From Bacteroidota bacterium (lineage in GTDB: Bacteria; Bacteroidota; Bacteroidia; Bacteroidales; Prolixibacteraceae), in contig JAUYMU010000063.1 of the NCBI GenBank assembly GCA_030698405.1, positions 1-36,232 of the forward strand: DNA of 36,232 bases, read 5' to 3'. The notes under the pieces were generated by a model. It made no database searches. It was not told where the DNA came from and saw only the letters and a list, made by a program, of their open reading frames with translations. Below are positions 1 through 36,232 of this stretch, piece by piece; positions within the stretch are counted from its first letter, which is position 1; every line of letters begins with the position of its first letter. The position numbers and the translations under genes are program-made.

Positions 1-598
1 GCAGTTCTTCGCTGTAAATGCACATAAATTTTTTGGCAGGTAAATCACCTTTGCGGATCTTTTTGCGAACGATGTGTCCGAGTGGGCAACCTTTTACTTT
101 CCAGAATTCAGCCACGCGAATTTTGGTCGGGTCAAGTTTCAGCGAAGCGCCCATCGAAGAAAAAAATGTTGCATGTGTTCGGGTCGCTTGCCGGATCAAA
201 TGAATTTTGTTGCTCAAACTGTCGATGGCATCGATGATAAAATCGTACGAATCAAGTTCGAATGAATCGGAGGTTTCAGGATTGTATATTTTCTGAATGG
301 TTTGAATTTCGGACGAAGGATTGATTTCAAGCAAACGATTTTTCAGCGCGTCGGTTTTTACTTCGCCAACAGTTTGGGTGGTAGCATGTAATTGCCGGTT
401 GATGTTGGTGATGCAAATAAGGTCAGAATCTACAATGGTCAACCTTCGGATTCCGCTTCGCACAAGGCTTTCGGCGCACCAGCTTCCAACTCCCCCAATT
501 CCGAAGATGATCACGTTTTTCGATGCAATCTTTTCCATCACCTCTTTTCCCAGCAGTAACTCGGTACGCTGAAATATTCCCTTCTCTAAATTTGCCAT
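1..598 (-). CDS. tcdA: tRNA threonylcarbamoyladenosine dehydratase, 5' part
   Basis: Partial gene: the start codon is the CAT at 596-598 read on the minus strand, and the 3' end runs off the window at base 1, leaving about 199 codons. The protein opens MANLEKGIFQRTELLLG and then has the ThiF/MoeB/E1-like nucleotide-binding loop IIFGIGGVGSWCAE, followed by IVDSDLICITNINRQLHA, which is the typical ATP- and substrate-contacting segment, and DFIIDAIDSLSNK. These match the TcdA (CsdL/YgdL) branch of the E1-like superfamily, which uses ATP to cyclise t6A37 to ct6A in ANN-decoding tRNAs in the cytoplasm. It is transcribed away from the response regulator; a TACTTTCG box on the minus strand near 659-667 is one base from the TAnnTTTG consensus. 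HesA/MoeB relatives are the alternative, but the NINRQLHA segment favours TcdA. Confidence 0.9.
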   Translation of the reverse strand, partial: MANLEKGIFQRTELLLGKEVMEKIASKNVIIFGIGGVGSWCAESLVRSGIRRLTIVDSDLICITNINRQLHATTQTVGEVKTDALKNRLLEINPSSEIQTIQKIYNPETSDSFELDSYDFIIDAIDSLSNKIHLIRQATRTHATFFSSMGASLKLDPTKIRVAEFWKVKGCPLGHIVRKKIRKGDLPAKKFMCIYSEEL

Positions 599-781
599 CA
601 ACTGAAACGTTTTGAATTACTGATTATTAGCTAAAATAAATCAATTATTTTGTCCGCCGAAAGTACAAAAAATCTGATTTGGAACAAGTTGCTTGTGGCT
701 ACTTTCATGATGTTTGCTTACTTTGCAATGCTAAGCGCTTGAACAATTGGAACAAATCAGTAAAATGAAGGTTAGTCATAC

Positions 782-789
782 TAGGTTTG
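782..789 (+). promoter_or_regulatory. Candidate -7 box for the response regulator gene
   Basis: TAGGTTTG is an exact match to the Bacteroidota -7 consensus TAnnTTTG and lies 25 bases before the ATG at 815. I see no clear -33 TTG at the usual distance, so support is the -7 box and position only. Confidence 0.4.
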
Positions 790-814
790 TTTTTGGAGTT
801 AATACACAAAAAGG

Positions 815-1483
815 ATGAGTACAAACAATTCTTCGAAGAAAATAGTAATTGCGGATAGCCAGTTTTTGGTTGTAGAAACGCTGAAAACAATTCTGGACGC
901 CGACGGGCGGTTTATTGTTGCAGGTATTGTTAATTCTCAAATGGAGCTAATAAAGGTCTTGGAGAATGGACTTTACGATCTGCTTATTACTGATTTTTCG
1001 CTAATTGATTACGACAGCATTGAGGATCTTCTGAAAATAAAGCAAAAATTTCAGCATATAACCATACTGATTCTGACCAATTCGATCAGCAGAACCGAAT
1101 TTGCCGAACTTTCTAAAATCGGGATCAAAAACATCATTTACAAAACGGCTGACCGTGACGAAATTATGTCGGCTGTTGATGCAGCATTGAGAGGTAAAAA
1201 ATACTATTCCGAAGAAATACTTGATTTGATTCTTGAATTGGGCGAAAGTAAGTCGTCACCCGACGAACCAACCCATCTGACCAGCTCTGAGATTGAGATT
1301 GTACGCCTGATCGCCGGAGGTTTGACCACCAAAGAGATTGCAAGCCAGAAAAACATCAGCTTTCACACCGTAAACACTCACCGCAAAAATATCTTCCGGA
1401 AAATGGGCGTTTCCAATGCTTCGGAATTGATTATGCACGCCATTAAAGCTGGTTGGATTGACAATATTGAGTATTTTATTTAA
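815..1483 (+). CDS. NarL/FixJ-type response regulator with LuxR HTH
   Basis: A 222-residue two-domain response regulator. Residues 8-130 form a receiver domain: D14 is the acidic pocket residue, D60 (LLITDFSLID) is the likely phospho-acceptor, the Thr in LILTNS near 88 is the switch residue and K110 (IIYKTAD) is the conserved lysine. Only one acidic residue is visible in the first pocket position where many family members have two. Residues about 155-215 are a LuxR-type helix-turn-helix (TSSEIEIVRLIAGGLTTKEI, then FHTVNTHRKNIFRKMGV). No histidine kinase is adjacent, so it is an orphan here, and its signal and targets cannot be read from context. The ATG at 815 follows AAAAAGG, a weak ribosome site typical of this phylum. 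Confidence 0.9.
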   Translation: MSTNNSSKKIVIADSQFLVVETLKTILDADGRFIVAGIVNSQMELIKVLENGLYDLLITDFSLIDYDSIEDLLKIKQKFQHITILILTNSISRTEFAELSKIGIKNIIYKTADRDEIMSAVDAALRGKKYYSEEILDLILELGESKSSPDEPTHLTSSEIEIVRLIAGGLTTKEIASQKNISFHTVNTHRKNIFRKMGVSNASELIMHAIKAGWIDNIEYFI

Positions 1484-1606
1484 AATATGACTTAACTGTG
1501 GCAGCTTCACTTTGGCCATTTGAAACAGAACGGGCAATCAATTAATTTAATTTTCCATATCTTGCGACCAATCAACCAGTAAAACCAATCATTTCAATTC
1601 AGATCA

Positions 1607-2416
1607 ATGGAATTAATCAATGTCGAAGCCCAAATAAAGAACAGCAATTCGGCTTTATTAAAGAAGCTTCCTCGTTTCGTTGTCAGATGGTTAGCCAAGA
1701 TTACTTATCAGGATGAAATCAATGGTATCTTAACGAAATTTGAAGATTCTGTTGGCGTTGAGTTCCTTCCCAAAGTTTTGAAAGAGTTAAATATTCAGGT
1801 CGAAATTGAAGGTCTGGAAAACCTTCCGGAGAATGGGAAGTGCTTTTTTGTGGCCAACCATCCGTTTGGAATTGCCGATGGGTTAATACTTACCCATACA
1901 GTTGCATCAAAATATGGCGATTTCAGGGCCATTGGCAACGAAGTCTTTGTACTCATTCCACAATTAAGGCCAGTGATAGCAGCGGTGAATGTTTTCGGAA
2001 CCAATCCAAAGGAATATCTTCAGGCACTCGACAATGTTTTCAATTCAGAAATTCCAATCACCCATTTCCCTGCAGGATTGGTTTCGCGAATACGAGACTG
2101 GAAAGTTCGGGATTCGAAGTGGCATAAAAGTTTTGTTTCCAAATCAGTTTCGTGTGAAAGAGATATTGTACCATTCTATTTCTACGGAAGAAATTCCAAC
2201 CTTTTTTATGCTGTATATTTGTTTCGGAAACTCTTCAGAATAAAAGCAACCCTTGAATTGGCGCTGCTTCCCCACGAACTATTCAATAAAAAAAACAAAA
2301 CAATCAGGCTTAAAATTGGCAACCCAATTTCGCACCTGACATTCGATAAATCAAAGTCGCATCAGCAATGGACGGATTATGTGCAGGGTTTGGTGTATGG
2401 GATGAAACAAGAATAA
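1607..2416 (+). CDS. PlsC-like lysophospholipid acyltransferase family protein
   Basis: A 269-residue soluble or membrane-peripheral acyltransferase of the LPLAT/PlsC superfamily, expected to move an acyl chain onto a lysophospholipid, lyso-ornithine lipid or similar acceptor at the inner membrane. The catalytic block is NHPFGIADG at 84-92, where His85 and Asp91 are separated by five residues rather than the four of classic HX4D enzymes. This spacing is seen in the Bacteroidota hemolysin/OlsF-like branch. The second block is FPAGLVSR near 156-163 (FPEG in classic PlsC). No convincing membrane span is visible. It is convergent with the restriction gene, whose stop lies only two bases past this stop codon. 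The exact acceptor substrate is not determinable. Confidence 0.82.
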   Translation: MELINVEAQIKNSNSALLKKLPRFVVRWLAKITYQDEINGILTKFEDSVGVEFLPKVLKELNIQVEIEGLENLPENGKCFFVANHPFGIADGLILTHTVASKYGDFRAIGNEVFVLIPQLRPVIAAVNVFGTNPKEYLQALDNVFNSEIPITHFPAGLVSRIRDWKVRDSKWHKSFVSKSVSCERDIVPFYFYGRNSNLFYAVYLFRKLFRIKATLELALLPHELFNKKNKTIRLKIGNPISHLTFDKSKSHQQWTDYVQGLVYGMKQE

Positions 2417-2418
2417 TG

Positions 2419-5400
2419 TTACCCTTCCACTATCTTAATTTCTTCCTCCGTCAATCCATAAAGCGCGTAAACCATTTGGTCTATTTCTTTGTCGGTGGTT
2501 TCTATCCTGATTTTTATGTCGGTTGCTTTTTTTGATTCCTGTAAAAAGTAATCCTCCCATTCTGCTTCTTCTGAAAGCGTGAGTTTCACTTTCTTTTTAC
2601 CCAACTCAGCGATCAGTTCTTTATACGATAGCAAATACCAGTTTTGCAGCTTGCCGGGTAATTCTTCCAAGGCAAATTTACGTTGAAGGGTGCGTTGGAA
2701 TTTCGAAGAAAGGGTTTGCAAATCGGATGTTAATTGGGTGCGTTCTGTTGCATATTGTGCAAGCCTTGCGGTCTGTTCTTCGTTTGCTTGCGGAACAGGA
2801 AAATGCTCGAAATAAACTTTGCGGATTTCGCGTGTCCCACCTTGAAGCTCTGGACAATTGTACCAAATCCAAAGCTTTGCCAATGAAGAGTTGAATACTG
2901 AAGTTAGATAGAGTAACGAAAACGAATCGTCATTAGCAGTTAGAATAAAGCTTTTATCGTTACTGAAAAATCCACTTTCGTCGTACATAAATGGGAAAAC
3001 CGAAGTCATATTTGGATAAATGATTTTTGGTTTAGAAAACTCTTCCAAATATGCACAATTACGCAAATTGTAAGGTGTGTTGCCTTTGTCTCCACGCTTT
3101 TCTAACATTGGGTAAAAGGCATCCAAATGTTTCTTTACTGCTGGGTAATCATTTATTATTATTGAAGATAGTGAATTCTTGCCTTTTACACCGTTATGTA
3201 CATTAATCAAAAACTCGCTGCCTAAATTGCTATACGCGGAAATATTTCTGCCACGAACCATTGGTTTAATCAGTTCTGAACTCTTATTATCAATAGCAAT
3301 CAGCTTTTGTCGCGTTTCTTCGTTTATAAAAAAAGCATCGTTAAAACCCGTTTTTATCCCATAGTTAATACTTATCGGCAAATCTTTTAATTTGATGCCA
3401 TTCAATTTCATCTGCTCCAACTTTTGTGCATCCTTATAAGGTTTTATACTCCATTCATCATCACCAAAATTAGAGGAAGAATATTCATAAATATTACTTT
3501 CTGTCTCGGTAAGAAAATCGCCATGATAGGTTTTCTGGTTGAGCGACAAGACTTTTACCTTATCTAACAGTTCGCTTTTTTGCGTAACAAAAATACAGAC
3601 ATAGGTAGTGGCTTCCTGGAAGAATTGTATATCGCCGAAGTTCAGCACTTGGCGCAAACCTGTTTTAGAAAGGAATTTACGAAGTGGTTTGCCGTATGCC
3701 ACCAACATCCATTTGTTGGGCATAATGAAGGATTGCATGCCACCATTCTTTAATAATTGATAACCACGTTCGGTAAAAATACAGTATAGGTCAGCTCCCT
3801 TATCGAATGTTTCGTAGCCGCAATTTTTGAGTATCTCACTCATTTCTCCCATGCTTTGTAGCTGCACATACGGCGGATTTCCGATCACTACATCAAAACC
3901 TCCTTTGTATTCCTCCCGGTAGGCATGGGCGATAGAACAAGGGTGCATGCTCGCGTGTTCGAGTGGAGGGAGTCCGTGCTTTATTCGGTTGTTTTTGATA
4001 TAGGCTATCGTATTCTCTAGCTGTTGCCCGGAGGTTATGAGATTACGACCAAATTTCTGCGTCCACAAATGTGCCTGGGTCGTGCCTCTTTGATATTCAG
4101 CTCCATCATCGTTCACCCATTCGAAATCGGATGCTACTGACGAGGGAGCATGCTCCCTCGTCAGAGCATGCTCCCTCGTCGGAGCATGCTCCCTCGTTTC
4201 GTCGGCAGTCGCGGTAGAATCCGGGATCGTCCGCCCCATCGCGATATTACAGGCACGGGCGCTCATACTCTTTATCTTCTGCACAATCTTTGGCAGTTCT
4301 TCGTCTTCGCACACAAGAATCAGGTGCATATGGTCGCCACAGATATTATAAGCCAGTATATTGAGATCGTCTTTTTGTGCAATATCGGCAATCGTTTCGG
4401 TTACTATTATTTCTTCTTTGGCCGACAACCACACTGGGACACCTAGTTTCACGTGATGATCGTACATCCGCTGCGAGTATCTCGAATTATGCGTTGCACA
4501 GGTAATGTGCCAGGTTTTTTTGAGCTTTATCTTGAATACCTGAGGGAATTCCTTTTGCCAGTTAAAGGCTTTGTCTCCGGCAATGGCGGGATCGTCGATC
4601 AATGAGTTTCCGCATTTGATATTGTTGTTCAGATCGTTTAGTTTACGGTTGGGTTGTGCGGTTCGCAACCACAAAGAGAGTTTTGCAATTTCAACACTTT
4701 CGTCATTTAAATCGACTCCAAACAAATTGTTTTCAAGGATGCTTTTTTCAATGTCGCTGAAAATGATGGGAACTCCAAAAAGCTTGGCTTTTAATTCATC
4801 AATGTACCGGTGTTCGGTAATCAGGAAGTCCAATGCCTGGTTTAAGAAAGCGCCTGATCCACAAGCGGGATCACAGATGGTCAATTGTATCAGCCAATTT
4901 TGATAGGTTTTCAACTTGTCGAGCAACGCCTGTTTGGTTTTCTTATGCAAGGGGGCATGCCTCAAGGGTGCATGCACACTTGTTGTTGTATATTCTTCTT
5001 CCTCAATCAGGAGTTCAGCCTTTTTATCTATACAGAGTTTGCCAATGGTGTTTTCAACAATGTATTTGGTAATGTATTTGGGCGTATAGAAAACCCCGTC
5101 CTTTTTACGTCTGGTTTGTGATTTGTCAACTGCCTGCCCCTCGAGTTGAGCTTTGATTTCATCCAGTTCATTGAGCGAATTCTCGAAGATGTGACCAAGG
5201 ATATTGACGTCCACTTCGCTTATAAAATCATATCCCGAAAGGGCCAGCGTATTCCGGTAGAGTAAATCATCGTCAATGGTAACCGTATCCAGCACTTCAT
5301 CGGGTTTAAACAATCCCCCGTTGTAGGCAAATACATCGTAACGCTTTCCTTTGAACCCGGTATTCAGGTATTCAAAGTATTTTTTAAACCGATTGTAGAG

Positions 5401-6258
5401 GGGAATTTCAACCTCACGGTCTTTTAAATCTTTCCAATCATTCAATATTAACCTCACCGAGTTGGGAGGCAATAACTGACGGTCTTCGGCAAAGAAGAGG
5501 AACAAGAACCTATCGAGTAACTTTTGCGACTTTTTGAATATGGTCAGCACATCGAATTGTGGGTTCTGAGCCACCAGGTTGTGGTGTAGTTCCCGTTTAA
5601 ACTGCGAATAATCCTTGTACAGCTTTTTGGTAATAATATCCTCGTGGCTAACGGATTCGGTTTTTACCGTTTTGGGAATCCCTTTTGCAATGTTCTCGTA
5701 CGACAAACACAAATAGAGCAGTTCAAAATTGCGTTTGCTAAGGGTAAACAAATTGAATTCGATGAACTCAATGGCATTGTCGATATAAAAACGAAGCTTT
5801 TCGAAGTTCGAAGTAATTACATACACACAATCTGCCTGATTGTTTTTGTATCCAAATGCCTGCGTTTCTATCTTGCTTAAATCTGTTGTATTGGTTCCTT
5901 TTAATTCTATAACCCCGACGACGCGGGAGTACGCGGCGGAGACTAGGGAGCCTGCTCTGACAAGGGAGCAGGCTCCCTTGTCAAGAATTGCTCCATCCGC
6001 TTTTTTGCTATCCTTCACGTTTTTGTATTCTGTGGTCAGGTTAAAGTTCGACGATGGATTAAGTGTATATCCCAGTATTTTAACAAATAACTCACGCAGA
6101 AAGCCTTCCTGAAACTGTTCTTCCTTGCTGTTTCGTATATTTTCCTGAATTTCCGGATTGCCAAAGTATGATTTAAACTCTGTGTATTTAGCATCGATAA
6201 GCTTCGCATCAAGCTGGTTGATATACTTCTGTTGTACTGAATTCTGGAAAAGGCTCAT
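2419..6258 (-). CDS. Type IIG restriction enzyme/adenine methyltransferase with an inserted RAYT domain
   Basis: A 1279-residue single-chain enzyme expected to methylate adenine-N6 and cut DNA near one recognition site. In order it shows: an N-terminal nuclease region with a PD-(D/E)XK signature (D88 in KKADGAIL, then E118 and K120 in VIELKG); a helical connector; SAM motif I DPACGSGAFL near 462-472; motif IV GNPPYVQ at 793-799; and a TaqI/Eco57I-like C-terminal target-recognition region (IKTGFNDAFF, KPMVRGRNI, QGGTREIRKVYFEHFPVP). Two abnormal things are visible. Residues 576-785 are a foreign HUH/Y1 transposase domain between FPQVF and GGFDVVIGNPPY, a junction that is normally almost continuous. 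Peptides encoded by short palindromes are present at 93-112, near 425-437, at 687-704 and near 762-770. The frame stays open throughout, so the enzyme may still work. Usual family length is about 1000-1050 residues. No separate specificity or nuclease subunit lies nearby. Confidence 0.88.
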   Translation of the reverse strand: MSLFQNSVQQKYINQLDAKLIDAKYTEFKSYFGNPEIQENIRNSKEEQFQEGFLRELFVKILGYTLNPSSNFNLTTEYKNVKDSKKADGAILDKGACSLVRAGSLVSAAYSRVVGVIELKGTNTTDLSKIETQAFGYKNNQADCVYVITSNFEKLRFYIDNAIEFIEFNLFTLSKRNFELLYLCLSYENIAKGIPKTVKTESVSHEDIITKKLYKDYSQFKRELHHNLVAQNPQFDVLTIFKKSQKLLDRFLFLFFAEDRQLLPPNSVRLILNDWKDLKDREVEIPLYNRFKKYFEYLNTGFKGKRYDVFAYNGGLFKPDEVLDTVTIDDDLLYRNTLALSGYDFISEVDVNILGHIFENSLNELDEIKAQLEGQAVDKSQTRRKKDGVFYTPKYITKYIVENTIGKLCIDKKAELLIEEEEYTTTSVHAPLRHAPLHKKTKQALLDKLKTYQNWLIQLTICDPACGSGAFLNQALDFLITEHRYIDELKAKLFGVPIIFSDIEKSILENNLFGVDLNDESVEIAKLSLWLRTAQPNRKLNDLNNNIKCGNSLIDDPAIAGDKAFNWQKEFPQVFKIKLKKTWHITCATHNSRYSQRMYDHHVKLGVPVWLSAKEEIIVTETIADIAQKDDLNILAYNICGDHMHLILVCEDEELPKIVQKIKSMSARACNIAMGRTIPDSTATADETREHAPTREHALTREHAPSSVASDFEWVNDDGAEYQRGTTQAHLWTQKFGRNLITSGQQLENTIAYIKNNRIKHGLPPLEHASMHPCSIAHAYREEYKGGFDVVIGNPPYVQLQSMGEMSEILKNCGYETFDKGADLYCIFTERGYQLLKNGGMQSFIMPNKWMLVAYGKPLRKFLSKTGLRQVLNFGDIQFFQEATTYVCIFVTQKSELLDKVKVLSLNQKTYHGDFLTETESNIYEYSSSNFGDDEWSIKPYKDAQKLEQMKLNGIKLKDLPISINYGIKTGFNDAFFINEETRQKLIAIDNKSSELIKPMVRGRNISAYSNLGSEFLINVHNGVKGKNSLSSIIINDYPAVKKHLDAFYPMLEKRGDKGNTPYNLRNCAYLEEFSKPKIIYPNMTSVFPFMYDESGFFSNDKSFILTANDDSFSLLYLTSVFNSSLAKLWIWYNCPELQGGTREIRKVYFEHFPVPQANEEQTARLAQYATERTQLTSDLQTLSSKFQRTLQRKFALEELPGKLQNWYLLSYKELIAELGKKKVKLTLSEEAEWEDYFLQESKKATDIKIRIETTDKEIDQMVYALYGLTEEEIKIVEG
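3938..3960. repeat. Degenerate GCATGC-core palindrome unit inside the restriction gene
   Basis: Contains CAAGGGTGCATGC (3938-3950), identical over 13 bases to 4963-4975. It encodes part of the peptide LEHASMHPCSIAHAYREEY at the end of the transposase insertion, just before the GGFDVVIGNPPY junction. Confidence 0.6.
4137..4199. repeat. REP-like palindrome with three tandem 18-bp units, in frame
   Basis: Bases 4137-4164 form a perfect 28-bp palindrome (left arm CTGACGAGGGAGCA). Three 18-bp units based on GAGCATGCTCCCTCGTC run at 4146-4163, 4164-4181 and 4182-4199. Because 18 is a multiple of three, they add TREHAP, TREHAL and TREHAP to the protein (residues 687-704) without shifting the frame. 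The same arm sequence recurs with small changes at 5958-5983. Confidence 0.9.
4951..4980. repeat. Two GCATGC-core palindrome units inside the restriction gene
   Basis: Two units, GGGGGCATGCCTC and AAGGGTGCATGCAC, sit side by side with cores at 4955-4960 and 4970-4975. They encode the extra peptide SVHAPLRHAPLH between EEEYTTT and KKTKQALLDKL, shortly before SAM motif I. The second unit shares 13 bases exactly with 3938-3950. Confidence 0.7.
5923..5983. repeat. REP-like palindrome in the nuclease domain coding region
   Basis: Bases 5958-5983 are an inverted repeat with perfect 12-base arms (TGACAAGGGAGC and its complement) around a 2-base centre AG. A half copy (AGGGAGCCTGCTC) precedes it at 5945-5957. 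On the minus strand the block encodes about 20 extra residues (93-112, CSLVRAGSLVS in the middle) between KKADGAIL and VVGVIELKG, that is, between the catalytic Asp and the Glu-x-Lys of the predicted nuclease. Confidence 0.85.
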
Positions 6259-6480
6259 AGTTGGTCAAGGTTGAAAAAAAGTGTGGGCAAGGTAGGATTT
6301 TTTTGTTTAACAGATGAATTAAAGAAGGGAAAAAGCCGAATGGTAAAACGTATTTAATGAAGAGAAAGCAAAGGACGCTGAAAGATCGGGAACCAGTGGA
6401 AATCTGGCAGCGCCCGAAGGTTTCCGACATGCCGGAACAAGCTCTGTTAGCGTTAAGTTGCTTAATGCAAACTGGAGTTC
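6259..6480. other. Gene-free stretch upstream of the restriction gene
   Basis: No gene is supported between the restriction gene start and the toxin remnant. Open frames crossing it on both strands have no recognisable motifs and overlap the remnant. A TACCTTGC box on the minus strand near 6276-6283, about 20-25 bases before the restriction start, is only a weak match to the TAnnTTTG promoter box. Confidence 0.5.
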
Positions 6481-6708
6481 TTATTTCCCAAAATATTCCA
6501 GAATCCGCTGTCTGTCTTCGTTTTCCTTGTCGCTTTTGTGGTAAAGTTCGATCAAGGTTATTCTTTGTTCTTCGCCGAAGTAAGCATAAACCAACCGCAA
6601 ACCCGAATTTACACCACGGCCTTTTAAAGCTTTGCAAGCTATTTTCCTGACTTTAATAATGCAACTTTCCTGACCCAAATTATCAATACGGAAGCTGGAT
6701 GGAGGCCT
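6481..6708 (-). pseudogene. RelE/ParE-family toxin remnant, 5' truncated
   Basis: The minus strand carries an open stretch from just inside a TAA at 6709-6711 to the TAA at 6481-6483. It reads FRIDNLGQESCIIKVRKIAC, then GVNSGLRLVYAYF, then ITLIELYHKSDKENEDRQRI. This is the typical second half of a Bacteroidota RelE/ParE-type toxin (mRNA interferase or gyrase-poison fold). The N-terminal 30-40 residues expected for the family are missing, there is no ATG in the frame (only a TTG at 6678), and no antitoxin gene is seen on either side. I read it as a decayed toxin-antitoxin locus next to the restriction gene. A shorter expressed protein from the TTG cannot be excluded. Confidence 0.65.
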
Positions 6709-6862
6709 TTATGTTTTATTATTGAACAATCGCATGATCTAAAATCACTCAAAATTATTTCTTAAAAAATCTGTTTTTACCCCGTTGGCGGTTTTCAATA
6801 TACCTAAATCGTGGTATATAAAATACACCAAAGAAGGTATTTCAGAAGCTGAAAATCGCCTC

Positions 6863-6870
6863 AATCTTTG
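6863..6870 (+). promoter_or_regulatory. Candidate -7 box for cysK
   Basis: AATCTTTG differs from TAnnTTTG at one base and lies 24 bases before the cysK ATG. No clear -33 element is seen. Confidence 0.3.
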
Positions 6871-6893
6871 TACAAAACAAAAAAAGAGACAAC

Positions 6894-7853
6894 ATGACCA
6901 AAATTGCAGAAAAATTAACTGACTTAATTGGAAACACTCCATTGCTCGAACTTTCCAATTTTAATGAGCAGCATCAGCTCGAATCAAGGTTGATCGCCAA
7001 ACTGGAATATTTTAATCCAAGCGGAAGTGTTAAATGCCGTATTGGCAATGCCATGATTGTGGATGCTGAAAAACGGGGCATCCTAAATCCTGATTCAGTA
7101 ATAATTGAGCCGACCAGCGGAAATACCGGAATTGCCCTCGCATTTGTTGCTGCGGCCAAAGGTTACAGGTTAATACTTACAATGCCCGAAACGATGAGTG
7201 TTGAGCGCCGGAATCTGTTAAAAGCATTTGGCGCTGAATTGGTTCTGACACCCGGAGCTGAGGGAATGAAAGGCGCAATCGCCAAAGCGGTTGAACTGGC
7301 AGCAACCACACCCAATTCGTTTATTCCGCAGCAGTTTAAAAACCCTGCCAATCCTGAAATTCACCGTAAAACAACAGCGATTGAAATATGGAACGATACC
7401 GATGGCGAGGTCGATATTTTTGTTTCAGGAATTGGGACCGGCGGAACGATCACCGGGGTGGGAGAAGTGTTGAAAGCACGAAAACCATCTGTTCAGATAA
7501 TTGCCGTTGAGCCAGCCGACTCTCCGGTTATTTCCGGCGGAAAGCCCGGGCCACACAAGATTCAGGGCATTGGTGCAGGTTTTATTCCTGACGTTTTGAA
7601 CCAATCGGTTATTGACGAAATTATTACGGTCAGCAATGAAAATTCTTTTGCGACCAGCCGCGAACTGGCACGTTCAGAAGGATTGTTGGTTGGAATATCT
7701 TCAGGAGCCGCTGTTTATGCCGCGCTTCAGGTAGCCAAACGTCCGGAGAACAAAGGAAAAACAATTGTAGTGATACTACCCGATACTGGCGAAAGATATC
7801 TTTCAACCATTCTTTATCAGTTTGAAGAACCGGCAGTAATACATGCCAATTAA
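6894..7853 (+). CDS. cysK: Cysteine synthase A (O-acetylserine sulfhydrylase)
   Basis: A 319-residue PLP enzyme of fold type II that joins O-acetylserine and sulfide to make cysteine in the cytoplasm. The PLP lysine is K47 in [11 protein letters not shown] (VKDR is more common), the substrate loop is [11 protein letters not shown] near 72-82, the phosphate-binding loop is [11 protein letters not shown] near 178-188, and the C-terminal active-site segment is GISSGAA. Length and motif order are those of CysK rather than cystathionine beta-synthase. The ATG follows AAAAAAAGAGACAAC. The next gene starts 11 bases downstream, so the two are probably co-transcribed, and a strong terminator follows them. 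Cysteine supply is also relevant to the Fe-S-rich nitrogenase further on, though that link is only inference. Confidence 0.93.
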
Positions 7854-7864
7854 AAAGTAAACAC

Positions 7865-8233
7865 ATGAAAACACCAACCTTTTTTATAGGCGAAGAATTG
7901 TCGGTAATAACCCGTCAGTGGCTTCACAGGCAACAGATTCAGTACATCGAACATCCTTTGCAGAAGATTGAAAAGTTGGTAAGCGGCGCTTTCGATGGTT
8001 ATTTGTTTTTTAGTCCGGCAAGCATTGATGATTTTAAAACTTCAGGTAATTTTCCTTATCCGAATTCGCTGGTATTTGCCAACGAAAACTCAACCGCAAG
8101 GGCTGCCTGGAGGTTTTTTACCAATACAGTTCATACTTCTCCGATTTCAGAAGAACTTTCCTTTGTTCAATATTCGATTTTTCGCTGGATGCAGGAACAC
8201 AACATCAACCTGATGGAAGAAAACGATGGGTAG
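7865..8233 (+). CDS. Small HemD-like (uroporphyrinogen-III synthase-like) protein
   Basis: A 122-residue protein 11 bases after cysK. The order of elements resembles the C-terminal half of uroporphyrinogen-III synthase: a short strand (FFIGEELS), a pattern equivalent to the FTSPSAV segment (GYLFFSPASIDDF), a strand and helix equivalent to the tAxAL segment (SLVFANENSTARAAWRFF), and a final T/S-xE segment (HTSPISEELSFVQYSIFRWM). Full HemD proteins are about 240-260 residues with two similar lobes, so this is a half-length or degenerate version and catalysis is doubtful. The placement with cysK suggests a role around siroheme and sulfur assimilation, but that is inference. The assignment rests on pattern only. 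Confidence 0.45.
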   Translation: MKTPTFFIGEELSVITRQWLHRQQIQYIEHPLQKIEKLVSGAFDGYLFFSPASIDDFKTSGNFPYPNSLVFANENSTARAAWRFFTNTVHTSPISEELSFVQYSIFRWMQEHNINLMEENDG

Positions 8234-8322
8234 GTTGTAAGAAAGGCAAGCATTTTTAGGTGCAGAGCACCGTTGATATTTTTGGATGAATATTTACCCA
8301 TTGCTATCCGTTATAGAACCAT

Positions 8323-8362
8323 AAAAAAAGCAGTGAACCTGAAAAGGTTCACTGCTTTTTTT
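8323..8362 (+). terminator. Rho-independent terminator after cysK and the HemD-like gene
   Basis: Perfect 18-base arms (core AGCAGTGAACCT) around a GAAA tetraloop at 8341-8344, with A7 on the left and T7 on the right. The A/T flanks mean it can act in both directions. Confidence 0.9.
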
Positions 8363-8384
8363 ATGACCTGGCTGCTATAAAATA

Positions 8385-8412
8385 GAAAAGGCTGTCCTCT
8401 GACAGCCTTTTC
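8385..8412. terminator. Second hairpin, possible bidirectional terminator
   Basis: 12-base perfect arms (GAAAAGGCTGTC) around a CTCT loop. On the minus strand the right side is followed by CTATTTTA, a weak U-tract, so it could end a minus-strand transcript. A third small hairpin (CCCGT-TTGAG-ACGGG) follows at 8414-8428. Confidence 0.6.
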
Positions 8413-8428
8413 ACCCGTTTGAGACGGG

Positions 8429-8499
8429 AAACTAACCTAAACCAACTAAACCTAATAAACCATGAGCTACCAAAGTAACCAGCTTTGAGTAGCTTTTTT
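8429..8499. ncRNA. Candidate small structured RNA region
   Basis: In the gene-free stretch 8234-8761, bases 8429-8461 are a 33-base run without any G on the plus strand. They are followed by a hairpin at 8465-8494 (AGCTAC-CAAAG paired with CTTTG-A-GTAGCT) and T6, which looks like a plus-strand terminator. Together with the hairpins at 8385-8412 and 8414-8428 this gives a compact structured segment of about 115 bases with no convincing protein. An 8-codon frame (MSYQSNQL) at 8462 and a 21-codon frame on the minus strand from about 8531 are too short to call. I see no clear promoter, so this is a candidate only. Confidence 0.3.
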
Positions 8500-8761
8500 A
8501 ATAAACATTTCAGCGTCACTTTGGTTCGCCATATAAAATATATTTTTTCAGATATAATCACATGGTAACTTTCAGCTAACTGATGGCGGCAAAGATATTA
8601 AAATAAGTAATATGCAATTGCCGGTTCAAAAATAATTGGATAAATTTTGAAGTATTATTCTGACAAGGTTTTCAACAATTGAACCTTGATAAAAACTTAT
8701 ACTTACCTGCACCAAATTCGTTTGAATACCTGTATTTTGCCCTGATTTTAAATTTGATTGT

Positions 8762-10267
8762 ATGTACAGGTTTATTTTTGCATTTTTTCTTCTTATTTGT
8801 GTAAACGCGCAGGCTCAATTAGCTCCAAAGCGCGAGTTTCGGGCTGTTTGGGTGGCAACGGTCAATAACATCGACTGGCCTTCGAAGCCCGGTATTTCTT
8901 CTGAACAGCAGAAAAAAGAAGCGGTCGAAATTTTAAATATGCACCAGAAAAGCGGGATGAATGCCATCATCATGCAAATTCGTCCGGCTTCTGATGCTTT
9001 TTATCCGTCGGAACTTGAGCCGTGGTCGCGTTATCTTACCGGCACTCCCGGCAAGGCGCCCGAACCGTTTTACGATCCGCTCCAATTCTGGATTGAGGAA
9101 TGCCACAGCCGGAACATGGAGTTTCATGCCTGGCTGAATCCTTTCCGCGTAGCGCAATACGCTACCGAACCTTTGGCTTCGAACCACATTGCATTCAAAC
9201 ATCCTGAATGGATTGTGAACTATGGCGGCAAACTGTATTTTGATCCGGGTCTGCCACAAACCCGCGAATTTGTTGTTCAGGTGGTAAATGATATTGTGGC
9301 ACGCTACGATGTGGACGCCATTCACTTCGACGATTATTTTTATCCGTATCCGCTGAAAGAAGATTTTCCCGATGAAAACTCTTTTACTCAGTACAACCGC
9401 GGATTTTTACTGATGCAAAAGGCAGCCTGGCGGCGCGACAATGTGGATATGACAATACAAATGCTTTCAGAAAATATTAAAAAGATAAAACCCTGGGTGA
9501 AATTTGGAATCAGCCCGTTTGGCGTTTGGCGCAACAAAGCCGACGATCTGCAGGGATCTGCAACCACTGCGGGAACCACCAATTACGATCATTTGTATGC
9601 CGATATCCTGAAATGGCAAAAAAATGGCTGGATTGATTATTCATTGCCGCAGCTTTACTGGCAGATTGGCCATCCGTCGGTCGATTTTCTAACACTTAGC
9701 AATTGGTGGGCCGATCACGCTTACAACCGGGGAATGTACATTGGTCATGCGGTGTATAAACTGGAAGCCAATTCATCCGTTCCTGAATGGCAGGATCCGA
9801 ATCAGTTACTGAAACAAATTCAGATTACCCGTCAGATACCGCAATTGGGTGGCAGCGCTTTTTACAGCAGCAAACATTTTAAACGCGATTTGTTTGGATT
9901 CAGCGAAGCCCTTCAGAACAAAATATACAACCATACTGCACTCGTTCCTGCAATGCCGTGGATCGACAACATAGCTCCGGATAAACCCGAACGTTTCCGC
10001 AAGCGGGGACATAAACTGAAATGGAAACAGGATAAAACAGTAGCTGAAATGGACAAGGCGGTTGGTTACCTTGTTTATTTGAATCCTGAATGGCAAAAGT
10101 TTGATGAAACGAATTCTGAAAATATTTTCACAATTACCCGTGATAATAGCATCGTTTTTAAACCAAATTCCCGTAAATTACGAAGGAAATACGAAATACG
10201 AATTTCTGCCCTTGATCGCCTTCACAACGAAAGCGAAATTAGCAAGGTGAAAGTGATTAAACTCTAA
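8762..10267 (+). CDS. GHL10 (family 10-like) glycoside hydrolase, secreted
   Basis: A 501-residue protein with a Sec signal peptide (MYRFIFAFFLLICVNAQA, likely cut after A18), so it acts in the periplasm or outside. The core is the GHL10/DUF187 TIM barrel: REFRAVWVATVNNIDWPSKP at the start, MNAIIMQIRPASDAFYPS, EFHAWLNPFR, VDAIHFDDYFYPYP, KFGISPFGVWRNK, and IDYSLPQLYWQIG, with acidic residues on strand ends as in related retaining hydrolases. The last 80 residues look like a small beta domain. Proteins of this family act on cell-wall glycans or related polysaccharides, but the substrate is not known here. The glycosyltransferase gene starts 12 bases later and probably shares a transcript. Confidence 0.88.
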   Translation: MYRFIFAFFLLICVNAQAQLAPKREFRAVWVATVNNIDWPSKPGISSEQQKKEAVEILNMHQKSGMNAIIMQIRPASDAFYPSELEPWSRYLTGTPGKAPEPFYDPLQFWIEECHSRNMEFHAWLNPFRVAQYATEPLASNHIAFKHPEWIVNYGGKLYFDPGLPQTREFVVQVVNDIVARYDVDAIHFDDYFYPYPLKEDFPDENSFTQYNRGFLLMQKAAWRRDNVDMTIQMLSENIKKIKPWVKFGISPFGVWRNKADDLQGSATTAGTTNYDHLYADILKWQKNGWIDYSLPQLYWQIGHPSVDFLTLSNWWADHAYNRGMYIGHAVYKLEANSSVPEWQDPNQLLKQIQITRQIPQLGGSAFYSSKHFKRDLFGFSEALQNKIYNHTALVPAMPWIDNIAPDKPERFRKRGHKLKWKQDKTVAEMDKAVGYLVYLNPEWQKFDETNSENIFTITRDNSIVFKPNSRKLRRKYEIRISALDRLHNESEISKVKVIKL

Positions 10268-10279
10268 ACAAACAGGATC

Positions 10280-11764
10280 ATGAATCAAAAAGTGGATTGT
10301 TTCATTGCATTCAGCAACGAAATTGCCAGTCAGAAACTGGTTGATCAGCTTCGGGAATCTTCCCTGGTGAATCAGGTTTATGTTCTGTCGAAAACACCTG
10401 TCCAGTTAAATAATTGTGAGTTGGTGCATGTTGAAGAGTTTGGTTCATGTTCTACTATCAGGCACATTGCCAAGTTGGTACAGTCTGATTTTGCACTTCT
10501 TGCGCTTGGCGATGCTGTAATTGAACTGGGACAGGGCGCCATCGAACGGTTGGTTCAGGTGTCGGATTTTACTGAAGCGCCTATGGTTTATTCCGATTAC
10601 ATGGAAATGAAAGACGGCCAACTTTCTGCACATCCGCTCATTCACTATCAGCCGGGCAGTTTGCGCGACGATTTTAATTTTGGCGCCGTAAGGTTATTCA
10701 GGGCTGAAGTTTTAAAAGCCTTCAGGTACGAGAATTACGACATGCTGAAATATGCAGGTTGTTATGCACTGCGTTTACGTGCAAGCCGAATGGGCGAACT
10801 GGTTCATATTCCTGAATTTTTGTTTACGAAAGTTGAAACAGATACCCGCACTTCAGGAGAAATACAATTTGATTACGTGAAATCTGCTGCGCGCGAACGT
10901 CAGCTTGAATTGGAACAGGTTTGCACTGCGCATTTACGCGACATAGGCGCTTTGCTTTTGGCCCCGTTTCCAGAAACTATATTTTCTGAAAGTTTTGAAA
11001 CAGAAGCTTCTATAATTATTCCGGTGCGAAACCGCGTGAAAACCATCAGGGATGCGGTGGTGTCGGCGCTTATACAAAAAACATCCTTTCGTTTTAACCT
11101 GATTGTTGTCGATAATTATTCGACTGATGGGACCTCAGAAATCCTTAAATCATATGCTGAGCAGGGAAAATTAATACATATTATTCCTGAACGGAATGAC
11201 CTTGGAATTGGCGGTTGCTGGAACGAGGCAATTTTTCATCCTGAATGTGGCAAATTTGCAGTGCAACTCGATAGCGATGATTTGTATGTGAATGAAAATA
11301 CGCTTCAAACCATCGTTGATAAATTTTATGAAGACAATTGTGCAATGGTGATTGGAAGTTACCGCATGACCGATTTTAATCTGGAAGAAATTCCTCCCGG
11401 CGTAATCGATCACGGCGAATGGACCGATGACAATGGTCCAAACAATGCGCTTCGAATCAATGGTCTGGGAGCTCCAAGGGCATTTTATACGCCGGTGTTG
11501 CGCAAAATCCGTGTACCCAATGTAAGTTATGGCGAAGATTATGCTTTGGGGTTGGCCATTTCAGGAAAATACAAAATTGGGCGGGTTTACCAGGCCTTGT
11601 ATTTGTGCCGCCGATGGGGTGATAATACCGATACTTCGCTTGATGTGGCTAAAATGAACGCGCACAATTTGTACAAGGATCGCATTCGCACTTTCGAACT
11701 TCAGGCACGGATTCAGAGAAACAAGAAAATGGATCCGGGGAAAGACTGGATGGACGAAGATTAA
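10280..11764 (+). CDS. Family 2 glycosyltransferase with an N-terminal GT-like domain
   Basis: A 494-residue cytoplasmic protein. The C-terminal half is a classical GT-A/GT2 domain: EASIIIPVRNRVKTIRDAVV (nucleotide-sugar binding strand), LIVVDNYSTDGTSEIL, GGCWNEAI, then FAVQLDSDDLYVN, whose DSDD near 331-334 is the metal/donor DxD motif, and a later GEDYALGLAISGKYKIGRV segment with the usual ED pair. The N-terminal 240 residues resemble a second, degenerate GT-like fold (FALLALGDAVIELGQGAIE, PMVYSDYMEM) with no clear DxD. Donor and acceptor cannot be named. No transmembrane segments are visible. Its stop overlaps the stop region of the convergent DUF4056 gene by 4 bases. Confidence 0.85.
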   Translation: MNQKVDCFIAFSNEIASQKLVDQLRESSLVNQVYVLSKTPVQLNNCELVHVEEFGSCSTIRHIAKLVQSDFALLALGDAVIELGQGAIERLVQVSDFTEAPMVYSDYMEMKDGQLSAHPLIHYQPGSLRDDFNFGAVRLFRAEVLKAFRYENYDMLKYAGCYALRLRASRMGELVHIPEFLFTKVETDTRTSGEIQFDYVKSAARERQLELEQVCTAHLRDIGALLLAPFPETIFSESFETEASIIIPVRNRVKTIRDAVVSALIQKTSFRFNLIVVDNYSTDGTSEILKSYAEQGKLIHIIPERNDLGIGGCWNEAIFHPECGKFAVQLDSDDLYVNENTLQTIVDKFYEDNCAMVIGSYRMTDFNLEEIPPGVIDHGEWTDDNGPNNALRINGLGAPRAFYTPVLRKIRVPNVSYGEDYALGLAISGKYKIGRVYQALYLCRRWGDNTDTSLDVAKMNAHNLYKDRIRTFELQARIQRNKKMDPGKDWMDED

Positions 11765-12813
11765 TTCTTTCGGGTCAGGCTGTCTTTTTTCGTTACTTCG
11801 ATAGCAACTTGTTCCAGTAACCGATCGAAATCGTTTTGAGTAATATTTCTATCTTTTCGATCAGGAAACATTTTACGGAAAGGAAATTTATGGTTCAGCT
11901 TGAATTCCAGATCATAAAACTTATTGAGCGCTTGCCCATCGAGTGTATATTGCGGGATATTAAGTTCCAGAGGTATCTGATTTGTTTCGATCCAACCCGG
12001 AACCAGCCAGGGGCGCAAACAATCGTAAACCTGAAGTTGGCGTTGCAGCAATACCCGGCTACTGGGCAATTTCTTTTCGCGGGTCCACCAAATGCCCCTT
12101 ACTTCTTCCATCGCCAGAAAAGTTTCGGCTTCGGTCGAAACAGCATCAAGACTAATTAATGTTTCAGAAATAATCCGGGTAACAGCCTCCTCATAAGGCA
12201 ATTCACTCTGTAAAGCCTTAATTCCAATGGTGACTCCAAGTAGATTTGAATAAGCATCTTCAACCGAAAAACTTGAATATCTTTCAGGAACAAACGGAAT
12301 GGTTGACGCGCCAAACCAGGTTGCAATCTCGTGCCATACCGATAAATCGTAGGCAATTTTTCCGGCAAGGTTAACAAGGTCGTTATCGGTAATGTTGGAT
12401 GGAATGCTGACGTTCAGGGTTTTTTCTCCGCCTTCACGTCCTAAAACCATAGCCAATGTTCCCGACGATTTGTTTTCGTGCAGTCGCGTATAAAGATATG
12501 CGGTCCAGTCGGCCTGATCGCGCAAATGACCCATGTCGATAAAACCTCCGCGCCGCGAATAGATGATCCCGTTTTGTTCGTTTTCATTGCCGAGATAGTG
12601 ATGAGGCCCGATTCGCTCGATGCTGGTAGTTTCTGTCAGCTTAATTCCGGGAATGCCCATTAATTGCATTTCGGAGCCGAACGAGCAGCAGGTACGGATA
12701 ATCCGGTGAGGCTTATTGTCGGGCTTATCTGTTGGAAAAACCGGTGCTTTTGCCTGAAGGGCAACAAAACTGATACAAAAAACAACGGTCAGGAATATTT
12801 TAATTGTTTTCAT
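11761..12813 (-). CDS. DUF4056 family secreted protein
   Basis: A 350-residue protein on the minus strand with a signal peptide (MKTIKIFLTVVFCISFVALQA). The body carries the conserved blocks I associate with DUF4056: RIIRTCCSFG at the mature N-terminus, GPHHYLGNENEQNGIIYSRR followed by GGFIDMGHLRDQADWTAYLY, and a WHEIATWFG segment whose His-Glu resembles a metallopeptidase-like helix, though no complete HExxH is present. Function of the family is not established. It is convergent with the glycosyltransferase gene and divergent from nifA. The minus-strand box TAGCTTTG (12834-12841) lies 20 bases before its ATG. Confidence 0.75.
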   Translation of the reverse strand: MKTIKIFLTVVFCISFVALQAKAPVFPTDKPDNKPHRIIRTCCSFGSEMQLMGIPGIKLTETTSIERIGPHHYLGNENEQNGIIYSRRGGFIDMGHLRDQADWTAYLYTRLHENKSSGTLAMVLGREGGEKTLNVSIPSNITDNDLVNLAGKIAYDLSVWHEIATWFGASTIPFVPERYSSFSVEDAYSNLLGVTIGIKALQSELPYEEAVTRIISETLISLDAVSTEAETFLAMEEVRGIWWTREKKLPSSRVLLQRQLQVYDCLRPWLVPGWIETNQIPLELNIPQYTLDGQALNKFYDLEFKLNHKFPFRKMFPDRKDRNITQNDFDRLLEQVAIEVTKKDSLTRKN

Positions 12814-12833
12814 TATTGCAACAAAAAATTTGA

Positions 12834-12841
12834 CAAAGCTA
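12834..12841 (-). promoter_or_regulatory. Candidate -7 box for the DUF4056 gene
   Basis: Read on the minus strand, TAGCTTTG is an exact TAnnTTTG match with its last base 20 bases before the start codon at 12813. No clear -33 TTG is visible. Confidence 0.45.
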
Positions 12842-13009
12842 ACCTATTTTTCAGATTATTGTAAATAGTTTTATATGATCCACACAGTTAATTATTTGTT
12901 AAAATGTCAGTGTTTAACTTGTTATTGTATTAAAATGGAATAATTAAAGTTGATATTTGTGCATAATGGTTGTATTACTTGGTATTCCTTGCCAAAAAGA
13001 CAGTAGAAA

Positions 13010-14569
13010 ATGGAATTCAAATGTAAAAAAGCGGGCAATGAATGTTACGGTCTTAAGGAACTCGAACTTCTTTTTGATGTCAGTCAGCGGCTTATTCAGA
13101 GCAAGGAACTGAAGAATGATTTGTCGGCTATACTCGAGATGCTTGTCAGATATCTGGATGCTGAGCGGAGTTTTCTGACCATTTTCAACCGTGAGTCAGA
13201 AAGTATTTTGATTGAGGCTGCTTATGGCTACAGTGTTGCCCAGCAAGCCCGTGGCCGTTATAAATTAGGCGAAGGTATTATTGGCCGGGTGGTCGAAATG
13301 TCGCGCCCGGTTGTGATTGATAAAATATCGAAATCGAGTTTGTTTTTGAACCGTACCGGCCAGGAACTGACCAAAGATGGACAGGAACTGACATTTATTT
13401 GCAATCCGATTATTGAAGCAGGAAAAGTCACAGGAACACTCAGCGTGGTACGTATTTATAATCCACACATTTCGTACGACGAAGACAACCGGCTTTTATC
13501 CATTATCGGATCGATGATTTCCACCAGTGTCAGGATGAAACAGGAACGATTGGAGGAAATGGAAATCCTGAAACAAAAAAATATTCAGCTGCGAAATCAA
13601 CTTGAAAAAGATTTCAGGCCAGCTAATATCGTCGGAAATTCAAGCAAAATGCGCGATGTTTATTCACTTGTCAGCATGGTAGCTGAAACAAATTCGACAG
13701 TTCTGATACGTGGAGAAAGCGGAATTGGTAAGGAATTGATTGCCGATGCCATTCATTTTTCGAGTCCGCGCGGCAAAAAGAGTTTTATCAAGGTGAACTG
13801 TTCTGCTTTGCCCGACACGTTGATTGAAAGTGAATTGTTTGGCCACGAGAAAGGAGCTTTTACAGGCGCCGAAGCGCGACGAAAAGGCCGCTTCGAGCTG
13901 GCCGATGGTGGTACTATTTTTCTGGACGAAATTGGTGATATTCCGCTTTCGACACAGGTAAAATTGCTGCGACTCATACAACAGCGCGAGTTTGAACGGT
14001 TAGGCGGCACCGAAACCATCAAAATTGATGTCCGAATTATTTGTGCGACCAACCGGAATCTTGAGGATATGATTCAGAACAATGAATTTCGCGAAGATTT
14101 GTACTATCGAATCAACGTGTTCCCGATTTTTATGCCCCCGTTGCGTGATCGCCGAAACGATATTCCTTCGCTGGTCGATCATTTTATCGATAAATTCAAT
14201 AAGCGCAACAATTCCAAAATTATCCGGATAACGACTTCGGCCTTGAATATGTTGATGATATACCGTTGGCCGGGCAATATCCGCGAACTCGAAAATTGCA
14301 TCGAGCGGGCATGTATTTTAAGCAAAGACAATGTAATTCACAGTTACGACCTGCCGCCATCGCTGCAAACAGCCGATTCGACCAATACAAAAGCTTTGGC
14401 CGGAATGACCTACACCGTTGAACAGGTGGAAAAACAACTGATACGCGAAGCTTTGGTCAGCTCTAAAGGCAATATTGCCAAAGCCGCCGACGAATTAAAA
14501 GTCACCGAACGAATGTTGGGTATCCGCCTGAAAAAATACAACATCGACGCATGGAGGTTTAAGGTTTAA
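13010..14569 (+). CDS. nifA: NifA, sigma-54-dependent activator of nif genes
   Basis: A 519-residue bacterial enhancer-binding protein with the NifA layout: GAF sensory domain at about 25-175, a coiled linker rich in E/K/Q at 176-200, an AAA+ domain at about 205-430 and a Fis-type helix-turn-helix at about 470-515 (NIAKAADELKVTERMLGIRL). Walker A is GESGIGKE at 235-242, the sigma-54-contacting loop is GAFTGA at 282-287, Walker B is GTIFLDEIGD at 301-310. It should hydrolyse ATP to open sigma-54 promoters. The call to NifA rather than another family member rests on the GAF domain and proximity to the nif genes. NCIERAC near the end of the AAA+ domain gives a C-x4-C pair, but I do not claim redox sensing from it. 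A GATATTTG box at 12952-12959 (one mismatch) may be its promoter. Confidence 0.85.
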   Translation: MEFKCKKAGNECYGLKELELLFDVSQRLIQSKELKNDLSAILEMLVRYLDAERSFLTIFNRESESILIEAAYGYSVAQQARGRYKLGEGIIGRVVEMSRPVVIDKISKSSLFLNRTGQELTKDGQELTFICNPIIEAGKVTGTLSVVRIYNPHISYDEDNRLLSIIGSMISTSVRMKQERLEEMEILKQKNIQLRNQLEKDFRPANIVGNSSKMRDVYSLVSMVAETNSTVLIRGESGIGKELIADAIHFSSPRGKKSFIKVNCSALPDTLIESELFGHEKGAFTGAEARRKGRFELADGGTIFLDEIGDIPLSTQVKLLRLIQQREFERLGGTETIKIDVRIICATNRNLEDMIQNNEFREDLYYRINVFPIFMPPLRDRRNDIPSLVDHFIDKFNKRNNSKIIRITTSALNMLMIYRWPGNIRELENCIERACILSKDNVIHSYDLPPSLQTADSTNTKALAGMTYTVEQVEKQLIREALVSSKGNIAKAADELKVTERMLGIRLKKYNIDAWRFKV

Positions 14570-14655
14570 ATATTTACGATTGGACAATTTGCAATTTACC
14601 GGTAAGAAGCATTGAATTACTAAATTTCAACCCGTTCTTGGTCTGAATGTGTTAA

Positions 14656-14757
14656 AATCCTGAAGGGATTAAATCTGAATAACCGTCCCGATGTATCGGG
14701 ACGGAAAATGCATTGACGATGATTCCGGAACCCTAAAAGGGTTCAATTTTGCTTTTA
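14656..14757. repeat. Dispersed palindromic intergenic element, copy 1
   Basis: After nifA lies AATCC-TGAAG-GGATT and TGAATAACC, then a palindrome with 10-base arms CCGTCCCGAT at 14683-14704, then AACCCTAAAAGGGTT near 14730-14744. The order (CCTGAAGGG hairpin, AATAACC, GC-rich palindrome) is shared with 24661-24716 after nifK, indicating one interspersed element family. Confidence 0.6.
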
Positions 14758-14774
14758 AGTAGATTCGAAATCCT

Positions 14775-14782
14775 TACTTTTG
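14775..14782 (+). promoter_or_regulatory. Candidate -7 box for the GNAT gene
   Basis: TACTTTTG is an exact TAnnTTTG match 17 bases before the ATG at 14800, with TTTG at 14748-14751 as a loosely spaced -33 candidate. It lies inside the upstream in-frame extension of the gene, which argues for the ATG at 14800 as the true start. Confidence 0.5.
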
Positions 14783-14799
14783 CCGAAAATTATCTGCCC

Positions 14800-15267
14800 A
14801 TGGAACTTTCATTCATACAAGTTGACCTTCACAACGATTTGCATTGCGCGCAAGTCATCAAACTCCTGAACGATTACATGAACGACCCGATGGGTAACAA
14901 TGCTCCGATGGACGAAAGTCTGGTTCCCAAAATTATTGCAGGATTACAATCCTACGCTGGTTACCTTGGATTTTTTGTACTTTCAGGTGATCAATTTGCA
15001 GGCATAGCCAACTGCAACCAAAACTTCTCCACGTTCAAGGCAAAAGCGATCCTCAATATTCATGATTTTATTGTTGCTCCTGAATGTCGGAACATTGGCG
15101 CCGGTCATTATCTGATGAAGGGAATCCTGAATTATGCCTCGCAAAATGGATTCTGTCGGGTAAATCTCGAAGTTCGCGAAGATAACCACGCAGCCAAATC
15201 ACTCTATCAAAAAATGGGCTTCTCGGAATGTGAGCCAAGGATGCACTTTTGGGAGAAGAATTTATAA
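14800..15267 (+). CDS. GNAT family N-acetyltransferase
   Basis: A 155-residue acetyl-CoA-dependent acetyltransferase. The motif A region reads FIVAPECRNIGAGHYLMKGI, with the R-x-x-G-x-G pyrophosphate loop of acetyl-CoA binding as RNIGAG; motif B follows as RVNLEVREDNHAAKSLYQKMGF, the usual end of GNAT domains. The substrate is unknown. The frame is open further upstream to 14749, but the extra 17 residues contain the promoter-like TACTTTTG and lack family similarity, so I place the start at 14800. It stands alone between repeat-bearing intergenic regions. Confidence 0.85.
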   Translation: MELSFIQVDLHNDLHCAQVIKLLNDYMNDPMGNNAPMDESLVPKIIAGLQSYAGYLGFFVLSGDQFAGIANCNQNFSTFKAKAILNIHDFIVAPECRNIGAGHYLMKGILNYASQNGFCRVNLEVREDNHAAKSLYQKMGFSECEPRMHFWEKNL

Positions 15268-15278
15268 GTATCATTTTT

Positions 15279-15356
15279 GGGTACCGCGATTTTCAATCGC
15301 GTTTTATTTATTTCGGAGATTAATCCGCCAACTGGCGGATCCGCACCCAAATGCCC
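15279..15356. repeat. 78-bp direct repeat, copy 1
   Basis: Begins GGGTACCGCGATTTTCAATC and contains two short inverted repeats, GCGATTTTCAATCGC and ATCCGCCAACTGGCGGAT. It differs from copy 2 at about four positions and lies exactly 300 bases before it. Confidence 0.9.
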
Positions 15357-15578
15357 TGCCAGTTTCTGTCGTTTTGGTTCCCAATCATGACAGGTTTTTA
15401 AAACCTGTGAGGATTAAAAACAATTTGCTGCGCAACGGATAAAAAAGCGATGCTTATCGTTTTGGAAAACGATGCGGCAAAGAATATAAGCGATGCGGCA
15501 AAGAATAAAAACAGACGGCATCGTTTTCAAGACCTCAAATTTGCTTGTAATAAAGCACCTGTTTGCGTTACTCGATTC
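15357..15578. other. Repeat-rich spacer between the 78-bp repeats
   Basis: No gene is supported. It holds a palindrome CAGGTTTTTAAAACCTG near 15390-15406, a tandem GCGATGCGGCAAAGAATA-type unit near 15470-15508, and inverted copies of CGATGC. These look like decayed mobile-element or REP fragments. Confidence 0.5.
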
Positions 15579-15656
15579 GGGTGCCGCGATTTTCAATCGC
15601 GTTTTATTTATCTCGGAGATTAATCCGCCAACTGGCGGATCCGCACCCATTTGCCC
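15579..15656. repeat. 78-bp direct repeat, copy 2
   Basis: Begins GGGTGCCGCGATTTTCAATC; same internal inverted repeats as copy 1. It ends about 60 bases before the MntA promoter box. Confidence 0.9.
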
Positions 15657-15712
15657 GCAACTCCCCAACTACAGCAACCCAATAATTTTTCAGTATGCAT
15701 TAAAAAAGTTTG

Positions 15713-15720
15713 TATTTTTG
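15713..15720 (+). promoter_or_regulatory. Candidate -7 box giving a nearly leaderless mntA transcript
   Basis: TATTTTTG matches TAnnTTTG exactly and ends only 4 bases before the ATG at 15725, so transcription would start at or within a few bases of the start codon. Confidence 0.45.
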
Positions 15721-15724
15721 AGAC

Positions 15725-16024
15725 ATGAGCATTATTGACAAAAATATTGATAGAATCAGAGCTTTATGTAATAAGCATAAGGTAACAAAACTGTTTGTAT
15801 TTGGTTCTGTCGTGACAGACCGATTTAAAAAATCAAGTGATATCGATTTTTTGGTGGATTTCGACGGAGTTGATTTATATGATTATGCAGATAATTACTT
15901 TGATTTAAAAAAATCATTAGAGACATTACTCAACAGAGAGGTTGATTTACTTGAAGATAAAGCCATCCAAAATCCATATTTGAGACAAAATATCGACTCT
16001 TCAAAACAACTGATTTATGGATAA
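15725..16024 (+). CDS. mntA: MntA-type nucleotidyltransferase antitoxin
   Basis: A 99-residue minimal nucleotidyltransferase. The active-site signature GS-x10-DxD is exact: G27-S28, ten residues, D39-I40-D41 in VFGSVVTDRFKKSSDIDFLV. In characterised HEPN-MNT pairs this protein AMPylates a tyrosine of the HEPN toxin and so neutralises it. The following HepT gene overlaps by 8 bases (16017-16024), the standard arrangement of the pair. The third catalytic Asp expected later in the fold may be in REVDLLE. Start choice is fixed by the close promoter-like box and the absence of an earlier ATG. Confidence 0.88.
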   Translation: MSIIDKNIDRIRALCNKHKVTKLFVFGSVVTDRFKKSSDIDFLVDFDGVDLYDYADNYFDLKKSLETLLNREVDLLEDKAIQNPYLRQNIDSSKQLIYG

Positions 16025-16355
16025 TGAAATTAAAACCTGGCTTTACGATATTTTGCAATCGATTAAAGAGATTGATAGTTATTACGAAAACAAGCCAAGA
16101 GTTTTTGATGAATACCTGACTGATATTAAGACTAAAAGGGCGATTGAACGTAATTTGGAGATAATTGGTGAAGCTGTTAATCGGATACGTAAAAAGGATA
16201 AAAATTTCAAACTTGAAAATGCTGAAAAGATTATTGGTACCCGTAACAGAATAATTCATGGTTACGACAGGATTTCAGACGACTTGATCTGGAGTATTGT
16301 GATTAATCATTTACCAAAACTGAAAGGCGAAGTAACAGGGCTATTGGATAAATAA
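16017..16355 (+). CDS. hepT: HepT-type HEPN toxin (DUF86)
   Basis: A 112-residue all-helical HEPN protein. The ribonuclease motif R-x4-H-x-Y is complete: R76, H81 and Y83 in RNRIIHGY, with the tyrosine that MntA-type antitoxins are known to AMPylate. Other family blocks are WLYDILQSIKEID and RNLEIIGEAVNRI. In studied systems HepT cleaves RNA (tRNA or mRNA) and stops growth unless modified. It overlaps mntA, so the two are translated from one message. The pair may act in plasmid or island maintenance, or in phage defence beside the methyltransferase trio. Confidence 0.9.
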   Translation: MDNEIKTWLYDILQSIKEIDSYYENKPRVFDEYLTDIKTKRAIERNLEIIGEAVNRIRKKDKNFKLENAEKIIGTRNRIIHGYDRISDDLIWSIVINHLPKLKGEVTGLLDK

Positions 16356-16709
16356 TGAGCCACTATCCGCTAAAAAGGGTCAATTCTCCACTCAAATAAA
16401 AGTTTTCAGAAAATAAATTCATCGCGCAATCAATCATCACACTTGCCGGTTACCGCCATTTCAGTGCCTTAAACCAGACAGGTTTTCAAAACCTGTCTGG
16501 TTTAAGGCACCCCACAATAAAATATTTTGTAAAATTTAAGAGAAGTGAACATAGAAAAGATGTAATTTTGAACACGCAAAACAGTGCATTTGTAAACCCC
16601 ACAATTTATAATAGTTTATAAAAGAACTGTTTTTTAACTCATAGTCCCGATATTTTCATACTCCAAAGAATATTATCTCCCAATATGTAAAAGTTCTTAC
16701 TACATTTTT
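16356..16709. other. AT-rich gene-free stretch before the methyltransferase operon
   Basis: About 350 bases with no supported gene. It contains the long inverted repeat at 16464-16510, then AT-rich sequence leading to the promoter-like box at 16710. Confidence 0.6.
16464..16510. repeat. 47-bp perfect inverted repeat
   Basis: Arms of 23 bases (16464-16486 and 16488-16510; left arm begins GTGCCTTAAACCAGACAGG) flank a single central C. It lies between hepT and the methyltransferase gene and could act as a terminator-like barrier in both directions or be a REP-type insertion. A related CAGGTTTT/AAAACCTG core occurs near 15390-15406. Confidence 0.9.
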
Positions 16710-16717
16710 TACCTTTG
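16710..16717 (+). promoter_or_regulatory. Candidate -7 box giving a leaderless methyltransferase transcript
   Basis: TACCTTTG matches TAnnTTTG exactly and ends 6 bases before the ATG at 16724, so the transcript would begin at or very near the start codon. No clear -33 TTG is visible. Confidence 0.45.
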
Positions 16718-16723
16718 GAACTT

Positions 16724-17806
16724 ATGGATAATAGCAAAAAAATAATTGCAATTGATTTATTTTGTGGAGTTGGAGGATTATCCTTCGGTCTAAAAGAGGC
16801 TGGCATTGAGGTAAAAGCAGGTGTAGATATAGATAAAACATGTGAATTTGCATATACTTATAATTGCAATGCAGAATTTATTCATGAAAGTGTAGATGAA
16901 GTTAAAAGTTCTACTCTAAATAAAATATATGGCAAAATTGACTATAGGCTTTTAGCGGGCTGTGCCCCTTGCCAACCATTCTCTACTTACACATATAAAT
17001 CAGATAAAACGAAAGATAATAGATGGCAGTTGTTGTATGAATTTGCAAGGCTTATTGATGAAACAACACCTGATTTCGTTACAATGGAGAATGTTCCGAC
17101 TTTAATTAATTTTAAGGCTGCGCCTGTATTTTATGATTTTGTAAAGAAGCTTAAGCAGAGTCAATATCACGTATGGTACGATATTGTATATGCTCCAGAT
17201 TATGGGATTCCTCAAAAAAGGAAAAGGCTTGTTCTTTTAGCTTCAAAACATGGAAATATTGAATTAATTCCACCAACACATAAGCCTAGTGAATATAAAA
17301 CGGTACGTGACGCAATTGGTAAACTTGATAAGATTTCTGACGGTGAATTTTCTTCAACTGACATCGTTCACAAATCGGCAAAATTATCAGAACTTAATTT
17401 AAAAAGGATTAAACAATCAAAACCGGGTGGAAGTTGGAAAACAGATTGGGATGAGGAATTGAAATTGGATTGTCATATTTCAGAAACCGGGAAGGGTTAT
17501 GGGAGTGTATATGGTCGTATGAAATGGGATGAGCCATCACCAACAATGACAACTTTCTGTAATGGGATTGGTAATGGTAGATTTGGACACCCTGAGCAGG
17601 ATAGAGCAATTTCATTAAGAGAGGCAGCAGTTTTACAGAGTTTCCCAGAAAACTATAAATTTGCCGACAACGCGGAAAGCCTTATTTCGAAATACATAGC
17701 AAAACATATAGGGAATGCTGTACCACCAAGATTAGGTGAGGTTATTGGAATAAGTATTAAAAAACATATTGAAAATCTGAACAATGGCAAAAGCATTAAA
17801 AAGTAA
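16724..17806 (+). CDS. C5-cytosine DNA methyltransferase
   Basis: A 360-residue Dcm-type enzyme that transfers a methyl group from SAM to cytosine C5 in DNA. The motifs occur in the usual order: I AIDLFCGVGGLSFGL, IV GCAPCQPFSTY with the catalytic Cys, VI MENVPTL, VIII YGIPQKRKRLVLLA, IX REAAVLQSFPENYKF, and X KHIGNAVPPRLGEVIG. The target-recognition region between VIII and IX is short to moderate, and the recognition site cannot be read. A TTG start 9 bases earlier is possible, but the promoter-like box covers it, so I use the ATG at 16724. The DUF262 gene overlaps its 3' end by 23 bases. Base composition is more AT-rich than the nif genes, suggesting transfer. Confidence 0.92.
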   Translation: MDNSKKIIAIDLFCGVGGLSFGLKEAGIEVKAGVDIDKTCEFAYTYNCNAEFIHESVDEVKSSTLNKIYGKIDYRLLAGCAPCQPFSTYTYKSDKTKDNRWQLLYEFARLIDETTPDFVTMENVPTLINFKAAPVFYDFVKKLKQSQYHVWYDIVYAPDYGIPQKRKRLVLLASKHGNIELIPPTHKPSEYKTVRDAIGKLDKISDGEFSSTDIVHKSAKLSELNLKRIKQSKPGGSWKTDWDEELKLDCHISETGKGYGSVYGRMKWDEPSPTMTTFCNGIGNGRFGHPEQDRAISLREAAVLQSFPENYKFADNAESLISKYIAKHIGNAVPPRLGEVIGISIKKHIENLNNGKSIKK

Positions 17807-18869
17807 GTTTTCAGAAGAGAAACAAGCTTTAATCATAGAACAGTTTAATCAAAAGTCAAAATTGTATGAGTATCGTACAAAAGATTATGCATTTGAAGTT
17901 ATTCTTTCGAAATACGGAGAGGAGGATGATGATAAAGCGACACTATATGTCCCAGATTATCAGCGTGAATTTGTATGGAAAAATGATAAAAGGTCAAAGT
18001 ATATTGAATCAGTATTATTAGGAATGCCATTAACACCTTTTTTAGTTTCCGAAGATGGGCAACGAAGGTTGGAAATCATTGATGGTTCTCAAAGGATTAG
18101 GACTCTAATTTCATTTTACAATAATGAGTTTAGTTTAAGAAAATTGGACAAACTTAATGAACTGGATGGTGCGAGATATAGAGATTTACCTATAAATCTA
18201 CAAAGATATCTAGACAATCAGGATTTTAGAATAATAGTAGTTGAAGATGCAAAAGAGGAAATTCGTCAAGATATATTTGAACGTATTAATACTACAAGTG
18301 AAGGATTGACCGATTCCGAAATACGAAAAGGTTCGTTTTCTGGCCCTTTCTATGATTTAGTTTTGGAACTAAAAAAAGATGCAAAGTTTAGAGATATTTG
18401 TCCTGTTTCAGAAGACAGAGAGAAACGAGGTGAGTATGAAGAATTGGTATTAAGATTTTTAGCCTATTCTGATAAATATCTTGAATTTAAACATGATGTT
18501 GCTAAATTCTTAAATATCTATCTAGAAGCGAAAAATTCAAGTGAATTTGACTCAGATTTATATAAAGACCGTTTTAATAAAATGATTTCTTTTATTAGCA
18601 GATACTTTCCTCTAGGCTTTCGTAAAGATGTTAATAATAATTCTACTCCCCGAGTGCGGTTTGAGGCTATCGCCGTTGGTACATATTTAGCACTAAAAGA
18701 TAATCCTGATTTAGAAAATCCGAATATAGAATGGATTAATTCGGAGGGATTTAAGATTCAAACAACTTCCGATTCCTCAAATAATCCTAACAGATTAAAG
18801 GAGAGAGTAGAATTTGTTAAAGATGGCCTATTAGGTAAACTTAATGAAAATAGGCTTGCAAATGGATAA
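17784..18869 (+). CDS. DUF262 (GmrSD/ParB-like fold) protein
   Basis: A 361-residue protein whose N-terminal part is the DUF262 domain: YVPDYQREFVWKNDKRSKYI at about 55-74 (YQREF 59-63), SVLLGMPLTPFLV, and EIIDGSQRIRTLISFYNNEF with the DGSQR motif at 100-104, followed by FERINTTSEGLTDSEIRKG. DUF262 is the nucleotide-dependent half of GmrSD type IV restriction enzymes, in which DGxQR is part of the active site. No C-terminal HNH (DUF1524) half is visible here; the remaining residues are helical and unassigned. The start overlaps the methyltransferase end by 23 bases, and the HEPN gene overlaps this stop, so the three are translationally linked. A role in restriction of DNA with the wrong modification is plausible but inferred. 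Confidence 0.85.
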   Translation: MAKALKSKFSEEKQALIIEQFNQKSKLYEYRTKDYAFEVILSKYGEEDDDKATLYVPDYQREFVWKNDKRSKYIESVLLGMPLTPFLVSEDGQRRLEIIDGSQRIRTLISFYNNEFSLRKLDKLNELDGARYRDLPINLQRYLDNQDFRIIVVEDAKEEIRQDIFERINTTSEGLTDSEIRKGSFSGPFYDLVLELKKDAKFRDICPVSEDREKRGEYEELVLRFLAYSDKYLEFKHDVAKFLNIYLEAKNSSEFDSDLYKDRFNKMISFISRYFPLGFRKDVNNNSTPRVRFEAIAVGTYLALKDNPDLENPNIEWINSEGFKIQTTSDSSNNPNRLKERVEFVKDGLLGKLNENRLANG

Positions 18870-19548
18870 TACAAAGTCAAATTTCGAGAAAAGGAAAATC
18901 GAAATAGATACCTATATAAAGTATCTTTTATTATTAGATAAGGATGACGTTGAATTAAGCTATTCTCAAAATAATGTAAAAAAAACGGAGCTAGTAGAAG
19001 GTGCGTTTTTAACAACTTTAACTGCAAATTCTTTTTTGCTACTATATAATGTAATCGAATCTACAATTAGAAATGCGATAATTGCAATCTATGATAGTAT
19101 AAAAAATGAGGGTATTACATTTGATGAATTATCTGACAACCTCAAGAAACTTTGGGCGAGGTATGAAACTGAGCGTTTTAAAGAAGGTAACTTTAAAATG
19201 GACACTATCCGCGAATTTGTTTTAGATTTTGCAAATAAAATTACCGCTAAAGAAATTGTTGTGTTTTCTGAGGAGTGGATGGATTTCTCTGGAAACCTAG
19301 ATGCGAATGAGATTAGAGGTTTAGCTGAAAAAATAGGCTTTTTGAAATCACCTGATGGTAGAAATTTAGTTAAAATTAAAGATAAGCGAAATAGATTAGC
19401 GCATGGAGAGCATACTTTTTATGATGTTGGTAAAGATTTTACTATTAAAGAGATTGATACGTTAAAAGTTGAAGTATTTGAATATTTGGACGATGTTGTA
19501 AGTAAGGTAGAGTTATTTATAGAAAATAGAAGTTATAAGAAACAATAA
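18862..19548 (+). CDS. MAE_28990/MAE_18760-like HEPN nuclease
   Basis: A 228-residue helical protein. It carries the HEPN ribonuclease signature R-x4-H as RNRLAHGEH at about 176-184, preceded by a long helical body (TANSFLLLYNVIESTIRNAI is a typical first HEPN helix pair, then EIRGLAEKIGF). This pattern fits the MAE_28990/MAE_18760 HEPN group, which is found in defence-type neighbourhoods. An in-frame ATG at 18844 would add six residues; I prefer 18862 because it gives the short 8-base ATGGATAA overlap with the DUF262 stop. It probably acts as an RNase effector of the operon, but no function is proven from sequence. Confidence 0.8.
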   Translation: MDNTKSNFEKRKIEIDTYIKYLLLLDKDDVELSYSQNNVKKTELVEGAFLTTLTANSFLLLYNVIESTIRNAIIAIYDSIKNEGITFDELSDNLKKLWARYETERFKEGNFKMDTIREFVLDFANKITAKEIVVFSEEWMDFSGNLDANEIRGLAEKIGFLKSPDGRNLVKIKDKRNRLAHGEHTFYDVGKDFTIKEIDTLKVEVFEYLDDVVSKVELFIENRSYKKQ

Positions 19549-19690
19549 ATTATCAAAAGGAATTAGATTCGTATGACGGTAACATACCAGATAATTTTTC
19601 ACTAAAGCCAAATCTTTCAGGAAAACGTTTCCCTAATTTTTCATCTTCTCATCTTCTCATTTTTCACCTCTGCCCACCTTCCCCCCCCTT

Positions 19691-19706
19691 CCTACCAAAA
19701 CGTAGG
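19691..19706. promoter_or_regulatory. CCTAC-N6-GTAGG inverted repeat upstream of nifH, copy 1
   Basis: CCTACCAAAACGTAGG has 5-base arms. An almost identical site lies exactly 100 bases downstream at 19791-19806. It is placed about 275 bases before nifH. Confidence 0.4.
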
Positions 19707-19790
19707 TTAAGCCAATATTAAGTCACCTGTAACCCTTGCTATCATTGCTTTTGTGCCGTGCAACACGTTTTGTACGCCTCGTTAGTGTTT

Positions 19791-19806
19791 CCTACCAAAA
19801 AGTAGG
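19791..19806. promoter_or_regulatory. CCTAC-N6-GTAGG inverted repeat upstream of nifH, copy 2
   Basis: CCTACCAAAAAGTAGG, one base different from copy 1, followed by ATTTTTT. It may be an operator for a dimeric regulator of nifH, or the first half of a weak terminator; the paired spacing favours an operator. Confidence 0.4.
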
Positions 19807-19882
19807 ATTTTTTCGTGTGCCAAACTTCCTTCAGAAATAAATAAGCATCTGTAAGTTCCAGATAACCAACATTCAAAGCACA

Positions 19883-19915
19883 ACTTCGGACTTCGGACTT
19901 CGGACTCCGGACTTC
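19883..19915. repeat. 7-bp tandem repeat in the nifH leader region
   Basis: ACTTCGG is repeated four times (19883-19910, the fourth copy ACTCCGG), then ACTTCC. The remaining leader 19549-19980 contains no gene. It also holds an eight-C run at 19681-19688 and two ATCTTCTC units near 19642-19658. I found no convincing -24/-12 sigma-54 promoter by eye. Confidence 0.85.
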
Positions 19916-19935
19916 CTCTGGCATCATTGTCGTAA

Positions 19936-20805
<870 letters not shown>

Positions 20806-20810
20806 AAAAT

Positions 20811-20815
20811 AGGAG
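20811..20815 (+). promoter_or_regulatory. Shine-Dalgarno site for nifI1
   Basis: AGGAG nine bases before the ATG at 20825, stronger than most ribosome sites in this window. Confidence 0.6.
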
Positions 20816-20824
20816 AACCAAAGT

Positions 20825-21151
20825 ATGTTAATGATTAGAGCAATAATTCGTCCTGATAAATCTAGTAAAGTTTTAAATGCCTTATTCGAAGCCGGATATG
20901 TGGCTGTTACAAAAATCCCGGTAGTGGGTCGCGGAAAACAGCGTGGTATTAAAATCGGTGATGTAACTTATGATGAGCTTCCAAAAGAAATGCTGCTCAT
21001 AGTTATCAAAGACGAAGACAAGGATTTTGCCGTCACTACCATTATGGAAGCTGCCCGTACCGAACCAAAAGGAGCTTTCGGCGATGGAAAAATTTTCATC
21101 ACACCGGTAGAAGAAGCCTACACCATCAGTCGCGGAACCAAGGAATTATAA
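20825..21151 (+). CDS. nifI1: NifI1, PII-like regulator of nitrogenase activity
   Basis: A 108-residue GlnB-family protein between nifH and nifD. The PII fold is seen in MIRAIIRPDKSSKVLNALFEAGY, the T-loop area VVGRGKQRGIKIGDVTYDELPK, and the C-terminal nucleotide-binding block GAFGDGKIFITPVEEAYTISRG. In methanogens NifI1 and NifI2 form a heteromer that binds the MoFe protein and blocks it when ammonium is present, relieved by 2-oxoglutarate; the gene order here matches that system. The true start could be the ATG at 20831, which would give the family-typical MIRAIIRP; the Shine-Dalgarno spacing slightly favours 20825. Confidence 0.94.
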   Translation: MLMIRAIIRPDKSSKVLNALFEAGYVAVTKIPVVGRGKQRGIKIGDVTYDELPKEMLLIVIKDEDKDFAVTTIMEAARTEPKGAFGDGKIFITPVEEAYTISRGTKEL

Positions 21152-21168
21152 CCAAAAACTGTACGATT

Positions 21169-21546
21169 ATGAAGTTAATTATGGCAATCATACGCATCAA
21201 CAAGATGAACGAAACCAAAATGGCTTTGTCCGCTGCAGGTCTTCCCTCAATGACAGCAACCGGTAAAGTGTTTGGCCGCGGTAAAGGTCTTTGGGATGCG
21301 AAAGTGCTGGAAGGCGTAAAAAAAGATCTTCCTGAGGCATTGGTCCATCTGAATAAAGAACCCCGGTTACGTCCGCAACGCGTGGTAACTATTGTGGTTA
21401 CCGATGAAAATCTCAACAAAGCTGTTGAAACCATCATCGAAGCAAACCAAACTCCTGAACCGGGTGACGGTAAAATTTTCGTCATTCCATTACACGAATC
21501 AGTCCGGGTCAGAACCGGCGAAAGAGGCGACATAACATTGGATTAA
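21169..21546 (+). CDS. nifI2: NifI2, PII-like regulator of nitrogenase activity
   Basis: A 125-residue GlnB-family partner of NifI1. It begins MKLIMAIIRINKMNETKMAL, has a longer T-loop region (VFGRGKGLWDAKVLEGVKKD, then EALVHLNKEPRLRPQRVVTIVV) than NifI1, and ends with PGDGKIFVIPLHESVRVRTGERG, the nucleotide-binding C-loop. The length and the extended T-loop are typical for NifI2. It lies 17 bases after nifI1 and 11 bases before nifD, so it is co-transcribed with both. Predicted role: post-translational ammonium switch-off of the nitrogenase. Confidence 0.94.
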   Translation: MKLIMAIIRINKMNETKMALSAAGLPSMTATGKVFGRGKGLWDAKVLEGVKKDLPEALVHLNKEPRLRPQRVVTIVVTDENLNKAVETIIEANQTPEPGDGKIFVIPLHESVRVRTGERGDITLD

Positions 21547-21557
21547 AATTTACAATT

Positions 21558-23189
21558 ATGCCAAACAAAAAAGATTATACCAACGGATTACCAGATCCTT
21601 CTGCTCTTAGAGACGAAATTCTGAAGAAATATCCACCGAAAATAGCAAAGAAACGGGTCAAGGGGATGGTGATTAACGATCCTTCGGTCGAACAGGAAGT
21701 GATGGCCAATGTGCGCACAATCCCCGGAATTATTACTCAACGTGGTTGTACTTACGCCGGATGTAAAGGGGTAGTACTCGGGCCAACACGCGACATTATT
21801 AACCTGGTTCACGGACCAATCGGATGCAGCTTTTATGCCTGGTTAACCCGTCGTAACCAAACCCGCCCTGCTGAAGGGGAAGATAACTATATTACATATT
21901 GCTTTTCAACCGACATGCAGGATAGCAACATCGTATTCGGTGGCGAAGCAAAACTGAAAGAAGCTATTCGCGAAGCTTTTGAAATATTCAAACCTAAAGC
22001 CATTGGTGTTTTTTCTACCTGCCCGGTAGGTCTGATTGGCGATGATGTTCATTCTGTTTCACGCGATATGAAAGCCGAACTCGGAATAAATATTTTTGGT
22101 TTCAGTTGTGAAGGTTACCGCGGAGTTTCACAATCAGCCGGACACCACATTGCCAACAACGGTGTATTTAAAAACGTAGTCGGTCTCAACGACCGTGCAC
22201 GAACCGGAAAATTCCAGGTGAATATGCTGGGAGAATACAACATCGGGGGCGATGCTTTCGAACTCGAAGCCTTATTCGAAGAAGCCGGAATTACGCTGTT
22301 GTCTTCTTTCTCCGGAAACTCAACCATCAAAAGCATGGAGTATTCGCACACCGCCGATTTGAATATGGTAATGTGTCACCGTTCCATCAACTACATTGCT
22401 GAAATGATGGAAGAAAAATACGGCATTCCATGGGTGAAAGTGAATTTCATTGGCGCCGAATCAACTGCAAAATCACTCCGGAAAGTGGCCGATTATTTTG
22501 GTGATGCTGGTCTGAAAGCCAAAGTGGAAGAAATTATCGAACGCGAATTGGCCAAAGTGAATGCTGTGAAAGTATCCATCAAACCGAAAGTAGAAGGCAA
22601 GCTGGCCATGATGTTCGTTGGAGGTTCACGCGCTCACCATTATCAGGATTTATTCAATGAGCTTGGAATCCGCACAGTGTCTGCCGGATATGAGTTTGCT
22701 CACCGCGACGATTACGAAGGTCGCAAGGTAATCCCAACCATCAAGATTGATGCTGACTCGCGGAACATTGAAGAATTGACAGTTACCAAAGACGAAAAAC
22801 TTTTCCGTAACGATTTGGTTGCGAAAAAAGCTGACTTGGAAAGCAAAGGTTTCGAATTTAAAGATTACGCCGGAATGATGCCGGATATGGCAAAAAATTC
22901 ACTGATTATCGATGATGTTAATCACTGGGAAACTGAAAAATTGATCGAATTCTATAAGCCCGATGTATTCTGTGCCGGAATCAAGGAAAAATACGTGGTC
23001 CAAAAAGCCGGTGTTCCTTTGAAACAATTGCACAGCTACGATTACGGCGGCCCTTACGCAGCCTTTGGTGGAGCCATTAATTTCTACATCGAAATGGAAA
23101 GAATGCTGGCTACCAACATCTGGAAAATGATTGATGCCCCATGGAAACACGAGTCCGAGTTGGTGGGCAGTATGACAATTGAAGCTTAA
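21558..23189 (+). CDS. nifD: Nitrogenase MoFe protein alpha chain
   Basis: A 543-residue subunit that holds FeMo-cofactor and shares the P-cluster with NifK. P-cluster ligands are Cys64 (QRGCTYAGCKGV), Cys90 (HGPIGCSFYAW) and Cys155 (FSTCPVGLIGDD). The cofactor ligands are Cys274 (MVMCHRSINY) and His493 (QLHSYDYGGPY). Around the active site, Gln192 and His196 in GVSQSAGHHIAN match the Mo-type pattern, which argues against a vanadium or iron-only enzyme. The region around 385-450 is longer than in Azotobacter NifD, as in clostridial-type enzymes. No delta-subunit gene is present, again consistent with the Mo enzyme. Confidence 0.97.
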   Translation: MPNKKDYTNGLPDPSALRDEILKKYPPKIAKKRVKGMVINDPSVEQEVMANVRTIPGIITQRGCTYAGCKGVVLGPTRDIINLVHGPIGCSFYAWLTRRNQTRPAEGEDNYITYCFSTDMQDSNIVFGGEAKLKEAIREAFEIFKPKAIGVFSTCPVGLIGDDVHSVSRDMKAELGINIFGFSCEGYRGVSQSAGHHIANNGVFKNVVGLNDRARTGKFQVNMLGEYNIGGDAFELEALFEEAGITLLSSFSGNSTIKSMEYSHTADLNMVMCHRSINYIAEMMEEKYGIPWVKVNFIGAESTAKSLRKVADYFGDAGLKAKVEEIIERELAKVNAVKVSIKPKVEGKLAMMFVGGSRAHHYQDLFNELGIRTVSAGYEFAHRDDYEGRKVIPTIKIDADSRNIEELTVTKDEKLFRNDLVAKKADLESKGFEFKDYAGMMPDMAKNSLIIDDVNHWETEKLIEFYKPDVFCAGIKEKYVVQKAGVPLKQLHSYDYGGPYAAFGGAINFYIEMERMLATNIWKMIDAPWKHESELVGSMTIEA

Positions 23190-23194
23190 AAATC

Positions 23195-23200
23195 AGGAGG
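23195..23200 (+). promoter_or_regulatory. Strong Shine-Dalgarno site for nifK
   Basis: A full AGGAGG seven bases before the ATG at 23208. It is unusual in this phylum and fixes the nifK start. Confidence 0.75.
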
Positions 23201-23207
23201 AAAAATT

Positions 23208-24590
23208 ATGTTACTACGACATACAACAAAAGAAGTAAGAGAGCGGAACGCTTTAACAGTAAATCCGGCCAAAACCTGTCAGCCAGTTGGAGCAATGTAC
23301 GCAGCGCTGGGTGTTCACGGATGCCTTCCTCACAGTCACGGTTCACAAGGTTGCTGCTCGTATCACCGGAGCGCCCTCACCCGTCACTACAAAGAACCGG
23401 TAATGGCTGCAACCAGCTCATTCACTGAAGGTTCTTCAGTATTTGGCGGACAAGCCAACCTTTTGCAAGCCATCGAAACCATTTTTGCGGTTTACGAACC
23501 CGAAATCATCGCAGTGCATTCAACCTGCTTGTCCGAAACCATTGGCGACGACTTAAACCAGATTGTAATCAAAGCACGCGATGAAGGCAAAGTTCCTTTC
23601 GGAAAATACGTGGTTCAGGCAGCAACTCCAAGTTATGTGGGTTCGCATGTTACCGGATACGCCAATATGCTGGAAGCTTTTGTGAAATATTTTGCTGAAA
23701 AAACCGACGAAAAACGCCGGCAGATTAACCTGCTCTCAGGATGGGTTGAACCGGCAGACATGCGCGAATTGAAACGGATCATGAAAGTGATGAAAATTAA
23801 ATCGGTGTTGTTACCCGACACGTCTGATGTACTCGACACCCCAATGACCGGAAAATTCGAAATGTATCCCAAAGGCGGAACCACCATTGCTGAAATGGTG
23901 AGTATGGGCGACAGTATGCAATCGCTCGGGTTGGGTGAATGGGCCACCGAAAAAGCAGCCATTTCATTGGACAATACTTGCAGAGTTCCTTTTGAAATCA
24001 CCGACATCCCGGTTGGAATTAAAGCTACCGACCGTTTTATTCAGGCACTTGCCAAAGCTGGCAGGGTTTCAATTCCTGAACAAATTTCTGAAGAGCGTGG
24101 AAGATTGATTGATGTGATAACCGACATGCACCAATACCTCTACGGAAAAAGAGTTGCTGTTTACGGCGATCCTGACAACATCATTCCGCTCATCGAATTT
24201 TTAGTCGATATGGACATGCAACCGGTTTACATCGTTTCTGGAACACCAGGTAAACATTTCGAAAGCCGCATGGCTGAAATTCTTTCCGAACGTGTTCCTG
24301 AAGCCAAATATAAAAATGGACCTCAGGCCGATATGTTCCTGATGCATCAGTGGATTAAGGAAAATCCGGTTGATCTGTTGATTGGAAATACCTACGGAAA
24401 ATACGTAGCTCGCGACGAAAACATTCCTTTCGTTAGAATGGGGTTCCCGATCATCGATCGCATTGGACACAGCTATTTCTCAACACTCGGTTATATGGGC
24501 GGCCTTCGCATCGTTGAAAAAATCCTTAGCGTCCTGATGGACAAACAGGATGCAACCTGCCTCGAAGAAAAGTTCGAACTGGTGATGTAA
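23208..24590 (+). CDS. nifK: Nitrogenase MoFe protein beta chain
   Basis: A 460-residue subunit that completes the P-cluster and docks NifH. P-cluster ligands are Cys24 (KTCQPVGAMYA), Cys49 (HGSQGCCSYHR) and Cys107 (HSTCLSETIGDDL). QAATPSYVGSHVTGYANML carries the conserved serine-containing loop. It lacks the N-terminal extension of about 50 residues found in Azotobacter NifK, as expected for the short anaerobe type. It is the last gene of the nifHI1I2DK run; a 578-base repeat-bearing gap with hairpins separates it from nifE. Confidence 0.97.
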   Translation: MLLRHTTKEVRERNALTVNPAKTCQPVGAMYAALGVHGCLPHSHGSQGCCSYHRSALTRHYKEPVMAATSSFTEGSSVFGGQANLLQAIETIFAVYEPEIIAVHSTCLSETIGDDLNQIVIKARDEGKVPFGKYVVQAATPSYVGSHVTGYANMLEAFVKYFAEKTDEKRRQINLLSGWVEPADMRELKRIMKVMKIKSVLLPDTSDVLDTPMTGKFEMYPKGGTTIAEMVSMGDSMQSLGLGEWATEKAAISLDNTCRVPFEITDIPVGIKATDRFIQALAKAGRVSIPEQISEERGRLIDVITDMHQYLYGKRVAVYGDPDNIIPLIEFLVDMDMQPVYIVSGTPGKHFESRMAEILSERVPEAKYKNGPQADMFLMHQWIKENPVDLLIGNTYGKYVARDENIPFVRMGFPIIDRIGHSYFSTLGYMGGLRIVEKILSVLMDKQDATCLEEKFELVM

Positions 24591-24660
24591 GTCCTATCAG
24601 GACGACAATCTTGTAGCCCCGGATTTTAATCCGGGGTTGAAAAGAACCAGAGTTTTCCCT

Positions 24661-24716
24661 TACCCTGAAAGGGTAAAATATCAATAACCCCGGGTGAAGT
24701 GCAAAGGAACCCGGGG
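24661..24716. repeat. Dispersed palindromic intergenic element, copy 2
   Basis: TACCCT-GAA-AGGGTA, then AATATCAATAACC, then arms CCCCGGGT (24688-24695) and ACCCGGGG (24709-24716). The same order of parts is found at 14656-14704. Confidence 0.6.
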
Positions 24717-24851
24717 AAAACACGAAACGGGAGAACAAGGCGCATCCACAAATCAAAATTGAAACACAACCGTTGTATGCGCCGCATCGAAATCGATTAT
24801 AAAAGCGGATTCTCTAATCGTTCTAAATATACTGATCATCTAGCTTTTGCC

Positions 24852-24883
24852 AATCCTGGCAGGACTATTTTCCTGTCAGGATT
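24852..24883 (+). terminator. Possible terminator of the nifHDK transcript
   Basis: 13-base arms (AATCCTGGCAGGA) with a single G-T wobble around a 6-base loop, followed by TTAAAAC, a weak U-tract. Confidence 0.4.
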
Positions 24884-25168
24884 TTAAAACATTTCGCTGG
24901 CCATCTCAGCGGAAAAGAAAAATCCTCCTTTGGGTGAGGAGGATTCTGATGGCTATTTTCTTTTTAATGATGAACCGGGGGAGTTGCTTCCCGCACACTC
25001 CCCCTTTCATTTTTTGTTGCTGAATCCGTCACATAAATGCGACGGCAAAGGATATTCATCCATTGATTTGTTGCACTTTATCCTTTGCCGTTTGCCTTTA
25101 GGCAACGGACATTTAAGGTGAAATAGGGAAATGGGCTTTAGCCCTTATATTTATTTAAAACACACATT

Positions 25169-26557
25169 ATGAATGAGATACTAAAAGAACGGAAAGGCCA
25201 GATTGTTACGAAAGGACAGGGCAATGCGGCTATTGCATGCGGAAAGGCAAGCCTGGCAGGTTCGGTTTCTCAGCGTGCATGTGTTTTTTGCGGATCGCGC
25301 GTGGTGCTTTATCCCATTGCCGATGCACTGCACCTTATCCACGGGCCAGTTGGTTGTGCTGCTTATACCTGGGACATCCGCGGATCGTTATCCTCAGGGC
25401 CGCAACTTCACCGTCTCAGCTTTACCACCGACCTGAAAGAACGCGAAGTTGTTTTTGGCGGCGAACCCAAATTATACAGTGCATTAATCAGCTTGATCGA
25501 TCAGTACAAACCGAAAGCAGCATTTGTTTATGGAACCTGCATTGTTGGTGTAATTGGCGACGACATGGAAGCCGTTTGCCGTCGGGTCTCAAAAGAAAAA
25601 GGAATTGATGTGATTCCGATTATGTCGGAAGGTTTCAACGGAACCAAAAAAGATGGCTACAAACTGGCTTGCGATGCGCTCTCCAAACTGATTGGAACCG
25701 ATACTGTTACTGAAGTTCCTGAACACAGCATCAATATACTCGGCGATTTTAACCTGGCCGGAGAACTATGGATGTTGGCCGAATATTACCGCCGGATGGG
25801 TGTCAATATGGTTGCCTGCATGACAGGCGATGGCCGCATCGACGATGTTCGCAAAGCCCACAACGCGAAACTCAATGTGGTTCAATGTTCAGGATCAATG
25901 ATTTACCTGGCCAAAGACATGAAGGAAAAGTACGGTATTCCGTTCATGAAAGTTTCCTATTTCGGAATCGAAGACATGTCGGATGCACTCTACGAAGTTG
26001 CCCGCTTTTTCAAATCCGAAGAAATGATGCAAAAGGCACGCGAGCTGGTAAAAGAAGAAATCAGCAAATTGCTGCCTGCACTGCAACCTTACCGCCAAAA
26101 GCTGGAAGGAAAGAAAGCAGCCATTTATGTGGGAGGCGCGTTTAAAGCCATCTCACTGGTAAAAGCTTTACGGTTACTCGGCATGAAAACCGTAGTAGTT
26201 GGTTCGCAAACCGGAAATCAGGACGATTACAATCTGCTGAAAGACTTGTGCGACGAGGGAACCATTATCGTTGATGATTCCAATCCAAACGAACTTTCTG
26301 AATTTGTGAAACAAACCGGAGCCAACCTATTTATAGGTGGCGTGAAAGAACGTCCCATCGCATTCAAACTTGGACTCGGTTTCTGCGACCACAACCACGA
26401 ACGAAAAGAAGCGCTGGCCGGATACGAAGGCATGTTGAATTTCGCCAAAGAAGTTCACGCCTCAGTTTGCAGCCCGGTTTGGAAGTTTATGAGGAAAAGT
26501 GCAAGCCCCTCCCCAGCCCTCCCCGAAGGGGAGGGAGAAAGAAAGCCCCATCCCTAA
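25169..26557 (+). CDS. nifE: FeMo-cofactor scaffold subunit NifE, with repeat-derived tail
   Basis: A 462-residue NifD paralogue that pairs with NifN to mature the cofactor precursor from NifB. Cluster ligands are Cys38 (RACVFCGSRVV), Cys63 (HGPVGCAAYTW) and Cys124 (VYGTCIVGVIGDD). It keeps the GDFNLAGELWML and VGGAFKAISLVKALRLLGMK blocks. The natural C-terminus seems to be near KFMRKS; the last 18-20 residues (ASPSPALPEGEGERKPHP) are encoded by two GC-rich palindromes at 26502-26578, and the stop lies inside the second. The tail is likely unstructured and tolerated. The ATG at 25169 follows a pair of tight hairpins. Confidence 0.95.
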   Translation: MNEILKERKGQIVTKGQGNAAIACGKASLAGSVSQRACVFCGSRVVLYPIADALHLIHGPVGCAAYTWDIRGSLSSGPQLHRLSFTTDLKEREVVFGGEPKLYSALISLIDQYKPKAAFVYGTCIVGVIGDDMEAVCRRVSKEKGIDVIPIMSEGFNGTKKDGYKLACDALSKLIGTDTVTEVPEHSINILGDFNLAGELWMLAEYYRRMGVNMVACMTGDGRIDDVRKAHNAKLNVVQCSGSMIYLAKDMKEKYGIPFMKVSYFGIEDMSDALYEVARFFKSEEMMQKARELVKEEISKLLPALQPYRQKLEGKKAAIYVGGAFKAISLVKALRLLGMKTVVVGSQTGNQDDYNLLKDLCDEGTIIVDDSNPNELSEFVKQTGANLFIGGVKERPIAFKLGLGFCDHNHERKEALAGYEGMLNFAKEVHASVCSPVWKFMRKSASPSPALPEGEGERKPHP

Positions 26558-26578
26558 CCCTTCCCGAAAGGGAAGGGA
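26502..26578. repeat. Two GC-rich palindromic elements at the nifE 3' end
   Basis: First unit AGCCCCTCCCCAGCCCTCC with hairpin arms CCCTCCCC/GGGGAGGG (26517-26535); second a variant with arms CCCTTCCC/GGGAAGGG (26558-26577). The same family recurs at 28061-28092 between nifN and nifB. Confidence 0.9.
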
Positions 26579-26617
26579 ATTTGGTTGCTGAAGACTCTGA
26601 ACATTAAACGCTTAATC

Positions 26618-28054
26618 ATGGAAACACCAATTTCAAAAGATAAATCTACGCATCCCGGTTCTTTCTCCCCCCCTGCGGGGGGGCTGGGGGGGGCTATCAA
26701 TTCCTGTAAACTTTGCGCTCCACTCGGGGCAAGCATCGCTTTCAAAGGCATTCGCGGATGTGTCCCGATTATTCACGGAGGTCAGGGTTGTGCCACCTAC
26801 ATCCGGCGCTACCTGATCAGCCACTACAAAGAACCCGTTGATATTGCATCCTCCAACTTCAGTGAAGAAGCTACCATTTTTGGTGGTGGCGCCAATTGCC
26901 ATGCAGCAATCACCAATGTAATCAGCCAATATCAGCCTGAAGTGATTGGCATGGCGACCACCTGCCTGAGCGAAACCATTGGCGATGATGTAAAACAATA
27001 CATTCATACTTACAAAGAATTAGCCGGCGATAAAAAGTTGCCGCATTTTATTGCCGCATCAACGCCCAGCTACCAGGGTTCGCACATCGACGGTTTTCAC
27101 GAAGCCATTTCGGCAACCGTAAAATCAATTGCCGAAGGCGGCGAAAAAGGGAAGCACATCAATATTTTCCCCGGATTTGTTTCTACCGAAGATTTGCGTC
27201 AGCTTAAAACCATTCTCGCCGATTTTGGCATCGAATACATTATGCTTCCTGATTATTCTGAAACGCTGGATAACCCGATGTGGGAAACCTACAAGCGTAT
27301 TCCTGAAGGTGGAACGCCCATCGAATTGGTTAAAAAATGTGGCTCTGCCTGCGCTTCCATCGAAATGGGAACCATCCTTAACACAGGCAGTTTATCAGGA
27401 AGAGTAAAAAATAACCATTTATCGACAACTGCCGCCGAATATCTGAAAGATCAGTTTGGTGTTGAAAACCACCGAATCCCTATGCCAACAGGTGTCGATA
27501 TGAACGATTTGTTTTTTGAAACACTGACCAAACTTTCAGGAAAACCTGTTCCGGAGAAATACGTGAAAGAACGGGGTCGGCTGATCGACTCGTATGCCGA
27601 CGGCCATAAATATGTATTTGGCAAGCGGGCCGTGGTTTTCGGCGAAGAAGATTTCGTGGTAGCCATGACTATTTTTCTGAACGAAATTGGTGTTGATGTT
27701 GTGCTGGCTGCAACCGGCGGCGAAAGTGGCAAACTCAACGAAGAAATCAGAAAATATTGTCCGGAAAAGGAAGGCATCATTCAGGCAAAAAACGGATACG
27801 ATTTCGAAATGATCCGCGAATGGTGCATCGAAAACAAAGCCGATATTTTGATTGGAAACAGTAAGGGATATTACATCGCCCGGAAACTCAACATCCCGAT
27901 TATTCGCTGTGGTTTCCCGATTCACGACCGCATTGGCGGACAACGCATCAAACACGTTGGCTACACCGGAACCCAGGAATTGTTCGACCAGGTAGTGAAT
28001 ACGCTGATCAGCTACAAACAGGATCATTCGGAAGTAGGATATAAATATATGTAG
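26618..28054 (+). CDS. nifN: FeMo-cofactor scaffold subunit NifN, with repeat-derived insert
   Basis: A 478-residue NifK paralogue and partner of NifE. Cluster-region cysteines include Cys30 and Cys33 (NSCKLCAPLGA), GCVPIIHGGQGCATYIRRYL and ATTCLSETIGDD. The N-terminus METPISKDKSTH is followed by PGSFSPPAGGLGGAI (13-27), which is encoded by a C7/G7/G8-rich palindrome at 26667-26693; the normal protein resumes at NSCKLC. The open frame extends 33 bases upstream of the ATG at 26618, but similarity between the nifN and nifB leaders supports 26618. The homopolymers make the frame fragile: a one-base slip would stop production because no usable ATG follows until well inside the domain. Confidence 0.94.
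   Translation: METPISKDKSTHPGSFSPPAGGLGGAINSCKLCAPLGASIAFKGIRGCVPIIHGGQGCATYIRRYLISHYKEPVDIASSNFSEEATIFGGGANCHAAITNVISQYQPEVIGMATTCLSETIGDDVKQYIHTYKELAGDKKLPHFIAASTPSYQGSHIDGFHEAISATVKSIAEGGEKGKHINIFPGFVSTEDLRQLKTILADFGIEYIMLPDYSETLDNPMWETYKRIPEGGTPIELVKKCGSACASIEMGTILNTGSLSGRVKNNHLSTTAAEYLKDQFGVENHRIPMPTGVDMNDLFFETLTKLSGKPVPEKYVKERGRLIDSYADGHKYVFGKRAVVFGEEDFVVAMTIFLNEIGVDVVLAATGGESGKLNEEIRKYCPEKEGIIQAKNGYDFEMIREWCIENKADILIGNSKGYYIARKLNIPIIRCGFPIHDRIGGQRIKHVGYTGTQELFDQVVNTLISYKQDHSEVGYKYM
26664..26694. repeat. Homopolymer-rich palindrome inside the nifN 5' coding region
   Basis: C7 (26667-26673), TGC, G7 (26677-26683), CT and G8 (26686-26693). It inserts about 15 residues in frame. Confidence 0.9.
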
Positions 28055-28060
28055 AAGGGA

Positions 28061-28092
28061 GCCCCTCCCCAACCCTCCCCAAGGGGAGGGAG
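28061..28092. repeat. GC-rich palindromic element between nifN and nifB
   Basis: GCCCCTCCCCAACCCTCCCC followed by AAGGGGAGGG; hairpin arms CCCTCCCC (28073-28080) and GGGGAGGG (28083-28090). Same family as 26502-26535. Confidence 0.9.
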
Positions 28093-28130
28093 TTAGGCAG
28101 TAAAGGTTCTGAACATTTAACCTTTTAATT

Positions 28131-29492
28131 ATGGACACGAAAATATCAAATGATAAATCTACGCATACCGATTCTTTACCCCCTCTTTCGGAGGGGGCAG
28201 GGGGAGCCTTGTCTTCAAGCCCCCTCTCTGGGAGGGGGTTGGGGGAGGCCACCCATCCGTGCTTCAACATCGAAGCGAAAGGCAAATATGCAAGGGTACA
28301 TTTACCAGTTGCCCCCAAATGCAACATTCAGTGCAATTATTGCAAACGCGACTACGACTGCGTGAACGAGAGCCGTCCCGGCGTAACCAGCGAAGTCCTT
28401 TCTCCTGAACAGGCTTTGGCTTATCTGATCAGGTTGAAAGAAAAAATGCCAAACCTGTCGGTGGTTGGTATTGCCGGACCCGGCGATCCATTTGCCAATC
28501 CGACCGAAACGATGACTACCCTGCGTTTGGTTCGTGAGCATTTTCCTGAAATGATATTGTGCCTTTCGTCCAACGGATTGAACGTTGCGCCTTTTGCCGA
28601 GGAATTGGCCGAATTGGGAGTGAGCCACGTTACCATCACCATGAATGGACTCGATGCGGAAGAAACACAGCATATTTATAAATGGGCGCGATTTGGCAAA
28701 CGCGGATTTGTTGGCAAAGCTGCAGCAGCGATTTTACTTGAAAATCAGTTGGTAGCCATCAAAATGTTGCGCCGGTTTGGAATCACGGTGAAGATCAACA
28801 CCATAGTTATTCCGGGAGTCAACGATCATCTGGTTGAAAGTGTGGCCGAAAAAGCCAAAGAACTGGGAGCCGAACTGATGAATGCCATTCCATTGTTTCC
28901 GGTAAAAGATACAATTTACGAGAACCTGAAAGAACCGGATATGCTCACCATGCGCGAAATCCGACTGAAAATCGCGAAACACCTGAAACCAATGACACAT
29001 TGTGCCCGCTGCCGTGCCGATGCTGTTGGTTTGTTGGGTGAAGATGATGTGGAAGCCAGGAAAATCATGTCAGAAGTGATTAACCTTACCGTCGCCGATG
29101 AAGAGAATCGTCCGTTTGTAGCCGTTGCCAGTAACGAAGGAATGCTCGTTAATCAGCATTTGGGCGAAGCCGATAGTGTATACATTTTCCGTGAAACACC
29201 GAATGGTTACCGCATGGTTGAACAACGCAAAACACCACCTTCAGGAATCGGTAATAAACGTTGGGAAGACCTCGCAGAACTTTTAAGCGATTGTCGTGCA
29301 CTTTTGGTTGGTGGAATTGGGCCAAGTCCGTCTGCAACCATTGGTCGCACCGGTATCCGCATCGTAGAAATGACCGGATTGATCGACGAAGGATTGGACG
29401 CTATCTATAAAGGTAAAGAATTGCGCACCGTGAAAAAGGCCGATGTATTCAAATGCGGTGCCGTCTGCTCCGGAAAAGCTACCGGCTGCTAA
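28131..29492 (+). CDS. nifB: Nitrogenase cofactor radical SAM protein NifB fused to a NifX-like domain
   Basis: A 453-residue enzyme that makes NifB-co, the 8Fe-9S-C core of FeMo-co. The radical SAM motif is C64-x3-C68-x2-C71 (KCNIQCNYCKRDYDC), followed by GIAGPGDPFANP and the CARCRADAVGLLG cysteines that bind a further cluster. Residues about 325-453 form a NifX/NafY-like domain (FVAVASNEGMLVNQHLGEAD, KRWEDLAELLSDCRALLVGGI, SGKATGC). Residues 13-42 (TDSLPPLSEGAGGAL, then SSSPLSGRGLGEATH) are encoded by two GC-rich palindromes and interrupt what is normally a continuous STHPCFNIEAKGKYARVHLPV segment. THT before and ATH after suggest a short target duplication. The radical SAM core itself is untouched. 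Confidence 0.96.
   Translation: MDTKISNDKSTHTDSLPPLSEGAGGALSSSPLSGRGLGEATHPCFNIEAKGKYARVHLPVAPKCNIQCNYCKRDYDCVNESRPGVTSEVLSPEQALAYLIRLKEKMPNLSVVGIAGPGDPFANPTETMTTLRLVREHFPEMILCLSSNGLNVAPFAEELAELGVSHVTITMNGLDAEETQHIYKWARFGKRGFVGKAAAAILLENQLVAIKMLRRFGITVKINTIVIPGVNDHLVESVAEKAKELGAELMNAIPLFPVKDTIYENLKEPDMLTMREIRLKIAKHLKPMTHCARCRADAVGLLGEDDVEARKIMSEVINLTVADEENRPFVAVASNEGMLVNQHLGEADSVYIFRETPNGYRMVEQRKTPPSGIGNKRWEDLAELLSDCRALLVGGIGPSPSATIGRTGIRIVEMTGLIDEGLDAIYKGKELRTVKKADVFKCGAVCSGKATGC
28177..28250. repeat. Two GC-rich palindromes inside the nifB 5' coding region
   Basis: Arms CCCCCTC/GAGGGGG at 28179-28197 and again at 28220-28238, each followed by a G-rich stretch. The block stays in frame and encodes about 30 extra residues. 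Confidence 0.9.
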
Positions 29493-29578
29493 AGTCTTGG
29501 ATATTGAATATTGATCATTCATTATTGGATATTGAATTAAGTCTGAATTTTAAAATCTATTATCTAAAATATCACATT

Positions 29579-29884
29579 ATGAAAAAACCAGATTACCACA
29601 TTTTGATTTGCAACTCGTACAGGGTTGCCGGCGATGCCAAAGGTTTTTGCAACAAAAACGGAGGCGCCGAATTTATCCAGTATGTCACCGAAGAGTGCGC
29701 CGATCGCGGAATTGATGCCGCAGTTTCATCAACTGCCTGTCTCAATGTTTGTTCGCAGGGGCCAGTTATGGTTATCCAGCCCAATAACTTTTGGTATGGC
29801 GCTATCACAACCGATCGTATCGACGAAATCCTCGATGCCCTCGCCGACGGCAACGCTGTTGAGGAATATTTGATCAGCGAATAA
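29579..29884 (+). CDS. Thioredoxin-like [2Fe-2S] ferredoxin
   Basis: A 101-residue ferredoxin of the thioredoxin-fold (Shethna) type. Cysteines occur in ILICNSYRVAGDAKGFCNKNG and in SSTACLNVCSQGPVMVI, giving the four-ligand pattern for one [2Fe-2S] cluster. Members of this family in nif clusters are thought to carry electrons or aid cofactor assembly, or to protect nitrogenase by complex formation; which one applies here is unknown. The frame is open upstream to 29453, but that part overlaps nifB and lacks similarity, so the ATG at 29579 (after an AT-rich ATTAT leader) is the start. It lies between nifB and nifV, both with gaps under 90 bases. Confidence 0.9.
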   Translation: MKKPDYHILICNSYRVAGDAKGFCNKNGGAEFIQYVTEECADRGIDAAVSSTACLNVCSQGPVMVIQPNNFWYGAITTDRIDEILDALADGNAVEEYLISE

Positions 29885-29972
29885 AAGAAGCGTTCAGTTT
29901 TCAGTCTCAGTAGGCAGGAATACATTGCAATGACAACCTGACAACAATTACAACAATTACAACTTTTTCAAC

Positions 29973-31103
29973 ATGGTACTTTCTCCACATATCATCGATT
30001 CTACCCTCCGCGACGGTGAACAAGCTCCCGGAGTGGTATTTACGCTGGACGAAAAACTTCGGATTGCCGCTCTGCTCGAAGGTGCCGGGGTTAAAGAAGT
30101 AGAAGTTGGAACACCGGCAATGGGAGAGGAGGAGCAACGAATGATTCATGAGATTGTCCGTTCCGGATTTCACTTCGATTCCTTGTGTTGGGCGCGTGCC
30201 AAGGAATGCGACATAGCGGCTTCAGCCCGCACAGGCGCCGGTCGAATCAATATTTCCTTCCCGGTTTCCGATATTCAATTGTCAGCAATCGGGCGAAGCC
30301 GGGCTTGGGTGCTCAAACAAATGCCGCTAATGGTGGCGCTTTCGCGAAGGTTTTTCGGGTTTGTAGCTATTGGTGCTCAGGATGCAAGCCGTGCCGATCG
30401 CGAATTTCTGTTCGAATTTATCGCAGCTTGTTTGGCCGAAGGAGTCGATCGCATTCGTTTGGCCGACACGGTTGGCATCTTGAACCCGTTTTCGGTGGCC
30501 GATTTGTTTTTGTCTGTCACGAAACGTTTCCCGTTTGTCGATTTCGAATTTCATGGTCATAACGATCTGGGCATGGCAACAGCCAATTCGGTGAGCGCTT
30601 TTTTATCAGGAGCTCAATCGGTGAGCGCCACCATCAATGGTTTGGGCGAACGTGCCGGAAATGCCTGCCTGGAAGAGTTGGCCGTTGCAATGAAAGTAAG
30701 CGCCAATGTCAGCACTGGTATTAATTTATTGACCATTCAGGAAATTTGCCGGTATGTGGCCGAGGTTTCGTTTCGGAAAATCCATGTGTCGAAACCAATT
30801 ATAGGTGAAATGATTTGCAGACACGAATCAGGAATTCACTGCCGAAGCTTGATAGAGAATGAGTTGAGTTATCAGCCATTCCATCCTGAAGAAATTGGCC
30901 GGTCAACTGAAATGATTATTGGCCGACATTCAGGAACCGCAATTATCCGGCATATTCTGGAAAAACAGAACGTGTACATGAATGAGAAAAAAGCGGTTCA
31001 CTTAACAGAGCAGGTTAAAGCAATGACATTGAGTACAAAGCAAAGTCTTCGCATGGACGAATTAATCAACCTGGCAAACAATCTGAACAATCACGAATCT
31101 TAA
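29973..31103 (+). CDS. nifV: Homocitrate synthase
   Basis: A 376-residue enzyme that condenses acetyl-CoA with 2-oxoglutarate to form homocitrate, the organic part of FeMo-cofactor. It has the alpha-isopropylmalate synthase family signature IIDSTLRDGEQAPGVVF at the start (R-D-G-E-Q), VEVGTPAMGEEE, the metal-binding HGHNDLGMATANS near 193-205 and the GLGERAGNACLEEL segment. The absence of the regulatory LeuA C-terminal domain and its place in a nif cluster support NifV over LeuA or CimA. The next gene starts 10 bases after its stop. Confidence 0.93.
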   Translation: MVLSPHIIDSTLRDGEQAPGVVFTLDEKLRIAALLEGAGVKEVEVGTPAMGEEEQRMIHEIVRSGFHFDSLCWARAKECDIAASARTGAGRINISFPVSDIQLSAIGRSRAWVLKQMPLMVALSRRFFGFVAIGAQDASRADREFLFEFIAACLAEGVDRIRLADTVGILNPFSVADLFLSVTKRFPFVDFEFHGHNDLGMATANSVSAFLSGAQSVSATINGLGERAGNACLEELAVAMKVSANVSTGINLLTIQEICRYVAEVSFRKIHVSKPIIGEMICRHESGIHCRSLIENELSYQPFHPEEIGRSTEMIIGRHSGTAIIRHILEKQNVYMNEKKAVHLTEQVKAMTLSTKQSLRMDELINLANNLNNHES

Positions 31104-31113
31104 AATCTTTATT

Positions 31114-31506
31114 ATGGAATGGAAAAGTTATTATTTGGAAGCAACGGATTATTATAAGGCAGCGCTGGGGGCATCCGGGAAAAATACACTTGGAAATCTG
31201 GTTATTTACAATGTTGTTGCCATGTCTATCGAGAATTTCATGACCAGCGCACTAATGAAATCAGGGTTTATTCCTGAACATTCCAGTATTTCATCAATGT
31301 ATCGTGAATTAAAAAAAAATCACAACGCACCCGAAGAATTCCATGCTGAGGTAAGGTTCATGAACCGATTTATGAATTTTTGTTCGCTTGAATTTACTCC
31401 TGTAATTGTGCCTACAGATGAAGAGATCAAACGGATGGTCGGCTTTGCAACTTCCCTGAAGGAGTGGACGAGCGATTATCTGGCCATTGAAAGTAAAATG
31501 ATTTGA
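31114..31506 (+). CDS. Unknown HEPN-like helical protein of the nif operon
   Basis: I do not recognise this 130-residue protein with certainty. It is predicted all-helical: EWKSYYLEATDYYKAALGAS, then a helix NLVIYNVVAMSIENFMTSAL, a loop PEHSSISSMYRELKKNH, FHAEVRFMNRFMNFCSLEF, and a last helix EEIKRMVGFATSLKEWTSDYL. The helical order and the YYKAAL/AMSIENFMTSAL pattern recall HEPN-fold proteins, but the R-x4-6-H catalytic motif is absent, so any HEPN relation would be non-nucleolytic, as in substrate- or nucleotide-binding members. It begins 10 bases after nifV and is therefore probably made with it. A role in cofactor or molybdenum handling can be suspected only from position. Confidence 0.6.
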   Translation: MEWKSYYLEATDYYKAALGASGKNTLGNLVIYNVVAMSIENFMTSALMKSGFIPEHSSISSMYRELKKNHNAPEEFHAEVRFMNRFMNFCSLEFTPVIVPTDEEIKRMVGFATSLKEWTSDYLAIESKMI

Positions 31507-31653
31507 AATATATCTTTTTGGTAATGATTACATGTTTATTGTGACAATATGAAACAATTATAAACAAATCGAATCAAAATGAGATTATTTGATTTGATTT
31601 TTGTAAATAATGGTATTATTGCTGAAAATTAATTCACTTTAAGATTCAATATT

Positions 31654-31725
31654 ATGAAACGAGCATGTTCGTTAAACACAAACAAGGATGAAAACTTCTC
31701 ATGCGAGTTCCATCTGACAATTTAA
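31654..31725 (+). CDS. Possible 23-codon leader peptide before mop
   Basis: ATG at 31654 opens a short frame encoding MKRACSLNTNKDENFSCEFH and three more residues, ending in TAA at 31723-31725, 17 bases before the mop start. It has two cysteines and no known relative that I recognise. The flanking region 31507-31742 is AT-rich and shows a promoter-like GATTTTTG at 31596-31603. This could be a leader peptide or chance; only position supports it. Confidence 0.2.
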   Translation: MKRACSLNTNKDENFSCEFHLTI

Positions 31726-31742
31726 AAACAAATTATTTACAG

Positions 31743-31985
31743 ATGAAACTTAGCGCACGGAACCAATTGAAAGGGAAAATCCTGAAAGTTGACGAAGGAT
31801 TGATTACATCGAAAGTAGTGCTCGATCTGGGCAATGGAAATATTATTTCGGCTATTATCTCAAAAGATGCGATTGCTGATTTAGACCTGAAACCTGGCGA
31901 TACCGCTTTTGCCATCATCAAATCGACCGAAGTAATTATCGGAACTCCCTGCAATTGCCACAACGAAAACTGTAAATGCCATTAG
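31743..31985 (+). CDS. Molybdate-binding Mop (TOBE) protein with Cys/His tail
   Basis: An 80-residue single-TOBE protein. MKLSARNQLKGKILKVDEG is the typical Mop opening, followed by VVLDLGNGNIISAIISKDAIADLDLKPGDTAFAIIKSTEVIIG, which includes the molybdate-contact SKDAI and K-S-T-E-V segments. Mop proteins form hexamers that store molybdate or tungstate. Unusually it ends CNCHNENCKCH: four Cys and two His in eleven residues, a likely metal site not found in ordinary Mop. The frame is open to 31701, but the canonical MKLSARN start is at 31743. Its last codons overlap or abut the ModE-like gene, so the two are translationally coupled. Confidence 0.88.
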   Translation: MKLSARNQLKGKILKVDEGLITSKVVLDLGNGNIISAIISKDAIADLDLKPGDTAFAIIKSTEVIIGTPCNCHNENCKCH

Positions 31986-31987
31986 TC

Positions 31988-32320
31988 ATGATTGAAGTGG
32001 ATTGTCATATTTCGATCAAAAAGGACGGAGTGGTTTTTATCAATCCGTTGAAAACTCAGCTTCTTCATGAAATCAGGAAGAATGGAAGTTTAAGTGGCGC
32101 TGCAAAGAACATGGAAGTCTCGTATCAGCATGTATGGACGATGATTGATGAAATGAACCGGATGGCACCATATCCACTGGTTTTAAAACAGCGTGGAGGC
32201 GCAAACGGTGGAGGCACTTCAATATCTGATTACGGAGAGCGAATGCTTAGGGAATATCAGATCATTCAGGCTGAAATAAACAAAGTGGTGACCCAAATCA
32301 ACGTCGAAATCAACCTTTGA
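31988..32320 (+). CDS. Stand-alone ModE DNA-binding domain protein
   Basis: A 110-residue winged helix-turn-helix protein like the N-terminal half of ModE. Signature parts are HISIKKDGVVFINPLKTQLL, GSLSGAAKNMEVSYQHVWTMID (recognition helix) and KQRGGANGGGTSISDYGERML (the G-G-x-x-G-G wing). It lacks the C-terminal di-TOBE molybdate sensor of full ModE (about 260 residues). The Mop gene just upstream, which would supply a molybdate-binding domain, ends 2 bases before this ATG. An alternative ATG at 31976 overlaps mop by 10 bases. It is expected to repress or activate the mod genes according to molybdate, but how it senses it is unknown. Confidence 0.85.
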   Translation: MIEVDCHISIKKDGVVFINPLKTQLLHEIRKNGSLSGAAKNMEVSYQHVWTMIDEMNRMAPYPLVLKQRGGANGGGTSISDYGERMLREYQIIQAEINKVVTQINVEINL

Positions 32321-32365
32321 TTTTTTTTGAATATCGTTATCTAATTTAGTTTATAACGGAGTGAA

Positions 32366-33664
32366 ATGAGAAAGGGTTACACATTAGTGATCTTCGGATT
32401 GCTTCTTTTGCTCAGTTTTTCAGAAAGCTATGGGCAAACTACCATTGATGCCGAGTTTCGGCCGCGTTCAGAGTTCCGTCAGGGATTTAACCAGCCATTG
32501 GCTGATACCTTAAACCCGGCATTTGTGACTATGCAACGTACCCGTCTGAATTTCAATTACAAAAGTGGAATTGTCAGTGCGCGTTTGGTTTTGCAGGATT
32601 CACGAATTTTCGGAGAAACTGATACCAAACAACCGGCAACCGCAACTTCCGGAAGCCTGGGCATTTATGAAGCCTGGGCCGAACTTTTATTGTATTCTGG
32701 CACCACTTTTAAAATTGGCCGCCAAGGTGTTCAATTTGAAGATGGCCGCTTGTTCAGCCTTTCGCCCTGGAGCAACACGGGAAACGCCCATGATTTGGCG
32801 CAGTTAAGGTATTTTGCACCGGGTTTTGATGTTCAGCTTGGTTACGCGTACAACAACCAGAAAGCTTACAATGCCGATACATCTTATTATAGTATAAGCA
32901 AAATGTATAAGCAGTTGGCATTTCTGCATCTGACCAAAACAATTGCGAGCGGGCTTGATCTCAGTTTGCTGGGCGTGGATGAGGGTTATATGAAAAGCAA
33001 TACCGATCTGAGTTTATATTATCGTTATACCACCGGGGGTAATTTACAACTGAAGAATGAAAAATTGCCGATTGGGTTTTTGCTGACTAGCTATTTTCAG
33101 TTTGGGAAAAGCACGCCAACGGTTGATTTGGATGCTTATTTGTTGGCAATAAAAACCAATTACATTTTTACTGATAAAATTGGAGGATTGGCTGGTGTCG
33201 ATTATTATTCAGGGTCGGAAAGCACTTTGGCAACAACTAAAACCAACACATTCAACAAATTACCTTATGGCGTAAACCATACTTTTAATGGTTATATGGA
33301 ATACTGGGCAACGTTACCAAATGGCGGTTTGGTAAACTATTTTGGCGGTGTTAACCTGAAATTGAGTAAAAAACTAAGTTCAGATATTACTTACTACGGA
33401 TTCAGCCTGGCAGAAAGCATGAAGGTTGGAACAACGCAGGTTCAGAAAAACCTAGGATCGGAGTTGGATATTGCCCTGAACTACAAATTTTCGGGTGAAA
33501 CGGCTATTCAGTTTGCGTGGTGCGGCTATTTTGTAACCGATGGAACAAAGATGCTGAAATACAAATCGACTGCGGTTGATACAAAATTTCCACAATACGC
33601 TTATTTGATGCTCACTATCAGGCCTCAGTTTTATAAAATGCCGGAAGTTGCAGAAAGCAAATAA
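32366..33664 (+). CDS. Outer-membrane beta-barrel porin (alginate_exp-like)
   Basis: A 432-residue outer-membrane barrel. A signal peptide (MRKGYTLVIFGLLLLLSFSESYG) precedes DAEFRPRSEFRQGF, an opening of the alginate-export porin family, then repeating amphipathic strands (VTMQRTRLNFNYKSGIVSAR, TTFKIGRQGVQFEDGRLF) and a C-terminal strand with aromatic residues (YAYLMLTIRPQFYKM). Its position between the ModE-like regulator and modA (24 bases to modA) suggests that it carries molybdate or a related oxyanion, or a molybdenum chelate, across the outer membrane. No such role is proven for this family. Confidence 0.8.
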   Translation: MRKGYTLVIFGLLLLLSFSESYGQTTIDAEFRPRSEFRQGFNQPLADTLNPAFVTMQRTRLNFNYKSGIVSARLVLQDSRIFGETDTKQPATATSGSLGIYEAWAELLLYSGTTFKIGRQGVQFEDGRLFSLSPWSNTGNAHDLAQLRYFAPGFDVQLGYAYNNQKAYNADTSYYSISKMYKQLAFLHLTKTIASGLDLSLLGVDEGYMKSNTDLSLYYRYTTGGNLQLKNEKLPIGFLLTSYFQFGKSTPTVDLDAYLLAIKTNYIFTDKIGGLAGVDYYSGSESTLATTKTNTFNKLPYGVNHTFNGYMEYWATLPNGGLVNYFGGVNLKLSKKLSSDITYYGFSLAESMKVGTTQVQKNLGSELDIALNYKFSGETAIQFAWCGYFVTDGTKMLKYKSTAVDTKFPQYAYLMLTIRPQFYKMPEVAESK

Positions 33665-33688
33665 TCTATTAATTTTAAAAATCAGAAT

Positions 33689-34432
33689 ATGAAACAAATA
33701 CTTACAATTATAGCCTTTTGGATTGCGATGTCGGCCCAGGCACAAACAGTAAAAATTGCTGCAGCAGCCGATTTGCGTTACGCAATGGATGGAATTGTTA
33801 AAGACTTCAAAAAGACCAATTCAGGAGCAACAATCGAAGTCATTTATGGTTCGTCGGGCAATGCCTTTACTCAGATTTCAAACGGTGCTCCTTTCGATCT
33901 GTATTTTTCTGCTGACATTATGTATCCTCAAAAATTAAAAGAAGCCGGATTGACGCTAACCTATCCTAAATTATATGCTATCGGGCGAATTGTTCTTTGG
34001 AGTGCAAGTTTGGATGTAAGCAAGGGCTTGTCTGCTATAGTGGATAAACCTAATATCAAAATAGCAACAGCCAATCCGGAACATGCACCTTATGGGCAGC
34101 GGTCGGTAGAAGCATTGAAGTTTTACAGGCTTTATGGAAAAGTTGAAAAACAGTTGATTTATGGCGAAAACATTTCTCAGGCTGCTCAATTTTGCCTATC
34201 TGGAAATGCGGAGGCAGGTTTGATCGCTTTATCGCTGGTTTTATCGCCATCCATGAGCAATCAGGGAAAATATTTTCTGATAGACGAAAATTCCCATCGA
34301 CCTCTTGAACAGGCCTATGTAATTCTAAATCATGCAAAGGAAAATAAGTTGGCATTTGCTTTTGCTGAATTTATATCAAGTCCTCCGGCAAGGCTTTTAT
34401 TTGAAAAATATGGATTTACTTTGCCCAAATGA
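33689..34432 (+). CDS. modA: Molybdate ABC transporter periplasmic binding protein
   Basis: A 247-residue protein with a cleavable signal peptide (MKQILTIIAFWIAMSAQA, likely cut after A18; no lipobox Cys). The mature N-terminus KIAAAADLRYAMDGIVKDFK contains the ModA AAASL-type oxyanion loop with AADLRYAM, and then YGSSGNAFTQISNGAPFDLYFSADI, the second ligand loop. NPEHAPYGQRSVEALKFY and NISQAAQFCLSGNAEAGLIAL follow as in ModA. It captures molybdate (or tungstate) in the periplasm and hands it to ModB. Its stop overlaps the double-TOBE gene by the 4-base ATGA. Confidence 0.93.
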   Translation: MKQILTIIAFWIAMSAQAQTVKIAAAADLRYAMDGIVKDFKKTNSGATIEVIYGSSGNAFTQISNGAPFDLYFSADIMYPQKLKEAGLTLTYPKLYAIGRIVLWSASLDVSKGLSAIVDKPNIKIATANPEHAPYGQRSVEALKFYRLYGKVEKQLIYGENISQAAQFCLSGNAEAGLIALSLVLSPSMSNQGKYFLIDENSHRPLEQAYVILNHAKENKLAFAFAEFISSPPARLLFEKYGFTLPK

Positions 34433-34833
34433 ATAAACTAGCAGGTAAAATATCGAAAATGCAACAATCAGGAGCCATTCTTCTGGTGGATGTCGATGTC
34501 GATGGACATGGCTTTTCGGCTATGCTCATCGAATCTGCAACTCAACTCGCTTGGCTTCGGGAAGGCAATACTATTGATCTGATATTTAAGGAAACCGAAG
34601 TATCGCTGGCCAAAAACCTTTCTGGAATGATCAGCATGCGAAACCGAATGAATTGCACTGTGAAGCATGTTGAACGTGGTGAGCTGTTAAGCAAAATCAG
34701 CCTGCAATTTCTGAAATACACGATTACTTCGGCCATCACCTCTCGCTCAGTCGATTCGCTTGACCTGAAAGTTGGCGATGAAGTGGAAGCGCTGGTAAAA
34801 GCAAACGAGGTTTCGCTGATGAAAAAACAATAA
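34429..34833 (+). CDS. Double-TOBE molybdate-binding protein (ModG-like)
   Basis: A 134-residue protein with two TOBE repeats: residues about 1-66 (NKLAGKISKMQQSGAILLVD, GNTIDLIFKETEVSLAKN) and about 67-134 (RNRMNCTVKHVERGELLSKI, LDLKVGDEVEALVKANEVSL). Both repeats end with the K-x-N/T-E-V pattern of Mop domains. ModG-type proteins bind several molybdate ions as a trimer and act as intracellular stores. Its start overlaps modA by four bases, and modB follows after 71 bases. This is the second Mop-type protein in the cluster. Confidence 0.85.
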   Translation: MNKLAGKISKMQQSGAILLVDVDVDGHGFSAMLIESATQLAWLREGNTIDLIFKETEVSLAKNLSGMISMRNRMNCTVKHVERGELLSKISLQFLKYTITSAITSRSVDSLDLKVGDEVEALVKANEVSLMKKQ

Positions 34834-34904
34834 TTTGAAAATGTGGCGATTTGAAAATTAGAAACTGAATCCCGCACATTCTCAAATCTTCAAATTGAAA
34901 CAAT

Positions 34905-35585
34905 ATGGACAATGAATTTTTACAAACGATACTCCTCACCCTGAAACTGGTTGTTTCGACTACCGTTATTTTGGTTGTCATTGGGTTGCCATTCGCTTAT
35001 TGGCTGGCATATACCAAAGTCAGGATAAAACCATTGATTGAGGCGCTGGTAAGTATGCCGATGGTTTTACCTCCTTCGGTAATCGGGTATTACATGTTGG
35101 TGATTTACAGTCCGCGTAACTGGTTTGGCGAGTGGTTGGGTCGTGTGTTCGATGTTCGTCTGGCCTTTTCCTTTGAAGGAGTACTGATTGCTTCGGTCAT
35201 TTTCAGTCTGCCATTTATGATTCAGCCGCTGCACAACGGGCTCCGCGCTTTGCCCGACAGTTTGCGCGAAGCATCCTACACGCTGGGAAAATCTAAGAGT
35301 ATTACTTTTTTCAGTGTTCTGCTTCCTAATATAAAACCATCCATTATTACTGCTGTGGCGCTCACATTTGCGCACAGCATCGGCGAATTCGGAATTGTGC
35401 TGATGGTGGGCGGCAACATGCCCGGTGAGACCCGCGTAGCTTCCATTGCCATTTACGACGAAGTACAAGCCCTCAATTTTGAGGCGGCCAACCAATATGC
35501 CCTGATTTTATTCCTGACTTCGCTAATTCTGCTTACTATTATATATAGCATCAATAAAAAATACGACTCATGGAAAATGATGTAA
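34905..35585 (+). CDS. modB: Molybdate ABC transporter permease
   Basis: A 226-residue inner-membrane permease with about five transmembrane helices (first: LVVSTTVILVVIGLPFAYWL). The ABC-coupling EAA loop is LPDSLREASYTLGKSKSITFF followed by LLPNIKPSIITA, as in ModB. PMVLPPSVIGYYML and SIGEFGIVLMVGGNMPGETR are typical ModB blocks. It overlaps modC by 16 bases. Together with ModA and ModC it imports molybdate. Confidence 0.94.
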   Translation: MDNEFLQTILLTLKLVVSTTVILVVIGLPFAYWLAYTKVRIKPLIEALVSMPMVLPPSVIGYYMLVIYSPRNWFGEWLGRVFDVRLAFSFEGVLIASVIFSLPFMIQPLHNGLRALPDSLREASYTLGKSKSITFFSVLLPNIKPSIITAVALTFAHSIGEFGIVLMVGGNMPGETRVASIAIYDEVQALNFEAANQYALILFLTSLILLTIIYSINKKYDSWKMM

Positions 35586-36232
35586 TCTTTATTGATGTTG
35601 AAAAGCGAATGCTTACTGCAAATGGTCCGATGAATCTGGTCATTCAGGCAACTATTCCGGCTGGCGAATTGGTTGCCTTGTTTGGTGAGTCGGGCGCAGG
35701 AAAAACAACACTGCTGCGAATTCTGGCCGGATTAATAGATCCTGATAAAGGAATAGTGAAATTTGGGAACTCTGTTTGGTTCGATTCGGCAAAACATATC
35801 AACATTGTGCCTCAGCAACGCAATATCAGCATAATGTTTCAGGATTATGCCTTGTTTCCGAACATGACGGTGGAACAAAACATTCAGTTTGCCCAGCCCG
35901 AAAAAAAACAGTCAGCGCTTAACGAATTGCTGGAAATGTTTGGTTTGTCTGAATTCCGAAAACGAAAAACCAATGGCTTATCCGGAGGACAAAAACAGCG
36001 GGTTGCATTGGCGCGCGCGCTCGCCCGAAAACCGCAACTCTTATTGCTTGATGAACCACTTTCGGCGCTTGATGCTGAAATGCGCGCCACACTTCAGGAT
36101 GAAATTGCACAAGCGCATAAATTGCTGGGAGTAACCACCATCATGGTCAGTCACGATTTAAATGAGGTATTTCGACTGGCCTCTCAGGTCCTTTGCATCG
36201 AAAACGGCACAATTACCCGGACCGGTAAACCT
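35570..36232 (+). CDS. modC: Molybdate ABC transporter ATPase, 3' part missing
   Basis: The first 221 codons of an ABC ATPase; the window ends before the stop. Walker A is GESGAGKTT at 39-47, the Q-loop is FQDYALFPNMTV, the signature is LSGGQKQR, Walker B is LLLLDEPLSALD and the switch His is in VSHDLNEV. It powers ModAB. The start ATG at 35570 lies inside the modB end, giving coupled translation. Full ModC proteins carry a C-terminal TOBE domain, which may or may not follow outside the window; the separate double-TOBE gene in this cluster makes that worth noting. Confidence 0.94.
   Translation, partial: MENDVIFIDVEKRMLTANGPMNLVIQATIPAGELVALFGESGAGKTTLLRILAGLIDPDKGIVKFGNSVWFDSAKHINIVPQQRNISIMFQDYALFPNMTVEQNIQFAQPEKKQSALNELLEMFGLSEFRKRKTNGLSGGQKQRVALARALARKPQLLLLDEPLSALDAEMRATLQDEIAQAHKLLGVTTIMVSHDLNEVFRLASQVLCIENGTITRTGKP

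What the first reader, a model, noticed from the sequence alone, without database searches (positions are those of the whole stretch)
3904..4533. A RAYT/HUH transposase domain lies inside a type IIG restriction-modification enzyme
Residues 576-785 read as a complete Y1 transposase domain (DHMHLIL, candidate tyrosine in AYIKNNRIKHG) placed exactly between FPQVF and GGFDVVIGNPPY, which normally adjoin. The frame is open on both sides, so it is a domain insertion, not a neighbouring gene. A nicking/ssDNA-processing domain beside the methyltransferase NPPY loop could give a new activity, or could be a tolerated passenger at a permissive surface loop. HUH and NPPY identities are established motifs; the functional idea is inference.
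Basis: partly seen in the sequence, partly recalled or inferred. Interest (0 to 1): 0.82.

Follow-up and report, generated by a model that had tools for sequence, protein, structure and literature searches.

The report
Transposase domain nested in restriction enzyme
A gene for a bacterial defence enzyme carries, inside its own reading frame, a complete DNA-cutting transposase domain together with small DNA hairpins that resemble that transposase's usual targets; the arrangement recurs in many bacteria and appears to be a new way for such a transposase to live inside another gene.

Summary
Confirmed. The ORF at 2419-6258(-) is a type IIG restriction-modification (RM) enzyme with a RAYT/Y1 HUH domain (residues 576-785) in frame between FPQVF and GGFDVVIGNPPY. 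It is not unique: of 80 related loci kept, 76 have the domain in frame behind the same RM half, at the same junction; 69 also run on into the other half. The cassette comes and goes at this site and moves between RM backbones. Covarying hairpins (AACAAGGGGNCATGNCCCCTTGTC) sit in frame in the same genes: 45 of 65 RAYT+ RM genes, 2 of 44 without RAYT. Hairpins of this type number 102 inside these ORFs and 0 in 351 kb around them; two loci with another hairpin type have it outside too. Standalone RAYTs with RM scars occur. Separate nestings were met in RecG, a DUF1156 protein and other IIG enzymes. Best reading: a 'REPtron' living inside an RM gene, acting on hairpins of its own gene. Anatomy is shown; activity is inferred. 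REPs inside genes, RAYT genes included, are known; a RAYT nested in an enzyme was not in the open-access search listings seen.

The parts
2419..6258 (-). Type IIG restriction-modification gene (Eco57I/TaqI_C type) with nested RAYT domain, 1279 aa
   Evidence: model of residues 87-1279 matches CamA, M.BseCI, PglX/BrxX, MmeI (pLDDT 75, pTM 0.47)
5899..5997 (-). PD-(D/E)XK-like nuclease motif, D88 ... E118-L119-K120, with a hairpin pair between D and ExK
   Evidence: these residues are invariant in 40 aligned proteins; the motif name is recalled
5944..5983 (-). REP-like palindromic pair, reads DKGACSLVRAGSLV in frame
   Evidence: DNA fold of 5944-5990 -16.3 kcal/mol, z -5.7; families D3/D4
4947..4984 (-). 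Degenerate REP-like relics, read TSVHAPLRHAPLHK
   Evidence: D3; fold z -1.3, so decayed
4846..4872 (-). Methyltransferase motif I, DPACGSGAF
   Evidence: invariant in 40 proteins
3904..4533 (-). Nested RAYT/Y1 HUH transposase domain, residues 576-785
4324..4335 (-). HUH motif D642-H643-M644-H645
   Evidence: D, H and H invariant in 22 and 56 inserts
4137..4199 (-). Three tandem REP-like palindromic units (TREHAPTREHALTREHAP) between HUH and Tyr; includes the perfect 28-nt palindrome 4137-4164
   Evidence: fold of 4134-4202 -24.7 kcal/mol, z -6.9
4000..4002 (-). Catalytic tyrosine Y753 in AYIKNNRIKHG
   Evidence: invariant; catalytic role inferred from the family
3938..3959 (-). Degenerate REP-like relic near the end of the RAYT domain
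   Evidence: D3; no hairpin signal by itself
3868..3879 (-). Methyltransferase motif IV, NPPY
   Evidence: invariant in 40 proteins
2794..3264 (-). TaqI_C-like target-recognition domain, residues 999-1155
   Evidence: PF12950, 1.4e-10

Best explanation
A nested REPtron. A RAYT (REP-associated tyrosine transposase) entered a permissive surface loop of a type IIG RM gene and is now made as part of the RM polypeptide. Its HUH/Tyr site most likely cleaves and rejoins single-stranded hairpins (REP-like palindromes) exposed in its own gene during replication, so that copies settle in frame in tolerated loops of the same gene. The RM gene gives expression, horizontal spread and probably addiction-type retention; the RAYT travels as a cassette that is gained, lost and swapped at this one site. 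Shown: in-frame fusion, conserved active-site residues of nuclease, methyltransferase and HUH, predicted fold, hairpin covariation, strong association of the hairpins with RAYT-bearing RM genes, cassette gain/loss and exchange, standalone derivatives. Inferred: nicking and joining of these hairpins, seeding in cis, retention by the RM.
For: In-frame fusion and fold. Same junction in 76 of 80 loci, 69 with RM on both sides. HUH in 80 of 80; the Tyr motif in 75 of 80, four of the five misses cut by contig ends or Ns. Median omega 0.21 for RAYT (121 pairs) and 0.11 for the RM N-term where defined. Strong palindromes in 45 of 65 RAYT+ RM genes (96; codon-shuffled 0.8) against 2 of 44 RAYT- genes, Fisher 2e-12. 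Palindromes of the main type: 102 inside these ORFs (230 kb), 0 outside (351 kb). In L050, hairpins of that locus's own type lie on both sides of the gene, as in a classical REPtron. Covariation at stem positions 4, 7, 8, 9: 62-72 of 102 paired against 33-41 expected. Asymmetric element AA-CAAGGG...CCCTTG-TC, mostly in one orientation: A at -2 in 75 of 91, C at +2 in 73 of 91. RAYT presence needs 19 changes on the RM N-term tree. Flank-conserving gain/loss, L044 against L097. RAYT-only transfer: L182/L188, RAYT dS 0.45, RM N-term dS saturated. Standalone RAYTs fall inside the embedded clade; two begin with what by eye is an RM N-terminal scar (L169, L202).
Against: No activity is shown. The hairpins lack the GT[AG]G foot of classical REPs (3 of 91 have one). 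Movement of the cassette could be plain homologous recombination between conserved flanks. Perfect palindromes could partly be made by template-switch correction. In 20 of 65 RAYT+ genes no strong palindrome was detected (the G+C filter misses some, e.g. L109). The substrings that define the main type were taken from the elements inside the genes. In G683 and G776 the same palindrome lies only outside RM/RAYT ORFs (9 sites; 11 of 34 sites in all). G012 and G019 have palindromes in RM genes but no RAYT hit. Covariation is weaker at positions 6 and 10-12 and for other cores. 80 of 95 palindromes share one reading frame, so many may be copies or filtered by protein constraint. Some copies look broken: L042 (G048) changes frame within the RAYT, L040 (G076) within a palindrome, and L166, L203 and L224 are short ORFs away from contig ends.
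Confidence: 0.6

Rival explanations
1. Co-opted working part of the RM enzyme: the HUH domain processes single-stranded or replicating foreign DNA, or helps RM genes exchange specificity modules, and the hairpins are its substrates or regulators.
For: HUH/Tyr kept and purifying selection; one fixed junction in several phyla (titles); RM genes are mosaics: RAYT identity is nearly uncorrelated with N-term or C-term identity.
Against: RAYT is absent from many close RM homologues that read through. Standalone RAYTs persist without an RM. With equal sampling the N-C correlation is the same with and without RAYT (0.44, n=19; 0.47, n=31), so no sign that RAYT promotes shuffling.
Confidence: 0.17
2. 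Intein-like homing cassette: the HUH nuclease itself brings the RAYT into empty RM alleles at the cognate site.
For: Fixed junction; presence/absence with both flanks conserved (L044/L097, window/L087); 19 changes on the RM tree, 14 forced by starred branches; RAYT exchanged without flanks (L037/L044: N 86%, C 84%, RAYT core 55%).
Against: By eye no hairpin or direct repeat at the junctions printed (45-60 nt on each side); homologous recombination in the conserved FNWxxEFP and GGFDVVIGNPPY flanks is enough; the hairpins lie elsewhere in the gene.
Confidence: 0.13
3. Inert passenger: an insertion at a tolerated loop, inherited and decaying; palindromes are accidental loop sequence.
For: Loop is permissive: other inserts fill it; two of four hairpin sites in the window have decayed; RAYT omega is about twice that of the RM; some copies look broken.
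Against: HUH in 80 of 80 loci; palindromes 96 against 0.8 after codon shuffling and covarying; repeated gain/loss; standalone survival.
Confidence: 0.08
4. Assembly or annotation artefact joining two genes.
For: Most relatives are metagenome-assembled (record titles).
Against: Same junction in 76 of 80 loci, isolates among them by record title (Tangfeifania diversioriginum DSM 27063, L167; Flavobacterium psychrotolerans RB1R5, L229).
Confidence: 0.01

Closest known systems
TnpA-REP/RAYT subclass 2.4 (Quentin et al. 2018, PMC6006769; abstract, outline and passages seen)
   Same: HUH + single Tyr; hairpins inserted in frame in the transposase gene between HuH and Y without breaking the frame; listed from Bacteroidetes.
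   Different: Here the transposase is a domain inside an RM enzyme and the hairpins also sit in the host's coding loops; motifs are DH[MLIAV]H and YIxNNRxKH rather than NH[IFV]H and YIxNNP; no GT[AG]G foot. That study discarded unexpectedly long proteins as fusions or annotation errors.
Intragenic GTAG and CGTC REPs (De Nocera et al. 2013, PMC3733652; passages and the section on genome distribution seen)
   Same: Short palindromes translated in frame, many in DNA replication and repair genes; the CGTC class was found in Bacteroidetes and Chlorobi; the window's central palindrome ends in CTCGTC.
   [quoted passage not shown] our common element ends TTGTC, and whether it is a CGTC REP was not settled.
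Type IIG RM enzymes (PADLOC PDLC03609; Eco57I/TaqI_C)
   Same: Nuclease-like motif, adenine-methyltransferase motifs I and IV and target-recognition domain in one chain, conserved.
   Different: An extra HUH domain between motifs I and IV.
IS200/IS605 elements
   Different: One match in this genome, not free-standing; tnpB and element ends were not looked for.
Inteins and homing endonucleases (recalled)
   Same: Coding unit at a fixed conserved site of a DNA enzyme, patchy presence.
   Different: No splicing expected; the domain stays in the protein.

Membership tests
RAYT / TnpA-REP | HUH motif | tested here: met
   D642-H643-M-H645; invariant in 22 and 56 inserts; 80 of 80 loci
RAYT / TnpA-REP | single catalytic Tyr after the HUH | tested here: met
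   Y753, invariant; Y motif in 75 of 80 loci, 4 of the 5 misses cut or N
RAYT / TnpA-REP | Y1 transposase fold | tested here: met
RAYT / TnpA-REP | sequence family models | tested here: inconclusive
   PF01797 over cut-off; NF047646 2.5e-14 but 53 of 80 bits required
RAYT / TnpA-REP | associated REP hairpins | tested here: met
   mostly in the gene rather than flanking it; flanking as well in L050
RAYT / TnpA-REP | GT[AG]G foot of classical REPs | tested here: not met
   3 of 91 elements; so not a classical GTAG REP system
RAYT subclass 2.4 | motifs NH[IFV]H and YIxNNP | tested here: not met
   DH[MLIAV]H and YIxNNRxKH against Table 1 of PMC6006769
RAYT / TnpA-REP | ssDNA hairpin cleavage | not testable with these tools
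   needs protein
Type IIG RM | nuclease, methyltransferase and TRD in one chain | tested here: met
Type IIG RM | restriction and methylation activity | not testable with these tools
   no methylome or enzyme
IS200/IS605 insertion sequence | multiple near-identical mobile copies | tested here: not met
   one match of the insert in G000
IS200/IS605 insertion sequence | tnpB and subterminal end hairpins | not tested
   not looked for
Intein / homing element | self-removal from the protein | not testable with these tools
   not examined; a HUH domain is not a splicing domain (recalled)

The most novel reading that the evidence does not exclude
In-frame nesting inside DNA enzymes is a general life style of RAYTs: a transposase hides as a domain of a retained DNA-metabolism protein (type IIG RM enzymes, a DUF1156 protein, RecG), works on hairpins it plants in its host's own gene, and homes as a cassette into empty alleles, a splicing-free counterpart of inteins.
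Probability: 0.3. Interest if true: 0.92.

Novelty: new variant of a known kind. Interest (0 to 1): 0.77.

Why it matters
How RAYTs persist and move is open. Here a RAYT clade lives inside a widespread defence gene whose spread and retention can carry it, and its presumed substrates sit in the same gene, so substrate, enzyme and host can be tested in one construct. It may offer a transposase partner for a class of palindromes that had none in an earlier survey, puts three sets of conserved active-site residues in one polypeptide, and, with separate cases in RecG and a DUF1156 protein, points to a mode of domain acquisition that length filters in family surveys remove.

Tried and rejected
Frame-shift or gene-junction artefact in the window: rejected. 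Viral, phage or plasmid carriage: no match in viral contigs (182 stretches matched a pattern, none confirmed), 72,556 plasmids or 50,697 phages. Known RNA families and tRNAs in the window: none. RAYT drives exchange of the C-terminal specificity half: a first comparison suggested a lower N-C correlation in RAYT+ genes (0.23 against 0.48; 42 of 57 RAYT+ and 31 of 38 RAYT- rows kept after length filters and removal of distant rows), but with equal sampling it vanished (0.44, n=19, against 0.47, n=31). Classical GTAG REP: rejected. RAYT in G000 as a multicopy IS: rejected. Literature: the listings (each capped; the broader ones had hundreds to thousands of hits) show no paper on a RAYT or Y1 domain inside an RM enzyme, RecG or a DUF1156 protein; subscription journals and preprint servers are not held and supplements were not read. 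The long model has pTM 0.47, so the placing of the RAYT relative to the methyltransferase was not used. Rows not read: six of the 60 stretches did not fit the pattern (L083, L117, L118, L128, L131, L134); near-duplicates were dropped before the counts. An earlier count said 36 sites; the recount is 34.

Full report

RECURRENCE. The insert was sought in 101 genomes near the window's: 14 have it, 13 in ORFs of 569-1341 aa and one (G086) in a 156-aa ORF. The RM N-terminal half was sought in 199 genomes: 108 have a match, many of them weak. I fetched 15 stretches with insert matches and 60 RM stretches and classified those that fitted a pattern. The loop between FPxVF and GGFDVV holds 2 residues, another insert of up to ~75 residues, or the RAYT. 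A scan of one genome for each of 84,980 species found 146 relatives and kept 80. All 76 with RM sequence upstream have the FxxIF junction 25-35 residues after the GNSL motif, 71 at exactly 26; 69 run on into RM sequence downstream (67 by a stricter pattern), 5 are cut by contig ends and 2 run into Ns. 45 are complete ORFs of at least 1100 aa; 5 are shorter though not at a contig end (826-1091 aa). Four of the 80 have no RM upstream: three standalone and one cut at its 5' end. By record title they are mostly Bacteroidota, with Chlorobiota, Ignavibacteria, Melioribacteraceae, Cloacimonadota, Neomarinimicrobiota and one gammaproteobacterial MAG (most are MAGs, so single assignments are unsure). 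No relative was found in viral contigs, phages or plasmids. In 395 genomes of the phylum, 59 have some match; besides the window's own genome five are strong and in long ORFs, and in these the RM and the site are the same; the others are weak, mostly to short ORFs.

CONSERVATION. D67, H68, H70, W157 and Y178 of the insert are invariant in 22 and again in 56 aligned inserts. In 40 aligned proteins the nuclease residues D and ELK, DPACGSGAF, NPPY, and the HUH and Tyr are invariant (the set was chosen among long, complete ORFs). Pairwise omega has a median of 0.21 for RAYT over 121 pairs and 0.11 for the RM N-term where it could be computed. Not every copy is intact: in G048 the frame changes within the RAYT (L042), in G076 within a palindrome near residue 100 (L040), and the ORF of G086 lacks the Tyr motif (L047).

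HAIRPINS. The window gene has four places with one palindrome family. Two are strong (4137-4199, z -6.9; 5944-5983, z -5.7) and two decayed. GAGGGAGCATGCTC with up to one mismatch occurs in this 5.49-Mb genome only in the central cluster of this gene. Over 101 genomes RGGRGCATGCYCCY has 34 sites against 3 for the reversed control. Placing them lie in type IIG genes, two of these in a distant type IIG group of G076, and 8 elsewhere. By genome, 10 of 14 RAYT+ (in G100 the only site is outside the RM gene) and 7 of 87 RAYT- genomes have the core (Fisher 7.5e-7). By gene, 45 of 65 RAYT+ RM genes hold a strong G+C-rich palindrome (96 in all; 0.8 after codon shuffling), against 2 of 44 RAYT- genes. 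The two sets were sampled differently; within the window's relatives alone I count 18 of 22 RAYT+ from the same listing. Palindromes of the main type number 102 inside these ORFs and 0 in 351 kb around them; 19 others lie outside. Of these 19, four at L050 and one at L215 are of the GGGTT(NA)CCC type, the type that L050 also carries in its gene; in L050 they lie on both sides of the gene, a classical REPtron layout. Starting from the bare core GCATGC, so without choosing perfect stems, positions 4, 7, 8 and 9 pair in 62-72 of 102 distinct sites against 33-41 expected; positions 6 and 10-12 and the other cores give less. The element is asymmetric, AA-CAAGGG(N8)CCCTTG-TC, mostly in one orientation on the coding strand, and 3 of 91 have a GT[AG]G foot. 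Of 95 palindromes 80 are read in the frame TRGHAPL/EHAPL; 55 lie in the RAYT part, 23 before it in the methyltransferase half, 11 in the N-terminal part and 6 near the C-terminus. The longer palindrome CAAGGGGNCATGNCCCCTTG was sought in 295 genomes of the order: 15 have it, at 34 sites, with no control hit. 23 of the 34 lie in RM or RAYT ORFs (one a type ISP enzyme, one a distant type IIG) and 11 elsewhere: six in G683, three in G776, one each in G184 and G594, which fits a mobile element.

CASSETTE BEHAVIOUR. On the N-terminal RM tree (95 genes, quick method) RAYT presence needs 19 changes, 14 forced by starred branches. Close relatives differ by the cassette: L044 and L097 match at 27 of 30 bases in the two windows upstream of the site and 26 of 30 in the two downstream. 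RAYT identity is almost uncorrelated with N-term (0.07) or C-term (0.01) identity over 1596 non-independent pairs. L182 and L188 share a young RAYT (dS 0.45) on RM halves whose dS is saturated. The 62 embedded and standalone domains form one clade far from eight other RAYTs. The five standalone rows fall inside it and need four changes; the rooting within the clade is unsure because the outgroup is distant. Two begin, by eye, with an RM N-terminal scar: MSLFQESG in L169 and 25 residues in L202, so the RAYT seems to have outlived its RM host there. G012 and G019 keep palindromes in RM genes with no RAYT hit.

FURTHER NESTINGS. L323 (G241) is a 1260-aa DUF1156 protein with a different Y1 domain (NHVH, YIENNP) and in-frame repeat peptides along the host, beside an SNF2-type helicase gene. 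L353 and L354 (G817, G819) are RecG with a Y1 domain between DEQHRFG and SATPIPR, bordered by AQTFLSV and QTRMSV peptides; in G480 the same gene lies in two contig pieces (L360, L352). The five other genomes of that genus searched (G472, G815, G825, G822, G538) have 39-89 residues between the motifs instead of 249-277. L351 is a type IIG enzyme with a Y1 domain before motif I, and L355 a different type IIG enzyme with a related RAYT (33.8% identity at best) before NPPY. These were met by chance in two searches and are not a census.

MECHANISM AND RIVALS. I favour the nested REPtron (0.6). The hairpins' association with the fusion, their covariation and asymmetry, the flanking hairpins of L050 and survival of the RAYT without its RM argue for activity on DNA rather than for a part of the RM. 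Against it: no activity is shown, some copies are broken, and recombination could move the cassette. A role in RM function (0.17), homing (0.13) and an inert passenger (0.08) remain. A test of RAYT-driven module shuffling was negative once sampling was equal.

KNOWN OR NEW. In-frame REPs within tnpA-REP genes are described for subclass 2.4, in a study where unexpectedly long proteins were discarded (PMC6006769; abstract, outline and passages). REPs inside DNA-repair genes, and CGTC REPs without a known transposase, are described in PMC3733652 (passages and section 15). The other papers were seen only as search listings. None of the listings shows a RAYT inside an enzyme. Hence: new variant of a known kind.

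Noticed in passing
L323:438-4217 (-), genome G241: DUF1156 protein with an independent Y1 domain inserted in frame and repeat peptides (ISGKDAGAPSA, GSAAFQAA) along the host; the next gene is an SNF2/helicase with a NO VEIN C-terminus.
   Followed up: partly
L353:2483-5662 (-), L354:2489-5479 (+), L352:3-1556 (+): RecG helicase with a Y1 transposase domain between motifs II and III, bordered by AQTFLSV and QTRMSV repeat peptides, in 3 of 8 genomes of one genus (one of the three in two contig pieces).
   Followed up: partly
L351:968-3766 (-); L355:94-3105 (-): Two more type IIG enzymes with Y1 domains, one before motif I, one before NPPY.
   Followed up: partly
L050:1880-2331 and 6215-6260; L215:3975-4030: Hairpins of the GGGTT(NA)CCC type outside the RM gene, in L050 on both sides of it; three of the four L050 copies are followed by TCCAATAAG.
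   Followed up: partly
L040 near 2297; L042 near 4134-4527: Two RAYT-RM genes whose frame is broken at or near palindromes; real breaks or assembly errors not decided.
   Followed up: no
L313:3593 and 5450; L316:3179 and 5335 (genome G683): The TRGHAPL palindrome in repeated non-RM genes, in one case in SGDGRYDIML...VVIEIKQ, again between D and ExK of what looks like a nuclease motif.
   Followed up: no
L329:1328-2038 (-), own genome contig 43: Another RAYT-like ORF with a duplicated in-frame peptide TPSATQSRARS between HUH and the C-terminal part.
   Followed up: no
L088 and L081, L084-L086, L089-L092: About 73 other residues, helix-like by eye, fill the same RM loop where others carry RAYT, including the paralogue in the window's own genome.
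   Followed up: partly
window 6481-6708 (-): Short ORF upstream of the RM gene that looks like the C-terminal part of a RelE/HigB-type toxin (recalled, not tested).
   Followed up: no
L037:4667-4690; L046, L109: Palindromes with other cores (TTATAA, GTTAAC, ATTAAT) in some RAYT+ RM genes: hairpin sequence may follow RAYT subtype.
   Followed up: no
window 15276-15356 and 15576-15656: Two 81-bp direct repeats, 94% identical, 300 bp apart.
   Followed up: no
L184: RAYT-RM in a MAG titled Gammaproteobacteria; transfer or mis-binning not decided.
   Followed up: no
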